DNA from: Burkholderia seminalis DSM 23518 | Lineage (GTDB): Bacteria > Pseudomonadota > Gammaproteobacteria > Burkholderiales > Burkholderiaceae | DNA: 64,000 nucleotides | Direction of reading: 5' to 3' | Assembly (NCBI RefSeq): GCF_902832885.1 | Contig: NZ_CADFDK010000001.1 | Span: 868,001 to 932,000 of the forward strand | Shown here: positions 1 to 64,000 of the stretch, piece after piece | Layout of the letters: every line of letters starts with the position of its first letter | Position numbering within the stretch: position 1 is the first letter of the stretch | The notes under the pieces: generated by a model | What the model saw: only the letters and a program-made list of their open reading frames with translations | Database searches by the model: none | Told to the model about the DNA's origin: nothing | Translations under genes and position numbers: made by a program

Positions 1-1073
1 TCGAACACCGTTTCGTCGCCCGTGTCCTTCACGCGCAACGCGACGTTGTGGTTCAGCTCCTTCATCAGGCGGTCGCGGATCTGGCGGCTCGTCACGAACT
101 TGCCTTCGCGGCCCGCGAGCGGCGACGAGTTGACGAGGAAGTTCATCGTCAGCGTCGGTTCGTCGACGGTGATCATCGGCAACGCTTCCGGCGTGTCGAC
201 CGCGCAGATCGTCGCGCCGATGCCGACGTCTTCAATACCGTTGATCAGCACGATGTCGCCCGCTTCGGCCGATTCGACCTGCACGCGCTCAAGGCCCTTG
301 AACGACAGCACCTGGTTGATCTTGCGGTTCAGCACGTCGCCTTCCGGGCCGAAGCGCATCACGACCGGCTGACCCGGCTTGATGCGGCCGCGCGTGATGC
401 GGCCGACGCCGATCCGGCCGACGTACGTCGAATAGTCGAGCGACGTGATCTGGAGCTGCAGCGGCGCTTCCGGATCGGCCGGGCGAACCGGCACGTGCTC
501 GAGGATCGCCTCGAACAGCGGGCGCATGTCGCCTTCGCGCGCGGCCGGGTCGAGCGACGCGTAGCCGTTCAGGCCCGACGCGTAGACGATCGGGAAGTCG
601 AGCTGCTCCTCGGTCGCGCCGAGCTTGTCGAACAGGTCGAAGGTCTGGTTGATCACCCAGTCGATGCGCGCGCCCGGGCGGTCGATCTTGTTGACGACGA
701 CGATCGGCTTCAGGCCGAGCGCCAGCGCCTTCTTCGTGACGAAGCGGGTCTGCGGCATCGGGCCTTCGACCGCGTCGACCAGCAGCAGCACCGAGTCGAC
801 CATCGACAGCACGCGCTCGACTTCACCGCCGAAGTCCGCGTGGCCCGGGGTGTCGACGATGTTGACGTGCGTGCCTTCGTATTCGACCGCGCAGTTCTTC
901 GCGAGAATCGTGATCCCGCGCTCCTTTTCGATGTCGTTCGAGTCCATCACACGCTCGGCGACTTGCTGGTTGTCGCGGAAGGTGCCGGACTGGCGAAGCA
1001 GTTGGTCGACGAGCGTCGTCTTGCCGTGGTCGACGTGAGCGATGATGGCGATATTGCGAAGGGCGCGGGTCAT
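1..1073 (-). CDS. typA: GTPase TypA/BipA, N-terminal part (gene runs off the left edge)
   Basis: Ribosome-associated translational GTPase of the EF-G/LepA superfamily, involved in ribosome assembly and stress adaptation. The first ~357 codons are present. Visible motifs are G1 (VDHGKTT, residues 14-20), the switch region ERGITI, G3 (DTPGHADF) and G4 (NKID), followed by the domain II beta-barrel. The ATG at 1073 is preceded by an upstream region with an extended -10 element. The C-terminal domains lie outside the window. The call is firm because the G-domain text and the NKIDRPGAR stretch are typical of TypA rather than LepA. Confidence 0.96.
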
Positions 1074-1103
1074 AGAAACCTGGAAATCGTTTGAACGCGC
1101 AAA

Positions 1104-1129
1104 CGCGCCCGCTCGTTTTCACGGGCGCG
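1104..1129 (-). other. Hairpin in the typA leader
   Basis: CGCGCCCG (1104-1111) can pair with CGGGCGCG (1122-1129) across a 10-nt loop, between the typA promoter and its start codon. There is no T-tract, so it is not an obvious terminator. It could affect ribosome access or mRNA stability. Confidence 0.35.
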
Positions 1130-1155
1130 CGCTGTTGCAGCTTGGAAAGCCTAAC

Positions 1156-1164
1156 ATTATAGCA
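1156..1164 (-). promoter_or_regulatory. Extended -10 promoter for typA
   Basis: On the minus strand the sequence reads TGCTATAAT, a perfect -10 hexamer with the TGn extension, about 83 nt upstream of the typA ATG. No good -35 hexamer is seen at 16-18 bp, which fits an extended -10 promoter. The rest of the 1074-1402 gap holds only this, the leader hairpin and the marR promoter. Confidence 0.6.
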
Positions 1165-1339
1165 CGCGAGAATGTCGAGAGCTGACGGACACGTCGCGAC
1201 GCGACAAAACCGGGCCCGCCAGCCCCGCCCGTGAACCGGCGAAGCGATCGAATGCGCCGTGGCCCGACACACCGCAAAACCTTGTCCCCGAGAGGGATTT
1301 TCGCACCGCGCAGCGCGCGCTTTGCCGTTCGATTAACAT

Positions 1340-1368
1340 TTGCCGCGGCAAGCAATTGTGCCTATACT
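1340..1368 (+). promoter_or_regulatory. Promoter and possible MarR operator of the efflux operon
   Basis: A -35 TTGCCG (1340-1345) and a -10 TATACT (1363-1368) are separated by exactly 17 bp. A perfect 12-bp palindrome, TTGCCGCGGCAA (1340-1351), covers the -35 box. A second short inverted repeat, TAGT-CA-ACTA (1375-1384), lies between the -10 and the start codon. Palindromes placed like this are typical of autorepression by MarR proteins; binding by this regulator is inferred. Confidence 0.65.
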
Positions 1369-1402
1369 GCTGCCTAGTCAACTATTGCAGCTTCAGGGTT
1401 TT

Positions 1403-1894
1403 ATGCCGGATTCCTCTACCCAACCACCCGTCTCGTCGCTGTCCTCGTATCAGATGAACGACAGCGTCGGTTATCTGATGTCGCGCGTGAAGTCGGTGAT
1501 GACCAACCTCGTCACGCAACGCACGCAGGAAGAGCTCGGCATCACGGGCACGCAGGCGAGCATGCTGTTCATGATCGCGGTCGGCAGGTGCTCGACGGCC
1601 GCCGAGCTCGCGCGCGAATACGGGATCGATGCGAGCGCGGTCACGCGCCTGCTCGACCGGGTCGAGAAACGCGGCCTGCTGTCCCGCGTGCGCAGCATCG
1701 AGGACCGGCGCGTCGTCCGCCTCGAACTGACCGATGAAGGCCGCGCGCTCGCCGAACAGCTGCCGCCCATTTTCCGCAGCGTGCTCGATCAGGTGCTGGA
1801 CGGATTTACGCCGGAAGAAGTCGGGTTCCTGAAGAGCATGCTGCGCCGCATTCTCAGCAACTATTGCGAGACGGCCGGCGGCAGCATCACGTAA
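1403..1894 (+). CDS. MarR-family transcriptional regulator of the adjacent efflux operon
   Basis: A 163-residue winged-helix regulator. The DNA-binding domain spans about residues 48-115, with recognition helix DASAVTRLLDRVEKRGLL and wing residues DRR (about 101-103). The ATG at 1403 is preferred over the upstream in-frame ATG at 1340, because the latter falls inside the promoter. The gene is followed after 87 bp by a tripartite efflux operon on the same strand, the same arrangement as E. coli emrR (mprA)-emrAB. It therefore probably represses its own operon and responds to a small aromatic or amphipathic ligand. The ligand cannot be read from the sequence. Confidence 0.9.
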   Translation: MPDSSTQPPVSSLSSYQMNDSVGYLMSRVKSVMTNLVTQRTQEELGITGTQASMLFMIAVGRCSTAAELAREYGIDASAVTRLLDRVEKRGLLSRVRSIEDRRVVRLELTDEGRALAEQLPPIFRSVLDQVLDGFTPEEVGFLKSMLRRILSNYCETAGGSIT

Positions 1895-1897
1895 TAG

Positions 1898-1930
1898 TTG
1901 CCATAACAATTACTTTTGACAGTTTATTGT
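1898..1930 (+). promoter_or_regulatory. AT-rich marR-to-channel spacer with an inverted repeat
   Basis: The spacer after marR is AT-rich compared with its surroundings. It contains ACAAT (1906-1910) facing ATTGT (1926-1930) and a TTGACA hexamer (1916-1921), but no good -10 at 17 bp. It may be a second MarR site or a weak internal promoter. Confidence 0.35.
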
Positions 1931-1981
1931 AAGGAAATCCTTGCAGTGTCCATCATTCATTCCGAGTCAGGGGTCAGCGCG

Positions 1982-3478
1982 ATGAAGTCCTCCCCGTTGT
2001 CCGTGCGCGGCGGGTCGTGCCGCGCCGCCGTCGCCGCCGCGGTCGCCGCATTCGCACTGGCGGGCTGCGCAAACTACATCGGCGTCAAGAGCGACAAGCA
2101 GATCGCCCCCGCATCGCAATTCGAGTCCGCGCAGAGCCTCCCGGCCCAGGGCGGCCAGTGGCCGGCGCTCGACTGGGCCAGCCAGTTCGGCGATCCGCAA
2201 CTGCCGAAGCTGATCGACGAAGCGCTGCAAGGCAATCCGTCGATCGCCCAGGCGCAGGCGCGCATCGCGAAGGCATCGTCGTACATCGAATCGTCGCGAT
2301 CGAACCTGATGCCGAAGGCCGAAGCCAGCTATTCGTGGACGCGCGAGCTGTACTCGTCGAACGCGCTGTTCCCGCCCCCGTACGGCGGCCAGTGGTACAG
2401 CGAGAACAATGCGCTCGCGAGCGCGTCGTGGGAACTCGACCTGTGGGGCAAGAACCGCGAACGCCTGCACACGGCCGTGTCGCAGGAAAAGGCCGCCGAA
2501 GCCGACATGCAGCAGGCGCGCATCACGCTCGCGTCGTCGGTCGCGCGCACCTACAACTCGCTCGCGCAGCTCTATGCGCTGCGCGACATCGCGCAGCGCG
2601 AGATCACCAACCGCGAGACGGTGGGCAAGATCACCGACGGCCGCGTCTCGGCCGGCCTCGACACCAACGTCGAACGCCAGACGGCGCGCGGCAACATCGC
2701 GACCACGCAGGCTTCGCTGTCGGACCTCGACGGCCAGATCACGACGGTGCGCTACCAGCTCGCCGCGCTGCTCGGCAAGGGTCCGGATCGCGGGCTGCAG
2801 ATCGCCGCGCCGGTGATGAACCCGACCGGCGACGTCACGCTGCCCGGCAACCTGCCGGCCGATCTCGTGTCGCGCCGCCCCGACATCGTCGCCGCGCGCT
2901 GGCAGGTCGAAGCCGCGATGCACGACGTGAAGGAAGCGAAAGCCGAGTTCTACCCCGACGTGAACCTCGCGGCCGGTTTCGGCTTCGATGCGTTCGGCTG
3001 GGGCAAATTCCTGAACTTCGCGAGCCGCCAGGCGCAGTTCGGCCCGGCGATCCACCTGCCGATCTTCGATGCCGGCGCGCTGCGCGCCCAGCTCAAGGGC
3101 CGCTACGCCGACTTCGACCTGTCGGTCGCGAACTACAACCAGACGTTGATCAGCGCGCTGAACGACGTCGCGACGCAGGTCGCGTCGATCCGCGCGGTCG
3201 ATCGCCAGATGGGCGACGCCCAACGCGCGCTCGACGCATCGACGCGCGCGTACGATCTCGCGGTCATCCGCTACAAGGCCGGCCTGTCGCCGCAACTGCA
3301 GGTGCTGACGGCGGACAGCAACCGCCTCGCATCGGAGCAGACGGTGACCAACCTGAAGATGCGTCGCCGCGACATGCAGCTCGCGCTGATCAAGGCACTG
3401 GGCGGCGGGTTCGACGCAACCGGCACACCGCTCGCCGCGCCCGACGCCGCCACGCCGAACAAACAGGCCGCCAACTGA
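1982..3478 (+). CDS. NodT-family outer-membrane efflux channel lipoprotein
   Basis: A 498-residue TolC-like channel for tripartite efflux. The start at 1982 gives a lipoprotein signal with lipobox LAGC and acyl-acceptor Cys29, and AGGGG lies about 10 nt upstream. Family text is clear, for example DLWGKNRE, SRRPDIVAARW and the PIFDAGALRAQL region, which occur in both halves of outer-membrane factor proteins. The order channel, adaptor, transporter on one strand indicates that EmrA and EmrB below export through it. The length is normal for the family. The substrate is not predictable. Confidence 0.93.
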   Translation: MKSSPLSVRGGSCRAAVAAAVAAFALAGCANYIGVKSDKQIAPASQFESAQSLPAQGGQWPALDWASQFGDPQLPKLIDEALQGNPSIAQAQARIAKASSYIESSRSNLMPKAEASYSWTRELYSSNALFPPPYGGQWYSENNALASASWELDLWGKNRERLHTAVSQEKAAEADMQQARITLASSVARTYNSLAQLYALRDIAQREITNRETVGKITDGRVSAGLDTNVERQTARGNIATTQASLSDLDGQITTVRYQLAALLGKGPDRGLQIAAPVMNPTGDVTLPGNLPADLVSRRPDIVAARWQVEAAMHDVKEAKAEFYPDVNLAAGFGFDAFGWGKFLNFASRQAQFGPAIHLPIFDAGALRAQLKGRYADFDLSVANYNQTLISALNDVATQVASIRAVDRQMGDAQRALDASTRAYDLAVIRYKAGLSPQLQVLTADSNRLASEQTVTNLKMRRRDMQLALIKALGGGFDATGTPLAAPDAATPNKQAAN

Positions 3479-3530
3479 GCCGGCGCCACCACTACGCAGA
3501 CACTCGAAATAACGGACGGAGAAAATCGCC

Positions 3531-4745
3531 ATGAGCGACCAACAAAACGCCGCCAGCGCGCAGCCGCAGAACAACGGCAAGCGCAAACGAATGATGACGC
3601 TGCTCGTCGCGGTCATCGTGATCGCGGCCATCGCATACGGCCTGTACTACTTCCTCGTCGCCCGCTTCCATGAAGGCACCGACGATGCGTACGTGAACGG
3701 CAACGTCGTGCAGATCACGCCGCAGGTCACCGGCACCGTGATCGCCGTGAAGGCGGACGATACGCAGACGGTCAAGTCCGGCGACCCGCTGGTCGTGCTC
3801 GACCCGGCCGATTCGCAGGTCGCGCTGCAGCAGGCGGAAGCAAACCTTGCGCAGACGGTGCGCCAGGTGCGCGGCCTGTTCGTCAACGACGACCAGTACC
3901 GCGCGCAAGTCGCGCTGCGCCAGTCCGACCTGTCGAAGGCCCAGGACGACCTGCGTCGCCGCCTGGCCGTCGCACAGACGGGCGCCGTGTCGCAGGAAGA
4001 AATCTCGCACGCACGCGACGCGGTGAAGGCCGCGCAGGCGTCGGTCGACGCCGCGCAGCAGCAGCTCGCATCGAATCGCGCGCTGACCGCGAACACGACG
4101 ATCGCCTCGCACCCGAACGTGATGGCCGCCGCCGCGAAGGTTCGCGACGCCTACCTCGCGAACGCGCGTAACGTGCTGCCGGCGCCGGTCACCGGCTACG
4201 TCGCGAAGCGCTCGGTGCAGGTCGGCCAGCGCGTGTCGCCGGGCACGCCGCTGATGTCGGTGGTGCCGCTGAACGCCGTGTGGGTCGACGCGAACTTCAA
4301 GGAAGTCCAGCTGAAGCACATGCGGATCGGCCAGCCGGTCGAGATGACGGCCGACATCTACGGCTCGTCGGTCACCTACCACGGCAAGGTCGTCGGCTTC
4401 TCGGCCGGTACGGGCTCGGCGTTCTCGCTGCTGCCGGCGCAGAACGCGACCGGCAACTGGATCAAGGTCGTCCAGCGCCTGCCGGTGCGGATCGAACTCG
4501 ACCCGAAGGATCTCGACAAGCATCCGCTGCGCATCGGCCTGTCGATGCAGGTCGACGTGGACATCAAGGACGAACGCGGCGACCAGCTCGTCAACGCGCC
4601 GAACACCGTCTACGAGACCAACGTGTTCGCGAAGTACGGCGACGAAGCCGATGCCGAAATCGCACGCATCATCGCCGAGAACGCAGGCGGCAGCGCGTCG
4701 GCGCCCGTCGCGGCGAAGTCAGGCAGCGCCGCGAAAATGATGTAA
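3531..4745 (+). CDS. emrA: EmrA/HlyD-type membrane-fusion adaptor
   Basis: A 404-residue periplasmic adaptor with a short cytoplasmic N-terminus, one transmembrane segment (about 21-43) and the TDDAYVNGN motif at the start of the barrel/lipoyl region. A coiled-coil alpha-hairpin rich in Ala, Gln and Asp covers about 100-205. The second lipoyl half (PAPVTGYVAKRSV) and the beta-barrel (WVDANFKE) follow. The start is set by GGAG eight bases before the ATG. It links the inner-membrane EmrB to the lipoprotein channel. The C-terminal ~35 residues are Ala/Ser-rich and probably disordered. Confidence 0.93.
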   Translation: MSDQQNAASAQPQNNGKRKRMMTLLVAVIVIAAIAYGLYYFLVARFHEGTDDAYVNGNVVQITPQVTGTVIAVKADDTQTVKSGDPLVVLDPADSQVALQQAEANLAQTVRQVRGLFVNDDQYRAQVALRQSDLSKAQDDLRRRLAVAQTGAVSQEEISHARDAVKAAQASVDAAQQQLASNRALTANTTIASHPNVMAAAAKVRDAYLANARNVLPAPVTGYVAKRSVQVGQRVSPGTPLMSVVPLNAVWVDANFKEVQLKHMRIGQPVEMTADIYGSSVTYHGKVVGFSAGTGSAFSLLPAQNATGNWIKVVQRLPVRIELDPKDLDKHPLRIGLSMQVDVDIKDERGDQLVNAPNTVYETNVFAKYGDEADAEIARIIAENAGGSASAPVAAKSGSAAKMM

Positions 4746-4773
4746 CCGTTCCGACTCCGGAAAGACAACCCAC

Positions 4774-6333
4774 ATGGCACAGGCTCCTGTCTCCCATCCG
4801 CCCCTGCAAGGCGGACAACTCCTGCTCGGGACGATCGCGGTATCGCTCGCGGTGTTCATGAACGTGCTCGACACGTCCATCGCGAACGTCGCGATCCCGA
4901 CCATCTCGGGCGACCTCGGCGTGTCGTCCGACCAGGGCACGTGGGTCATCACGTCGTTCGCGGTCGCGAACGCAATCTCGGTGCCGCTGACCGGCTGGCT
5001 GACCGACCGTTTCGGGCAAGTCCGCCTGTTCCTCGTGTCGATCATCCTGTTCGTCATCTCGTCGTGGATGTGCGGGCTGGCGCCGAGCCTGCCATTCCTG
5101 CTCGCGTCGCGCGTGCTCCAGGGTGCCGTCGCGGGCCCGATGATTCCGCTGTCGCAAGCGCTCCTGCTATCGAGCTATCCGCGCGCGAAGGCGCCAATGG
5201 CGCTCGCACTATGGGCGATGACGACGCTGATCGCCCCCGTCGCGGGCCCCATTCTCGGCGGCTGGATCTCGGACAACTATTCGTGGCCGTGGATCTTCTA
5301 CGTCAACATCCCGGTTGGCATCGCCGCCGCCGCCGCGACGTGGGTGATCTACCGGAGTCGGGAGTCGGCCGTGCGCCGTGCGCCGATCGACGGCGTGGGC
5401 CTCGCGCTGCTGGTCGTGTGGGTCGGCTCGCTGCAGATCATGCTCGACAAGGGCAAGGATCTGGACTGGTTCGCGTCGACGACGATCGTCGTGCTCGCGC
5501 TGACCGCTGTCATTGCTTTCGCGTTCTTCGTGATCTGGGAGCTGACCGCCGAGCACCCGGTCGTCGACCTGTCGCTGTTCCGCATAAGAAACTTCACCGG
5601 CGGCACGGTCGCGCTGTCGATCGGGTACGGCCTGTACTTCGGCAATCTCGTGCTGCTGCCGCTGTGGCTGCAGACGCAAATCGGCTACACCGCGACCGAC
5701 GCCGGCCTCGTGATGGCGCCGGTCGGGTTGTTCGCCATCCTGTTGTCGCCACTCACCGGGAAGTATCTGCCGCGCACCGATCCGCGCTTCATCTCGACTG
5801 CGTCATTCCTCACGTTCGCGCTGTGCTTCTGGATGCGTTCGCGTTACACGACGGGCGTCGACGAGTGGTCGCTGACGCTGCCGACGCTCGTGCAGGGGAT
5901 CGCGATGGCCGGCTTCTTCATCCCGCTCGTGTCGATCACGCTGTCCGGCCTGCCGGGCCACCGCATTCCCGCGGCGTCCGGCCTGTCGAACTTCGTGCGG
6001 ATCATGTGCGGCGGCATCGGTACGTCGATCTTCCAGACCGCGTGGGATCATCGGAACAACTTCCACCACGCGCAACTGGTCGAGCAGGCGAATCCGTACA
6101 ACCCGACGTTCAACCAGGCCGTCACTCAGATGGGCAATCTCGGGCTCACGCCCGAGCAGGCACACGGCCTGATCAACAACATGGCCACGCAGCAGGCTGC
6201 GCAGCTCGGCGTGAATGATCTGTTCTACATTTCGGCCGCGATCTTCGTGCTGCTGATCGGACTGATCTGGATCACGAAGCCCGAACGCGCGGGCGGCGGC
6301 GATGCCGGGGCGGCCGCATCGGCGGCGCACTGA
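4774..6333 (+). CDS. emrB: EmrB/QacA (DHA2) drug:H+ antiporter
   Basis: A 519-residue major-facilitator transporter with about 14 hydrophobic segments. The DHA2 motif D1 (LDTSIANVAIPT, from residue 32) and motif A (GWLTDRFG, about 74-81) are visible. It begins 28 bp after emrA and ends the operon before a bidirectional terminator. Together with the adaptor and channel it should expel hydrophobic drugs or uncouplers across both membranes. The C-terminus after the last helix is a short Gly/Ala-rich tail. The exact substrate is unknown. Confidence 0.93.
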   Translation: MAQAPVSHPPLQGGQLLLGTIAVSLAVFMNVLDTSIANVAIPTISGDLGVSSDQGTWVITSFAVANAISVPLTGWLTDRFGQVRLFLVSIILFVISSWMCGLAPSLPFLLASRVLQGAVAGPMIPLSQALLLSSYPRAKAPMALALWAMTTLIAPVAGPILGGWISDNYSWPWIFYVNIPVGIAAAAATWVIYRSRESAVRRAPIDGVGLALLVVWVGSLQIMLDKGKDLDWFASTTIVVLALTAVIAFAFFVIWELTAEHPVVDLSLFRIRNFTGGTVALSIGYGLYFGNLVLLPLWLQTQIGYTATDAGLVMAPVGLFAILLSPLTGKYLPRTDPRFISTASFLTFALCFWMRSRYTTGVDEWSLTLPTLVQGIAMAGFFIPLVSITLSGLPGHRIPAASGLSNFVRIMCGGIGTSIFQTAWDHRNNFHHAQLVEQANPYNPTFNQAVTQMGNLGLTPEQAHGLINNMATQQAAQLGVNDLFYISAAIFVLLIGLIWITKPERAGGGDAGAAASAAH

Positions 6334-6364
6334 ACGCCCAAGCGGGAATACCGACGCACCAAAC

Positions 6365-6395
6365 AAAAAGCCCGGTCGTTTCGACCGGGCTTTTT
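6365..6395. terminator. Bidirectional intrinsic terminator between emrB and truB
   Basis: A 14-bp stem, AAAAAGCCCGGTCG / CGACCGGGCTTTTT, with a TTT loop. T-tracts occur on both strands, so it can end the emrB transcript (+) and the truB transcript (-). Confidence 0.9.
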
Positions 6396-6435
6396 CTTGT
6401 TCGGACGCCGACTGCGGCGCACGCGCGCCGTAGCG

Positions 6436-7368
6436 TCATGCAGCCGTCACGACGAGCCGTTCCGGTGCAAGTACACCATTCGCCTTGCGCGCCACGCCGA
6501 GCAGCCGCGTGGCGTCGTATACACGCACGCGCTCGCCGTCGGCCGCCTCGATCGGCCCGAGCGCCGACAACGGCAGGCGCTGGCCGTGCAGGAACCGCTT
6601 CGCGGACGCATCGTCGAGACGAACCGCCGGAAACGTCGACAGCAACGCATCGACCGGCTGGAGCCAGGCATCGCGTGCCGCTTCGGCTGCATCTGACAGC
6701 GCATCGAGCGTCACCGCATGTTCGAGCGTCAACGCACCGACGCCCGTACGACGCAGCATCGTCAGATGCGCCCCGCAACCGAGCGCCTCGCCGATGTCTT
6801 CCGCGAGCGTACGCACATACGTGCCCTTGCTGCAGGTCACGCGAAACGTCACGTCGGGCAGCTCGCAAGCGAGCAGTTCGAGCGCATGAATCGTCACGTT
6901 ACGGCCTTCCCGCTCGACGGTCTGGCCCGCACGCGCGTATTCGTACAGCGGCTTGCCGTCGCGCTTGAGCGCCGAATACATCGGCGGCACCTGCACGATC
7001 TCGCCGGTGAAGCGCACGAGCGCGGCTTCCACCGCCGCCCGGTCGCATTCGACCGGCCGCGTGTCGATCACGTCGCCTTCCGCATCGCCGGTAGCCGTGC
7101 GCTGGCCAAGACGCATCGTCGCTTCGTAGGTCTTGTCGGCCTCGAGCAAGTCCTGCGAAAACTTGGTCGCCTCGCCGAAACACAGCGGCAGCAGGCCCGA
7201 AGCCAGCGGATCGAGCGTGCCGGTGTGGCCGGCTTTCTTCGCGAGGAGCAGGCGCTTCGCGCGAATCAGCGCATCGTTGCTCGACAGGCCGACCGGCTTG
7301 TCGAGCAGGAGGACGCCATCCAGCACGCGCCGGGGCACGCGCGGACGTTGGGGTGCTGCATTCGTCAT
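6436..7368 (-). CDS. truB: tRNA pseudouridine(55) synthase TruB
   Basis: Converts U55 of the T-loop in most tRNAs to pseudouridine. The protein has 310 residues. The catalytic motif GHTGTLDPLASG contains nucleophile Asp53, the N-terminal DGVLLLDKPVG motif is present, and a PUA-like C-terminal domain follows. It is the last gene of the rimP-nusA-infB-rbfA-truB operon, 13 bp after rbfA, an order conserved in proteobacteria. Confidence 0.97.
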   Translation of the reverse strand: MTNAAPQRPRVPRRVLDGVLLLDKPVGLSSNDALIRAKRLLLAKKAGHTGTLDPLASGLLPLCFGEATKFSQDLLEADKTYEATMRLGQRTATGDAEGDVIDTRPVECDRAAVEAALVRFTGEIVQVPPMYSALKRDGKPLYEYARAGQTVEREGRNVTIHALELLACELPDVTFRVTCSKGTYVRTLAEDIGEALGCGAHLTMLRRTGVGALTLEHAVTLDALSDAAEAARDAWLQPVDALLSTFPAVRLDDASAKRFLHGQRLPLSALGPIEAADGERVRVYDATRLLGVARKANGVLAPERLVVTAA

Positions 7369-7381
7369 AGGCCGGTCGAAC

Positions 7382-7780
7382 TCAGTCGTCCTTCGCGGGT
7401 GCGTCGGCCTCGTCGTCGTCCTTCGCGCGCGTCGAGTTCGCTTCCTTGATCAGGCGCGACATTTCGACGGCCTTCTCGATCGTCTGGTCGTAATGGAAAT
7501 GCAGCGTCGGCACCGTATGAATGTGCAGGCGCTTGAACAGCAGGTTGTGCAGGTGACCCGACGCGTGATTCAGCGCCTCCTGCGTCTTTTCCGGATCGCC
7601 GGTGAGCGCGGTGAAGTAGACCTTCGCGTGCGCGTAGTCCGGCGTGAGCTCCACGCTCTGGATGGTCACGATGCCGATACGCGGGTCTTTGACCTCGCGC
7701 ATGATGAGTTCGGACAGATCGCGCTGAATCTGGTCGGCGATCTGAACGTTGCGATTGGGGGAAGTGCGTTTCCTGGACAT
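7382..7780 (-). CDS. rbfA: 30S ribosome-binding factor A
   Basis: A 132-residue KH-type protein that binds the 5' helix of 16S rRNA during late 30S maturation and is needed at low temperature. The family text includes [31 protein letters not shown] and [11 protein letters not shown]. The last ~15 residues are acidic ([12 protein letters not shown]). The start ATG is followed by basic MSRKR. It sits between infB and truB in the usual order, after a hairpin-containing spacer. Confidence 0.96.
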
Positions 7781-7843
7781 GATCGATCCGTGATCCGTTT
7801 TTCAGGATGAAGTGGCGGCCCTTGTCGGCACGCCACCATGAAA

Positions 7844-7877
7844 ATGGGCGGGACAGGCCCAAGCCTGCCCCGCCCAT
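7844..7877 (-). terminator. Hairpin in the infB-rbfA spacer (partial terminator or processing site)
   Basis: Read on the minus strand, a 14-bp stem (7844-7857 with 7864-7877, one G-U pair) closes a 6-nt loop and is followed by TTTTC. A smaller stem, GTGGCG/CGCCAC (7812-7817 and 7831-7836), lies just downstream. The weak T-tract suggests attenuation or an mRNA processing site that reduces rbfA-truB expression relative to infB. Confidence 0.6.
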
Positions 7878-7894
7878 GAGCCGATGCGCGACGA

Positions 7895-10834
7895 TTACAG
7901 CGTACGCGCGACTTCGGTCACTTCGAAGACTTCGAACTGGTCGCCTTCGATGACGTCGTTGAAGTTCTTCACCGACATACCGCACTCGAAGCCCTGCTTC
8001 ACTTCCTTCACGTCGTCCTTGAAGCGCTTCAGCGATTCGAGTTCGCCCGTGAAGATCACGACGTTGTTGCGCAGCACGCGTACCGACGACGAGCGCTTGA
8101 CGATACCGTCCGTGACCATACAGCCAGCAACCGTACCGACCTTCGGCACCTTGAAGACCTGACGGACCTCGACCATGCCGGTGATGACTTCGCGCTTCTC
8201 CGGTGCCAGCATGCCCGACATCGCCGCCTTCACCTCATCCACTGCGTCGTAGATGATGTTGTAGTAGCGGATGTCGATGCCGTTCGCCTCGGCCAGCTTG
8301 CGCGCTTGTGCATCCGCACGCGTGTTGAAGCCGATGATGACCGCCTTCGATGCCGTCGCGAGGTTGACGTCGTTTTCGCTGATGCCGCCCACCGCGCTGT
8401 GCACGATCTGCACGCGCACTTCGTCGGTCGACAGCTTGAGCAGCGACTGCACGAGCGCTTCCTGCGAACCCTGCACGTCTGCCTTGATGATGAGCGGCAG
8501 GTTCTGCACTTCGCCTTCGCCCATCTGCTCGAGCATGCTTTCCAGCTTCGCGGCCTGCTGCTTCGCAAGCTTCACGTCGCGGAACTTGCCCTGACGGAAC
8601 AGCGCGATTTCACGCGCCTTGCGCTCGTCCGGCAGCACGATCACTTCCTCGCCCGCGCCCGGCACTTCCGACAGACCCTGGATTTCGACCGGGATCGACG
8701 GACCGGCTTCCTTCGTCGGCTTGCCGTTCTCGTCGAGCATCGCGCGAACCCGGCCGTAAGCCGTACCGGCCAGCACGATGTCGCCGCGGTTCAGCGTACC
8801 GGACTGCACGAGGATCGTCGCGACCGGGCCTTTACCCTTGTCGAGCTTCGCTTCGATCACGATGCCCTTGGCCGGTGCTTCGACCGGTGCCTTCAGTTCC
8901 AGCACTTCGGCCTGCAGCAGCACGTTCTCGAGCAGATCGTCGATGCCCGCGCCCGTCTTGGCCGACACCGGCACGAACGGCGAGTCGCCACCGTACTCTT
9001 CCGGCACGACGCCTTCCGCGACCAGTTCCTGCTTGACGCGATCGGGGTTCGCTTCCGGCTTGTCGATCTTGTTGATCGCGACGACGATCGGCACGCCACC
9101 CGCCTTCGCGTGGGCGATTGCTTCCTTCGTCTGCGGCATCACGCCGTCGTCGGCCGCCACCACCAGCACCACGATGTCGGTCGCCTTCGCGCCGCGTGCA
9201 CGCATTGCCGTGAACGCTTCGTGACCCGGCGTATCGAGGAACGTGATGACGCCGCGCGGCGTATCGACGTGATACGCGCCGATGTGCTGCGTAATGCCGC
9301 CCGCTTCGCCAGCGGCAACCTTCGCGCGGCGAATGTGGTCGAGCAGCGAGGTCTTGCCGTGGTCGACGTGACCCATGACCGTGACGACCGGCGGACGCGG
9401 CAGTTGCTCCGCATCGGTACCGGTTTCGCCTTCGACCAGCAGCGCTTCCGGATCGTCCAGCTTCGCGGCAACCGCGCGGTGGCCCAGTTCCTCGACGATG
9501 ATCATCGCCGTTTCCTGGTCCAGCACCTGGTTGATCGTGACCATCTGGCCCATCTTCATCATCACCTTGATGACTTCGGAGGCCTTGATCGACATCTTGT
9601 GCGCGAGATCGGCAACCGACACGGTTTCCGGCACGTGCACTTCGCGAACGATCGGTTCGGTCGGCGCCTGGAACGACGATGCGCTGTCCTGGTGACGGCC
9701 GCGCCCCTTCGGGCCGCCGCGCCAGCCGCGGTCGACGCCGCCGCTCGAATCGCCGCGCGTCTTGATGCCGCGACGCTTCGCCGCGTCGTCCTGCCAGCCG
9801 CCCTTGCCTGCGCCCGGCTTCTTGTTGCGGTCGCCCGCGCCTGCCGGCGCCTGCGTCGTGGCCGGGGCCGCGGCACCGGCCGGCTTCTTCACGGCCGGAC
9901 GTGCCTGCGCACCTTCCGGCTTCGCCGGCTTGTGCAGCGTGCCCTTCGCTTCGGCCGGCTTCGGCGGCTCGACCGGCTTCGGCGGCTCGACTGCCTTGAC
10001 CACGGCCTTGCGCGGCGTGTTCATCATTTCGCGGATCGCGCGTGCCTCGGCTTCTGCCGCCGCGCGACGCTTGCTGATCTCTTCCTGCTCGGCGCGCGCC
10101 TTGTCCGCCGCCTCGCGGGCTGCGTCCTCGGCCTTCTTGGCCGCTTCGCGCTGGGCCGCACGTTCGGCGGCCGCGCGCGCTTCGTCCTGCGCGGACTGCT
10201 CGGATTGCGCGGACTCCACGCTGGCCGTTTTCTGCTCGGCCGCGGCGGCCTGCTGCGCTGCCACCTGCTGCTGCGCCGCAGCGGCTTCGGCCGCGGCACG
10301 CTTCGCCGCAGCTTCTTCCTCGGCGCGACGGCGCTCGGCTTCAGCCGCTTCCTCGCGGGCGCGGCGTTCCGCCTCTTCACGCTCCAGGCGTTCCTGGCGC
10401 TCGCGCAGTTCCTGCGCCTGCTTCTCGAGCAGCTCGGCCTCGCGGCGCGCTTCTTCCTCGCGACGCTTCAGTTCCGCATCGTCGTCCGCTTCGGCGACCT
10501 GCGCCTGACCCTGTTCCGCACCCTCGTTCACGTCGTCGCGCTTGACGAACGTGCGCTTCTTGCGGACCTCGACCTGAATGGTGCGAGCCTTGCCCGTCGC
10601 GTCAGATTGCTTGATCTCCGACGTATGCTTGCGGGTCAGCGTGATCTTGCGCTTGTCGCCGTCGGTTGCGCCGTGCGACTTGCGCAAATGATCGAGCAGA
10701 CGCGCCTTGTCCGCTTCGGACAGCGCATCGTCTTCACTCGCTTTCTGGACGCCCGCTGCCTGCAGCTGTTCGAGCAGCACACCAGCAGGCATTTTCAGTT
10801 CCGCGGCAAATTGGGCTACGTTGTTACTCGCCAT
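7895..10834 (-). CDS. infB: Translation initiation factor IF-2
   Basis: A 979-residue GTPase that places fMet-tRNA in the P site. A short N-terminal helical domain (1-50) precedes a long Lys/Glu/Ala-rich region (about 110-390) that is probably disordered or coiled. The G domain begins near residue 486 with [13 protein letters not shown], then DTPGHEAF and NKIDKPEAN. Domains II, III and the fMet-tRNA-binding C-terminal domain follow. The long N-terminal extension is usual for proteobacterial IF-2. The gene lies 91 bp after nusA in the same operon. Confidence 0.98.
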
Positions 10835-10925
10835 TCATTCCTCTTAGTGCAAGGACCGATTCCTTGCGGTTAGCATCGGGTCAGGCCATACGGCCGCCAT
10901 CAAATCAGTGCGCCATGGTCATTTC

Positions 10926-12401
10926 TCACTGGAACCAATGTTCACGTGCTTTCATGATCAACGCCTTAGCGGCATCCTCTTCCATTCCGGTCAGGTCGAC
11001 CAGTTCATCCACTGCAAGCTCGGCGAGATCGTCCCGCGTCTGCACACCGTGTTCGGCCAGCTTCGCGAGCAACTCCGGCGTGATGCCGTCGAGGCTCTTG
11101 AGATCCAGCGCTGCGTTCTCGACCTTTTCTTCGTTCGCGATGGCCATCGTCAGCAGCGCATCGCGTGCGCGGTTGCGCAGCTCGTGCACGGTGTCCTCGT
11201 CGAACGCTTCGATCTCGAGCATTTCGTTGAGCGGCACGTAGGCGATCTCTTCGAGGCTCGTGAAGCCTTCGTCGATCAGGATGTCGGCAACTTCCTCGTC
11301 GACATCGAGACGCGCCATGAACAGTGCACGCAGCCGGTCGCGCTCTTCACCCTGCTTCAGGGCGGATTCGTCCGGCGTCATGATGTTGATCTGCCAGCCG
11401 GTCAGTTCACCGGCGAGGCGAACGTTCTGACCGCTGCGGCCGATCGCGACAGCCAGTTCGTTCTCGTCGACGACGACGTCCATCGAATGCTTTTCTTCAT
11501 CGACGACGATCGACTGGACAGCTGCCGGCGCGAGCGCGCCGATCACGAACTGGGCGGGATCCTCCGACCATAGCACGATGTCGATGTTTTCGCCACCGAG
11601 CTCGTTGCGCACGGCCTGCACGCGCGAGCCGCGGATGCCGACGCAGGTGCCGATCGGATCGATCCGCTTGTCGTAGGCGATCACGCCGATCTTCGCGCGC
11701 ACGCCCGGGTCGCGGGCAGCCGCCTTGATCTCGAGCAGGCCCTGCTCGATTTCCGGCACTTCCATCTCGAACAGCTTCATCAGGAACTCGGGCGCCGTAC
11801 GCGACAGCTCGATCTGCGGGCCGCGCGCGGTGCGGTCGACCTTCGCGATGTACGCGCGCACGCGGTCGCCCACGCGCAGGTTTTCCTTCGGGATCAGCTG
11901 ATCGCGGCGCAGCAGCGCTTCGACACGGCCCGATTCGACGATGAAGTTGCCCTTGTCGAGGCGCTTCACCGTACCCGTCATGATCTTTTCGCCCCGCTCG
12001 AGGTAGTCGTTCAGGATCTGCTCGCGCTCCGCGTCGCGCACCTTCTGCAGGATCACCTGCTTCGCGGCCTGCGCGCCGATACGACCGAACTCGATCGACG
12101 GAACGGGTTCCTCGACATATTCGCCGACTTCGACGTCGGGATTCTGCTCACGTGCCTCGAACAGCAGGATCTCGCGATCCGGCTCCTGCAAGCCTGCCTC
12201 GTCGGGCACGACGAGCCAGCGACGGAAGGTTTCGTGCTCGCCGCTTTCGCGATCGATATGGACGCGGATTTCGGCGCCTTCGTCGAACAGCTTCTTGGAA
12301 GCGGAAGCGAGCGCGGCCTCGAGGGCGCCCAGCACCACATCCTTGTCGACGTTTTTCTCGCGCGCCAGCGCATCCACCAGCATCAACACTTCGCGACTCA
12401 T
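10926..12401 (-). CDS. nusA: Transcription termination/antitermination protein NusA
   Basis: A 491-residue RNA polymerase-binding factor acting in pausing, termination, and rRNA antitermination. It has the N-terminal polymerase-binding domain (1-130), an S1 domain (about 135-200), two KH domains (including the [10 protein letters not shown]-type loop, here [17 protein letters not shown]) and two acidic C-terminal repeats (about 360-490). Its ATG overlaps the rimP stop codon by one base (TAATG), so the two are translationally coupled. Confidence 0.97.
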
Positions 12402-12859
12402 TATTTGCGGCTCCTAAAGTCAACTTGCGGAATCAGGCGGGCTTTGTCGATATCGGCCAGCGTGAAATCCAGCATGGCTGCCTCGCCCTTCTTCCCCTCA
12501 AATTCCAAACCGATCGTTTCGCCATTCGGCGCGTGCAGAATGCCCCGGTACGTCTTGCGCCCGTCCAGCGGCTTTTTCAAGGTCACGGAAACTTCGCTGC
12601 CGGCGAAGCGCTCGAAGTCGGCCAGCTTCTTCAACGGGCGGTCGAGCCCCGGGGACGAGACTTCGAGCCGTTCGTAATCGATGTTTTCGACCGTCAAGAC
12701 GTGCTGGAGCTGACGCGTGACCTTTTCGCAATCTTCGAGCGAGATGCCGGCAGGCTGATCGATATAGATGCAAAGCATGCCGCGCCCGGTGCGCTCGAGA
12801 TCCACCAGCTCGTAGCCGAGCCCGGTGACCGTGGTTTCTATCAGTTCCGTCAGTTGCAC
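12401..12859 (-). CDS. rimP: Ribosome maturation factor RimP
   Basis: A 152-residue protein needed for 30S assembly. The text [35 protein letters not shown] matches the RimP N-terminal alpha/beta domain, followed by the SPGLDRPL motif and an SH3-like C-terminal domain. It is the first gene of the operon and overlaps nusA by one base. The leader between its promoter and the start codon carries a strong terminator-like hairpin. Confidence 0.96.
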
Positions 12860-12961
12860 AGTGTCCTCTCAGGTGTTCGCGCCCGCCGCTCGCGATTCAC
12901 CCGCGGGCGCGCGCCTTAGCCGGCGCAGGAAGCGCTACCCGAGATGCCTAACCGTTTCAGC

Positions 12962-12986
12962 AAAAAAAAATGGGCGGAACGCCCAT
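12962..12986 (-). terminator. Terminator-like hairpin in the rimP operon leader (possible attenuator)
   Basis: On the minus strand the stem ATGGGCG/CGCCCAT (12970-12976 with 12980-12986) has a 3-nt loop and is followed at once by nine T residues. It lies inside the leader, about 55 nt after the expected transcription start and about 100 nt before the rimP ATG. Transcripts must read through it to reach rimP. An upstream TGGGCG (13031-13036) could pair with the 3' arm and prevent the hairpin; that antiterminator role is inferred. Confidence 0.75.
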
Positions 12987-13047
12987 CTTTCTTACTGGTG
13001 GTCGCACCTGAGCCGCACATTGAATCCGTACGCCCAGCGACTCCGCG

Positions 13048-13076
13048 ATTATAGCGATTTTTGGCGCAAACGCCAA
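13048..13076 (-). promoter_or_regulatory. Promoter of the rimP-nusA-infB-rbfA-truB operon
   Basis: On the minus strand, -35 TTGGCG (13071-13076), a 17-bp spacer and a perfect -10 TATAAT (13048-13053). Expected start near 13041, giving a leader of about 180 nt that contains the terminator-like hairpin. Confidence 0.8.
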
Positions 13077-13086
13077 GCCAGCCGGT

Positions 13087-13110
13087 AAAAGCAGCGCGTC
13101 GCGCGCTTTT
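13087..13110 (-). terminator. Probable terminator of the scpB-rluB transcript
   Basis: The stem AAAAGC-GCG/CGC-GCTTTT with one bulged A ends in TTTTA on the minus strand. It lies between the rluB stop and the rimP promoter. A smaller ATCGGG/CCCGAT hairpin (13129-13143) precedes it. The remaining gap up to 13315 holds nothing else that I can identify. Confidence 0.5.
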
Positions 13111-13315
13111 ACGGACCAAAAATGCGAAATCGGGTTACCCGATCCGCCGGCACGATCCTGTCAGACCGGCGACCGGTTGCCGACTGCGAGGCAGCGGCAC
13201 GCGACATATCTATGGTCGAAAGCGATCGGCGCAATGCGCGGTGCCGGCAAAATCGGCGGAATGCCGATCGGGCCGGCACGCCGGCGGCTGTGCGCCGCCG
13301 CGCGCCGACATGCGT

Positions 13316-15067
13316 TCAGCGGCTGCGCGTACGGCTGCGCTGCGGACGCTGGCCGCCGCGCTGACCGCCGCCGTTGCCGGCGCCATCCGCCCGATTGCCG
13401 TTCGGATTGCGATTACCGCCGCCCTTGCCGCCGCCGCGCTTGCCGCCCGCGCCTTCGCGCTTGGGGCCCGCGCCGTACGACGCGCGATTGCCGTCGACAT
13501 CGCGGCCGCCGGCTCGGTTGCCGTCGCGACCGCCCATGCCACCACGGTTGCCGTCACGGCCACCGCCGGTACGGTTACCGTAGCCCGACGGCGAAACCGG
13601 CAGACTGCCGTAGCCGCTCAGGCCGGGCAGCCCCGGCACGCCGCGCCTGCCGCCACCGCGGCGCGGCTGGTCGAGTTGCCCATGCGTCGTCAGCACCGGC
13701 TCACGGCTGATGAAACCCATCGACGTCTCCATCGGATCGGGCTGACGGCGTTCGGCCTGGCCAGCCCCGCCGCGCTTGCCCTTCTCCTCGGTCGGCGCCT
13801 TCAGGCCGACCGTCGCCATCAGCTTGCGCACCTGCGCGTCGTCGAGCTCTTCCCAACGACCGCGCTTCAGGCCGCGCGGCAGCGGGATCGGGCCGTGACG
13901 CGTACGGATCAGGCGGCTCACCATCAGGCCGACGGCCTCGAACATCCGGCGCACTTCGCGGTTGCGGCCTTCGGCCAGCGCGACGTGATACCAGTGGTTC
14001 GTCCCTTCGCCGCCGCCGTCGCGGATACGCAGGAAATTCGCCGGACCGTCATCGAGCTCGACGCCGTGCAGCAGCTTCTGCCGCATCCCTTCGGCCAGCT
14101 CGCCGACGACGCGCACCGCATACTCGCGCTCGACGCTGTAGCGCGGGTGCATGAAGCGGTTCGCGAGATCGCCCGAAGTCGTCAGCATCAGCAGACCTTC
14201 GGTATTGAAGTCGAGGCGACCCACCGCAAGCCATTTCGCCGTCTTCATCGGCGGCAGGCGATCGAACACCGACGGACGGCCTTCCGGATCCGCGTGGCTG
14301 ACGATCTCGCCCGTCGGCTTGTGGTACAGCAGCACGCGCGGCGGCTTGTTCGGCAGCTTGCGCTTGACCGGCTTGCCGTTGATCCGCACCTGGTCGGTCG
14401 GCATGATGCGCTGCCCGATGTGCGCGGGCTCGCCGTTCACCGACACGCGGCCGGCGACGATCAATTCTTCCATTTCGCGGCGCGAGCCCATGCCCGCCTC
14501 CGCCAGCACCTTGTGAAGCTTCGGCGCGTCGTCGTCCGGCGACAGCACGCGCTTGTTCGCCGGCTGGTTGCGGCCGCGGCGCAGCATCGGCGCACGCACG
14601 CCGCTGCCGCCCGCGGAGTTGTCCGCGTCGAATGCAGGCGACGTCACGTAGGCGAACAGCTCGTCCTGGGACGCATCGCCCTCCGCCTTCACCGGGCCGC
14701 CCTCAGCCTTCGGCGCACCGCGCCGGCCCTGACCGCCCTGGCCAGCCTTGGCCGCGCCTTCGCGTTTGCCGGCCGGCTTGCGCCCACCCTTGGCCGCACC
14801 GTCCTTGTTGCGCGGCGCACGCGCCGGCTGCGCTTCGGCCGTCTCGGCCGGCTGCGCATCCGCGCCTTCGCCGCCCGGCTGCTCGCCTTCGGCGCCCTTC
14901 GACTTGGCTGCCGCGCGACGCCGCGCGATCAGGCTGCGCGGGCCGCGCCGCAAACCGCGGCGGGGACGCTCGTCGCCACCGGCCGAAGCATCCTGCTCCG
15001 GCGCATCGTCGGCGCGCGCCGCCTGCACGGCAGGCGCGGACGATTCAATATCGTGGATATCAGTCAA
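13316..15067 (-). CDS. rluB: 23S rRNA pseudouridine(2605) synthase RluB with long disordered tails
   Basis: Isomerises a uridine in 23S rRNA helix 93. The conserved part consists of an S4 RNA-binding domain (about 183-232) and an RsuA/RluB catalytic domain with [11 protein letters not shown], nucleophile Asp286. The 583-residue length is about twice that of E. coli RluB. The first ~180 residues are Ala/Lys/Arg/Gly-rich, and the last ~155 residues are a Gly/Arg/Asn/Asp tail with repeated GGRDGNR-like units, probably RNA-binding and disordered. It follows scpB by 60 bp. Confidence 0.92.
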
Positions 15068-15127
15068 AACAACCTCAAAATGTCAGGTCTCGCGCCCGGC
15101 GCGGGCGCGGCAAGATGTTGGCCGCGA

Positions 15128-16159
15128 TCAGGCGCGACGCTGTTCGGGTTCTGCTTCGTCGTCCGGCAACGCGTCGGCGCCGATGGGCGCGCTGGCGCTT
15201 CGTACGGCATCCGCGAGACTGTCGGACGTGTCGTCCAGCATCTCGTCGTCCGCGGAACGGGAACGGGACGCGTTGGCCTGGTCAGCCTCGCCGGGCGTGA
15301 CGCCGGCCGCTTCCGCTCCGTCTCCGGCAGCCGCTTCGGCGGCCGGCTTGCGATCTTCCTCACCCCGATCCGCACGCGGCGGCTCGGACTGCACACCGGT
15401 CGGCACTGCTTGGGCGCCCACCTGTTCCGTTTGTTCCGTGTGCCCGCGATCAGCCTCGAGCGTATCGCGACCCGGAATTTCCTGCGTCGACGCACCGTCG
15501 GCCGCAGTCGCGGCATCGTCCGGCAATTCGACCGATGTTTCATCCGCCAGCGCCTGCGACGGATCGTCCGCCGCGTCGTCGGCGACCGGCACATCCCCGT
15601 CGAAATCCATCGCCTGCTGCGCGAGCAGCGCGGCCTCGATGTTCGCGGCCGGCTCTTCGAGCGCAGGCAGATCGTCGAGCGCCTTCAGGCCGAGATCGTC
15701 GAGAAACTGCTTGGTCGTCGCGTACAGCGCCGGGCGCCCCGGCACGTCACGATGGCCGATCACCTCGATCCAGCCGCGATCCTCGAGTTGCTTGACCACC
15801 TGCGTGTTGACCGTCACGCCGCGAATCTCTTCGATGTCGCCGCGCGTGACGGGTTGCCGGTACGCGATGATCGCGAGCGTTTCGAGCACCGCGCGCGAAT
15901 ACTTCGGCGGCTTCTCGGGATGCAGGCGATCCAGATAATGACGCATCGCCGGCTTGCTCTGAAAGCGCCATCCGGTCGCCAGCGCCACCAGCTCGACGCC
16001 GCGGCCGGACCAATCCTGTTTCAGATCTTCGAGCAACGTGCGGACCGTGTCAGCCGACACGCCGTCGGCAAAGAGCTTGCGCAAATCGCCGAGCTTCAGC
16101 GGTTCCTGCGCGCAGATCAAAGCAGTCTCGAGGACGATCTTCGCCTCTTGGGTATTCAT
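15128..16159 (-). CDS. scpB: Chromosome segregation/condensation protein ScpB
   Basis: Kleisin-interacting winged-helix subunit of the SMC-ScpAB complex. Residues 1-~165 form the tandem winged helices, with [45 protein letters not shown] and [17 protein letters not shown]. The remaining ~175 residues are acidic and Ala/Glu/Asp-rich with no recognisable fold. The total of 343 residues is well over the usual ~190-250. No scpA lies next to it; it is paired with rluB, a common association. Confidence 0.93.
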
Positions 16160-16351
16160 GCAGCTAGGCCAGACCCTGTGGTCAAACGAACCGGATCAAC
16201 AAACAGACGAAAGGAACGGAAGACGCGCTCGCCCGATTCTGATCGGTCATATTGATGGGAGCACGAACCGGGGGCGGCGAACCAACTTCAGGCCAGGCCC
16301 AAACCGGACGGAACAGCACGGCTCAACGACGGAACCGCGTGACTGAGCGCC

Positions 16352-16380
16352 ATATTACGCAAAATTGCCCGGTGCGTAAA
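16352..16380 (-). promoter_or_regulatory. Promoter for scpB-rluB
   Basis: On the minus strand, TTTACG (16375-16380), a 17-bp spacer and TAATAT (16352-16357). It lies about 190 nt upstream of the scpB start codon. Nothing else is recognisable in the rest of this leader. Confidence 0.5.
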
Positions 16381-16431
16381 GATGAGCCGAGCGGGCCGCC
16401 GCCAGTACGGCGCGCGCGCTCCGGCCCTGCT

Positions 16432-17634
16432 TCAGCGGGCCGCCGAACCGTGCGCGAGGAACCGGCGCAGCCGCTCGACGCCCGCGTCGAGCCGGGCCGG
16501 ATCGCATGCATAGCACCACCGTACGAAGCCCTCGCCCTCCGGGCCGAACGCCCGCCCGGGCGCCAGGCCGATGCCCGCCTCGCGCACCAGCGTCTTGCAG
16601 AACGCGAGACTGTCGGCCGCGCCGGGCAGCCGCAGGAACAGGTACATCGCACCCGGCGGCGGCGGCACCTCGACGTCCGGCAACGTCCGCAGCGCGGCGA
16701 CCAGGTGATCGCGCGCGTCGCGCAGTGACGCGACGAACGACCGCACGAACGGCTCGCCGTCGCGCAGCGCAACCTCGCCCGCGGCCTGGACGAAGCCCGG
16801 CGCGCACGACGTGTTGTATTCGACGAGCTTCGACAGGTCGCCCATCACCGACGCCGGCGCGACGAGCCATCCAAGCCGCCAGCCCGTCATCGCCCACGCC
16901 TTCGAGAACGAATTCACGACGACGACCCGTTCGTCGCGCGTGGCGATATCGAGAAACGACGGCGCGCCGCCCGCATCGAACGCGAGCCGTTCGTACACTT
17001 CATCGGCGACCAGCCAGATGCCGTGCCGGCGACAATGGGCGAGCACGGCCTGCTGGTCGTCACGCGACATCGTCCAGCCGGTCGGGTTGTTCGGCGAATT
17101 GATCAGCAACATTCGCGTCTCGGGCGTCAGCGCGGCCAGCAGCCGCCCGACATCCAGCCGCCAGCCCGCGTCGCCATACCCGAGCGGCACGCATTCGACC
17201 TGCGCGCCGAGAATCTTCGGAATTTCGACGAGGTTCGGCCATAGCGGCGTGACCGCGACGACACGGTCCCCGGGACCGACCAGCATCTGCGCGGCCAGCA
17301 TCAGCGCGCTCACGCCGGAACTCGTCACGGCCACCGCGTCGGCCGCCGTCGCGCCGTGGCGCGCGCCGACGTAGGCCGCGATCGCCGCGCGCAACGGCGC
17401 GGTACCGAGGTTGTGCGTGTAGAAGGTCGCGCCGTCGCGCAACGCGGCCGCCGCGGCGTCGCGGATGAAATCCGGCGTCACGCGATCGGATTCGCCGAAC
17501 CAGAACGGCAGCATGTCCGGCACGCCGAAGCCGGCGTTCGCCACTTCCCGGATCAGCGACGGACGCAGCGCCTGCACCGCGGCGCGTGCCGCCGGCTCGC
17601 CGGTCACCGCAAGGAAATCATCGGAATGCACCAT
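16432..17634 (-). CDS. PLP-dependent class I/II aminotransferase
   Basis: A 400-residue fold-type I aminotransferase of the AspC/AlaT-like group. The PLP Schiff-base lysine is K245 in NSFSKAWAMTGWRLG. The motifs NSPNNPTG (substrate/PLP phosphate region), ADEVYERL (Asp that binds the pyridine nitrogen) and the substrate-binding Arg near the C-terminus are present. The ATG at 17634 (MVHSDDF) is preferred over the longer frame from 17685, whose extra 17 residues are not family-like. The LysR gene upstream on the same strand may regulate it. The amino-acid substrate is not determined. Confidence 0.88.
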   Translation of the reverse strand: MVHSDDFLAVTGEPAARAAVQALRPSLIREVANAGFGVPDMLPFWFGESDRVTPDFIRDAAAAALRDGATFYTHNLGTAPLRAAIAAYVGARHGATAADAVAVTSSGVSALMLAAQMLVGPGDRVVAVTPLWPNLVEIPKILGAQVECVPLGYGDAGWRLDVGRLLAALTPETRMLLINSPNNPTGWTMSRDDQQAVLAHCRRHGIWLVADEVYERLAFDAGGAPSFLDIATRDERVVVVNSFSKAWAMTGWRLGWLVAPASVMGDLSKLVEYNTSCAPGFVQAAGEVALRDGEPFVRSFVASLRDARDHLVAALRTLPDVEVPPPPGAMYLFLRLPGAADSLAFCKTLVREAGIGLAPGRAFGPEGEGFVRWCYACDPARLDAGVERLRRFLAHGSAAR

Positions 17635-17709
17635 CGAGAACCACCGCCGAGGAACACGATCCGCGTAGTGTACCGGCCCGCACACCCGGCCGGTGCAAGT
17701 CGGCGCGCG

Positions 17710-18612
17710 TCAGTCGAGATCCTCTGCCCGCGCCGGCATCTGCCGCACGAGTTCCCAGATCGCCTGGGCCGCGGGCGACAGCGACCGGTCGCGACGGCGC
17801 ACCAGCTCGACCGTCCGCTCGGTGCGCGGCGTGAGCGGCCGCGCGACCAGTGTGGAGCCGGCCGGCAGCGGCAGCGACAGCCACGGCTGCACGCTCACGC
17901 CGACGCCCGCCTCGACCAGCCCGAACACCGTCGCCGAATGCCCGAGCTCCTGCATGACCGTCGCATTGACGTGATGGGCGGCCAGCGCGGCGTCGATCAG
18001 CGGCCGGCTGCCCGACGCATGGTCGAGCAGCACGAGGCGCTCGCCGTCCAGCGCCGTCCACGGCACCTCGGCCCGTGCCGCGAGCGGATGATCGGCCCGC
18101 GCGACGAGGCAGAACGAATCGGTCATCAACGGTTCGCACACGAGATCGGCGACCGTCAGCGGACCGATCACGACGCCGAAGTCGACTTCGCTCGACTTCA
18201 CCTTGCGCAGGACGTCGCTTTGCACGTCGTCGCGCAGGCCCAGCGTCACGAACGGGAACTGGCGCTCGCACGATGCGACCACCCGCGGCATCAGACGGCA
18301 GGCGATCGTCGGGCTCGCCGCGACGATCACGCGCCCGCGACGCTGCTCGCCGATCTCGCGAATCTCGCGCAGCGTGTCGTCGAGATCGTCGAGCAGGCGC
18401 GACACGCTCGCGATCAGGTTCGCACCGACATCGGTCAATTGCACGTCGCGCGTCGTGCGGTCGATCAGCTTCAGCCCGAGTTCGGCCTCGAGCTCGCGCA
18501 CGCAGCGGCTGACCGCGGATTGCGTGAGCCCGATCTCGTCGCCCGCACGGCTGAAGCTCTTGAGCCGCGCGACCTCGATGAATACGCGAAGCTGGCGCAG
18601 CGTGACGTTCAT
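17710..18612 (-). CDS. LysR-family transcriptional regulator
   Basis: A 300-residue regulator with an N-terminal winged helix (TLRQLRVFIEVARLKSFSRAGDEIGLTQSAVSRCVRELE) and a periplasmic-binding-protein-like effector domain (about 90-300). The QSAVSR recognition helix is typical. The aminotransferase starts 75 bp downstream on the same strand and is the most likely target. A pair of ATGCACGA direct repeats lies just upstream of the start codon. The co-inducer is unknown. Confidence 0.9.
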   Translation of the reverse strand: MNVTLRQLRVFIEVARLKSFSRAGDEIGLTQSAVSRCVRELEAELGLKLIDRTTRDVQLTDVGANLIASVSRLLDDLDDTLREIREIGEQRRGRVIVAASPTIACRLMPRVVASCERQFPFVTLGLRDDVQSDVLRKVKSSEVDFGVVIGPLTVADLVCEPLMTDSFCLVARADHPLAARAEVPWTALDGERLVLLDHASGSRPLIDAALAAHHVNATVMQELGHSATVFGLVEAGVGVSVQPWLSLPLPAGSTLVARPLTPRTERTVELVRRRDRSLSPAAQAIWELVRQMPARAEDLD

Positions 18613-19040
18613 TTCCCGCCCTCATCAATCGTCGATATCGATGCACGATTTTAATGCACGAATCCGGGCTCGATGGGCGAATCCGACCCTCATCGCGCAT
18701 GTTTCGCTGCGGTGCAATACATTCGCAAACGCACGTGGTACGGGCGAACTGCACAAGATTGGTGATTGTCCCGATTTGCTGGCGGGTTATTTTGGCGTCT
18801 TATACGCCCCTAGCTGACTTAGCCGTTAGCTCGCTGCCAAGCGGCTCTCAAGGGAATCACCTCTGACATGGCACGCTTCGTGCATTACCTTGCGCACAGG
18901 GCGCAGGTTTCGTCGGACGGAAGAGTAGAAACGCCGCTGCCGGCCAACCGGACGCCCCCACCCGGCACTCGACGATCGAGTGCTTGAAGAGTGCGCGGCG
19001 CAGGGCAGCGCACCGGAGTTAGCTTCGCTGAGGTGAGGAC
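18613..19040. other. Intergenic region upstream of the LysR gene
   Basis: Contains two direct repeats ATGCACGA (18641-18648 and 18654-18661, 13-bp period) close to the LysR start, and a small inverted repeat GGCGT/ACGCC (18794-18798 and 18804-18808). No convincing reading frame or RNA gene was seen in the rest. The right end carries the ribosome-binding site GAGGTGAGG of the next gene. Confidence 0.5.
18641..18661. promoter_or_regulatory. Direct repeats upstream of the LysR gene
   Basis: ATGCACGA occurs at 18641-18648 and 18654-18661, a 13-bp period. They overlap a TAAAAT (minus) that could be a -10 for the LysR gene. A regulatory site is possible. Confidence 0.35.
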
Positions 19041-19442
19041 ATGATGCTGTTCGACGATTTGAGAGATAACGAGTGGGCGCTGGTCGAGGGTCTGTTTTGC
19101 TCGGAACCCGCACGGAGTGAACGGCGCGGCCGTCCCCGCGTGGAAGCCCGCTCGGTGGTCAACGCCGTGCTGTGGGTGCTGTCGACGGGTGAAGGCTGGT
19201 CGAAGCTGCCGGGCCGCTACCCGTCGCCGCCGACCTGCCGTCGCCGCTTCGACGAATGGCAGGCGGACGGTACGCTCGCCGAAATCGTGAAGCGACTCGG
19301 CACGAGCGGCCGGCAGATCTCGCTGCGCGGGCGCATCGGCGCGAGCGCCGCGAAGCCGCCTGCACCGCCGAGCCGCGACCGGCTGCGGGGCGCCTTCTGG
19401 ACCAACCCGGAATCCTGGCGCGCGCCCGTCAAGATGGCGTAA
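19041..19442 (+). CDS. Solitary IS5-type transposase N-terminal domain protein (DUF4096-like)
   Basis: A 133-residue protein whose first ~95 residues resemble the N-terminal DNA-binding part of IS5-group transposases: NEWALVEGLF, RGRPRVEARSVVNAVLWVLSTGEGWSKLP and FDEWQADGTL. No DDE catalytic domain follows, and I see no terminal inverted repeats or target duplication. A strong ribosome-binding site (GAGGTGAGG) and its own terminator make it look like a maintained gene rather than debris. A domesticated DNA-binding protein is the likely reading. The last ~40 residues are basic and Pro/Arg-rich. Confidence 0.75.
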   Translation: MMLFDDLRDNEWALVEGLFCSEPARSERRGRPRVEARSVVNAVLWVLSTGEGWSKLPGRYPSPPTCRRRFDEWQADGTLAEIVKRLGTSGRQISLRGRIGASAAKPPAPPSRDRLRGAFWTNPESWRAPVKMA

Positions 19443-19454
19443 CGCATGCTCGAT

Positions 19455-19484
19455 CGGGCGGCTTCGGCCGCCCGGTTTCTTTCT
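19455..19484 (+). terminator. Terminator after the DUF4096-like gene
   Basis: Stem CGGGCGGC/GCCGCCCG with a TTCG loop (19455-19474), followed by GTTTCTTTCT. Confidence 0.75.
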
Positions 19485-19641
19485 GCGGCGCGATCTTTTC
19501 GCGACGCCTGCCTTGCCGTCGATTACCGTTGTCGTGCCGCGATACAACTATTTACCAATATTTACAGCAAGCCTGCACTCCCGCGCTTACCTTAGCGACA
19601 TATCAACAGGCCGCATCGACGGCTTGAAGGGAGCCCCCGCC

Positions 19642-19893
19642 ATGAGACCAATGTCACTGCTCGTTGCATGCGGCATTGTCATGTCCATGGCGCTGACCGC
19701 TCCATCCCATGCCGACGATCGCACGAAGCCGCCTCACCGCCAGCAGGATCACCGGAATACGCCGCGCCAACCGCCGTCCGCCAACGCGCCCGGCCGGCAG
19801 ACCGTGCCGCGCGGCGACCTGCGCGGCGATATCGCCAGCAACGCGCGGGCGCGCATCGGCTCGCAGCCGTCCGACGTGCCGCGTCATCCGTAG
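19642..19893 (+). CDS. Small exported hypothetical protein
   Basis: An 83-residue protein. The start at 19642 gives a signal peptide (MRPMSLLVACGIVMSMALTA) with probable cleavage after SHA. The mature part is short, hydrophilic and rich in Arg, Pro, Gln and Asn (for example RQPPSANAPGRQ), with no recognised domain. A longer in-frame extension upstream is rejected because it would put the signal peptide inside the protein. The transcript probably continues into a structured 3' region ending in a strong terminator. Function unknown. Confidence 0.65.
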   Translation: MRPMSLLVACGIVMSMALTAPSHADDRTKPPHRQQDHRNTPRQPPSANAPGRQTVPRGDLRGDIASNARARIGSQPSDVPRHP

Positions 19894-20041
19894 TCCTGCC
19901 GATTTCAGGCATTCGCCAAAGAAAGTACCCGCTTTCGGGAACTGCGCCGCAAGCGACGAGTCACATCGTTGCCATGAGCACAGCGTGGCAACAGCAAAAG
20001 TATCCGGTACGCCCGTATCCTCGCGATACGGGCTTTTTTTT
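19894..20041 (+). ncRNA. Candidate structured 3'UTR or small RNA
   Basis: After the stop codon of the small exported protein come CCCG/CGGG (19928-19931 and 19936-19939), GTTGCCA/TGGCAAC (19968-19974 and 19986-19992) and a 9-bp terminator stem followed by eight T residues. Three hairpins ending in a strong terminator resemble a small RNA derived from the 3' end of an mRNA. No separate promoter was identified, so this could equally be an ordinary 3'UTR. Confidence 0.4.
20011..20041 (+). terminator. Strong intrinsic terminator
   Basis: GCCCGTATC (20011-20019) pairs with GATACGGGC (20025-20033) around a CTCGC loop and is followed by eight T residues. Confidence 0.92.
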
Positions 20042-20087
20042 GACATGACCGCTCGCGCGGCGACGCACGCGCCGGGAGGCTCCGCCG

Positions 20088-20405
20088 CTACAAGCGGCTT
20101 TCGAGAATCGCCACGGCGCTCGCTTCGCTCAATGCGTAGTCGTCCATGCGGCGATCGGTCCAGGAAAGTAATTTCTCGTCGCGCTCGAGGCGCGAGAATT
20201 CGGCTCGACCGGTTTCGGTCAGTACGGCGATGTCGACCGGGGCATGAAAGCCCGGCGCGGGCGCGACGGTCTTCTGCCTGACCGTGTCCATCAGCCCGAG
20301 CGAACGGAGATACTCGAACACGCCCGGGCGGCGTGCCCACGGTACCTGGCGGTACTGCACTCGTCTCAATGCGTCGAGCACCGCTTCGTTGGAATACGTG
20401 GCCAT
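20088..20405 (-). CDS. Hypothetical protein, 105 residues
   Basis: A soluble, charged protein with predicted helix-rich start (SNEAVLDALRRVQYRQ) and a region EYLRSLGLMDTV...VLTETGRAEFSRLERDEK that resembles a winged helix. I do not recognise the family. The frame shows the normal GC-rich third-position bias. It is convergent with the gene to the left and divergent from the YdcF-like gene to the right. Function unknown. Confidence 0.65.
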   Translation of the reverse strand: MATYSNEAVLDALRRVQYRQVPWARRPGVFEYLRSLGLMDTVRQKTVAPAPGFHAPVDIAVLTETGRAEFSRLERDEKLLSWTDRRMDDYALSEASAVAILESRL

Positions 20406-20562
20406 CTCGATTCTTTCTTAAAGTGCAGCGACAATGCGAAGCGGCGCGCCGGGCGGGGTCTCCGCCCGCCGACACCGCCACCGATTCTGGAGGCCGACGT
20501 TCGGCGTCGCTTCAGGGCCGGATCGTCAGCCGTCCATAAAAAGACACCATACCCCAATCAAA

Positions 20563-21279
20563 TTGATTCTGTTCGATTCATTTGTACTTCTCTTCATCGG
20601 TTTCATGCTCTGCCGCAAGCGGCGGAGAATCATCTCGATCGCCGCGATTGCGCTGTTCTGGCTGCTCGCAACGGGTTGGCTCGCCGCGCCGCTGATCGCC
20701 TGGACCGAGGCCGGCGTCACACCGGTCGAGCACCCGGTCATGCACGGGCGGACCACACTGATTCTCCTCGGCTCCGGCACGCGCCGCACCGACAACGGGC
20801 TGCGCGCGCCGCCCGACGGCGCCGCGCGCATCCACAAGGTTGCGGCGCTCTATCGCACGTGTCGACAGCAGGCCGAGCGTTGCACCGTCGTGATGTCGGG
20901 CGGCGACCCGCAGCATCACGGCGAAGCCGAAGCAGCCGTATACGGGCGCCAGCTCGTCGCGGAAGGCGTTGCTCCCACCGACCTCGTTCTCGAACCGGAC
21001 AGCCGCACGACCTACGAAAACGCGAAATTCACTGCATCTATACTACGCTCACAGTATGACGACGCACGCATTCTCGTCACGTCGTCGTACCAGATGCGCC
21101 GTGCATTGCTCGATTTCCGCCGGTTCGGCATCGATCCGCAGCCCGTCTATGCGAACCGCCGGCTTGCGCAAACAGGCTGGCTGCCGCGCTGGCGCAACCT
21201 GGCCAATGCCGAGCAGGCGCTGCACGAACTGGTCGGCATTGCGCAATTCCACGTGTACCGGTGGCTCGGCTGGTTTTGA
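20563..21279 (+). CDS. YdcF-like DUF218 membrane protein
   Basis: About 238 residues. Two N-terminal hydrophobic segments (LILFDSFVLLFIGFML and IISIAAIALFWLLATGWLAA) are followed by a DUF218/YdcF domain with LILLGSGTR, VVMSGGDPQ, EPDSRTTYENA and VTSSYQMRRAL. The family includes ElyC/SanA-type proteins linked to envelope or vancomycin-resistance phenotypes. The start is uncertain: the TTG at 20563 keeps the first membrane segment, while the first in-frame ATG near it (20605) would remove most of it. An ATG far upstream (20434) has no family support. No clear ribosome-binding site helps decide. Confidence 0.82.
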   Translation: MILFDSFVLLFIGFMLCRKRRRIISIAAIALFWLLATGWLAAPLIAWTEAGVTPVEHPVMHGRTTLILLGSGTRRTDNGLRAPPDGAARIHKVAALYRTCRQQAERCTVVMSGGDPQHHGEAEAAVYGRQLVAEGVAPTDLVLEPDSRTTYENAKFTASILRSQYDDARILVTSSYQMRRALLDFRRFGIDPQPVYANRRLAQTGWLPRWRNLANAEQALHELVGIAQFHVYRWLGWF

Positions 21280-21501
21280 AAGTTTGCGGGGAAACGGGCA
21301 CGGACGGAGTGAATCCGCCCAGAATGGCATGCGCATGACGAAGTACACGAAGTGTTGCGCGACTTCAACGGGGCCTTGCGTCGCGCCGCGATCCGGTGCA
21401 CATTGATCCGTCACTTTTGTTACACTCGACACGCACTCGATTGCAGTCGCCAGACAAAACGGCAACACTCGGGTTCATCACCACTTAGCGGAGGTAAAGC
21501 A

Positions 21502-21780
21502 ATGAAGAAGACGTCCCTGGCTATCCTGGTAGCGATGTCGGCGCTGACTGGCGCAGCGTATGCGCAAGAGAGCACGGAAATCAAGACGATTACCGATCCG
21601 GCCAAGATCTCCGAGATCGAGCAACGCGCACAGGCGCTGCAACAGCAGCAAGCGGCCGAAGCCGCTCAGCCGGCGATGCAGGAAGAGCATCACCACGGCA
21701 AGAAGGCTGCTCATCACAAGGCCGCAGCGAAGAAGGCCGGCAAGAAGGCGGCCAAGGCTGCAGACGCTGCCAGCCAGTAA
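21502..21780 (+). CDS. Small exported Lys/His/Ala-rich protein
   Basis: A 92-residue protein with GGAGG nine bases before the ATG and a clean signal peptide (MKKTSLAILVAMSALTGAAYA, cleavage before QES). The mature part has a Glu/Gln/Ala helix (about 35-60) and a C-terminal tail with HHHGKKAAHHK followed by Ala/Lys repeats. The basic, His-containing tail might bind metal or polyanions, but this is inference. It has its own terminator just downstream. Family not recognised. Confidence 0.75.
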   Translation: MKKTSLAILVAMSALTGAAYAQESTEIKTITDPAKISEIEQRAQALQQQQAAEAAQPAMQEEHHHGKKAAHHKAAAKKAGKKAAKAADAASQ

Positions 21781-21801
21781 GTTCGGCGGCATCGCACAAG
21801 T

Positions 21802-21838
21802 AAAAAGCCGAATCCGGGCAACCGGGTTCGGCTTTTTT
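21802..21838 (+). terminator. Intrinsic terminator
   Basis: AAAAGCCGAA and TTCGGCTTTTTT form the stem, extended by CCGG/CCGG around a GCAA loop. It ends the transcript of the small Lys/His-rich protein. Confidence 0.88.
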
Positions 21839-21916
21839 GGTTGCGGCGCCTGCGCGCTGTGCTAAAGTCGCGCACCGAAATTTTCCACCCGTGCGCACCC
21901 CGGTGCGGAGGACAGC

Positions 21917-22174
21917 ATGAGCAACATTCAACTCGACATCGAGTGGACCGAAGCCGCCACTCGCCAGATCAAGCAACTGATGCCCCGCGGCTCGGCCGAC
22001 GCGTTCCTCGCGTTGCCGCCGATCGAGTGCCTGCCGATGGAGGGCGACGTGCTGTTCCTCGGCCCGCAAGGCAAGCAGCAGCCGTTCATCGTGGCCGAGC
22101 GCCAGTATCACCATGACGGCGACGCCGACTGGACGATCATCCTGATCCTCGACGTCCCCAGCGCGTCGCACTGA
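21917..22174 (+). CDS. Hypothetical protein, 85 residues
   Basis: A small acidic soluble protein with GGAGG seven bases before the ATG. The sequence looks like a compact beta-rich domain (VLFLGPQGKQQPFIVAERQYHHDG, then DWTIILILDVP). No known family was recognised. Good ribosome-binding site and codon bias support a real gene. Nothing in the neighbourhood suggests a role. Confidence 0.7.
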   Translation: MSNIQLDIEWTEAATRQIKQLMPRGSADAFLALPPIECLPMEGDVLFLGPQGKQQPFIVAERQYHHDGDADWTIILILDVPSASH

Positions 22175-22215
22175 CGCGCCGCCGCGACCGGACACGTCCG
22201 GTCGCCCCGCCCGGC

Positions 22216-22506
22216 TCAGACGAGCTTCGACAGCACGCGGATTTCGGAACTTTCGATCCAGTCCGCGGCCGCTTCGCGATAAGCGAGAATGTGCGCGGAG
22301 CGCGCATGCGCAGCCAGCGCCGCCTCGCTCTCCCAACGCTCGACGAATACGAATCGCAAGGGTTCCTTCAGATCCCGGTGCAGGTCGTACTGCAAGGCAC
22401 CGGCTTCGTTACGGGTCGGCTCGACGATCCCTTCGAGCACGGTGCGCAGTTTTTCCTCGGCACCCGGCTTCGCCACGATCAGCGCCACGACTGCAATTTC
22501 CGCCAT
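22216..22506 (-). CDS. Antibiotic biosynthesis monooxygenase (ABM) domain protein
   Basis: A 96-residue dimeric ferredoxin-like barrel protein of the ABM/YgiN type. The start ATG at 22506 follows AAGGAG by 8 nt. Family features include ALIVAKPGAEEKLRTVLEGIVEPTRNEAGALQYDLHRDL and the FVFVERWESEAALAAHARSAH segment. Relatives are small quinol monooxygenases or heme-degrading enzymes, and many have no assigned substrate. It is monocistronic. Confidence 0.88.
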   Translation of the reverse strand: MAEIAVVALIVAKPGAEEKLRTVLEGIVEPTRNEAGALQYDLHRDLKEPLRFVFVERWESEAALAAHARSAHILAYREAAADWIESSEIRVLSKLV

Positions 22507-22595
22507 TCCCGACTCCTTCATCGATAAAAGTCCGAGAATACGCGAATCACGCGTCGCGCATCGGCCACGCCGATGCGACATGGCCCGACGGCTCC

Positions 22596-22629
22596 AAAAA
22601 AATAGCCCGCGCTTCAGAGAAGCGCGGGC
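22596..22629 (-). terminator. Strong intrinsic terminator of a minus-strand transcript with no known gene
   Basis: A perfect 10-bp stem GCCCGCGCTT/AAGCGCGGGC (22605-22614 with 22620-22629) with a CAGAG loop. On the minus strand it is followed by TATTTTTTTGG. bamC already has its own terminator at 22992-23016, so this one must serve a separate minus-strand unit starting between them. Confidence 0.9.
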
Positions 22630-22807
22630 GAAACCGTCGCCCTACGAGGATAGGCGACGGGGCCATCGAGATCCGCACGCGTGCGCGGATCGTCATCGGT
22701 TGCACCGGCGCATGCCGCGCCGACATTCGAAGACGCCGATACCGTTGATCCGGCGCTCGCGGCGCCCGCCCGGCATCTGACGTCATCCTCCCTGTTTCAA
22801 CAATTCC
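22597..22807 (-). ncRNA. Candidate small RNA (possibly encoding a 27-residue peptide)
   Basis: The minus strand of this ~210-nt stretch carries, in order, a sigma-54-like promoter, a good Shine-Dalgarno with a short frame (22693-22776), and stems at 22752-22766, 22670-22691 (GATCCGC/GCGGATC), 22634-22660 (CCGTCGCC/GGCGACGG) and the terminator 22605-22629. Closely packed hairpins ending in a terminator are the usual small-RNA 3' architecture. The 5' end is inferred from the promoter match. No Rfam family was recognised. Confidence 0.5.
22693..22776 (-). CDS. Possible 27-residue peptide within the candidate small RNA
   Basis: The frame starts with ATG at 22776, ten bases after GGGAGG, and ends at a TGA at 22693-22695. 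The peptide is very basic (MPGGRRERR..., about nine Arg) with two Cys. A longer overlapping frame starting at the GGAGGATG would run through the terminator and is not favoured. It may be a translated leader, a small basic protein, or chance. Confidence 0.3.
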   Translation of the reverse strand: MPGGRRERRINGIGVFECRRGMRRCNR

Positions 22808-22816
22808 AACATATAA

Positions 22817-22832
22817 AGCAGGTTGCATGCCA
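22817..22832 (-). promoter_or_regulatory. Sigma-54-type promoter candidate
   Basis: Minus strand TGGCATG-CAAC-CTGCT matches the -24/-12 consensus TGGCACG-N4-TTGCW with GG and GC correctly spaced. Transcription would start near 22807. Two short palindromes upstream, ACACGTGT (22896-22903) and GTTACGTAAC (22926-22935), lie about 92 and 123 bp before the start, a normal distance for activator sites. They are about three helical turns apart. Confidence 0.45.
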
Positions 22833-22991
22833 GCCATTGAAAACCGATCACTTCGTTGATTTAAAAGAACATTTTTTGACGATGGCGACAATGTGACACG
22901 TGTTCTGCCGCCGTAACGCGCGGATGTTACGTAACGTCACGAGGGAGGGACCGAACCGCTCGCACATGCATACGCAAGCGCGAGCGGCTAT

Positions 22992-23016
22992 AAAAAAAGC
23001 CCGCCGAACGGCGGGC
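22992..23016 (-). terminator. Terminator of bamC
   Basis: Stem GCCCGCCG/CGGCGGGC (22999-23006 with 23009-23016), flanked on the minus-strand 3' side by TTTTTTTAT. It lies just after the bamC stop codon. Confidence 0.9.
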
Positions 23017-23044
23017 TTTTCAGTGATGCAGGGACGCGCCGGGA

Positions 23045-24253
23045 TCAGCGAAGCTGATTCACCAGCAGCCCCATGATCTGGCGTGCCGGCGACGACGTGT
23101 CGATCGCGCCCGTATCGTCAACGATTGCAACGCGCGTCTGGTCGGCCGTGAGCGCCTTCACGTTGACGCGGTACTGCTTCGCCTGCTTTTCCTTCTTGCC
23201 GTGGAACAGCTGGCTCCAGAAGCCTTGCTCGGCCGAGGTCAGATCCTTCGGATCGACGTAGCGCACGAAATACAGACCCTTCGTGCGATCGCGATCGTCG
23301 ACCGTGAAGTTCGCGCGATCGAGCGCGAGGCCGACGTGCAGCCACGACCGGTCGTACGGTTCGCCGAGCGTGACTTCCGACGGCACGGCCGCATCGGCCG
23401 CGTCATTGCCCTGTGCCGACGTGCGCGAGACGTTCTGCGCGGCGATCGCTGCCGCGGCCTTCGATGATGCGTCGGCGTCGGCCTTCTTCTCGATCGGTAC
23501 CGTGTTGTCCTTGATGTTCGCGATCGGCGGCTCGCCGTTCTTCGCACGCTGCGCATTCTGCGCGAGCACGGCCATCAGCCGCTTCAGGTATTCGGTCTCG
23601 AGCGCCGGATCGTTCGGCTTCGGTTCCCACTTGCTCGAATCGTTGTTCGCACCGGTGATCGCCTCACGCATGCCCTTCTGGCTGATGAACACGTAGGTGC
23701 CGCCGTTCGGCGCCGAGTCGAGACGCGTGCGGTACTTGTTGCGCTCGGCCGTCACGTACGAGTTGCCCATCGCCTTCGAGATCACGCTGCGGATCAGCCC
23801 GTCGTTGATCTGCGGATGGGTTTCGTTCCAGTCGGTTTCCATCACGCCCTTGTCGCGCTGGTCGACCACGAGCAGGAAGCCCTGCTCCTGCCAGAACCGG
23901 CGGACCTGCGGCCAGATGTCGGCCGGCTGCTTGCCGTCGATCACGAGCCAGCTCTCGGTGCCGTCGCGCTGGATATGCATGCCGGCCACGGCCGGCGCGA
24001 CGGTGTCCAGCGCAGGCGCAGCCTGCTGGACCTGTTGAAGCGCAGACAGGGAAGTCGCGCCGCCCTGGGGCGGCAGCGAACGCTGATCGGCCGTCTCGTC
24101 GAGCATGTTGGGCGGCACTGCGAGCGACGCTTCCTTCGATTTCGAATCGCTCTTGTAGTCCACTTTCGTGGGCGACGACGTACCGCAACCGGCAACGAGC
24201 GCGCCGGTGGCAAGCACTGCAGCGAACCGCATGGTAAGACGAAGATCAGTCAT
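23045..24253 (-). CDS. bamC: Outer-membrane assembly lipoprotein BamC (NlpB)
   Basis: A 402-residue lipoprotein component of the BAM complex that inserts beta-barrel proteins. The ATG at 24253 gives a signal peptide with lipobox LVAGC, Cys23. The two helix-grip domains are recognisable from DGTESWLVIDGKQPADIWPQVRRFWQEQGF and PYDRSWLHVGLALDRANFTVDDRDRTKGLYFVRY. In E. coli bamC follows dapA; here its upstream neighbour is tRNA-Pro, so it is probably transcribed alone. An upstream extension to 24301 is rejected as it would bury the signal peptide. Confidence 0.94.
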   Translation of the reverse strand: MTDLRLTMRFAAVLATGALVAGCGTSSPTKVDYKSDSKSKEASLAVPPNMLDETADQRSLPPQGGATSLSALQQVQQAAPALDTVAPAVAGMHIQRDGTESWLVIDGKQPADIWPQVRRFWQEQGFLLVVDQRDKGVMETDWNETHPQINDGLIRSVISKAMGNSYVTAERNKYRTRLDSAPNGGTYVFISQKGMREAITGANNDSSKWEPKPNDPALETEYLKRLMAVLAQNAQRAKNGEPPIANIKDNTVPIEKKADADASSKAAAAIAAQNVSRTSAQGNDAADAAVPSEVTLGEPYDRSWLHVGLALDRANFTVDDRDRTKGLYFVRYVDPKDLTSAEQGFWSQLFHGKKEKQAKQYRVNVKALTADQTRVAIVDDTGAIDTSSPARQIMGLLVNQLR

Positions 24254-24351
24254 GTTCGGGGAATCCTCTTCCGCTAAATCACGGCGCTTTCCGTGGATCA
24301 ACCTTGCATTTTACCGGGGCCGCGCCGCGATGTGCAAAAAAGCGACCGGCA

Positions 24352-24387
24352 AGAAAAAACCCGCGTCAGCCTGAACTGACGCGGGTT
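24352..24387 (-). terminator. Terminator after tRNA-Pro
   Basis: A 12-bp perfect stem AACCCGCGTCAG/CTGACGCGGGTT (24358-24369 with 24376-24387) followed on the minus strand by TTTTTTCTTG. Confidence 0.92.
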
Positions 24388-24394
24388 CTTTGTC

Positions 24395-24471
<77 letters not shown>

Positions 24472-24481
24472 AAAGAAGAAA

Positions 24482-24487
24482 AGTATA
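24482..24487 (-). promoter_or_regulatory. -10 element of tRNA-Pro
   Basis: TATACT on the minus strand, ending about 10 nt before the mature tRNA 5' end. No good -35 was found at 17 bp. The gap on to 24630 holds no gene that I can see. Confidence 0.55.
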
Positions 24488-24630
24488 ACAGACACTTCTC
24501 CGATTTAGAATCGGGTCGCATGCATTTTGTGAATGTTCTTGTGAAATTTCCTAGCTTGACGGCACTGATGCCACGCCCCCACGCATAACGGCACGCGCCG
24601 CGCGCCGACCACGCGGTCCTCGCATCGCAC

Positions 24631-25344
24631 TCACCGCTTGCGCGCGACACAGATGACCGTCAATCCGGCGACGCGGTTGAAGCGGAACATCGGCAACTCG
24701 ATACGACAGATCGTCTTGAGCAGGCCGTTGACGAGCGGATGGTGACGGCGCAGTTGCGATGCCGGCTCGCGCGGCTGTCGACGCACCCGCTCGCCGAGCC
24801 GCAACGCCGCCGCCAGCGGAAACGTGAGGCCGAAGTAATAGGCGCCGTGCTCGACGTCGAGCCCCGCGCGACGCACCACGGCCTCGAGACCGCCGAGCGC
24901 ATACCGGCGCTTGTGCTCGAGAAAATCGTCATGGCCGCTCCAGAGGAACTGGAACGCAGGCACCGTGATCAGGAACCGGCTGCCGGAAGGCGCGCCCCTC
25001 ACGTACTGCGTCAGCAGGCCGACATCGTCGTCGACGTGCTCGAGCACGTCCATCAGCAATACGAGATCGGCATCGAACCGTTCGACGGACCGCCGAAAGT
25101 GGATGGGCTTGCCGGCCGTCTCCTCGTCGGTATCGTCGGCGTAGCTCGTATCGACACACCACGCTTCCGATGCCTGCGTGCGTTCCAGCAGGTGCTTCGA
25201 GAAAAAGCCGGACCCTGCCCCGACGTCGAGGATCCGGTGCGCGCCCGCCCCGCCGAGGAACCGTCGGATCGCGCTCGCCTTCGACGCGTAGTACCAGTGA
25301 TCGCCTGCCCCCGCACCCAGTACGTCGACTTCCTTCAGGTCCAT
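24631..25344 (-). CDS. Class I SAM-dependent methyltransferase
   Basis: A 237-residue methyltransferase. The SAM-binding motif I is ILDVGAGSGFF (about 38-48), the acidic post-I strand is VDTSY, and motif IV is LVLLMDVLEHVDDD. The later text ITVPAFQFLWSGHDDFLEHKRRY is shared with methyltransferases that often lie in lipid or glycan loci. The ATG at 25344 is preferred over 25389, which adds non-conserved residues. Its substrate is unknown and no neighbour points to one. Confidence 0.87.
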   Translation of the reverse strand: MDLKEVDVLGAGAGDHWYYASKASAIRRFLGGAGAHRILDVGAGSGFFSKHLLERTQASEAWCVDTSYADDTDEETAGKPIHFRRSVERFDADLVLLMDVLEHVDDDVGLLTQYVRGAPSGSRFLITVPAFQFLWSGHDDFLEHKRRYALGGLEAVVRRAGLDVEHGAYYFGLTFPLAAALRLGERVRRQPREPASQLRRHHPLVNGLLKTICRIELPMFRFNRVAGLTVICVARKR

Positions 25345-26020
25345 GGCGCTTCCCCGTGATGACCAACGTGTTGTGATCGAACCCGCCACTGATGCCGATC
25401 TTACCCCGCCGTCAACACCGAGCGTATCCGTTGATGCACGGCCCGGGCCGCCCCTTCCCGCATGCGGCCCTCATCGAAAGGGACGATGGCCGATGCGTCG
25501 CCCATCGCCACCGTGCGGCTGGCCGGCGCGAGATCGACGCGCCCGGCGAACCGTCCGACTGCACGCCGGTCGATCCGGCCCGCCCGGCTTTGCCGCGTTG
25601 CGCGAGACAGGAGGTGGCATTCGATCAGGTCACGGCTTCGTACGACTCGATGGCGTCGTATATCGAGCACGGCCTGCAACTCGACCCGGCCGCGCAGAGC
25701 ACGATCCGGCAGCAGTGGCTGGTCTGACCGGCGGCCGTGTCGCCCATCCGGGCAAACCCGCGCCAGCCAAGGCTCGCGACGGATTTGCCCGGTCGCGCAA
25801 AAGACGCCGACGGGCGCCCGGCAAAAACCAAACGACCGTTTGATCCGGCCGCCCGACCACCGCGAATCCATTGTCCCGCAGCGCGCCGGCGCCCCGCGCC
25901 CGCGCGCCCGTTGTTTGGTAACGCCGCTCTAGCGCGCTATGACACACTGCACGGCATCGACGCTCGCGCCGTCCGGTGGCGCGCGCCGCCGTCGATCACG
26001 ACAAGACATGGAGACAGACG
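25345..26020. other. 676-bp region without a firm gene
   Basis: Several overlapping open frames exist on both strands, but none resembles a known family. The best coding signal is the short plus-strand frame ending at 25727, listed separately. An inverted repeat CAAACG-ACCG-TTTG occurs around 25831-25843. The right end contains GGAGA, the ribosome-binding site of the next gene. Confidence 0.5.
25614..25727 (+). CDS. Possible short gene or gene remnant
   Basis: A plus-strand frame ending at TGA 25725-25727. The last 37 codons (from GTG 25614, inside an AGGAGGTG motif) have natural amino-acid composition and strong GC third positions, ending ...IEHGLQLDPAAQS.... The frame stays open upstream to 25392, but that part is Arg/Pro/His-rich as in shadow frames. 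It may be the 3' end of a decayed gene. No family recognised. Confidence 0.3.
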   Translation: MAFDQVTASYDSMASYIEHGLQLDPAAQSTIRQQWLV

Positions 26021-28231
26021 ATGCGGAATCCGGTCCGGCGCGGCCATCGCTCGCCTTTGGCAATTTTCGACTGGTTTTCCGGCCTGCCACGCGCGGCCGG
26101 CCCGGCGTCGCGCACGCCCGCCCGTGTGTTCGGCTGCGGTGCGCTGGCGCTCGCCCTGCTGTGCGCCGGCTGCGCGGAATCGGCTGCGCAGCGCGACAGC
26201 AACACGTCGATCGCGGCAACGAAGATCGAACGCACCAAAGCCGAACGCCTCGCGCACGAGCAGCAGATCGCGCGCACGGTGCCGTCGCTCGCATCGATCA
26301 GCCTCACCCAGCCGCGCCCGTTCACGCTGCGCGACTCGGGCCAGAACGGCGCGATGACGTTCCTGCGCGACGTCGATTTCCGCATCGTCAACAACCTCGG
26401 CTTCTTCATCCATCAGTTGTCAGCCACGCTCGTGCCGACGCAGGCCGGCGCGCCGATCGTGTTCGACGATCCGACGAGCTTCGAGATCGACGTGCACGAA
26501 GGCACGGTCACGCTCGACAACGCCAAGCTGACCGCCCTCTTCAACACCTACATCTTCGGCTACCGCAACGCGCCGCTGCGCAAGCTGGCCGTATCGGCCG
26601 GCGACGGCGTGATCCATCTGCAAGGCGAGATGCAGCGCGACGGCTGGGTGCCGTTCTCGCTGACCGGCACGCTCGCGATCCGCGACGGCAGCCAGCTCGT
26701 CTTCCACCCGACCGGCGTGCGCGTGTCGGGGATCAACGCGCAACCGGTCATGCGCGCGGCCAACGTGAAAATGGCCGACCTGCTGAAGGTCCAGACGCCG
26801 ATCGCGCAGCTTGCCGGCGACGATCTCGTGATGGCGGTCGACAAGCTGATGCCGCCGCCGCGCCTGAAGATCACCCTCACCGCACTGCGCGTGACGCCGG
26901 CCGGCCTCGACCTGACGCTCGACGACGGCACGCATGCCGGCTTCGCAATGCCCGCGAATGCGCCGCAACAGGCGATGTACATCCGCGGCGGCGACGTGAA
27001 GTTCATGCGCTCGATGCCGATGAACGCGGACATCCTGATCGGCCCGGTCGATCCGTCGAAGCGCGACCAGACGTTCGTGTTCGACCTGTATCACTATCGC
27101 GACCAGGTGTCGGCCGGCTATTTCAATTTCGACGAAAGCGGTGCGATGGCGATCCGGATGCCTTCGTACACGGGCCCGGCCAGCGGCGCGCTGCTCGGCA
27201 ACGCGACCGCGCGCCTGAACGACAGTTTCCTTGCCGCGCAGCAGACTGCGCTGCGCGACGTGCGCCAGCACTGGGAAGCCTATGCGCTCGCCGCGGACGC
27301 GGCGCGCCCGGGCATGCAGAAGGTCGCGATGCGGCGCACGTCGACCACGCCATTCAACGAACGGCACGTGTCGAACCGCAACCCGACGATCCATCTGCGC
27401 AACGTCGACTTCAATCTGTCCGGCGACATCGGCTTCCATGTCGAGGATCTCGACGTCGAACTCGTATCGAAGCGCCCCGGCGAGCCCGTCGATCTCGACG
27501 ATCCGAACCAGTACGACATCCGCATTCTCGGCGGCACGGTCGTCGAGTCGTGGAAGGCGATGTCGGCGCTGTTCAACAACTACCTGCTCGACTACTCGCC
27601 GCGTTCGCTGAACGACCTGCAATTGAGCGCGGACGGCCAGGACCTGCGTGTCCAGGGCGGCATCAAGCTGTGGAATCACGTGCCGGGCGTCTGGCTGCCG
27701 ACCGACATGAAAGGCTCGCTGACGGTGCTCGACGACCGGCACCTCGCGTTCAGGCCGACGCAGGTGTCGGTGCTCGGCATTCCGCAGGCGAAGCTCCTGC
27801 GCTCGCTCGGCATCGAGCTTGCGTCGCTGACGCCGCTGCAGCGGCGCGGCGCGGCGCTGCGCGGCGACACACTCGTGCTCGACCAGTACACCGTGTTCCC
27901 GCCGCCGGTGCTGAACGGCAAGCTCGGGCAAGCCACGGTCGAGCGCGACGGGCTGCGGCTCACGTTCCGGCGCGCGGCCGGCGCTCCGGCGCCGAAGCGG
28001 CCGCAGATCGATGCGCCGAGCTACATGTGGATGGAAGGCGGCGACATGAAGATGTTCAACGTGCTCGAACTGAACGTACGCGCGTTGATCCGCAATTCGG
28101 CCGAGGCCGGCCCGATGCGCTTCGACCTGTACGGTTATCGCAGCCAGGTCGCGCAGGGCTCGGTGCGGATGCTGCCGGACGGTACGCTGGTCGTCGACAT
28201 GGGCCGGAAGAATCCGCTCGCGTCGCGCTGA
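26021..28231 (+). CDS. Exported protein (probable lipoprotein) with an internal tandem duplication
   Basis: A 736-residue protein. A signal sequence ends in LLCAGC with Cys51 (position -3 is Cys, an unusual lipobox). The mature protein contains two copies of a ~270-residue unit, about 115-382 and 459-729. Each has FLRDVDF or HLRNVDF, then LGFF or IGFH, then DDP-x-x-(F/Y), a GTV segment, ALFN-(T/N)-Y, VFHPTGVRVSGI or AFRPTQVSVLGI, MPPPRL or FPPPVL, and finally GGD-x-K with FDLY-x-YR. I do not recognise the family. GGAGA lies before the ATG, and the gene is alone between two terminators or gaps. Confidence 0.85.
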   Translation: MRNPVRRGHRSPLAIFDWFSGLPRAAGPASRTPARVFGCGALALALLCAGCAESAAQRDSNTSIAATKIERTKAERLAHEQQIARTVPSLASISLTQPRPFTLRDSGQNGAMTFLRDVDFRIVNNLGFFIHQLSATLVPTQAGAPIVFDDPTSFEIDVHEGTVTLDNAKLTALFNTYIFGYRNAPLRKLAVSAGDGVIHLQGEMQRDGWVPFSLTGTLAIRDGSQLVFHPTGVRVSGINAQPVMRAANVKMADLLKVQTPIAQLAGDDLVMAVDKLMPPPRLKITLTALRVTPAGLDLTLDDGTHAGFAMPANAPQQAMYIRGGDVKFMRSMPMNADILIGPVDPSKRDQTFVFDLYHYRDQVSAGYFNFDESGAMAIRMPSYTGPASGALLGNATARLNDSFLAAQQTALRDVRQHWEAYALAADAARPGMQKVAMRRTSTTPFNERHVSNRNPTIHLRNVDFNLSGDIGFHVEDLDVELVSKRPGEPVDLDDPNQYDIRILGGTVVESWKAMSALFNNYLLDYSPRSLNDLQLSADGQDLRVQGGIKLWNHVPGVWLPTDMKGSLTVLDDRHLAFRPTQVSVLGIPQAKLLRSLGIELASLTPLQRRGAALRGDTLVLDQYTVFPPPVLNGKLGQATVERDGLRLTFRRAAGAPAPKRPQIDAPSYMWMEGGDMKMFNVLELNVRALIRNSAEAGPMRFDLYGYRSQVAQGSVRMLPDGTLVVDMGRKNPLASR

Positions 28232-28252
28232 TGCGCGTATGCGGCACCGATG

Positions 28253-28289
28253 AAAAAAGCCCGGTTGGCGTATCGCCAACCGGGCTTTT
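28253..28289. terminator. Bidirectional terminator between the duplicated lipoprotein gene and merR
   Basis: Stem AAAAGCCCGGTTGGCG/CGCCAACCGGGCTTTT with a TAT loop. T-tracts are present on both strands, so it serves both converging transcripts. Confidence 0.92.
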
Positions 28290-28315
28290 CCCTCGATCTC
28301 GTTCGCGCGTCGCGC

Positions 28316-28729
28316 TCAGTCGTGCTTCAGTCCGTCGATCACGTCGAGCAGCGCCTGCCGCAGCGCGATGACGTCGACCGTTACGCCCGGCTTGCCCGAT
28401 GCGCGCGCATCGGCGGCCTGCAGCTCGGGTTCGACCGGTTCCGCCGCGCCCCGCGGGCTACCCGGCGAATCGAGCCGGTTGCGCGCACCGTTGATCGTGA
28501 ATCCCTGCTCGTACAGCAACTCGCGAATCCGCCGGATCAGCAGCACTTCGTGATGCTGGTAATACCGACGATTGCCGCGCCGCTTCACCGGCCGCAGCTG
28601 GGTGAATTCCTGTTCCCAATAACGCAGCACATGCGGCTTGACCCCGCACAGTTCGCTGACTTCACCGATCGTGAAGTAGCGCTTCGCGGGAATCGGAGGC
28701 AAAACGACTTTCTCAACCGTGGTGGTCAT
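28316..28729 (-). CDS. MerR-family transcriptional regulator downstream of ihfA
   Basis: A 137-residue protein with an N-terminal MerR winged helix (YFTIGEVSELCGVKPHVLRYWEQEF, then RRYYQHHEVLLIRRIRELLYEQGFTI). It lacks the Cys residues of metal-sensing MerR proteins. The C-terminal ~50 residues are short and variable. This gene follows ihfA by 60 bp in the same operon, a common beta-proteobacterial order. Its ligand and targets are unknown. Confidence 0.9.
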   Translation of the reverse strand: MTTTVEKVVLPPIPAKRYFTIGEVSELCGVKPHVLRYWEQEFTQLRPVKRRGNRRYYQHHEVLLIRRIRELLYEQGFTINGARNRLDSPGSPRGAAEPVEPELQAADARASGKPGVTVDVIALRQALLDVIDGLKHD

Positions 28730-28789
28730 CGTCGGTTAACCGTCGGTAAGGGTGCGCGGCGGCCGCGCGGAGACTGCTGCGTGCGGCGC

Positions 28790-29185
28790 TTACTCCGCGC
28801 CGTTTTCGACCAGCGCCTTCAGCTTCTGGCTCGCGTGGAAGGTTACCACCCGGCGCGCCGCGATCGGAATCGCCTCGCCCGTCTTCGGATTGCGGCCCGG
28901 ACGCTGCGGCTTGTCGCGCAACTGGAAATTGCCGAATCCCGACAGCTTGACGCTTTCGCCGTTTTCGAGCGCGTCGCGGATCACCTCGAAAAACGCCTCG
29001 ACCATGTCCTTCGCTTCACGCTTGTTCAGCCCGACGCTGTCGAACAGCAGCTCCGCCAGCTCCGCCTTCGTCAGCGTGGGCGTCTCGGGGGACGCCGGCG
29101 CCGAGGCGTCGCGGTTCATGGCGCTGCGTTGCGCCGTCAGGAGGGCTTCGAATTCACTCGAGGTCATGTCGTTCATATCTGCCAT
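28790..29185 (-). CDS. ihfA: Integration host factor subunit alpha
   Basis: DNA-bending HU/IHF-family protein. The core (about 37-131) has [32 protein letters not shown], the [10 protein letters not shown] motif, and the beta-arm [14 protein letters not shown]. The first ~35 residues ([20 protein letters not shown]...) extend beyond the E. coli protein (99 residues); internal ATGs could be the true start. It follows pheT, as in many proteobacteria. Confidence 0.94.
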
Positions 29186-29248
29186 ACAGCGCGTTGAATC
29201 AAAACTTACGATGGAAAAGAGCCGCCCGCGAACGGGCGGGCCCTCTCC

Positions 29249-31678
29249 TTAGCCGCGCAGGCGCGCACCGGCGCGAGCCATCCGCTCGACCAGCGTCTGG
29301 ATCGCCTGGTCGACGACCTCGTCCTGTAGCGTGCCAGCCGCGTCCTGCAGCGTCACGCGGAAGGCAAGGCTCTTCTCGTGCGCGGCAAGGCCACCGGAAG
29401 TATTTGATTTTGCACGAAATTCGTCGAAGAGTACAACCTTCTGAACGAATCGGCAGGCCTCTTCGGCAAGTGCCTTCTTCATTTCGTCGAAAAGTGCCTG
29501 AACCTCGACCGCCTGATCGACGACAACGGCGATATCGCGTCGTACCGGCGGGAATTTCGACACCTCGGTCGGCGCCGGCAGCGCACGCGCAATCAGCGCG
29601 TCCGCGTCGATCTCGAACATCACCGGCGCGTGCGGCAACTCGTACTTCTGCATCAGGCGCGGGTGCAGCTCGCCGATCCAGCCGACCGCACGGCCATCGA
29701 CTTCGATGCGCGCGCTGCGGCCCGGGTGGAGGGCCGGATGCTCGGCCTTCACGAAGCGCCCGGCCGACGGCGCCAGCAGCGCCTCGAGATCGCCCTTCAC
29801 GTCGAAGAAATCGACCGCGCGGGTGGCGACGCCCCACTGCTCGTCGACAGCCGGACCGTATGCCAGCGCGCCGACACGCTTCGGCTGCGCATGGCCCTCG
29901 ACCGCCAGTTCGCCGGCCTTCACCGACGGATCGGCGAGGAACACGCGGCCCGACTCGAACACGCGCACGCGATCGGCGCGACGGTTGAGGTTGTGGCGCA
30001 GCACGGCGACCAGGCTGCCGAACAGCGTCGTGCGCATCACCGAAAGCTGGCTCGCGATCGGGTTCAGCAGCTTGATCGGGTTGTCGTTGCCGGCGAAATC
30101 GTGCTCCCACTCCGCATCGACGAAGCTGAAGTTGACGGTTTCCGCGTAGTCGCGCGCAGCGAGCGCGTGACGGATGTCGTGGATCGAGCGCCGCGTCTCG
30201 TTGGTCGCGCGCATTTCGCTCGTCGCGACCGGCGGGCGCGCCGGAATCTTTTCGAAACCGTAGATGCGCGCCACTTCCTCGATCAGGTCTTCCTCGATCT
30301 CGATGTCGAAGCGGTGCGACGGCGGCGTGACGAGGAACGCGTCGTCTTCACGCTCGAACGACAGGCCGAGGCGCGTGAAGATGCTGGCGATCTCGTCGGC
30401 GCCGATCTTCACGCCGATGATGCGGTTCGCACGCGACACGCGCATCTTCACCGGTGCGCGCTGCGGCAGGTTCACCGACTGATCGTCGACCGGGCCCGCC
30501 TTGCCGCCGCAGATCTCGAGAATCAGCTGCGTGATGCGCTCGACGTGCTCGACGGTCGTCGCGTAATCGACGCCGCGCTCGAAGCGATGCGCCGCATCGG
30601 TCGAGAAGTTGTACTTGCGCGCACGGCCGCGGATGCTGTCCGGCCACCAGAACGCGGCTTCGAGATAGATGTTGGTCGTGTCGAGCGTGACGGCCGTGCT
30701 GTCGCCGCCCATGATGCCGGCCAGGCTTTCGACCTGGGCGGCATCCGAAATCACACCGACCGTTTCGTCGAGTTCGACGGTATTGCCGTTGAGCAGCTTC
30801 AGCGATTCGCCGCGCTTGCCCCAGCGCACCTCGATGCCGCCGTGGATCTTGTCGAGATCGAACACGTGCGACGGGCGGCCGAGTTCGAACATCACGTAGT
30901 TCGAGATGTCGACGAGCGCGGACACGCTGCGCTGGCCCGAGCGCTCGAGACGCTCGACCATCCATTGCGGCGTCTTCGCGCGCGCGTTCACGCCGCGGAT
31001 CACGCGACCCGAGAAGCGGCCGCACAGATCGGGCGCGGCGATGCGCACCGGCAGCGTCTCGTCGAGCTCGACGCGCACCGGACGGATGTCGACCGGCGTC
31101 AGCGGCGCGCCGGTGATCGCGGCCGTCTCGCGCGCGATACCGAACACGGACAGGCAGTCGGCCTTGTTCGGCGTCAGCTTGATTTCGAAGATCGTGTCGT
31201 CGAGATTGAGCGTCTCGCGGATATCCTGGCCGACCGGCGTATCTTCCGGCAGGACCAGCAGGCCGCTGTGGTCCTCGGACAGCTTCAGCTCGCGTGCCGA
31301 GCACAGCATCCCCTGGCTCTCCACGCCGCGCAGCTTCGACAGCTTGATCGCGAACGGCTTGCCGCCCTCTTCCGCCGGCGGCAGTTCGGCGCCGACCAAT
31401 GCAACCGGCACCTTGATGCCGGGCGCGACGTTCGGCGCGCCGCAGACGATGTTCAGCGTCGCGCCGGTGCCGGCGTCGACCTGGCAGACATTGAGCTTGT
31501 CCGCATCCGGATGCTTGACGACTTCGAGCACGCGGCCGACGACGATCTTCGACGTCGGCGGCGCAGCCTTGCTCAGCGATTCGACTTCGAGCCCCGCCAT
31601 CGTCAGCGCGTGCGACAGTTCGTCGGTCGTCAGCTGCGGGTCGACAAAGGTTCTCAACCAGGATTCAGGGAATTGCAT
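29249..31678 (-). CDS. pheT: Phenylalanyl-tRNA synthetase beta subunit
   Basis: An 809-residue subunit of the alpha2-beta2 enzyme that charges tRNA-Phe. It has the N-terminal B1/tRNA-binding OB domain ([14 protein letters not shown], then [16 protein letters not shown]), the B3/B4 editing domain, the B5 domain ([17 protein letters not shown]), the inactive synthetase-like core, and the C-terminal FDX-ACB anticodon-binding domain ([14 protein letters not shown]). It lies 96 bp after pheS. Length is typical. Confidence 0.98.
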
Positions 31679-31774
31679 GGATGTCTACGTTCGAAACAGG
31701 TTAGATCGACGCCCGGGCCCCGTCGGATCGTCCGTCGGGGCGTGCGCGGGCACAGGTCGGCGCGGCGGGCGGCG

Positions 31775-32788
31775 TTATGCGAACTGGCGCAGGAAACGCA
31801 GGTCGTTCTCGAAGAACAGCCGCAGATCCTGGACGCCGTAGCGCAGCATCGTCAGGCGCTCGAGGCCGCTGCCGAACGCGAAGCCGATGTAGCGCTCGGG
31901 ATCGAGGCCCATGTTGCGAATCACGGTCGGATGCACTTGCCCCGAACCGGAAATCTCGAGCCACTTGCCGGCGTTCTTGCCTTGCTCGAACATCATGTCG
32001 ATCTCGGCCGACGGTTCCGTGAACGGGAAATACGATGGACGGAAGCGCACGAGGATGTCGTCGCGCTCGAAGAATTTTTTCAGGAAGTCGGTATAGACGC
32101 CCTTGAGGTCGGCAAAGCTGATGTTTTCGTCGATCCACAGCCCCTCGACCTGATTGAACATCGGCGAGTGGGTCGCATCGCTGTCGACGCGATACGTGCG
32201 GCCCGGCGCGATCACCTTGATCGGCGGACGGTTCATGCGCGCATAACGCACCTGCATCGGGCTCGTGTGCGTGCGCAGCAGCAACTGGCGGCCGTCGGCA
32301 TCCTTGCCTTCGACGTAGAAGGTGTCCTGCATCGAACGCGCCGGATGGTTCTCCGGGCTGTTCAGCGACGTGAAGTTGTACCAGTCGGTCTCGATTTCGG
32401 GGCCGTCGGCCACATCGAAACCGATCGAGCCGAAAATCCGTTCGACCCGCTCCCACGTGCGCATCACGGGGTGCAGGCTGCCGGCACCGGCGCCGCGGCC
32501 GGGCAGCGTCACGTCGATCGCTTCGGCAGTGAGGCGCTGATTCAGCAGCGCGTCGGCCAGTGCCTGGCGACGGGCGGTCAGCGCGGCTTCAACCTGCTGC
32601 TTCGCGACGTTGATGCGTGCGCCTTCGGTCTTGCGTGCTTCGGGATCGAGCTTGCCGAGGCCCTTCAGCAACTCGGTCAGCGCACCCGACTTGCCGAGAA
32701 ATCGTGCTTTCTCGTTTTCGAGCGTGGTGATGTCGGCAGCCTGTTCGAAGGACTGCTGCGCGTCGGCGACAATCTGGTCCAGATCCAT
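31775..32788 (-). CDS. pheS: Phenylalanyl-tRNA synthetase alpha subunit
   Basis: A 337-residue catalytic subunit. The ATG at 32788 (MDLDQIV) is chosen because the longer frame up to 32911 would include the terminator hairpin upstream. Class II motifs are present: [19 protein letters not shown], motif 2 around [12 protein letters not shown], and [18 protein letters not shown]-type motif 3 (here [13 protein letters not shown]). The coiled-coil N-terminal arm (1-85) binds tRNA. A hairpin with a T-tract precedes the gene. Confidence 0.97.
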
Positions 32789-32845
32789 AGATCCCATCAT
32801 TTCCAACGTCATTCGGTCTTGGCGAGCGAAACTGCCCCACCAAAC

Positions 32846-32869
32846 AAAAAAGGGGCTCGGAAGAGCCCC
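32846..32869 (-). terminator. Terminator/attenuator between rplT and pheS
   Basis: Stem GGGGCTC/GAGCCCC with a GGAA loop (32852-32869), followed on the minus strand by TTTTTTG. It ends most thrS-infC-rpmI-rplT transcripts and would set the level of readthrough into pheST. I saw no phenylalanine-rich leader peptide in the 150-bp spacer. Confidence 0.82.
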
Positions 32870-32937
32870 GTTTTCGCTGCAGCGGCCGAAACTACCGGAA
32901 CATCGCTGCAACTAACCACGCAGTGCTAATTTCGCAA

Positions 32938-33297
32938 TTAGGCTGCAACGGCGGCTTTCACCTGCTTGACGATCGCAGCAAAAGCAGCCTTGTCGAACAC
33001 CGCCATGTCAGCCAGCACCTTACGGTCGAGTTCGATCGACGCCTTCTTCAGGCCGTTGATGAACACGCTGTAGGTCATGTCGTGCTGACGAACTGCCGCG
33101 TTGATACGCGTGATCCACAGTGCGCGGAACACACGCTTCTTGTTGCGGCGATCGCGGTACGCGTACTGACCAGCGCGCATCACCGCCTGCTTGGCGATGC
33201 GGTAGACGTTATTGCGGCGGCCGCGATAACCCTTGGCCAGGTTGATGATCTTCTTGTGGCGGGCCCGTGCGGTTACCCCACGTTTGACTCGAGGCAT
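32938..33297 (-). CDS. rplT: Ribosomal protein L20
   Basis: A 119-residue large-subunit protein that binds 23S rRNA early in assembly and, in E. coli, represses its own operon. It has the basic N-terminal helix ([17 protein letters not shown]) and the [17 protein letters not shown] signature. It follows rpmI by 30 bp. Confidence 0.99.
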
Positions 33298-33327
33298 GTT
33301 TCTCTCCTTAGAGTATCAGTTGAGGGG

Positions 33328-33525
33328 TTACGCGAACGGCAGCATTGCGCGGACGGAGTTCAGATCGGAATCATGAACTGCCGTTGCGCCGCGCAGGTGA
33401 CGCTTGTTCTTCGTGGTTTTCTTGGTCAGGATGTGGCGCTTGAAGGCTTGACCGCGCTTGACGGTACCGCCCGGACGCACCACGAAGCGCTTTGCAGCGC
33501 TCTTCTTGGTCTTCATCTTAGGCAT
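33328..33525 (-). CDS. rpmI: Ribosomal protein L35
   Basis: A 65-residue basic protein. The start [14 protein letters not shown] at 33525 is chosen over a frame starting three codons earlier. The family text [17 protein letters not shown] is present. It lies between infC and rplT in the standard order. Confidence 0.98.
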
Positions 33526-33715
33526 GACGAACAACTCCAGTTTATTAGATGGCGATGGGTGTGCGGTTGGCTTGCGCCCTTGACCCGCCCTTCGAAACCC
33601 AGTCCACTTGTGTACGGCGGACCGCTTGCGCAGCCACCGTCATTGTTGGCGCGCCGCCCTGACCGGGCCACGCGCCGAACCACTGCCGAACTCGCGCGCA
33701 ACGCGCGCGGGCCCG

Positions 33716-34240
33716 TTACTTCTTTTTCTTCGGCGAGAGCACCATGATCATCTGGCGCCCTTCCATCTTCGGCATCTGCTCGACCTGACCGACTTCCTCG
33801 AGATCCGTGCGCAGACGCTCAAGCATCCGCATACCGATTTCCTGGTGAGCCATTTCACGGCCGCGGAAACGCAACGTGATCTTCGTCTTGTCGCCCTCTT
33901 CGAGGAAGCGCACGAGATTGCGGAGCTTGACGTTGTAGTCACCGTCATCGGTACCCGGGCGGAACTTGACTTCCTTGACCTGGATGACCTTCTGCTTGAG
34001 CTTCGCCTCGTGCTGCTTCTTCGATTCCTGGTACTTGAACTTGCCGTAATCCATCAGACGGCAAACCGGGGGAACCGCTTGCGGCGCGATTTCCACCAGG
34101 TCAACATCCAGTTCTTCCGATTTACGGAAAGCATCAGCGAGTTTTACGATACCGAGCGGTTCGTTCTCGATCCCGACCAGACGCACTTCCGGCGCAGTGA
34201 TTTCACCGTTGATGCGGTGCGACGACTTATCAGTAGCGAT
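33716..34240 (-). CDS. infC: Translation initiation factor IF-3, with a non-standard ATC start codon
   Basis: Binds the 30S subunit, blocks 50S joining and proofreads the initiator tRNA. The 174-residue protein begins at ATC (34238-34240 on the plus strand as GAT), eight bases after AGAGG, giving [14 protein letters not shown], which matches the conserved IF-3 N-terminus. Starting at the internal GTG (34186) would cut off 18 conserved residues. Rare start codons such as AUU/AUC in infC allow IF-3 to repress its own translation. The C-terminus ends in LSPKKKK. Confidence 0.96.
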
Positions 34241-34289
34241 GTTACGTTTCCTCTAAAAATTAAAAAAACGAGCCGCGCTGCCAGGGCGG

Positions 34290-36197
34290 TTACTTGAACG
34301 AGCGCAGGTCTTCCTGCAGACGCTCAACGAAGGCTTCGACCGGCATTACGCCAAGATCGACGCCGCCACGGGCACGCACGGCTACCGTTTGCGCATCACG
34401 CTCCTTATCGCCCACGACGAGGAGATAAGGCACCTTTTCCAGCGTGTGCTCGCGTATTTTATAGCTAATCTTCTCGTTGCGCAAATCGGCCGCCACTCTA
34501 ACCCCTTGTTTTTGCAACGTTTGGGCCAGGGACTGCGCATATTCGGCCTGACTTTCGGCAATATTGAGCACAATTGCCTGGAACGGCGCGAGCCAAACCG
34601 GCATTGCACCAGCATGGTGCTCGATCAAAATGCCCAGGAAACGCTCCATCGACCCGACGATCGCGCGGTGCAGCATCACCGGCCGGCGGCGGCTGTTGTC
34701 TTCCGCCACGTACTCGGCGCCGAGGCGCTCCGGCAGCACCATGTCGAGCTGCAGCGTGCCGCACTGCCACGAGCGGCCGAGCGCGTCCTTGATGTGGTAC
34801 TCGATCTTCGGGCCGTAGAACGCGCCTTCGCCCGGCAATTCTTCCCACGTGAGGCCGCAGGCCGTCAGCGCGTCGCGCAGGCCCTGCTCGGCGCGATCCC
34901 ACGTCTCGTCCGTGCCCGCGCGCTGATCGGGACGCAGCGACAGCTTGATGTCGATGTGCTCGAAACCGAAGTCCTTGTACACGCTCATGGCCAGCGTGTT
35001 GAAGGCGATCGATTCCGAAATGAACTGGTCTTCCGTACAGAAGATGTGCGCATCGTCCTGCACGAAGCCGCGCACGCGCATCAGGCCGTGCAGCGCGCCC
35101 GATGCCTCGTTGCGGTGGCACGAACCGAATTCCGCGTAACGCAGCGGCAGGTCGCGGTACGAGCGCAGGCCGTGCTTGAACACCTGGACGTGGCCCGGGC
35201 AGTTCATCGGCTTGATCGCGTAGTCGCGCTTCTCCGACTCCGTCGTGAACATGTTCTCGCGGTAGTTCTGCCAGTGGCCCGACGCCTCCCACAGCGAGCG
35301 GTCCATGATCATCGGCGTCTTGATCTCGAGATAGCCGGCGTCGTTCACGCGGCGGCGCATGTACTGCTCGACCTGCTGCCACAGCGCCCAGCCCTTCGGA
35401 TGCCAGAACACCATGCCCGGCGACTCTTCCTGCATGTGGAACAGGTCGAGCTGCTTGCCCAGCTTGCGGTGATCGCGCTTTTCCGCTTCCTCGAGCATGT
35501 GCAGGTACTGGTCCTGATCTTCCTTCTTCGTCCAGGCCGTACCGTAGATGCGCTGCAGCTGCTCGTTCTTCGAATCGCCGCGCCAGTACGCGCCCGCGAC
35601 CTTCATCAGCTTGAAGACCTTCATCTTGCCGGTGGACGGCACGTGCGGGCCGCGGCACAGATCGGTGAAGCCGCCGTGCGAGTACAGCTTGATTTCGTCG
35701 CTTTGCGGAATCGACTCGATGATCTCGGCCTTGTACTTCTCGCCGATGCTGCGGAAGTAACCGGCCGCCTCGTCGCGCGACACGACGCGGCGCGTCACCG
35801 GCTCGTCCTTCTTCGCGAGCTCCTGCATGCGCTTTTCGATCTTTTCCAGATCTTCCGGCGTGAACGGCCGGTTGTACGAGAAGTCGTAATAGAAGCCGTT
35901 GTCGATCACCGGGCCGATCGTCACCTGCGCGTCCGGATACAGATCCTTCACCGCATACGCGAGCAAGTGCGCGGTCGAGTGACGGATGATGTCGAGACCG
36001 TCGGCATCCTTGTCCGTGATGATCGCGAGCGACGCGTCGCGGTCGATCACCGTGGACGTATCAACGAGCTCGCCATCGAGCTTGCCGCCAAGCGCAGCCT
36101 TCGCAAGACCGGGACCGATCGAGGCCGCGACCTCGGCAACTGTCACCGGATGCTCGTATTGTCGAACTGAGCCGTCAGGCAAGCGTATCGAAACCAT
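34290..36197 (-). CDS. thrS: Threonyl-tRNA synthetase
   Basis: A 635-residue class II synthetase with N-terminal TGS domain ([19 protein letters not shown]), the editing domain with [16 protein letters not shown], and catalytic motifs including [22 protein letters not shown] and RMRVRGF-like motif 2 ([16 protein letters not shown]). The anticodon-binding domain is at the C-terminus. It is the first protein gene of the thrS-infC-rpmI-rplT-pheST-ihfA-merR cluster. A large terminator-like hairpin lies in the leader. Confidence 0.98.
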
Positions 36198-36274
36198 GGC
36201 AATCTCCGTGATGCCGACAGTGGGCGGCAGACCAGGAACGCGAGATCAGAAATCACGCGTGAAAATTTCGCGAC

Positions 36275-36309
36275 AAAAAAAATGCGGCCCCGCTTTCGAG
36301 GGGCCGCAT
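36275..36309 (-). terminator. Terminator between tRNA-Val and thrS
   Basis: A perfect 10-bp stem ATGCGGCCCC/GGGGCCGCAT (36282-36291 with 36300-36309), with an 8-nt loop, followed on the minus strand by eight T residues. It lies about 160 nt past tRNA-Val and 78 nt before the thrS ATG. It may end the tRNA transcript or act as a leader attenuator for thrS. I saw no separate strong thrS promoter. Confidence 0.85.
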
Positions 36310-36469
36310 TCGATACTTCACTCAAACTGAAAGGGCGAAAACGTTCCTCGACTAGCGTCGCTCCGAAGTCGTTTCGGTCAACGTTCGCGGTGTCATAACC
36401 GTATTCGCCTTGTTCGCGTTGAGTTCTTTACTGCATCGAACGCCCGGAGACCAGGCATTCTCAATTCGT

Positions 36470-36546
36470 TGGTAGGCTCGATTGGACTCGAACCAACGAC
36501 CCCCACCATGTCAAGGTGGTGCTCTAACCAGCTGAGCTACGAGCCT
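36470..36546 (-). tRNA. tRNA-Val (anticodon GAC)
   Basis: A 77-nt cloverleaf. Acceptor stem AGGCTCG/CGAGCCT, discriminator A and encoded CCA. The anticodon stem CCACC/GGTGG encloses TTGACAT, giving anticodon GAC. The T-loop is TTCGAGT. The spacer 36310-36469 to the downstream terminator holds no other gene that I can see. Confidence 0.97.
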
Positions 36547-36558
36547 AGAGAAGCTAAG

Positions 36559-36587
36559 ATTATATGGAGCGGCTACCGGCTTGGCAA
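36559..36587 (-). promoter_or_regulatory. Promoter of tRNA-Val (and perhaps thrS)
   Basis: Minus strand TTGCCA (36582-36587), 17-bp spacer, perfect TATAAT (36559-36564). Transcription should start a few bases before the tRNA. Confidence 0.85.
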
Positions 36588-36632
36588 GTGTTTTATGCAG
36601 TCGCAGCAAAACAACCGTGTTTCAACCCCACA

Positions 36633-38867
36633 TCACGCCTTGCGACCCGCCCGCACGACGCCCTGCACCTCGCCGAGCAGCGTGCATGCGCGCTGCACCT
36701 GCGCCGAGTTCGACACCTCGACCGTGAACTGCATGAATGCCGCATTGCGGCGACTCTGCGTCTTCACGCCCACCACGTTGATCTTCTCGCGCGCGAACAC
36801 TTCGGAGATGTCGCGCAGCAACCCTTGCCGGTCGCTCGCCTCGATCATCAGGTCGACCGGATAAACGGACGCGCCGCGCCCGCCGAGCACGTCAGCCGAC
36901 CAGGTCGTCTGCAGCACGCGCTCCGGCGCGCGCTCGACCATCCGGCGGAACGTCGGGCAGTCGGTGCGATGGATCGACATGCCCTTGCCGCGCGTGACGA
37001 ACCCGCTGATCGGATCGGGCGGCGCGGGACGGCAGCAACGCGCGAGCTGGGTCAGCAGCGCATCGACGCCCACCACCAGCACGCCGGTCGACGCGCCGTG
37101 CGCGACGCTCGCGCCGCTGCTGCGCTTCTCGAAATCGGCGGGCGCCTCGGGCGCCGGCTCCGGCGGCGGCGCATCGGACAGCGCGTGCTCGACATTGCGC
37201 AGGCTGAATTCTTCCTTGCCGACGACCGAGAACAGCTCCTCGGGCGACTTGAAGCCGAGCTTCGCCGCGAGGTTGTCCAGGTTGACCGAGGTCTTGCCTT
37301 CGCGCTGCAGCGTCTTTTCGACGAGCGCCCGGCCATGCGCGACGTTTTCCTCCTGCTCGATCGAGTTGAACCACGCACGCACCTTCTGCCGCGCACGCGG
37401 GCTCTTCAGGTAGCCGAGCTGCGCGTTCAGCCAGTCGCGCGACGGCCCGCCCTCCTTCACCGCGACGATCTCGACCGTCTGGCCGTTCGCGAGCGACGTG
37501 TTCAGCGGGACCATCACGCCGTCCACGCGCGCGCCGCGGCAGCGATGGCCGAGTTCGCTGTGCAGGTGGTACGCGAAATCGACCGGCGTCGCCCCCTGCG
37601 GCAACGCGATCACGCGCGCCTGCGGCGTCAGCACGTAGATGTGGTCGTCATCGAGCGACGTCTCGCGCAATTGCGCCCACGCCTGGTCGCCCGACACCTC
37701 GGCGCCGTCCTCGACGTCGTCCTTCCACGCCAGCAACTGGCGCAGCCATGCGATCTTCTCGTCGTACTTGTCGCTCGCCGAGAACTGGCCGCCGTAACCG
37801 CGCGCGCCGGCCTCCTTGTAGCGCCAGTGCGCGGCCACGCCGTACTCGGCGAAGCGGTGCATCTCCTGCGTGCGGATCTGCACTTCGAACGCGCGGCCGT
37901 CGTCGCCGATCACGACCGTATGCAGCGACTTGTAGCCGTTCGGCTTCGGTCGCGAGATGTAGTCGTCGAATTCCTTCGGCACCGGCTGCCACAGGTGATG
38001 CACGATGCCGAGCACCGCGTAGCAATCCTTGATGTCCGGCACGATCACGCGAAACGCGCGCACGTCGTACAGCTCGGAGAAATCGAGTTCCTTGCCGCGC
38101 ATCTTGCGCCAGATGCTGTAGATATGTTTCGGCCGGCCGCTCACGTCGGCCTGGATGTTCGCTTCCGCGAGCTCGTGCTGCAGCCGCCCGATCGCCTGCG
38201 TGACGTATGCCTCGCGTTCGATGCGCTTCTCGTCGAGCAGCTTCGCGATCCGCTTGTAGGTGACGGGATCCTCGAAGCGGAACGCGAGATCCTCGAGCTC
38301 CCACTTCAGTTGCCAGATACCGAGGCGGTTCGCGAGCGGCGCATAGATCTCGAGCGTCTCGCGCGCGACGTCGGGCGGCGGCTCGATCTTCGCGGCCGCG
38401 TAATAGCGCAGCGACTGCAACCGCGACGCGAGCCGGATCAGCACGACGCGGATGTCCTGCGCGAACGCGAGCAGCATCTTGCGCAGCGCCTCGATCTGCG
38501 TGCGCCGCTCTTCCGCCGCGTCGCGCCCCGTGTCGGGCTTCGCGTTCTGCGCGGCGCGCAGGCTCACGGTGCCGAGCCGCAACAGCTTGCGCACGTCGGA
38601 CACGAGCCGCGCCACCTCTTCGCCGAAACGCTCGGTGAGCTCGCGCTCGGGGTCGCTCAAGTGCGGCGTCAGCACGAACAGCGCGGCGGCCTGCATCGCG
38701 GACGGATCGACGTTCAGCGTGCGCATGATCGCCGCCGTGCCGGCCGAGTGATCGGCGAGCAGTTCGCCCGACGACAGGCGCGCGTCGCCGGCCCGCTCGC
38801 GCACGAACGCCAGCACGTCGTCGAACGACGGTGCCGCGACAGGGGAAGCGGAAACGGATTCGGTCAT
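36633..38867 (-). CDS. relA: RelA, (p)ppGpp synthetase
   Basis: Ribosome-linked stringent-response enzyme transferring pyrophosphate from ATP to GTP/GDP. The 744-residue protein has a degenerate N-terminal HD region (about 35-90) without the HD...ED metal ligands, so hydrolase activity is not expected. The synthetase domain (about 240-350) contains EFDD at 299-302, the acidic variant found in monofunctional RelA. TGS (about 405-465) and ACT (about 667-744) domains follow. The ATG at 38867 is chosen; the open frame upstream overlaps ridA. Confidence 0.96.
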   Translation of the reverse strand: MTESVSASPVAAPSFDDVLAFVRERAGDARLSSGELLADHSAGTAAIMRTLNVDPSAMQAAALFVLTPHLSDPERELTERFGEEVARLVSDVRKLLRLGTVSLRAAQNAKPDTGRDAAEERRTQIEALRKMLLAFAQDIRVVLIRLASRLQSLRYYAAAKIEPPPDVARETLEIYAPLANRLGIWQLKWELEDLAFRFEDPVTYKRIAKLLDEKRIEREAYVTQAIGRLQHELAEANIQADVSGRPKHIYSIWRKMRGKELDFSELYDVRAFRVIVPDIKDCYAVLGIVHHLWQPVPKEFDDYISRPKPNGYKSLHTVVIGDDGRAFEVQIRTQEMHRFAEYGVAAHWRYKEAGARGYGGQFSASDKYDEKIAWLRQLLAWKDDVEDGAEVSGDQAWAQLRETSLDDDHIYVLTPQARVIALPQGATPVDFAYHLHSELGHRCRGARVDGVMVPLNTSLANGQTVEIVAVKEGGPSRDWLNAQLGYLKSPRARQKVRAWFNSIEQEENVAHGRALVEKTLQREGKTSVNLDNLAAKLGFKSPEELFSVVGKEEFSLRNVEHALSDAPPPEPAPEAPADFEKRSSGASVAHGASTGVLVVGVDALLTQLARCCRPAPPDPISGFVTRGKGMSIHRTDCPTFRRMVERAPERVLQTTWSADVLGGRGASVYPVDLMIEASDRQGLLRDISEVFAREKINVVGVKTQSRRNAAFMQFTVEVSNSAQVQRACTLLGEVQGVVRAGRKA

Positions 38868-38911
38868 TGCACGGCCTGGCGGAATGCGGTCATCGTCGGG
38901 TGTGGCCCAGC

Positions 38912-39265
38912 TCAGCTCCGCTGCGCGGCAACGACCACGATCTCGACGAGCAGCGCGGGATCCGCGAGCTTCGCCTCGACGGTGGCGCGCGGCGGCGTGT
39001 TGCCCTGCGCGACCCACGCGTCCCACTCCGCATTCATGCCGTCGAAGTTCGCCAGATCCGAGATGTAGATCTGCACCGACAGCAGATGCGCCTTGTCGCT
39101 GTTCGCTTCGGCGAGCAGGCGGTCGATGTGGCCGAGCACTTCGCGCGTCTGGCCCCTGATGTCCTGCGTGGTGTCTTCGGCGATCTGGCCGGCCAGATAC
39201 ACGGTACCGTTGTGAATCGCGGTTTCGGAGAGACGGGCCCCGACGTGGTGACGAATGACTGCCAT
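38912..39265 (-). CDS. RidA/YjgF/UK114-family protein
   Basis: A 117-residue trimeric protein; family members deaminate reactive enamine/imine intermediates made by PLP enzymes. Family text includes LSETAIHNGTVYLAGQIAEDTTQDIRGQTREVLGHIDRLL and the IYISDLANFDGMNAEWDAWV segment. The Arg for carboxylate binding is in TPPRATVEA (the GxxPPRxxVE signature, here GNTPPRATVEAKLADP). It is 44 bp before relA on the same strand, so probably cotranscribed. Confidence 0.92.
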   Translation of the reverse strand: MAVIRHHVGARLSETAIHNGTVYLAGQIAEDTTQDIRGQTREVLGHIDRLLAEANSDKAHLLSVQIYISDLANFDGMNAEWDAWVAQGNTPPRATVEAKLADPALLVEIVVVAAQRS

Positions 39266-39345
39266 GGAATGTTCCGGTCGTGAGTGAAGGGAGAATCGGA
39301 CGGCGGCACGGCCCACGTGCCGCCGAACCGCATATTATGACGCGT

Positions 39346-40251
39346 TTATGCGCGGCCTTCGACGAAAAACCGCCGCGCAAGTGCAATCTGGTCGGCACTG
39401 ACGAACGCCGGCGCGTGGCCCGCCCCCGGAATCTCGACGTGCGTCACATGTCGGCCGCGACGCACCATGTCGGCCACCGTCTCGCGCGACAGCAGGTCGG
39501 AGGTCTCGCCGCGCACGACGAGCAGCGATGCGTCCGTCGTCTCGATCGCACGCCACAGCGCGGCCTCGCCGAGCGCGGCCAGTTCGGGCGTCGTCGCCTT
39601 GAACGGCTCGGCGATGCGCGGATCGTAGCGCATCGTCCAGCCGCCCTCGGGCAGCTCGCGCAGCAGCGGCCCGTTGATCTCGCGCCACTCGTCGGCACTC
39701 AGCGCGCCGAACGGCAGCGACAGCGACGTCAGGTAGTCGATCCCCTCCTGCTCGGTGTCGAAGCGCGGCTGCACGCCGAGGTATTCGCCGATGCGTGTCA
39801 GCGAATCGGGCTCGATGCGCGGCCCGACGTCGTTGACGATCATCCGGCGCAACGGCGAACCGGGCAGCCCCGCAAGCGCCATGCCGATCAGGCCGCCCAT
39901 CGACGTGCCGAACCAGTCGACCGATTCGACGTCGAGCCGCGCGATCAGCGTCACCATGTCGGCCACGTACTGCGGAATCGCATAGAGCCGCGGGTCGGCC
40001 AGACGGTCCGACCGGCCGCGCCCGACGATGTCGGGGCAGACGACGCGATACGTATCGGACAGCGCGGCGGCGAGCCGGTCGAAATCGCGCCCGGAACGCG
40101 TCAGGCCGTGCACGCAGACGAGCACGCGCGGATTGGCGGGATCGCCCCACTCGGTATAGGCGACGTGGTGAAGGCCGGCGGCACTCGCACACTGCACGCG
40201 CCGCTGGCGGGGAACCGGAGGATTCGCTGGGGTCGTTGGCATCGTTGGCAT
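39346..40251 (-). CDS. Alpha/beta-fold hydrolase
   Basis: A 301-residue hydrolase. The oxyanion-hole region is VHGLTRSGRDFD, the nucleophile elbow is GTSMGG (Ser), the acid is probably in LVVRGETSDLLS, and the catalytic His is in GAGHAPAF. The ATG at 40251 is chosen (MPTMPTTP; an alternative is the ATG at 40242). The upstream frame lacks similarity. It lies 80 bp before ridA. Substrate unknown; the family covers esterases, dehalogenases and C-C hydrolases. Confidence 0.88.
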   Translation of the reverse strand: MPTMPTTPANPPVPRQRRVQCASAAGLHHVAYTEWGDPANPRVLVCVHGLTRSGRDFDRLAAALSDTYRVVCPDIVGRGRSDRLADPRLYAIPQYVADMVTLIARLDVESVDWFGTSMGGLIGMALAGLPGSPLRRMIVNDVGPRIEPDSLTRIGEYLGVQPRFDTEQEGIDYLTSLSLPFGALSADEWREINGPLLRELPEGGWTMRYDPRIAEPFKATTPELAALGEAALWRAIETTDASLLVVRGETSDLLSRETVADMVRRGRHVTHVEIPGAGHAPAFVSADQIALARRFFVEGRA

Positions 40252-40366
40252 CCTGTCGAACGGGGGCGACGCGCGGGGCAACGCTTGCGACGCCCGATGC
40301 GAACGATTGTAAACCGCTTCCGAACAACGGGCGCCGCGCCCGCGGCGCACCGCACGGGACGGAGGC

Positions 40367-41272
40367 TCAACCGGCTCGACGCCACGCCGCGCGCAACTGC
40401 TCGCGCAGGAACTCGACGAAGGTGCGCACGCGCAGCGGCACGTGGCGGCCGCCGGGATAGACCGCATGCAGCGGCGCCGCGGACGCCGCGAAAGCCGGCA
40501 GCACGCGCACGAGCCGGCCGGCATCGAGATCGGCGCCGACGTCCCAGATCGACTTCAGCGCAATACCCGCGCCTTCCAGCGCCAGCGTACGCGCCGCACC
40601 GCCGTCGTTCGTCAGCAGCGCGGCCGCCACCTCGACGGCGACCCCGCCCTGGGCGCCGTCGAACCGCCATTCGGCACGCGGCTGGTCGCCCATCACGATG
40701 CATCGATGTTCGCGCAACTCGGCCGGATGGGCCGGCGCCCCGTGCGCCGCGAGATAGCCCGGCGACGCGCACAGCACGCGATGATTCGGCGCCAGCTCGC
40801 GCGCGATCATCGTCGAATCGGCGAGATTGCCGATCCGCACGGCGACGTCGATGTCATGGGCGAGCAGGTCGACGACCGTGTCGGTCAGCAGCAACTGCAC
40901 GGTCAGTTGCGGATGCCGCTGCTGAAACGCCGCCACGACGGGCGCGATCCGCAGACGGCCGAGCTCGCCGGGCGCCGTCACGCGCAGCACGCCGCTGACC
41001 GTGCCGCGACGATCGCGCATCAGCGTTTCGGCGCGATCGACTTCGGCCAGGATACGCAGGACCTGGGCGTGAAACTGCGCGCCTTCGTCGGTCAGCGTTT
41101 GCTGCCGGGTCGTCCGGTTCAGCAAGCGCACGCCAAGCTGCGACTCGAGCTGCGCAAGCCGCTTGCTGACGACGGACAACGACAAATCGAGTTCGCGCGC
41201 GGCCGCCGACAGGCTGCCGGCCGACACGATCCTCGCGAAAGTGTCGAGCGCAGGAAGATCGTCGATCAGCAT
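40367..41272 (-). CDS. LysR-family regulator divergent from the 41.4-43.7 kb gene set
   Basis: A 301-residue regulator of the CrgA/DmlR-like group, with N-terminal helix-turn-helix (LDTFARIVSAGSLSAAARELDLSLSVVSKRLAQLE) followed by the RLLNRTTRQQTLTDEG wing. The effector domain starts near residue 92. The ATG at 41272 is used; the frame stays open far upstream by chance. It is divergent from the ester-cyclase-like gene across 138 bp containing an inverted repeat, so it most likely controls that cluster. Confidence 0.9.
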   Translation of the reverse strand: MLIDDLPALDTFARIVSAGSLSAAARELDLSLSVVSKRLAQLESQLGVRLLNRTTRQQTLTDEGAQFHAQVLRILAEVDRAETLMRDRRGTVSGVLRVTAPGELGRLRIAPVVAAFQQRHPQLTVQLLLTDTVVDLLAHDIDVAVRIGNLADSTMIARELAPNHRVLCASPGYLAAHGAPAHPAELREHRCIVMGDQPRAEWRFDGAQGGVAVEVAAALLTNDGGAARTLALEGAGIALKSIWDVGADLDAGRLVRVLPAFAASAAPLHAVYPGGRHVPLRVRTFVEFLREQLRAAWRRAG

Positions 41273-41307
41273 CCGGTCGCCCGCCGCATCCCAGCCTTTC
41301 CTTTTTT

Positions 41308-41322
41308 CGAATAATCCATTCG
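41308..41322. promoter_or_regulatory. Inverted repeat in the divergent LysR promoter region
   Basis: CGAAT-AATCC-ATTCG, arms 41308-41312 and 41318-41322. The size and position suit a LysR binding site controlling both directions. The assignment is inferred from placement only. Confidence 0.45.
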
Positions 41323-41410
41323 CCGTTCGCCCGTATTTGCATCCAAAACGGAAACCTACCATACCTGTTCCGCGTCGTCGCACGACGCTATTCACAGGAC
41401 CTCCGAAACC

Positions 41411-41968
41411 ATGTCGATCCGCCTTCGTTCGATCACCCGCCCCGTCGCACCGGTACTCGCCGCAGCCGCTTGCGTCGTGGCACTGTTGCCCGCCGCGTCC
41501 CGTGCGGCAGACCTCGTCGCGCCGCGCAGCCTGACCGTGGCCGAGGGCGTGCCGGCTGCGCAGGCCCGGGCGCAGATACTGGCCGCGCGCCGCTACGGCA
41601 CCTTCTGGGATACCGGCGACGCCGATCTCGCCCGTATCGCGCTCGCCGCCGACTTCACCGACCGGACGCTGCCGCCCGGCCGGGAACAGGGCATTCCGGG
41701 ACCGCTCGCGGCCTCGCGCACGATGCGCGGCGCGATTCCGGATCTGCATTGCGACATCGAACAGATGATCGTCGCGGGCGACCGCGTCGTCGTCCACCTG
41801 CACTTTCGCGGGCATTTCACCGGCACGTTCAACGGAACGGCCGGGCGCGGACAGGCAATCGACTTCATCGCGACCGATATCTACCGGATCGACCACGGCC
41901 GGATCGCGGAAAACTGGCACATCGAGGACAACCTGACGTTGATGCGTCAGCTCGGACTGGTCGCCTGA
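41411..41968 (+). CDS. Exported SnoaL-like/ester cyclase family protein
   Basis: A 185-residue protein with an N-terminal signal peptide (hydrophobic APVLAAAACVVALLPAA, probable cleavage after SRA) and a SnoaL-like NTF2 fold: DADLARIALAADFTDRTLPPG, then IVAGDRVVVHLHFRGHFTGTF and TDIYRIDHGRIAENWHIED. SnoaL-like proteins include polyketide cyclases, dehydratases and many uncharacterised small-molecule enzymes. An exported copy is unusual. It is the first gene of a three-gene set; the next gene starts 12 bp later. Confidence 0.85.
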   Translation: MSIRLRSITRPVAPVLAAAACVVALLPAASRAADLVAPRSLTVAEGVPAAQARAQILAARRYGTFWDTGDADLARIALAADFTDRTLPPGREQGIPGPLAASRTMRGAIPDLHCDIEQMIVAGDRVVVHLHFRGHFTGTFNGTAGRGQAIDFIATDIYRIDHGRIAENWHIEDNLTLMRQLGLVA

Positions 41969-41980
41969 CGGAGGAACGCA

Positions 41981-42991
41981 ATGACTCACGATCACGACCC
42001 TCGTGCGACGCACCTGCCGCGCCGCAGATTTCTGGCCCAGACCGGCGCCGGGCTCGCGGCCGGCGCCGCGGTGATGGCCGGCGCGTCCCGGCCGACAACG
42101 GCCGCCCCGATTCCGGCGCGCTCCACGCCGGACGCCGCGCCGTTCTGGCCGGACGGCGCGCGCTTGGTCATCTCGATCTCGATGCAGTTCGAGGCGGGCG
42201 GCCAGCCGGCCAGCGGGGCGGACAGCCCCTTTCCCGCCGTCGCGTTTCCGCCGTCCGTGCCGGTCGATCTCGCGTCGGCCACCTGGTTCGCCTATGGCTA
42301 CCGGGAAGGCATTCCGCGCCTGCTCGACCTGTGGGACCGGCATGGCGTGAAAGTCACGTCGCACATGATCGGGGAGGCCGCGCGCCGGCACCCCGAACTG
42401 GCGCGCGAAATCGTGGCGCGCGGCCACGAAGCCGCCGCCCACGGGCCGACCTGGCGTGCGCAATTCGCGATGAGCCGCGACGACGAGCGCCGCTTCCTGA
42501 CCGAAGCCCGCGACATGGTCGAAGCGGTGACCGGTCAGCGCCCGATCGGCTACAACTGCAACTGGCTGCGGCGCGGCCCCCATACGCTGTCGTTGCTGCA
42601 GGAACTCGGCTACACGTATCACATCGACGACGTCAGCCGGGACGAGCCTTTCATCGAAAGCGTCGACGGTCGCGATTTCGTGGTAGTCCCGTACACGCTG
42701 CGCAACAACGACATCCTGCTGATCGAAGGCCGCAACTACTCGCCGACGATGTTCCTCGAGCAGATCAAGCTCGATTTCGACCAGTTGTACGCGGAGGCCG
42801 GACAGCGGCGCAGACTGATGTCGATCAGCGCGCATGACCGGATCAGCGGCACGCCGCAAATGGCCCGCGCATGGGACGCCTTCCTGCACTACGCTCGATC
42901 TCACCCCGGTGTCGCATTCATGCGCAAGGACGACATTGCGCGCTTCGCGCTGCACGGCCCGTCGACGCTGCGCGAAACCGAAACGATCTGA
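41981..42991 (+). CDS. Tat-exported polysaccharide deacetylase-like protein
   Basis: A 336-residue protein. The N-terminus LPRRRFLAQTGAGLAAGAAVMAG is a twin-arginine signal. The catalytic domain follows the NodB/PuuE style: LVISISMQFEAG in place of the usual Asp-Asp motif, then TSHMIGEAARRHPELAREIVARGHEAAAHG with the HxxxH-like metal ligands. It resembles PuuE/allantoinase-type and chitin-deacetylase-like proteins. Because the usual TxDD motif is not obvious, activity or metal binding may differ. Substrate unknown. Confidence 0.8.
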   Translation: MTHDHDPRATHLPRRRFLAQTGAGLAAGAAVMAGASRPTTAAPIPARSTPDAAPFWPDGARLVISISMQFEAGGQPASGADSPFPAVAFPPSVPVDLASATWFAYGYREGIPRLLDLWDRHGVKVTSHMIGEAARRHPELAREIVARGHEAAAHGPTWRAQFAMSRDDERRFLTEARDMVEAVTGQRPIGYNCNWLRRGPHTLSLLQELGYTYHIDDVSRDEPFIESVDGRDFVVVPYTLRNNDILLIEGRNYSPTMFLEQIKLDFDQLYAEAGQRRRLMSISAHDRISGTPQMARAWDAFLHYARSHPGVAFMRKDDIARFALHGPSTLRETETI

Positions 42992-43030
42992 GCGGACGCC
43001 CCTCCCCCCTTTCAACCAGGAAAAATCGTC

Positions 43031-43744
43031 ATGACTGACCTGCTTCACGGAAAGAAAGTACTCGTCGTCGGAGGAAGCTCCGGCATCGGCGCCGCTGCCG
43101 CGACGGCATTCGCGCGACACGGCGCGATCCTGACGATCGCCTCGCGCAACCCGGGCAGGATCGCGATCGATGTCGGGCCCGGCGCACACGTGCGATACGA
43201 AACGCTCGACATCACCGATACGGCCGACGTGGAGGCCTTCTGCGCGCGCGCCGGCCAGTTCGACCACGTCGTGATTTCAGCGGCAAGGACGGCCACGGGC
43301 CCGGTCCGCGGACTGCCGCTGGCCGACGCGCAGGCTGCGATGGACAGCAAGTTCTGGGGCGCCTATCGCGTCGCGCGGGCGATCGATATCGCGCCCGGCG
43401 GTTCGCTGACGTTCGTGTCGGGTTTCCTCAGTGCGCGGCCGAGCGCGTCGTCGGTGCTGCAAGGGGCGATCAATGCGGCACTGGAGGCGCTGGCGCGCGG
43501 CCTGGCCCTCGAGCTGGCGCCGGTCCGCGTGAATACCGTGTCGCCCGGCCTGATCGCGACGCCGCTGTGGGACAAGCTCGCATCCGATGCGCGCGACGCC
43601 CTGTACGCCGGCGCCGCGCAGCGCCTTCCGGCCCGCCGGGTCGGCCAGCCGGAGGACGTCGCGAATGCCATCCTGTATCTGGCGACGACGCCTTATGCGA
43701 CCGGCTCGACGGTGCTGATCGACGGCGGCGGCACCATCGCGTGA
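43031..43744 (+). CDS. SDR-fold protein lacking the usual catalytic Tyr and Lys
   Basis: A 237-residue Rossmann protein. The nucleotide-binding motif is VVGGSSGIG (12-20). Ser130 sits where the catalytic Ser should be. The YxxxK active site is replaced by Q144-GAI-N148, aligned through the following AALEALARGLALEL segment. The C-terminal VRVNTVSPGLIATPLW and IDGGGTIA are standard. It may be a non-catalytic or differently catalytic SDR. It is 39 bp after the deacetylase-like gene and ends before a hairpin. Confidence 0.87.
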   Translation: MTDLLHGKKVLVVGGSSGIGAAAATAFARHGAILTIASRNPGRIAIDVGPGAHVRYETLDITDTADVEAFCARAGQFDHVVISAARTATGPVRGLPLADAQAAMDSKFWGAYRVARAIDIAPGGSLTFVSGFLSARPSASSVLQGAINAALEALARGLALELAPVRVNTVSPGLIATPLWDKLASDARDALYAGAAQRLPARRVGQPEDVANAILYLATTPYATGSTVLIDGGGTIA

Positions 43745-43763
43745 CGCAAGCGCGCACGACAAA

Positions 43764-43795
43764 ACGCCCCGCGTTCCGTTGAGAACGCGGGGCGT
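43764..43795. terminator. Hairpin between two convergent operons
   Basis: A perfect 13-bp stem ACGCCCCGCGTTC/GAACGCGGGGCGT (43764-43776 with 43783-43795). On the minus strand it is followed by TTTTG and so best serves scoB; on the plus side there is no T-tract. Confidence 0.8.
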
Positions 43796-43820
43796 CGGGG
43801 ACGACGCAACGAGGCGACGC

Positions 43821-44462
43821 TCAGGCCACCGCGCTGACGTCGAGCGGTGCGCCCGTCTTCGCCTGGATCTCGTCCGCGCTCACGCCGTCGGCGAGTTCGA
43901 GAACCTTCAGGCCGGACGGCGTCACTTCGATCACACCCAGATCGGTGATGATCAGGTCGACCACGCCGACACCCGTCAGCGGCAGGTTGCATTCTTCGAG
44001 AATCTTGTGCTGGTCGCCCTTCGCGACATGCTCCATCAGCACGACGACACGCCCCACCCCCGCGACGAGGTCCATCGCGCCGCCCATCCCCTTGATCATC
44101 TTGCCGGGGATCATCCAGTTCGCGAGGTCGCCCTGCTTGCTGACCTGCATCGCGCCGAGGATCGCGAGATTGATGTGGCCGCCGCGAATCATCGCGAACG
44201 AGTCGGCCGACGAGAAGATCGACGAGCCCGGCAGCGTCGTGACGGTCTGCTTGCCGGCGTTGATGAGATCGGCGTCGACTTCGTCCTCGGTCGGCGACGG
44301 GCCGATGCCGAGCAGGCCGTTTTCCGACTGCAGCCACACCTCGACGCCTTCCGGCACGTGGTTCGCGACGAGCGTCGGCAGGCCGATGCCGAGGTTCACG
44401 TAGAAGCCGTCCTGCAGTTCCTTCGCCGCGCGCGCGGCCATCTGTTCACGATTCCAGGCCAT
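43821..44462 (-). CDS. scoB: 3-oxoacid CoA-transferase subunit B
   Basis: A 213-residue beta subunit carrying the catalytic glutamate in [12 protein letters not shown], which forms the glutamyl-CoA thioester. The [27 protein letters not shown] and [16 protein letters not shown] segments are typical of ScoB/PcaJ. With ScoA it transfers CoA from succinyl-CoA to acetoacetate. It lies one base after scoA. A beta-ketoadipate transferase (PcaJ) is the alternative, but no pca genes are nearby. Confidence 0.92.
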
Positions 44463-44463
44463 G

Positions 44464-45168
44464 TCAGTCTCCTTTCGCGCGTACGACGCGTTGTTCGATG
44501 CGTTTTTCCGGCGTCGCGTTCAGCACGATGCGCTGCACGAAAATCCCGGGCGTATGGATATGGTCCGGATCGAGTTCGCCATTTTCGACGATCTCTTCGA
44601 CCTCCGCCACGGTGATCTTGCCGGCCATCGCGCACATCGGATTGAAGTTGCGCGCCGTGCGGCGGTAGATCAGGTTGCCGGACTTGTCGGCCTTCCACGC
44701 CTTCACGAGCGCGACGTCGGCCGTCAGCGACGGCTCGAGCACGTAGTGGCGATCGCCGAACTGGCGCGTTTCCTTGCCTTCCGCGATCACGGTGCCGTAG
44801 CCGGTATTCGTGAAGAAGGCGGGAATGCCCGCGCCGCCCGCGCGCAGCTTCTCGGCGAGCGTGCCTTGCGGCGTGAATTCGAGTTCGAGTTCGCCGGCCA
44901 GGTACTGACGCTCGAACTCCTTGTTCTCGCCGACGTACGACGAGATCATCTTCTTGATCTGGCGCGTTTCCAGCAGCAGGCCGAGGCCGAAACCGTCGAC
45001 GCCCGCGTTGTTGCTGATGCAGGTGATGCCCTTGACCGCCGAATCGCGCAACGCCGCGATCAGCGCCTCCGGAATCCCGCACAGGCCGAAGCCGCCCACC
45101 GCGAAGGTCTGTCCGTCGCGGACGATCCCTTCCAGCGCGGCAGCCGCGCTTGGATAGACTTTGTTCAT
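44464..45168 (-). CDS. scoA: 3-oxoacid CoA-transferase subunit A
   Basis: A 234-residue alpha subunit. It has the glycine-rich [14 protein letters not shown] motif and the conserved [25 protein letters not shown] and [22 protein letters not shown] stretches. It begins the scoAB operon; GAGGAAGG precedes the ATG. A PAS-LuxR regulator is encoded divergently 223 bp away and is a candidate controller. Confidence 0.92.
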
Positions 45169-45391
45169 CAGTTGTCCCTTCCTCTATGGAAACCAGCAAA
45201 ACCGGTTCACGCGCCCACCTGGGCCGCAAGCCCGCCGCATCATTCTATGCATGCGCGGCCCTGCCTGCGTCGAAGCGCGCTGTTTTTATGTCGCGGCAAG
45301 CCGCCGCGAGATGCCTGAAAGGGTACGATGCGGCGCGGATGCGGCACAATACGCAAAAATACATAAGCGTTTGCCTCCGCTTGCCTGCGCC

Positions 45392-45937
45392 ATGCCCGCT
45401 CTCGATTACCAGACTGCCTTCCACCTCGCGCCGCTCGGCCTCGTGCTGTCGCGCGACCGCGTGATCGAGGATTGCAACGATGCGCTTGCGTCAATCTTCC
45501 GCTGCGCGCGGGCCGATCTCATCGGAAAATCGTACGAGGTGCTCTATCCGTCGACGGACGAATTCCAGCGCATCGGCGAGCGAATCGCGCGCGTGATGGC
45601 CGCGAACGGCATCTACTCGGATGACAGAATCATGAAGCGCGCGGACGGCGAGCTGTTCTGGTGCCACGTGACGGGCCGCGCGCTCGACCGCACCGCGCCG
45701 CTCGCGGCCGGCGTCTGGACCTTCGAGGATCTGAGCGCGACGCGCCGCGTCGCCGTCGAGCTGACCCCGCGCGAGCGCGAGATCGCCGCGCAGCTCGCGA
45801 CCGGCAAGACCAGCAAGCAGATCGGGCGCGTGCTCGACATCAGTTCGCGCACGGTCGACATCTACCGCGCACGGCTGATGCGCAAATACGGCACGAACAA
45901 CACGCCGGAGCTGGTGCAGCGCCTGCTCGGGCAGTGA
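45392..45937 (+). CDS. PAS-LuxR transcriptional regulator
   Basis: A 181-residue protein with an N-terminal PAS domain (about 8-115; LSRDRVIEDCNDALASIFRCARADLIGKSYEVLYP) and a LuxR/NarL helix-turn-helix (LTPREREIAAQLATGKTSKQIGRVLDISSRTVDIYRARLMRKY). The ATG at 45392 is used, since the frame further upstream has no similarity. There is no receiver domain, so the signal is probably sensed by the PAS domain. It is divergent from scoAB. Confidence 0.88.
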   Translation: MPALDYQTAFHLAPLGLVLSRDRVIEDCNDALASIFRCARADLIGKSYEVLYPSTDEFQRIGERIARVMAANGIYSDDRIMKRADGELFWCHVTGRALDRTAPLAAGVWTFEDLSATRRVAVELTPREREIAAQLATGKTSKQIGRVLDISSRTVDIYRARLMRKYGTNNTPELVQRLLGQ

Positions 45938-45968
45938 ACGCTTGTCGCGTGGCGGCGCCCGAACGACG

Positions 45969-45991
45969 ATCGGCCGCGCAGGGCGGCCGAT
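45969..45991. terminator. Hairpin between the convergent luxR and thioesterase genes
   Basis: A 9-bp stem ATCGGCCGC/GCGGCCGAT with a GCAGG loop and no T-tract. Its position between two convergent genes suggests a weak or Rho-assisted end. Confidence 0.4.
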
Positions 45992-46044
45992 TCGGGTAAC
46001 GACGGGCATGGCGGCTCGCCGGCGCGCGGCGCCGGACTCGCCGC

Positions 46045-46485
46045 TCAGTCGATTTTCGTCGCGAGTGCGCGCTCGATCGTGTCGCGCAGCAGTGGCGGCA
46101 GTTCCACCGACTTGCCGAGCGCATAGTCGACCCACACGCAGCGCGCCTTGCCGCGTGCATAGACGTGCTGCGGATCGTCCGCGCGCGTGAGCTCGAAGCC
46201 GGTGTCGAAGCTGCTCCGGCCGGGTTTCGCGGCCGACATCCTCGCGATCACGTCACCCGGATAGTGCAGCTGCTTGAGGAATTCCATCGACGCCGTGACG
46301 ATGACGGGCCCCTGCCCTTCGCCGTTGCCGCCGGCAATGCCGAGTTCCTCGAACCACGAGATCCGCGCCTGCTCCATGTAGCGGAAATAGACCGTGTTGT
46401 TCACATGGCCGAACGCGTCCATGTCGCCCCAGCGGATCGGCATCGACATCTCAAATACGGGGGAGTAATCGCTTGTTGCGCTCAT
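46045..46485 (-). CDS. Acyl-CoA thioesterase, 4HBT hotdog fold
   Basis: A 146-residue YbgC/4-hydroxybenzoyl-CoA thioesterase-like protein. The catalytic Asp lies in IRWGDMDAFGHVNNTVYFRYMEQAR, the typical D-x-x-x-x-H-V-N-N signature. It is 33 bp after the SDR gene on the same strand and close to ETF:ubiquinone oxidoreductase, so a role with fatty or branched acyl-CoA is plausible. The substrate is not known. Confidence 0.9.
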   Translation of the reverse strand: MSATSDYSPVFEMSMPIRWGDMDAFGHVNNTVYFRYMEQARISWFEELGIAGGNGEGQGPVIVTASMEFLKQLHYPGDVIARMSAAKPGRSSFDTGFELTRADDPQHVYARGKARCVWVDYALGKSVELPPLLRDTIERALATKID

Positions 46486-46517
46486 TGCAGTCTTCTTCGT
46501 TGCCGGGTGTCATCCGC

Positions 46518-47300
46518 TCAGGCGAGGCCGAAGCCGTCGTCGGCGGAGATAATCGAGCCGTTGATGAACTGCGACTCGTCGGCCGCGAGCAGCAACAACA
46601 GCCCGTCGAGATCCTGAGGCTTGCCGACGCGCCGGCGCGGCAGCATCGACTGCAGCTTCTGGCCCTGCTCGGTTTCCCACAGGTAATGATTGATTTCGGT
46701 ATCGATATAGCCCGGACAGATCGCGTTGACGTTGATTCCGTGGCGCCCCCACTCGAGCGCCATCGCGCGCGTCATCTGCACGACCGCGGCCTTGCTCATC
46801 GCGTAGAGCCCGATCTGCGGGAACACGCGCAGCCCGGCCACCGATGCGATGTTGATGATCCGGCACGGCGGCTTGCCGTTGCCGCTGCCGTTGGCGCGCA
46901 TGATCATCCGCTTCGCGACTTCCTGCGCGACGAAAAACGCGCCGCGCGTGTTGGTATCGAACACGAACTCGAAATCGGCCGGCGTGACGTCGACGAGCTT
47001 CTGCATCGTCGAGACACCCGAATTGTTCACGAGGATGTCGATCGTGCCGGCCTCCGTCTCCGCATGCGCGATCGCGGCCTTGATGCTCTGGACGTCGGTC
47101 ACGTCGAGCGACACGACGTGCGCGGCGCCACCCGCCGCCTCGATCTCCGCGCGCAGCTCCTTCAGGCGCTCGACCCGGCGGCTCGCGAGCACGACCTTCG
47201 CGCCGGCCTGCGACAGCACCTGTGCAAAGCGCTGCCCGAGGCCGCTCGACGCGCCCGTGACCAGCGCAACCTTGCCTTCCAGATTGATCGATCGACCCAT
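46518..47300 (-). CDS. Short-chain dehydrogenase/reductase
   Basis: A 260-residue classical SDR. The cofactor motif is TGASSGLGQRF, the structural NNSG motif is present, the catalytic Ser is in NIASVAG, and the active-site Tyr/Lys are in YAMSKAAVV. The ATG at 47300 is chosen since AAAGGGG lies 9 nt before it; a GTG two codons earlier overlaps that site. It is divergent from ETF:QO across a palindrome and forms an operon with the thioesterase. A hydroxyacyl-CoA dehydrogenase role is possible. Confidence 0.92.
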   Translation of the reverse strand: MGRSINLEGKVALVTGASSGLGQRFAQVLSQAGAKVVLASRRVERLKELRAEIEAAGGAAHVVSLDVTDVQSIKAAIAHAETEAGTIDILVNNSGVSTMQKLVDVTPADFEFVFDTNTRGAFFVAQEVAKRMIMRANGSGNGKPPCRIINIASVAGLRVFPQIGLYAMSKAAVVQMTRAMALEWGRHGINVNAICPGYIDTEINHYLWETEQGQKLQSMLPRRRVGKPQDLDGLLLLLAADESQFINGSIISADDGFGLA

Positions 47301-47373
47301 TTGCACATCCCCTTTCGATGTCGTTTCGCCAGCCCGGGCGGCACAGCCCGAACGGCATTACCCTAGCACAAAA

Positions 47374-47393
47374 AATAGAACGATCGTGCTAAT
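47374..47393. promoter_or_regulatory. 20-bp palindromic operator between the SDR and ETF:QO genes
   Basis: The sequence is AxTAGxACGATCGTxCTAxT, symmetrical in all but two base pairs, centred on CGATCG. It lies midway between the two divergent start codons. TetR-type repressors of fatty-acid degradation in beta-proteobacteria use palindromes of this size; the particular regulator is not identified. Confidence 0.65.
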
Positions 47394-47479
47394 CTAGCCG
47401 CATGTTGTTGCGGCAAGCGTTTCGTTTCGCAGACAATACGCTCCCGAATAAAAGCATTCTAACGGTTAGAGGAACGCCA

Positions 47480-49153
47480 ATGACCCCCGCAAGCCTCATC
47501 GAGCAATACGGCCCGCGCGAATCGATGGAATACGACGTCGTGATCGTCGGCGGCGGCCCCGCCGGGCTGTCGGCGGCGATCCGGCTCAAGCAGCTGGCCG
47601 CCGAGAAAGGCACCGAGATCGGCGTGTGCGTGCTCGAGAAGGGTTCCGAGATCGGCGCGCACATCCTGTCGGGTGCGGTGATGGACCCGCGCGCGATCAC
47701 CGAACTGTTCCCCGACTGGAAGGAGCGCGGCGCGCCGCTCGACGTCGAGGTGACGGAAGACCGCTTCCTGTTCCTGTCGGAGAGCAGCGCGGTCACCACG
47801 CCCAACTGGGCGCTGCCCGACAACTTCAAGAACCACGGCAACTACGTGATTTCGCTGGGCAACGTCACGCGCTGGCTGGGCCAGCAGGCCGAAGCGCTGG
47901 GCGTCGAGATCTTCCCCGGCTTCCCGGCCGCCGAGATCCTCTACAACGATGATGGCTCGGTCAAAGGCGTCGCCACCGGCAACATGGGCGTGGGCAAGGA
48001 CGGCGAGCCGACCGAGAACTTCCAGCTCGGCATGGAGCTGCACGCGAAGTACACGCTGTTCGCCGAAGGCTGTCGCGGCCATCTGGGGCGGCAACTGATC
48101 GCGAAGTACAAGCTCGACGCGAACGCGGATCCGCAGGCATACGGGATCGGCATCAAGGAGCTGTGGGAAATCGATCCCGCCAAGCACAAGCCGGGCCTCG
48201 TGATCCACACGGCCGGCTGGCCGCTGAAGTCCGACACCTACGGCGGCTCGTTCCTGTATCACATGGACAACAACCAGGTCGTGGTCGGCTTCGTGGTGGG
48301 CCTGGGCTACACGAACCCGTACCTGTCGCCGTTCGAGGAATTCCAGCGCTACAAGACGCATCCGTCGATCCGCGCGTTCCTCGAAGGCGGCAAGCGCGTG
48401 TCGTACGGCGCGCGCGCGATCACGGCGGGCGGCCTGCTGTCGCTGCCGAAGACGGTGTTCCCGGGCGGCGCGCTGATCGGCGACGACGCGGGCTTCCTGA
48501 ACGCATCGCGGATCAAGGGCAGCCACGCGGCGATCAAGACCGGCATGCTGGCGGCGGACGCGGCGTTCGACGCGGTGCAGGCCGGCCGCCAGTCGGACGA
48601 GTTGAACGCGTACCCGGACGCGTTCAAGCAGTCGTGGCTGTACACGGAGCTGTACCGCGCGCGCAACTTCAAGCAGTGGATGGCGAAGGGCCTGTACCTG
48701 GGCACGCTGATGGTCGGGCTCGAGCAGAAGGTGATGGGCGGCAACGTGCCGTGGACGCTGCACCACAAGCATGCGGATCACGAGATGCTGAAGCCGGCGT
48801 CGCAGTGCGAGCCGATCGAATACCCGAAGCCGGACGGCAAGCTGACGTTCGACCGGCTGTCGTCGGTGTTCATCTCGAACACGAACCACGAGGAGAACCA
48901 GCCGGCGCACCTGACGCTGAAGGATGCGAGCGTGCCGGTGAACGTGAACCTGCGCACGTATGCGGGGCCGGAGGGGCGTTTCTGCCCGGCGGCGGTGTAC
49001 GAGTTCGTGAAGAACGACGACGGCAGCGACCGGCTGGTGATCAACGCGCAGAACTGCGTGCACTGCAAGACCTGCGACATCAAGGACCCGACGCAGAACA
49101 TCGTGTGGGTCACGCCCGAAGGCGGCGGCGGGCCGAATTACCCGAATATGTAA
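47480..49153 (+). CDS. Electron transfer flavoprotein:ubiquinone oxidoreductase
   Basis: A 557-residue inner-membrane-associated enzyme passing electrons from ETF to ubiquinone during beta-oxidation and amino-acid breakdown. FAD-binding VVIVGGGPAGLSAAIRL is at the N-terminus, and the central part includes the ubiquinone-binding region. The C-terminal 4Fe-4S domain has Cys in FCPAAVY and in NCVHCKTCDIKDP. The ATG at 47480 follows GAGG by 7 nt. No etfAB genes lie beside it. A terminator follows. Confidence 0.97.
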   Translation: MTPASLIEQYGPRESMEYDVVIVGGGPAGLSAAIRLKQLAAEKGTEIGVCVLEKGSEIGAHILSGAVMDPRAITELFPDWKERGAPLDVEVTEDRFLFLSESSAVTTPNWALPDNFKNHGNYVISLGNVTRWLGQQAEALGVEIFPGFPAAEILYNDDGSVKGVATGNMGVGKDGEPTENFQLGMELHAKYTLFAEGCRGHLGRQLIAKYKLDANADPQAYGIGIKELWEIDPAKHKPGLVIHTAGWPLKSDTYGGSFLYHMDNNQVVVGFVVGLGYTNPYLSPFEEFQRYKTHPSIRAFLEGGKRVSYGARAITAGGLLSLPKTVFPGGALIGDDAGFLNASRIKGSHAAIKTGMLAADAAFDAVQAGRQSDELNAYPDAFKQSWLYTELYRARNFKQWMAKGLYLGTLMVGLEQKVMGGNVPWTLHHKHADHEMLKPASQCEPIEYPKPDGKLTFDRLSSVFISNTNHEENQPAHLTLKDASVPVNVNLRTYAGPEGRFCPAAVYEFVKNDDGSDRLVINAQNCVHCKTCDIKDPTQNIVWVTPEGGGGPNYPNM

Positions 49154-49208
49154 TCCGCCACGACGCGCCGCCGCGAGCAGCGCGTTTTTGTCGGTCGCCA
49201 CAAACTAA

Positions 49209-49240
49209 ACGGGGCGCTGCCTGAAGCAGCGCCCCGTTTT
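49209..49240 (+). terminator. Terminator after ETF:QO
   Basis: A 12-bp perfect stem ACGGGGCGCTGC/GCAGCGCCCCGT with a CTGAA loop, followed by TTTTGCC. It may also slow transcription from aroC in the other direction. Confidence 0.88.
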
Positions 49241-49287
49241 GCCTTCCCTGCGCGTTCGCGAGGCGCGCCGCGCCCCGCCCGCTTGTG

Positions 49288-50388
49288 TCAGGTCGCGCTA
49301 CCGGCGATCTTCGGCGTCGACGTCTCGACGTCGCCGCATTGTGCGCGATGGCGCAGCGCGTGATCGATCAGCACCAGTGCGAGCATCGACTCGGCGATCG
49401 GCGTCGCACGAATGCCGACGCACGGATCGTGACGGCCGAACGTTTCCACCGTCGCCTCGTCGCCTGCCTTCGTGATCGAACGACGCGGCGTGCGGATGCT
49501 CGACGTCGGCTTGATCGCGATCGACACGGTGATGTCCTGCCCCGTCGAAATCCCGCCGAGCACGCCGCCCGCATGGTTGCCGACGAAACCACCCGGCGTC
49601 AACTCGTCGCCGTGCGCGGAGCCGCGCTGCGCGACGCTGTCGAAGCCCGCCCCGATCTCGACGCCCTTCACCGCGTTGATGCTCATCATCGCCTTCGCGA
49701 TATCGGCATCGAGACGGTCGAACACGGGCTCGCCCCAGCCGACCGGCACGCCCGACGCGACGACGTCGATGCGCGCACCGATCGAATCGCCCTCCTTGCG
49801 CAGCGCATCCATGTACGCCTCGAGCTCCGGCACGACCGCCGCATTCGGCGAGAAGAACGGATTCTCGCGCACGTGCGACCAGTCGACGAACGGCACGTCG
49901 ATCTCGCCGAGGCTGCTCATGTAGCCGCGCACTTCGACGCCGAAGCGCTCGCGCAGCCACTTCTTCGCCACGGCACCCGCGCCGACGAGCGGCGCGGTCA
50001 GGCGCGCGGACGAGCGGCCGCCGCCGCGGTAGTCGCGGATGCCGTACTTCTGCCAGTACGTGTAATCGGCATGGCCGGGACGGAACGTCTCGACGATGTT
50101 GCCGTAGTCCTTGCTGCGCTGGTCGGTGTTGCGGATCAGCAGCGCGATCGGCGTGCCGGTCGTCACGCCTTCGAACACGCCCGACAGGATCTCGACCTCG
50201 TCGGCCTCCTGCCGTTGCGTCACGTGCCGCGACGTGCCGGGCTTGCGGCGGTCGAGCTCGAGCTGGATGTCGGCTTCGGTCAGCCCCATTCCCGGCGGGC
50301 AGCCGTCGATCACGCAGCCGATCGCGGGACCGTGCGATTCGCCGAAGGTCGTGACAGTGAAAAGCGTGCCGAGAGTATTGCCGGACAT
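49288..50388 (-). CDS. aroC: Chorismate synthase
   Basis: Last enzyme of the shikimate pathway, converting EPSP to chorismate with reduced FMN. The 366-residue protein begins [20 protein letters not shown] at 50388. The signatures [28 protein letters not shown]-like ([14 protein letters not shown]) and the C-terminal conserved GEDVVITPTP-like part (here [18 protein letters not shown]) are all present. It is preceded by an extended -10 (TGGCATAAT, minus, 50484-50492). Confidence 0.97.
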
Positions 50389-50630
50389 GATGGAACCGCC
50401 CAAAGATAAATGGGCAAACCGATGCGCTGCCGTGCCGCGGGCAGATCGATCGTTTGCCGGTCGAGAAAAAGAGGTAAACCGCTATTATGCCAGCCGTCCC
50501 CGAACCGCGGGACGCGTGACACGCCGGTCAGGGCGCACGGTACGTGCCGGTGCGGCCCGATGGGGGCGGCCGGCAGCCCGTTCCACCCGGACAGCAGCCG
50601 CATGCCGGCACGGCGCCGGCCGGCGCCCGC

Positions 50631-52565
50631 CTACTTCCGCGCGCCGCGCAGCTCGGTCACCGCCGCCTGCAGCGACTCGGGCGTCGCGACCGACGCCGGG
50701 ACCGGCTCGCCGACTGCCAGCGTGAGCCGGCTCATCACGCCGCGCCTGATGGGGCGCGGCATCCGCGCATCGGAATGCCGCGAGAAATAGCTGCCCCACA
50801 GTCCGCGCAGCGCCATCGGGATGACCGGTGCCGGGGTGCGGCTCAGGATCTCGGTGATGCCGTGGTGGAACGTGTTGATGTCGCCCGTCTTGGTCAGCTT
50901 GCCCTCGGGGAAGATGCACACGAGTTCGCCGTCCTTCAGCGCGGCCTCGCACAGGTCGTACGCGCGGGCGAGCATCGCCGGATCCTCGTGGCGCGGCGCG
51001 ATCGGGATCGCCTTCGCATGCCGGAACACCCAGCTCGCGAAGCGCGTCTTGAAGATCCGGTGATCCATCACGAAACGGATCGGGCGCGGGCTCGCGGCCG
51101 CCAGCACGAGCGCATCGACGTAGCTGACGTGGTTGCACACGAGCACGGCCGCGCCTTCCGCCGGAATCCGCTCCGCGTGCACAAGGCGGATCCGGTAGAA
51201 GGTGTGCACGAGCACCCACGCGACGAAACGCAGCAGGAACTCGGGCACGAGCAGGTAGATGTACGTCGCGACGATCACGTTCAGCAGCGCGGTGGCGAGG
51301 AACAGCCCCGGGATGTCGACGCCGGCCTTGGTCAGCCCCATCGCCATCACGGCCGACAGGATCATGAACAGCGCGTTCAGGATGTTGTTCGCGGCGATGA
51401 TCCGTGCGCGGTGCGTCGGCGCGCTGCGGCTCTGGATCAGCGCGTACAGCGGCACGCTGTAGAAGCCGCCGAACATCGCGAGCAGGAACAGGTCGGCGAG
51501 GATGCGCCAGTGGCGCGCGCCGGCCAGGAATTCGCCGACCGACAGCAGATGGCCCGGCGACGGCAGCGCGCGGCTCGCGAAATACAGCTCGATCGCAAAC
51601 ACGCTGATGCCGATCGAGCCGAGCGGCACGAGGCCGATCTCGACGCGCCGCTGCGACAGCCGCTCGCACAGCAGCGAGCCGAGGCCGATGCCGACCGAGA
51701 ACGTCGCGAGCAGGATCGTGACGACGTCGGGGCTCGCGGACAGCACGTCCTTCGCGAAATTGAAGAACGACGTGAGGAAGGTCGCGCCGACGAACCACAG
51801 CCACGAGATGCCGAGCAGGCTGAGGAACACGGTGCGATTCTGGCGCGCGAGCCCGAGGTTGCGCCACGTTTCGCTGACCGGATTCCAGTTGATCACGAGA
51901 TCGGGCTGCGGCGCCGGCGTCGACGGCACGCGCTGCGCGACGAGGCGCCCCGCGAGCGCGATCACGACGACGCTCACCGCGAGCACGCGTTCGCCGGCGC
52001 CTTCGATGCCGGCGGCCGCGCCGCCGATGATCGTGCCGATCAGGATCGCGATGAACGTGCCCATTTCGACGAGGCCGTTGCCGCCGACCAGCTCATGCTC
52101 GCCGAGATGCTGCGGCAAGTACGAATACTTGACGGGCCCGAACAGCGTCGAGTGCATCCCCATCATGAACGTGCACAGATACAGCAGCGTCGCGCTGTGC
52201 GTGACGAAGCCGGCGGCACCGACGAGCATCAGCACGATCTCGAAGGTCTTCACGAAGCGCGTGAGGGTCGCCTTGTCGTACTTGTCGGCAATCTGGCCGG
52301 ACGTCGCCGAGAACAGCACGAACGGCAGGATGAAGATCGCGGAAATCAGGAACGCGGCCGTCTTGGCGTCGACGCCGGCGAACCGCGCGGTGTGATAGGT
52401 GACGAGCGACGTGAAGCCGATCTTGAAGACGTTGTCGTTCAGCGCACCGAGGAACTGGGTCGTGAAGAACGGGGCGAAACGGCGCTCGCGCAGCAGGTCG
52501 AACTGCGACGCGTGGGCACGCCGTTCGTCGCGCCGCTCCGAAGTGGCTTGCGTGTGATCGCTCAT
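50631..52565 (-). CDS. MFS transporter fused to a PlsC-type acyltransferase
   Basis: A 644-residue two-domain protein. Residues ~1-420 are an LplT-like major-facilitator lysophospholipid transporter with about 12 membrane segments (FLGALNDNVFKIGFTSL at the start). Residues ~440-644 are a 1-acylglycerol-3-phosphate acyltransferase domain with motif I NHVSYVDAL (H-x4-D, near 478) and motif III FPEGKLTKTGDI (near 551). In E. coli LplT works with Aas, which joins PlsC to an AMP ligase; here the ligase is missing. It probably recycles lysophospholipids. The ATG at 52565 is used. Confidence 0.92.
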   Translation of the reverse strand: MSDHTQATSERRDERRAHASQFDLLRERRFAPFFTTQFLGALNDNVFKIGFTSLVTYHTARFAGVDAKTAAFLISAIFILPFVLFSATSGQIADKYDKATLTRFVKTFEIVLMLVGAAGFVTHSATLLYLCTFMMGMHSTLFGPVKYSYLPQHLGEHELVGGNGLVEMGTFIAILIGTIIGGAAAGIEGAGERVLAVSVVVIALAGRLVAQRVPSTPAPQPDLVINWNPVSETWRNLGLARQNRTVFLSLLGISWLWFVGATFLTSFFNFAKDVLSASPDVVTILLATFSVGIGLGSLLCERLSQRRVEIGLVPLGSIGISVFAIELYFASRALPSPGHLLSVGEFLAGARHWRILADLFLLAMFGGFYSVPLYALIQSRSAPTHRARIIAANNILNALFMILSAVMAMGLTKAGVDIPGLFLATALLNVIVATYIYLLVPEFLLRFVAWVLVHTFYRIRLVHAERIPAEGAAVLVCNHVSYVDALVLAAASPRPIRFVMDHRIFKTRFASWVFRHAKAIPIAPRHEDPAMLARAYDLCEAALKDGELVCIFPEGKLTKTGDINTFHHGITEILSRTPAPVIPMALRGLWGSYFSRHSDARMPRPIRRGVMSRLTLAVGEPVPASVATPESLQAAVTELRGARK

Positions 52566-52620
52566 GCGGAATACGCGCGCGTCGTCTCGGCGAAGCTGCG
52601 CGGGCCTCGTGTTGTCGTTG

Positions 52621-52654
52621 AAAAAAAGGCGGCGCAGGACAAGCCTGCGCCGCC
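52621..52654 (-). terminator. Terminator after the CBS gene
   Basis: An 11-bp stem GGCGGCGCAGG/CCTGCGCCGCC (52628-52638 with 52644-52654) with an ACAAG loop, followed on the minus strand by TTTTTTT. Confidence 0.9.
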
Positions 52655-52704
52655 GCATGCCGGATGGCGGCGCCCATGCATCGAGGTGCCGGGCGCGGCG
52701 CGGT

Positions 52705-53160
52705 TCACGGCTTGTGCGCTTCGGCTTCCGATTCCGGCCAGTCGCGGATGTACGCCTTCAGCATCCGGTTCTCGAAGCTCTGCGCCTCGACGACCGTCTT
52801 CGCGACGTCGTAGAACGAAATGACGCCCATCAACACCTTCTTGTCGAGCACCGGCATGTAGCGTGCGTGACGCTCGAGCATCATCCGGCGCACTTCGTTG
52901 ACGTCGGTTTCCGGCGTACACGTGAGCGGCTCGTCCATCACCTTGCGCACCTGGACGTCGCCGATCGCGCCGCCGTTCACGTGCAGGCGCAGGATGATCT
53001 CGCGGAACGTCAGCATCCCGACGAGATCGCCGTACTCCATCACGACGAGCGAACCGATATCGTGTTCGGCCATCGTATCGACCGCTTCGCGCAGCGGCTT
53101 ATCGGGCGTCACCGTAAACAGCGTGTTGCCCTTCACTTTCAGAATATCGCTGACGCGCAT
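52705..53160 (-). CDS. CBS-pair protein
   Basis: A 151-residue cytoplasmic protein made of two CBS motifs (about 1-60 and 70-130). The first contains PLREAVDTMAEHDIGSLVVMEYGDLVGMLTFREI, the second EVRRMMLERHARYMPVLDKKVLMGVISFYDV. Stand-alone CBS pairs bind adenine nucleotides and act as sensors of energy state; nothing here shows which. The ATG at 53160 is chosen. It is followed by its own terminator. Confidence 0.9.
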   Translation of the reverse strand: MRVSDILKVKGNTLFTVTPDKPLREAVDTMAEHDIGSLVVMEYGDLVGMLTFREIILRLHVNGGAIGDVQVRKVMDEPLTCTPETDVNEVRRMMLERHARYMPVLDKKVLMGVISFYDVAKTVVEAQSFENRMLKAYIRDWPESEAEAHKP

Positions 53161-53319
53161 CGTAGTCCCCTCATGCTTGAATGCAAAATCTCTTTCGATC
53201 CTATCGGAAAGCCTGTCAAAAGGAAAGCGCGGCCCCGGCGCGGCGGCCGCGCCCCCGCTTGCGGACATGGGCCGCCCGCCGCACAATGAAGCCATCGACA
53301 GCGGCCCGAGGAGGCAGCG

Positions 53320-53637
53320 ATGGCGCATACGCATTCGGAGCAGTTCGCCCGCTTCGCCGATTTCTACCCGTATTACCTGAACGAACACCAGAACCTGACG
53401 TCGCGCCGGCTGCACTTCATCGGCTCGCTCGGCGTGATCGGCTGCGTCGCGATGGCGATCGCGACCGGCAACTGGCTGTGGCTGCCGGCGGCGATCGTCT
53501 GCGGTTACGGCTTCGCGTGGGTCGGGCACTTCTTCTTCGAGAAGAACCGCCCGGCCACGTTCCGGCACCCGATCTACAGCCTGATGGGCGACTGGGTGAT
53601 GTTCAAGGACATCTGCACCGGCAAGATCCCGCTGTAG
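53320..53637 (+). CDS. DUF962/Mpo1-like membrane protein
   Basis: A 105-residue protein with HFIGS and two membrane segments (IGSLGVIGCVAMAIATG and LWLPAAIVCGYGFAWVGHFF), then FFEKNRPATFRHPIYSLMGD. These are the hallmarks of DUF962, which includes yeast Mpo1, an Fe(II)-dependent dioxygenase of long-chain 2-hydroxy fatty acids. The conserved His residues for iron are visible (HFIG and GHFF, RHP). The bacterial role is unproven. GGAGG-like sequence precedes the ATG. Confidence 0.88.
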   Translation: MAHTHSEQFARFADFYPYYLNEHQNLTSRRLHFIGSLGVIGCVAMAIATGNWLWLPAAIVCGYGFAWVGHFFFEKNRPATFRHPIYSLMGDWVMFKDICTGKIPL

Positions 53638-53653
53638 CCCGCCGGCCCCGCCG

Positions 53654-54985
53654 TCACGCGGGCCGCGGCGGCCGCGCGTGCGGGTCGGGCACGGCGCCCG
53701 GCGCCTGCCCGGCGTTCCCCGCCGGCTGCGCGCCCGCGAGCCGGTGCGCGGCGATCAGCGTCGCAAGCGACACGTCGAAGCGATCGCTCGACAGCACCGC
53801 GAGCAGGGCCGCGCCCTCGACGTGGCTGCGCCGCCGCTCCAGCTGGTAGGTCAGCTCCGCGCGGTCGATCACCAGCACGTCGAACAGTTGCGCGAGCGTC
53901 AGCTGCTCGGGGTTCGCGAGCATGATGTAGCGCGGCGTGGTCTCGGCGCCGCCGTCGAGCCGCGCGATCCACTCCCGCTCCTCCATCGTCGTCAGCAGCC
54001 GCTGCGCGGTTTCCATGTCGCAGCGCAACATGGTCGCGAGCCGCATCGCCGTATAGCCGCGCTTGCCGGCCGCACGCGCCTCCGCCAGCCGCGCGAGCAG
54101 CTCGAGCGCGTCGAGCAGGTCGCTGCCCGGATAGTGGATGCGGTGGAACTGGCCGACGCGGATCGCCGGCAGCGCGGACGCCACCATCGCCCCGAGCAGC
54201 GCGATGAACCAGCTCAGGTACACCCACAGCAGGAACACCGGCAGCGCCGCGAACGCGCCGTAGACGGCCGTATAGGTCGGAATGCGCCGCACGTAGTAGC
54301 CGAAGCCGCGCTTGGCCAGCTCGAACGCGACGGCCGCGAACAGCCCGCCGATCACCGCGTCGCGCCAGGCGACCGTACAGTTCGGCAGGTACACGTACAG
54401 CAGCGTGAACGCGAGCACCGTCAGCGGCAGCGACGCGAGCGCGAGCAGCCATTCGACGATCGAGGTGGTCGGCGCCGCGCCGGTGAACGCGAGCGACTGC
54501 GTGAACAGGTACGACGAGATCGACAGGCTCACGCCGAACAGCAAGGGCCCGAGCGTGATCAGCGCCCAGTACGCGAGCACGCGCTGCGCGAACGGCCGCG
54601 GCTTGCGTACCCGCCAGATCAGGTTGAACGCCGATTCGATCGTCATCATCGTCATCACCGACGTGACGACCAGCACGATCAGGCCGGCCGTGGTCAGCCC
54701 CTTGGCCTTCGACGCGAACTGGTTCAGGTACTTGAAGATCTGGATGTTGAACTGCGCGGGCATCAGGTGATCCGCGAGGAACCCCTGCAGCGAGATCTGG
54801 AACGACGCGAACATCGGGAACGCGGTGAACAGCGCGAACGCGACCGTCACGAGCGGCACGAGGGCCAGCATCGTCGTGAAGGTCAGGCTGCCCGCCACTT
54901 GCGGGATGCGATCCTCGGCGCTGCGCCGGGCCGCGAACTGCGCGAGGCGCTTGAGGGTGTCGAGATCGACGCTCAACTTCGGCAA
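53654..54985 (-). CDS. YihY/virulence factor BrkB-family membrane protein
   Basis: A 443-residue inner-membrane protein with about six transmembrane segments in residues 30-290 (AGSLTFTTMLALVPLVTVAFALF; PNCTVAWRDAVIGGLFAAVAFELAKRGFGYYV). It is followed by a soluble C-terminal part of ~150 residues resembling a winged helix. The family was once named ribonuclease BN in error and its role is not established. It is convergent with the DUF962 gene and divergent from the WrbA-type gene. Confidence 0.92.
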   Translation of the reverse strand: MPKLSVDLDTLKRLAQFAARRSAEDRIPQVAGSLTFTTMLALVPLVTVAFALFTAFPMFASFQISLQGFLADHLMPAQFNIQIFKYLNQFASKAKGLTTAGLIVLVVTSVMTMMTIESAFNLIWRVRKPRPFAQRVLAYWALITLGPLLFGVSLSISSYLFTQSLAFTGAAPTTSIVEWLLALASLPLTVLAFTLLYVYLPNCTVAWRDAVIGGLFAAVAFELAKRGFGYYVRRIPTYTAVYGAFAALPVFLLWVYLSWFIALLGAMVASALPAIRVGQFHRIHYPGSDLLDALELLARLAEARAAGKRGYTAMRLATMLRCDMETAQRLLTTMEEREWIARLDGGAETTPRYIMLANPEQLTLAQLFDVLVIDRAELTYQLERRRSHVEGAALLAVLSSDRFDVSLATLIAAHRLAGAQPAGNAGQAPGAVPDPHARPPRPA

Positions 54986-55056
54986 ACGGCTTCTCCTTCT
55001 TGATGCCGCGCGCCTCTCGGCGCGCCGCCGCCGCGCTGCGCGACGGCTTCAGCCCC

Positions 55057-55062
55057 TATAAT
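55057..55062 (+). promoter_or_regulatory. -10 element of the quinone reductase operon
   Basis: A perfect TATAAT 69 bp before the ATG. The -35 position at 17 bp is CGCTGC, a poor match, so an activator or another sigma factor may contribute. A minus-strand reading for yihY is also possible. Confidence 0.45.
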
Positions 55063-55064
55063 AG

Positions 55065-56140
<1,076 letters not shown>

Positions 56141-56161
56141 CCCTTACGCGACAAGGTGATG

Positions 56162-57580
56162 ATGTCTTCCGAAGCTTTCGTTTCCGCGTGCCGCGACGCG
56201 CTCGGCACCGACCACGTGCTGACCGATCCGCACGATACCGAACCGTTCCTGACCGACTGGCGACGCCGCTACAAGGGCGCCGCGTGCGCGGTGCTGAAGC
56301 CCGCGAACACGGTCGAAGTCGCCGCGCTCGTGAAGCTGGCCAACGCGCACGGCGTCGCGCTCGTGCCGCAAGGCGGCAACACGGGCCTCGCCGGGGGCGC
56401 CACACCCGATGCGAGCGGCAGCCAGGCCGTGCTGAGCCTCGCGCGCCTGAACCGCGTGCGGGCGCTCGATCCGCACAACAATACGATCACCGTCGAAGCC
56501 GGCGTGATCCTCGCCGACGTGCAGGCGCGCGCCCGCGAAGGCGGCCGGCTGTTCGCGCTGAGCCTCGCGGCGGAGGGCAGCTGCACGATCGGCGGCAACC
56601 TGTCGACCAATGCGGGCGGCACCGCGGTGCTGCGCTACGGCAACGCGCGCGAGCTGTGCCTCGGGCTCGAGGTCGTGACGCCGCAGGGCGAGATCTGGGA
56701 CGGCCTGCGCGGACTGCGCAAGGACAACACGGGCTACGACCTGCGCGACCTGTTCATCGGCGCGGAAGGCACGCTCGGGATCATCACGGCGGCCGTGATG
56801 AAGCTGCATCCGCTGCCGGCCGCGCAGGTCACGGCACTCGCCGCGCTCGAATCGCCGCACGCGGCGCTCGACTTCCTGTCGCTCGCGCAGCGCGCGGCCG
56901 GGCCGCTCCTGACCGGCTTCGAGCTGATGTCGGATTTCTGCATGCAGCTGGTCGGCAAGCACTACCCGCAACTGCGCTACCCGTTCGCGCAGACGCACGC
57001 GCAGACGGTGCTGCTCGAGCTGTCCGACAACGAAAGCGAAGCGCATGCGCGCGCGCTGTTCGAGAAACTGATGGAAGAAGCGTTCGAGGCCGGGCTCGTG
57101 GTCGACGCGGTGGTCGCGGAGAATCTCGCGCAGTCGCGCGCGTTCTGGGACCTGCGCGAGCACATCCCGCTCGCGCAGGCCGACGAAGGGCTCAACATCA
57201 AGCACGACATCGCGGTGCCGATCTCGTCGATCGCGCGCTTCATCGACGAGACCGACGCGGCGATCCAGCAGGCCGCGCCGGGCGCGCGGATGGTCACGTT
57301 CGGCCACCTCGGCGACGGCAACCTCCACTACAACGTACAGATGCCCGAAGGCGGCGACGCGAAGGCGTTCCTCGCGGCGTTCCAGGCGCCGATCAACCGG
57401 ATCGTCTACGACAACGTGCACCGCCACCACGGCACGATCAGCGCGGAGCACGGGATCGGCCAGCTGAAGATCGACGACGCGCAGCGCTACAAGTCGCCGG
57501 TCGAAACGACGCTGATGCGCACGCTGAAGACCGCGCTCGACCCGCGCGGCCTGATGAATCCCGGCAAGATCCTGCACTGA
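56162..57580 (+). CDS. FAD-binding D-2-hydroxyacid dehydrogenase (D-lactate/D-2-hydroxyglutarate type)
   Basis: A 472-residue flavoprotein with an N-terminal PCMH/FAD_binding_4 domain (VPQGGNTGLAGGATPDASGSQAVLSLARLNRV; then GGNLSTNAGGTAVLRYGNARELCLGLEVV) and a C-terminal FAD-oxidase domain (TFGHLGDGNLHYNVQMP, catalytic His; HHGTISAEHGIGQLK). The start at 56162 is chosen from three adjacent starts because AAGG lies 5 nt before it. The substrate could be D-lactate, D-2-hydroxyglutarate or glycolate. Confidence 0.9.
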   Translation: MSSEAFVSACRDALGTDHVLTDPHDTEPFLTDWRRRYKGAACAVLKPANTVEVAALVKLANAHGVALVPQGGNTGLAGGATPDASGSQAVLSLARLNRVRALDPHNNTITVEAGVILADVQARAREGGRLFALSLAAEGSCTIGGNLSTNAGGTAVLRYGNARELCLGLEVVTPQGEIWDGLRGLRKDNTGYDLRDLFIGAEGTLGIITAAVMKLHPLPAAQVTALAALESPHAALDFLSLAQRAAGPLLTGFELMSDFCMQLVGKHYPQLRYPFAQTHAQTVLLELSDNESEAHARALFEKLMEEAFEAGLVVDAVVAENLAQSRAFWDLREHIPLAQADEGLNIKHDIAVPISSIARFIDETDAAIQQAAPGARMVTFGHLGDGNLHYNVQMPEGGDAKAFLAAFQAPINRIVYDNVHRHHGTISAEHGIGQLKIDDAQRYKSPVETTLMRTLKTALDPRGLMNPGKILH

Positions 57581-57605
57581 AGCCGCCCACTTCGGAGCCC
57601 CGCCC

Positions 57606-58436
57606 GTGAAAATCCGCGTCCTGTCCGACCTGCATCTCGAAAGCAACCTGCCCGATGCGATCCCGCACGCCGACGCGGATCTCGTCGTGCTGGCCGGCGA
57701 CATCCACAATCACGCGGAAGGCCTGCGCTGGGCCGCCGAAACGTTCGACCCCGCCGTGCCCGTGATCTACGTGCCGGGCAACCACGAGTACTACGACGGG
57801 GAATTCGGCGCGCTGGAGACGGCGATGCGTGACGCCGCGCACTCGCTCGACAACCTGCATTACCTGAACAACAGCGTCTACGTCGATCCCGGGCAACGCT
57901 TCCGCGTGCTCGGCACGACGCTCTGGGCCGATTTTTCGCTGTTCGGCCAAGACGAAGCCAGCCAGGCCGGCGCAATCGAGGCCGCGCTGCGCGTGATGCT
58001 CGATTTCAAGGGACTGATCCAGGTGACGCGGCCGCACGACGCGGCGCTGCATGCGGCGCCGGGTGCGCCTGAACGGGATTTCTCGCCGGCCGACGCGATC
58101 GCGCTGCACCGGCAAAGCCGGACCTGGCTGGAAACGCGGCTCGCGACACCGTTCGCGGGCAAGACGATCGTCGTCACCCATCATGCGCCACATCGGCGCT
58201 CGCTTGCGGAACGTTATGCGACGGATCTCGCTTCGGCGGGGTTCGTGACGGACATGGCGGAACTGGTGCGGCCGCCGGTGGATCTGTGGCTCCACGGCCA
58301 CACTCATACGTCATTCGACTACGTTGCGGACGGCGGCACGCGCGTGGTGTGCAACCCGCGCGGCTACCTTCACCGTCGTACCGGCGAACGGGAAAATCCC
58401 GCGTTCGCGTGGGACAAGGTGGTCGAGCTCGGCTGA
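57606..58436 (+). CDS. Calcineurin-like metallophosphoesterase
   Basis: A 276-residue two-metal phosphoesterase. The five motifs are SDLHLE, AGDIHN, GNHEYY, THHAPH and GHTHTSF, which carry the Asp, His and Asn ligands. GAGC-like sequence lies before the ATG at 57606. It is 25 bp after the dehydrogenase gene and may be cotranscribed. The family includes nucleotidases, Ser/Thr phosphatases and nucleases; no substrate is indicated. Confidence 0.92.
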   Translation: MKIRVLSDLHLESNLPDAIPHADADLVVLAGDIHNHAEGLRWAAETFDPAVPVIYVPGNHEYYDGEFGALETAMRDAAHSLDNLHYLNNSVYVDPGQRFRVLGTTLWADFSLFGQDEASQAGAIEAALRVMLDFKGLIQVTRPHDAALHAAPGAPERDFSPADAIALHRQSRTWLETRLATPFAGKTIVVTHHAPHRRSLAERYATDLASAGFVTDMAELVRPPVDLWLHGHTHTSFDYVADGGTRVVCNPRGYLHRRTGERENPAFAWDKVVELG

Positions 58437-58448
58437 ACACCGGCTCGC

Positions 58449-58469
58449 CAGGCCGCCTTGCGCGGCCTG
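58449..58469 (+). terminator. Hairpin after the metallophosphoesterase gene
   Basis: Stem CAGGCCGC/GCGGCCTG with loop CTTGC and no T-tract. A weak terminator or transcript-end structure. Confidence 0.4.
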
Positions 58470-58495
58470 CCCGCCTCCCCGCGCGTACGGCAGGA

Positions 58496-58648
58496 TCAGC
58501 GGCCGGGGCGGCGCGGCTCGCGCACCCGTACCGGAACCGGCTTCATCTGCGCCTTCGCCTTCATCGCACGCAGCAGGTCGCGGGTCGCCGCGGCGGCAGC
58601 GGCTGCGCCCAGCAGGACGCCAAGGCCGATCATCAGGTGCGTATCCAT
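58496..58648 (-). CDS. Small single-span membrane protein
   Basis: A 50-residue frame with GGAG six bases before the ATG at 58648 and stop at 58496-58498. The N-terminus MDTHLMIGLGVLLGAAAA is a membrane segment and the C-terminal half is strongly basic with Pro/Arg (RVREPRRPGR). Codon third positions are almost all G or C. Convergent with the metallophosphoesterase gene. No family recognised. Confidence 0.55.
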   Translation of the reverse strand: MDTHLMIGLGVLLGAAAAAAATRDLLRAMKAKAQMKPVPVRVREPRRPGR

Positions 58649-58765
58649 CGCTACTCCGGGGTTGCGTATCTCGTTAATCCCTACAGTATCAAACTGTCTG
58701 ACACGCGTTCGTAAAAAAATGTTGCGTGAAGGACAAATCTCGTCAGATGGCGGCCAACCGCGCCG

Positions 58766-59707
58766 TCATGTCGCACGCGTGTATTGCTCGAGCGCGGCCT
58801 CGTCGGCCTTGAGCGTGACCGGCAACTCGTCGCGCAGGAAATCGACCCAGGTGCGGATTTTCGCGTCGAGGTACTGGCGCGACGGGTACAGCGCGTAGAT
58901 GTTCATCACGTGCGACCGGTACTCCGGCATCACGCGCACGATGTGCCCGCTGCGCAGCCAGCCGATCGCCGAATAGAGCGGCAGCCCGCCGATCCCCATC
59001 CCCTCCCGCACGGCCACCGCAAGCGCCTCGGCGACGTTCACGCGAAACGGCGGCGCCGCGATCGGGACGACCTCGTCGCCGTTCGGCCCCGCCAGCGCCC
59101 ATTCGTCGAAGTGAAAGCCCGGCGCGACCATCCCGAGGCACACGTGCTGCGCGAGATCGGCCGGCCGCTGCGGCACGCCATGCGCCTCGACGTAGCCGGG
59201 CGACGCACACACGACGCTGTAGCTCTCGCCGAGCCGCTGCGACACGAGCCCCGAATCGGGCAGGTCGCGGCCGACGACGATCGCCACGTCGTACCCCTCG
59301 TCGAGCAGGTCGGGCATCCGCTGCGCGAGCGTCAGCTCGACGTGCACGTCCGGATAACGCTCGCGGTAGCGCGCGATCGCCGGCACCAGGTAGTGCTGGC
59401 CGAGGCTCGTGAAGCAATGGACCTTCAGCTTGCCCGACGGGCGCGCGTGCGCGTCGCCGGCCTCGGCTTCGGCCTGGTCGACGTACGCCAGGATCTGCTC
59501 GCAGCGCTGCAGATAGCGCTCGCCGGCTTCGGTCAACGCGATCCGGCGCGTCGTGCGGTTCAGGAGACGCGTGCGCAAGTGCGCCTCGAGATCCGAGACC
59601 GCGCGCGACGCGTAGGCGGTGGTCGAATTCATCTGCTGGGCGGCCGCGGTAAAGCTTCCCGCGTCCACCACGCGGACGAACACCCGCATGTTTTGTAGCG
59701 TATCCAT
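58766..59707 (-). CDS. LysR-family regulator divergent from the FUSC-type efflux operon
   Basis: A 313-residue regulator with DNA-binding helix MRVFVRVVDAGSFTAAAQQMNSTTAYASRAVSDLEAHL and an effector domain starting near 92. The ATG at 59707 (MDTLQNMR) is used, since the longer frame to 59755 would overlap the operator region. The arrangement resembles aaeR with aaeXAB in enterobacteria, where aromatic carboxylic acids are the inducers. The ligand here is inferred only. Confidence 0.9.
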   Translation of the reverse strand: MDTLQNMRVFVRVVDAGSFTAAAQQMNSTTAYASRAVSDLEAHLRTRLLNRTTRRIALTEAGERYLQRCEQILAYVDQAEAEAGDAHARPSGKLKVHCFTSLGQHYLVPAIARYRERYPDVHVELTLAQRMPDLLDEGYDVAIVVGRDLPDSGLVSQRLGESYSVVCASPGYVEAHGVPQRPADLAQHVCLGMVAPGFHFDEWALAGPNGDEVVPIAAPPFRVNVAEALAVAVREGMGIGGLPLYSAIGWLRSGHIVRVMPEYRSHVMNIYALYPSRQYLDAKIRTWVDFLRDELPVTLKADEAALEQYTRAT

Positions 59708-59734
59708 CCCATTACCCGTTTGAATCCGGACGGA

Positions 59735-59755
59735 TTGTTGCACAGGGGCCAACAA
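59735..59755. promoter_or_regulatory. Inverted repeat in the LysR-efflux divergent region
   Basis: TTGTTG (59735-59740) and CAACAA (59750-59755) are exact inverted arms 9 bp apart, close to the T-N11-A layout of LysR sites. It lies next to the LysR start and about 70 bp upstream of the operon -10. Confidence 0.55.
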
Positions 59756-59821
59756 ATATTATCTCAGGATTCGTAAAAATGACTTGCACCGTTGTCCATT
59801 TATTCAGGAATCACCGAAAAA

Positions 59822-59827
59822 TATAAT
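59822..59827 (+). promoter_or_regulatory. -10 element of the efflux operon
   Basis: A perfect TATAAT 38 bp before the GTG start. The -35 at 17 bp is TTTATT, a weak match, as expected for a promoter needing an activator. Confidence 0.6.
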
Positions 59828-59864
59828 CGCATCCGACTCATCTATATCCGAAAGGGAGAAAATC

Positions 59865-61463
59865 GTGCAGTCTCCGGCGACAAAAGGGACGCTCGCACTG
59901 GCGGTTCTTGCAGTCTCATTAATAATGGCCGGTTGTGCGAGCATGGGCGACAACAAGACCCAGTCCACGCGTATCGAAGCGAACACGCTCGACGCCGGCG
60001 CGGCCATCCGCGCGGCCGACCGCGACGCCGGCTGGCCCGCCGCCGACTGGTGGCGCGCGTACCGCGACCCGCAGCTCGATGCATGGATCGCCACCGCCCA
60101 GGCCGGCAATCCGACCCTCGCGGCGGCCGAGGCCCGCGTGCGCGAAGCGCAGGCGATGGCGCGCGTCGCCCGGTCGGCCGAACTGCCGCAGATCAACGGC
60201 AATCTGTCGCTGATGCGCCAGCACTGGCCGGACAACGTGTACTACGGCCCGGGCCCGCTCGCGAACACCGACACCTGGAACAATACCGGCACCCTCGGCC
60301 TGTCGTACCACCTCGACCTGTGGGGCAAGGACAAGAACGCGACCGAGCGCGCGCTCGACACCGCACATGCGACCGCCGCCGACGCGCGTGCGGCGAAGCT
60401 CGAACTCGAAGTCAACGTGGTGCGCGCGTATGTCGGCATGTCGATGAACTACGCGCTGCTCGACCTCGCGTATGAAACGTTCGAACGCCAGCGTTCGCTC
60501 GCCGATCTCGCGCGCAAGCGGCTGCAGGCGGGCCTCGGCACGCAGCTCGAAGTGAGCCAGGCGGAATCGACGCTGCCCGACTACGAGCGCCAGATCGACA
60601 GCTATGAGGAAGCGATCCAGCTCGCGCGCCACCAGCTCGCCGCCCTGGCCGGCAAGGGCCCGGGCGCCGGCGACGCGATCAAGCGGCCGCGACTGTCGCT
60701 CGATGCGCCGGCCGGGCTGCCGTCGGCGCTGCCGGCCGACCTGCTCGGCCGCCGCCCCGACGTCGTCGCGGCGCGCTGGACGGTCGATGCGCAGGCACGC
60801 GGCATCGACGTCGCGAAGGCATCGTTCTACCCGAACATCGACCTGCTCGCGACGGTCGGCGGGTTCGGCGTGACCGCGCCGTTCACCGACTTCCTGCGCG
60901 CGATGAACGGCGGCTGGACGGCCGGCCCCGCGCTGTCGCTGCCGATCTTCGAAGGCGGCCGGCTGCGTGCGCAGCTCGGCGCGGCGAACGCCGGCTACGA
61001 CCAGGCGGTCGAGCGCTACAACCAGACGATCGTCGGCGCGCTCAAGGACATCGCCGACCAGGTCGTGCGGATCCGCTCGCTCGATACGCAGAAGAAGGAC
61101 GCCGCGCGCTCGGTGGCGGCCAACGACCGCAGCTACCAGCTGTCGCGCGAAGGCTTCCGTCGCGGGCTGACCGATTACGTGAACGTGCTGGTCGCGCAAC
61201 AGCAGTTGCTGCGCGCGCAGGAAACGGCCGCCCGCATCGACGCGGAACGCCTCGCCGCGCATGCGCAGTTGATGGCCGCGCTCGGCGGCGGCGTCGAGAC
61301 GGGCGAGGATGTGCCGCACGACGAAACGCCGGCCGCCGGCACGCCGAAAAACGGCGGCACGCAAGCGCCTTCCGGCGCACCGGCCACGAAACCGTCGGCG
61401 GCCGTCGCGCGGCCCGCAACGGTCGCGACGACCGGCACGTCCGGCTCGCCGGCCGCGCGGTAA
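59865..61463 (+). CDS. NodT-family outer-membrane efflux channel lipoprotein (second copy)
   Basis: A 532-residue TolC-like channel. The GTG start at 59865 follows AAGGGAG by 7 nt and gives a lipoprotein signal, lipobox MAGC with Cys24. An ATG start at 59784 is rejected because it would place 27 residues before the signal. Family motifs DLWGKDKNATERAL, RRPDVVAARWTVD and PIFEGGRLRAQLGAANA are present. The last ~60 residues are an Ala/Pro/Thr-rich disordered tail. It leads the FUSC operon, with the next gene 15 bp later. Confidence 0.93.
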   Translation: MQSPATKGTLALAVLAVSLIMAGCASMGDNKTQSTRIEANTLDAGAAIRAADRDAGWPAADWWRAYRDPQLDAWIATAQAGNPTLAAAEARVREAQAMARVARSAELPQINGNLSLMRQHWPDNVYYGPGPLANTDTWNNTGTLGLSYHLDLWGKDKNATERALDTAHATAADARAAKLELEVNVVRAYVGMSMNYALLDLAYETFERQRSLADLARKRLQAGLGTQLEVSQAESTLPDYERQIDSYEEAIQLARHQLAALAGKGPGAGDAIKRPRLSLDAPAGLPSALPADLLGRRPDVVAARWTVDAQARGIDVAKASFYPNIDLLATVGGFGVTAPFTDFLRAMNGGWTAGPALSLPIFEGGRLRAQLGAANAGYDQAVERYNQTIVGALKDIADQVVRIRSLDTQKKDAARSVAANDRSYQLSREGFRRGLTDYVNVLVAQQQLLRAQETAARIDAERLAAHAQLMAALGGGVETGEDVPHDETPAAGTPKNGGTQAPSGAPATKPSAAVARPATVATTGTSGSPAAR

Positions 61464-61478
61464 CGCGGAGCAACCGCC

Positions 61479-63683
61479 ATGTCAGCCTCCTCCCCCGCTT
61501 CCACGCCCGCCGGCGGCCCGTTCGCGGCCTGGTCCGCCGCGTTCGGCGACTGGGCCCGCACCGACGGCGCCGCGTGGCTCTATCTGTTCAAGGCGCTGCT
61601 CGCCGCGTTCATCGCGACCGGCGTGTCGATGCGGCTCGACCTGCCCGCGCCGAAAACGGCGATGACGACGGTGTTCATCGTGATGCAGCCGCAAAGCGGC
61701 GCGGTGCTCGCGAAGAGCTTCTACCGCGTCGCCGGCACGATCTTCGGGCTCATCGCGACGCTCACGTTCGTCGGGCTGTTCCCGCAGCAGCCGCAATTGT
61801 TCCTGCTGGCCGTCGCGCTGTGGGTCGCGCTGTGCACGGCCGGCGCCGCGCGCAACCGCAACTTCCGCAGCTACGGCTTCCTGCTGGCCGGCTATACGAC
61901 CGCGCTGATCGGACTGCCCGCGTCGCAGCACCCGGACGGCGCGTTCATGAGCGCGATGACGCGCGTGGCCGAAATCATGGTCGGGATCGTGTCGGCCGGC
62001 GTGGTCAGCGCGCTCGTGTTTCCGCAGACCACCGGCGAACAGATGCGCACGACGGTACGCAAGCGTTTCGGCAGCTTCGTCGACTACGTTGCATCGGCGC
62101 TGTCGGGCAAGCTCGATCGCGCGCATATCGAAACCATCCATACGCGCTTCGTCGCCGACGTGGTCGGGTTCGAGGCCGCGCGCAGCATGGCCGTGTTCGA
62201 GGATCCGGACACGCGGATGCGCAGCGGCCGCCTCGCGCGGCTGAACAGCGAATTCATGAGCGCGTCGAGCCGCTTCCATGCGCTGCACCAGCTGATGAAC
62301 CGGCTGCATGCGGCCGGCGCACAGGCCGCGATCGACGCGATCGAGCCGTATTTCCGCGAAATCGCGCCGCTGCTGCTGACGCACACCGGCGAACCGGTGC
62401 GCACGGCGGCCGACGCGGGCCACGCGGCCGAGCAACTGCTCGCCTGGCGCGACGCGCTGCCGCGCCGCATCCGTGCGACACGCGCGACGCTCGAAACGCA
62501 GCCGGACTTTCCGCTGCTCGACTTCGACACGGCCGCCGAGCTGCTGTACCGCTTCATCACCGACCTGCACGAGTACGCGGCCACCTACGCGTCGCTGTCG
62601 ACCGCGACGCACGAGCGCGAACGCTGGATCGAGCGCTACGAGCCGCGCACCAACCTGACCGCGATGGTGATCGCGGCGATCCGCACCGCGACCGTGATCC
62701 TCGTGCTCGGCTGGTTCTGGATCGAGACCGCGTGGCCGAGCGGCGTGACGCTCACGCTGACGGCGGCGGCCACCTGCGCCCTCGCGTCGTCGACGCCGCG
62801 CCCGACCGCGATGTCCGCGCAGATGGGCATGGGCACGGCGCTCGCCGTCTGCACCGGCTTCCTGCTGACGTTCGGCATCTATCCGCACATCGACGGGTTC
62901 CCGCTGCTGTGCGTCGCGCTCGCGCCGCTGCTCGCGATCGGCATCTTCATGACGCTGAAGCCGAAGCTCGCCGGGTATGGAATGGGCTACCTGATTTTCT
63001 TCAGCTTCCTCGCCGGTCCGGACAACATCACGCACTACGATCCGACCAGCTTCATGAACGATGCGCTCGCGCTCGTGCTGTCGATGCTGGTGTCGGCGAT
63101 CGCGTTCGCGGTACTGTTCCCGCCGACCGCGCCGTGGCTGAAGAAGCGGCTGTTCGCCGACCTCCGCCACCAGGCCGTCGCGGCCGGTCATGCACGGCTC
63201 GCCGGCTTGCGCACGCGCTTCGAAAGCGGCGCACGTGACCTGATGTACCAGGCGCACACGCTGTCGGCCGACCAGCCCGACGTGCAGCGCGACGCGCTGC
63301 GCTGGATGTTCGCGGTGCTCGAAGCCGGCAACGCGACGATCGACCTGCGCCACGAGCTGGCGACGCTGCCGCCCGACCCGCGCTATGCGCCGGCGATGCC
63401 GTGGCGCCGTGCGATCGAGACGATGCGCACCGCGCTGGCCACGCTGTTCTCGAAGCCGAACGCCGCGCGGTTCGACGCGACGCTCGCCGCGACCAATGCG
63501 GCGATCGACGCGACGCGGCAGACGCTCGATGCGTTCGAGCCGTCGCGCGAGGAGCGCCACCGGCTGCAGCGCATCCTGAGCCACCTGCATTTCGTGCGTA
63601 CCGCGCTGCTCGATCCGGAATCGCCGCTCGAGCCGCTTCACCGCAACCGCCCCGTGCGTCCCCAACCAGGAGCCTCGTCATGA
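61479..63683 (+). CDS. FUSC-family (AaeB-like) inner-membrane efflux protein
   Basis: A 734-residue membrane protein of the aromatic acid exporter/fusaric acid resistance family. Two blocks of membrane segments are visible, the first in residues ~28-190 (LYLFKALLAAFIATGVSMRLDLPAPKTAMTTVFIVMQPQSGAVLAKSFYR) and the second in ~395-545. Each block is followed by a cytoplasmic helical region. The stop overlaps the start of the next gene. It exports small aromatic or organic acids together with the adaptor and channel. Confidence 0.93.
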   Translation: MSASSPASTPAGGPFAAWSAAFGDWARTDGAAWLYLFKALLAAFIATGVSMRLDLPAPKTAMTTVFIVMQPQSGAVLAKSFYRVAGTIFGLIATLTFVGLFPQQPQLFLLAVALWVALCTAGAARNRNFRSYGFLLAGYTTALIGLPASQHPDGAFMSAMTRVAEIMVGIVSAGVVSALVFPQTTGEQMRTTVRKRFGSFVDYVASALSGKLDRAHIETIHTRFVADVVGFEAARSMAVFEDPDTRMRSGRLARLNSEFMSASSRFHALHQLMNRLHAAGAQAAIDAIEPYFREIAPLLLTHTGEPVRTAADAGHAAEQLLAWRDALPRRIRATRATLETQPDFPLLDFDTAAELLYRFITDLHEYAATYASLSTATHERERWIERYEPRTNLTAMVIAAIRTATVILVLGWFWIETAWPSGVTLTLTAAATCALASSTPRPTAMSAQMGMGTALAVCTGFLLTFGIYPHIDGFPLLCVALAPLLAIGIFMTLKPKLAGYGMGYLIFFSFLAGPDNITHYDPTSFMNDALALVLSMLVSAIAFAVLFPPTAPWLKKRLFADLRHQAVAAGHARLAGLRTRFESGARDLMYQAHTLSADQPDVQRDALRWMFAVLEAGNATIDLRHELATLPPDPRYAPAMPWRRAIETMRTALATLFSKPNAARFDATLAATNAAIDATRQTLDAFEPSREERHRLQRILSHLHFVRTALLDPESPLEPLHRNRPVRPQPGASS

Positions 63684-63883
63684 TGCCGCGTGAAATCGCC
63701 ATTCTCGATGCCTACATGCCCACGGTGGTGCTGATGTTCGTCCTGGGCGCGCTCGCGACCTGGGCCGTCGACCGCCTGCTCGCCTATACGGGCCTCTACC
63801 GCCTCGTCTGGCACCCGTCGCTGTTCCGGGCCTGCCTTCTCGTCTGCATTTGCGGCGGACTGAGTCTCGCCGTTTACCGTTGA
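63680..63883 (+). CDS. DUF1656 (AaeX-like) small membrane protein
   Basis: A 67-residue protein with two hydrophobic segments (YMPTVVLMFVLGALATWAV and FRACLLVCICGGLSLAVY). It overlaps the FUSC stop codon and has AGGAG before the ATG. This gene type sits between the FUSC and adaptor genes in AaeXAB-like operons. Its function is not established; a subunit of the exporter is inferred from the constant linkage. Confidence 0.9.
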   Translation: MMPREIAILDAYMPTVVLMFVLGALATWAVDRLLAYTGLYRLVWHPSLFRACLLVCICGGLSLAVYR

Positions 63884-63895
63884 TTCCGAACCATC

Positions 63896-64000
63896 ATGAT
63901 TCTCAGAAAACTCTTCGGCTTCGTCGCGACCGCCGTCATCCTTCTCGTCGCGATCCTGATCGGGCGCTCGCTGTGGGTGCACTACATGGACGATCCGTGG
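63896..64000 (+). CDS. HlyD-family adaptor (AaeA-like), start only
   Basis: The first 35 codons of a gene that continues past the right edge. MILRKLFGFVATAVILLVAILIGRSLW is a membrane anchor of the kind that begins periplasmic adaptors. Its place after the DUF1656 gene predicts an AaeA-type adaptor joining the FUSC protein to the outer-membrane channel. The identity is therefore based mainly on order. Confidence 0.75.
   Translation, partial: MILRKLFGFVATAVILLVAILIGRSLWVHYMDDPW

Follow-up and report, generated by a model that had tools for sequence, protein, structure and literature searches.

What is transcribed from the interval between bamC and the downstream gene for an antibiotic biosynthesis monooxygenase (ABM) domain protein in Burkholderia seminalis DSM 23518? 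The whole 64-kb stretch of DNA that was analysed is referred to here as the window. Read along the minus strand, the order is bamC, its terminator, a putative enhancer, an AATCAA box, a -24/-12 element, an RNA of about 210 nt, a further terminator and the ABM gene (Table 1). The original prediction was of a separate small RNA (sRNA) gene on the minus strand, served by a sigma-54 promoter and by sites for an activator, and it named the retention of its hairpins and -24/-12 motif in related genomes as a check. Both are retained, as far as sequence goes, and we regard the unit as very probably an independent sRNA gene under sigma-54 control.

Table 1. Coordinates of features at the bamC–ABM locus (positions in the window).
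Feature	Position	Strand	Remarks
bamC (NlpB/DapX lipoprotein)	23045..24301	-	Pfam PF06804; upstream neighbour; true start may be internal
bamC terminator	22992..23020 (about)	-	GC-rich hairpin and T run; found by reading; absent from terminator-scan list
Putative enhancer (UAS)	22912..22936	-	CGTTACGTAAC at 22936-22926 and second half-site CGTTACG at 22918-22912; GTTACGTAAC in 65/65 genus genomes
IHF-like box	22849..22861	-	AATCAA at 22861-22856; partial match to WATCAANNNNTTR; WATCAW in 58/65 genus genomes
Predicted sigma-54 promoter (-24/-12)	22817..22832	-	TGGCATG-CAAC-CTGCT; sole TGGCAYGN4YTGCW match in the window
Predicted small RNA, about 210 nt	22597..22806	-	Fold z -3.57; DNA match in 65/65 genus genomes
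5' purine-rich segment	22786..22794	-	CAGGGAGGA; might base-pair with the RNA's own UCCUC loop
Covarying hairpin	22670..22691	-	GATCCGCGC...GCGCGGATC; both-side changes in 5/9 pairs (24 sequences)
Near-invariant hairpin	22634..22660	-	CCGUCGCCU-AUCCUCGUA-GGGCGACGG; loop with anti-Shine-Dalgarno UCCUC
Intrinsic terminator	22597..22629 (hairpin 22629-22605)	-	11 pairs and T run/U tail; terminator scan; compensatory stem changes
ABM domain protein	22216..22527	-	Pfam PF03992; putative start; downstream neighbour

Organization of the locus

The predicted RNA starts 12 nt past the GC of the -12 element and its end is set by the T run. The strong minus-strand terminator of the original prediction was recovered by the terminator scan, and the one attributed to bamC is also recognizable by reading, but its hairpin is not listed by the scan. 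The scan reports eight terminator-like sites in the window compared with 5.8 +/- 2.6 in shuffled sequences, so that the count is not raised and it is the strength and conservation of the site at 22629-22605 that matter. Element DNA is matched in all 65 genus genomes, and bamC and the ABM gene are both detected at 58 of the 65 loci, some of which end near a contig end. Two genomes (L017 and L024) have approximately 1.4 kb of extra DNA between the end of bamC and the enhancer, with the sRNA unit intact. Elsewhere in the window, Rfam matches to the Burkholderia sRNAs Bp1_162 and Bcj11 are located at 12963-13060 (plus strand) and 51741-51862 (minus strand).

The predicted sigma-54 promoter and its putative enhancer

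The -24/-12 element has the GG-N10-GC arrangement with conserved spacing that characterizes sigma-54-dependent promoters. The pattern TGGCAYGN4YTGCW is expected only 0.06 times in the 64-kb window, and at least one match was seen in 6 of 100 shuffled versions. A match at the usual distance is present in 64 of the 65 genus genomes using a looser pattern and in 62 by the strict pattern. When the upstream windows are shuffled base by base, a match arises in 55 of 13000 cases. The earlier reading of this sequence as a sigma-54 promoter is upheld as far as sequence goes. Among the 65 orthologues the N4 spacer and a large part of the neighbouring sequence vary, and the conserved layout of the promoter is beyond chance. 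In two genomes (G063 and G064) the main BLAST match extends from the initial base of the sigma-54 motif to beyond the terminator.

Conserved half-sites lie 80-104 bp upstream of the -24 element, within the range (about 80-150 bp) of enhancers bound by AAA+ activators, and are predicted to serve as such. Two palindromes had been suggested as activator sites, of which that at 22936-22926 is conserved (as GTTACGTAAC) and the other (ACACGTGT) is not; the second half-site and the IHF-like AATCAA are additions to that account. The box was scored against the IHF consensus WATCAANNNNTTR, which is fully matched in only 11 of the 65 genus genomes. The 8-Mb genome contains GTTACGTAAC twice, compared with seven occurrences of the same pattern read backwards, and the composite enhancer pattern likewise twice, compared with none. 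Among eight genomes of the family, the pattern CGTTACN2-9GTRACGTWAC is matched in three, in each case solely at the sRNA locus.

The second place at which the composite enhancer is found, followed by a sigma-54 motif 141 bp on (L098:1500-1660 / L415 and L322 / L416), precedes genes for a GMP/PMI, a WcaJ-type transferase, a polysaccharide export protein, a Wzc-type kinase and a flippase. This is a cepacian-like exopolysaccharide cluster, corresponding presumably to bce-I. The layout is kept in G064 and was not found by the composite pattern in six other genus genomes; overall, the Burkholderia composite pattern is matched in five of eight genus genomes, at the sRNA in four and at the exopolysaccharide locus in two, with B. 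seminalis having both. The bce-I cluster is reported to be sigma-54 dependent (PMC5295037, PMC5491218) and, in B. cenocepacia H111, NtrC dependent too (PMC5491218). Together with the second site, these dependencies support the view that this type of enhancer is functional, and they leave room for NtrC as its activator.

Structure of the predicted RNA

The RNA (22806-22596) folds at -108.4 kcal/mol, and none of 200 shuffled sequences is as stable. Its 3' module is nearly invariant and its 5' half is variable. Of the three hairpins that had been described ahead of the terminator, two are conserved and one of these covaries, but the 5'-most is much less conserved. Both-side changes are seen in 6 of 29 pairs, five of them in the hairpin at 22691-22670 (24 of the 56 distinct genus sequences), and in a larger set of 121 sequences the outer pairs of this hairpin show AU/GC and UA/CG swaps and the terminator stem has swaps as well. 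For the 121 distinct sequences, which come from several genera, 98.9% of cells are paired, compared with a mean of 93.9% and a maximum of 94.4% in 200 shuffles, a count that leans towards structure because structure and alignment were derived from the same sequences. The hairpin with the AUCCUCGUA loop hardly varies and is therefore uninformative for covariation. The purine-rich segment near the 5' end is present in much of the genus and was not seen in five Paraburkholderia loci (L129, L130 and L132-L134). One locus (L058) naturally lacks the 5' half of the RNA and retains the promoter and the 3' module; its sigma-54 motif is nearer to the core because of this loss.

Lying on the same strand, 370 bp behind the bamC terminator, the RNA could be pictured as part of the bamC transcript, either a processed 3' fragment or a long 3' UTR. 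The terminator of bamC itself, the conservation of the enhancer and promoter, and the extra DNA that separates bamC from the element in L017 and L024 make this very improbable. We give equally little credence to a 5' UTR leader of the ABM gene, which is also on the same strand and has possible starts about 75-100 bp behind the terminator, as the near-invariant terminator with its U run ends the unit. That a short protein is encoded is scarcely credible: the B. seminalis sequence has a 27-aa frame from 22776 and an AGGGAGG ahead of ATGs, but the start positions differ between genomes and five of 65 have no ATG or GTG frame of 20 codons. No conserved small ORF was found, the commonest first start offset being shared by 13 of the 65 genus genomes. 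An independent sRNA gene is the reading that we adopt in what follows.

Distribution beyond Burkholderia

A covariance model of the 3' module finds matches with E values up to 0.001 in at least 130 of 299 genomes of the family, representing at least 11 of 25 genera; matches of at least 70 bits come from four genera among the matches listed, and weaker ones may include chance. A degenerate core-hairpin pattern yields at least 119 stretches, with 80 named loci among the matches listed, and the core hairpin is found in Paraburkholderia, Caballeronia, Trinickia and Pararobbsia. After leaving out four of the 80 loci, in which the upstream sequence is too short, and keeping apart nine whose record titles, the source of the genus names, are unclear, half-sites and sigma-54 motif are present together in 17 of 18 usable Burkholderia loci, 24 of 24 in Paraburkholderia, three of three in Trinickia, the single Pararobbsia locus (with a poorer motif), and eight of the nine of unclear genus. 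Some species are represented both among the named loci and in the genus set, which are therefore not independent.

Caballeronia departs from this pattern, with half-sites and sigma-54 motif together in 5 of 21 usable loci and the motif by itself in 8 of 21. The remaining 13 have the RNA core but show no sigma-54 match, so the RNA does not require this promoter at every locus. Caballeronia loci such as L156, L160, L184 and L191 have in common a block around GTGCGSAAAGCTTATA upstream of the RNA, whether or not the sigma-54 motif is present; by eye, this is perhaps a second promoter, a replacing one, or one of another type. The Caballeronia loci that have the RNA and lack the sigma-54 promoter constitute a natural case of promoter replacement.

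Candidate activators

The suggestion that the gene is nitrogen regulated was not sustained, since nothing specific points to it. The half-sites GTTAC/GTAAC, when compared by reading with the NtrC site consensus, are not of the NtrC type. They are equal to the CbrB subsites of Pseudomonas putida, where three subsites of the forms TGTTAC and GTAACA, 20-25 bp apart, are followed by IHF and by GG-N10-GC at crcZ and crcY (PMC6296734). The recognition helix of CbrB reads LGISRKCLWE, and among the 25 sigma-54 activators of the B. seminalis genome SRKxLWE is present in one, L090. The CbrB reference is the sigma-54 activator just upstream of CrcZ in the sole genome of 369 that exceeds the CrcZ cut-off, which we take to be CbrB on the understanding that cbrB precedes crcZ. 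In overall alignment score of the helix-turn-helix to CbrB, L068 equals L090 (59 each), and its helix reads GRQSLYA. Across eight genomes (with incomplete sets for G228, G154, G112 and G306), SRKxLWE is found in 8 of 93 frames, of which six are L090 orthologues and two are not.

Published gtrR primers (PMC8174753) match L090 with 0 and 1 mismatches, and the stretch that they enclose amounts to 463 codons, equal to the published length; we therefore identify L090 as GtrR. GtrR is BCAL1536 in B. cenocepacia J2315 and is a partner of RpfR, the BDSF and c-di-GMP receptor (PMC12838280, PMC9684580). A gene for Hfq lies within 1 kb of gtrR, and hfq2 of J2315 is BCAL1538 (PMC11054960). On the strength of its recognition helix GtrR is the leading, although still tentative, candidate for the activator of the sRNA promoter. 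GtrR works with RpfR, and the sRNA may therefore be an output of the BDSF/c-di-GMP circuit.

GTTAC/GTAAC is absent in two genomes from the published promoter fragment of bclACB, which we presume to be a GtrR target, and this counts against GtrR. The Caballeronia genome G298, which is without the promoter, still has a GtrR orthologue; this also counts against GtrR, and the missing promoter there cannot be put down to a missing activator. No pairs of CGTTAC/GTAACG within 30 bp were found near activator genes (25 of B. seminalis and eight of G143, in loci of about 3 kb). Direct repeats of CGTAACG lie upstream of the Hfq gene near gtrR (L383:10703-10720), where the pattern used shows no sigma-54 motif. 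Upstream of a GtrR orthologue there are three GTAACG repeats 12 bp apart (L384:2771-2800) before a secretin-like gene, in what looks by eye like a Tad pilus cluster.

NrsZ of P. aeruginosa is activated by NtrB/NtrC under nitrogen starvation, and a similar activation of the present promoter, giving an NrsZ-like sRNA, is unlikely. NtrC (L071) is conserved in the compared genomes, and the effect of both sigma-54 and NtrC on bce-I expression in B. cenocepacia H111 (PMC5491218) argues for it in that the cepacian-like cluster here has the same enhancer layout; but NtrC may influence bce-I indirectly, GTTAC/GTAAC are the sites that do not vary, and no NtrC-type palindrome was recognized upstream by reading. 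An activator that is neither GtrR nor NtrC is as plausible as GtrR itself. For several (L079, L086, L080/L089, L078 and L091), as for GtrR, two or more of G143, G200 and G298 contain a reciprocal best hit; the link to GtrR is through one helix motif, which also appears in 2 of 93 frames, neither of these a GtrR orthologue, and L068 ties with GtrR in its score. Against this class stands the CbrB-like SRKxLWE helix, confined to GtrR among the 25 activators of this genome.

Proposed mode of action

The best explanation of the locus as a whole, and one that we hold to be probable, is a trans-acting sRNA of about 210 nt that is transcribed from an enhancer-dependent sigma-54 promoter and acts through its 3' module. 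In this scheme an activator with CbrB-type DNA recognition would occupy the GTTAC/GTAAC half-sites, which lie about 80-104 bp ahead of the -24 element, possibly with bending of the DNA by IHF, and the sigma-54 polymerase would then fire. The RNA would act mainly via the near-invariant loop AUCCUCGUA and the terminator with its U tail, probably with the assistance of Hfq. The UCCUC of the loop would pair with Shine-Dalgarno regions so that translation is blocked, and the 5' half may either cover this loop or be cleaved away. Pairing at ribosome sites is in our estimation somewhat favoured, and it is the likeness to double-hairpin sRNAs and the processing of Bordetella S17, both described below, that suggest such pairing together with removal or masking of the 5' part.

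A seed pattern, TACGAGGAN2-9ATG, occurs at 16 sites in the B. seminalis genome compared with 63 for the control Shine-Dalgarno pattern ATCGAGGAN2-9ATG (three and one, respectively, when read backwards), and because the seed sites are fewer than those of the control, no target is supported. The sequence TACGAGGA, complementary to the sRNA loop, is present at the ribosome sites of L326, L366, L364 and L359, which by eye are ShlB/FhaC-like, GDSL-esterase-like, RidA-like and DoxX-like genes; these sites, which are not in excess of the control pattern, recur in orthologues, and recurrence of the spacer is likewise visible by eye among the control matches listed.

Relationship to known small RNAs

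At the Rfam cut-offs there are four matches in the window, none of them at this locus. When the thresholds are relaxed, the 3' module can be aligned over its full length with anti-hemB (RF02837; 33.7 bits, E 3.3e-6, below the gathering score of 49.5) and with the Betaproteobacteria toxic sRNA (RF02278; 25.0 bits, below the gathering score of 50). The RNA has in common with both the layout of double-hairpin anti-Shine-Dalgarno sRNAs, namely two hairpins, UCCUC in the first loop and a terminator with a U tail, but differs from them in having some 150 nt of extra 5' sequence and a sigma-54 promoter. Bordetella S17 is reported to be similar to the toxic sRNAs, to be transcribed with sigma-A, and to have a short form that RNase E releases from a precursor of 190 nt (PMC11722255); this form, S17S, likewise has stem-loops and C/U-rich single strands in a comparison by description only. 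Homology to S17 was rejected, as only the general plan is common to the two and S17 was compared by description rather than sequence.

Neither of two previously described sRNAs corresponds to this gene. The 208-nt ncS11/RIT55 of B. cenocepacia is similar in length, on the minus strand and conserved, but its neighbours (BCAL2293 and BCAL2294, 3 kb from ncS63/hemP) differ, and no hemP was recognized by eye at the corresponding place near the locus, assuming the same gene order between strains. NcS25 is without a sigma-54 motif and also has different neighbours. Among the listed titles and abstract openings of the open Burkholderia literature we found no sigma-54 sRNA at this locus; supplementary B. 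cenocepacia lists may include it. The RNA reaches the cut-off of no Rfam family and may be a candidate for a new sRNA family of the Burkholderiaceae.

CrcZ carries A-rich motifs, which the locus RNA, GC-rich by reading, lacks. CrcZ (RF01675) has no match in the B. seminalis genome or among the window matches including those at relaxed thresholds, and the locus, unlike crcZ, is not beside cbrB, its neighbours being bamC and the ABM gene. The Pseudomonas crcZ and crcY genes nonetheless resemble it in being sRNA genes with GTTAC/GTAAC half-sites, an IHF box and GG-N10-GC in the same order, but the spacing differs, since two half-sites at the present locus are directly adjacent and the third follows some 18 bp further, as against subsites 20-25 bp apart in CbrB targets (PMC6296734). 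CbrAB is described as exclusive to pseudomonads.

None of Qrr, NrsZ and GlmY/GlmZ is among the Rfam matches listed for the window, at the cut-offs or at relaxed thresholds. NrsZ of P. aeruginosa and GlmY/GlmZ of enterobacteria are sigma-54-controlled sRNAs with different activator sites, and the Qrr sRNAs of Vibrio are sigma-54 controlled via the quorum-sensing activator LuxO. Only if GtrR is the activator would the present gene be Qrr-like, as a sigma-54 sRNA under a quorum-sensing activator, with both activator and genus being different. Speculatively, and on balance we doubt it, the RNA could be a new Burkholderiaceae family that forms the sigma-54 output of the BDSF/c-di-GMP circuit, with GtrR acting by CbrB-type recognition and also switching the cepacian-like cluster in some species, and with Hfq2 as a possible chaperone. 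If so, it would be a Burkholderia counterpart of both Vibrio Qrr and Pseudomonas CrcZ. A sigma-54 sRNA gene that is found in several genera with its enhancer intact is a Burkholderiaceae candidate for the CrcZ/Qrr role, and with it the DNA recognition of GtrR and quorum and c-di-GMP signalling through RNA become testable.
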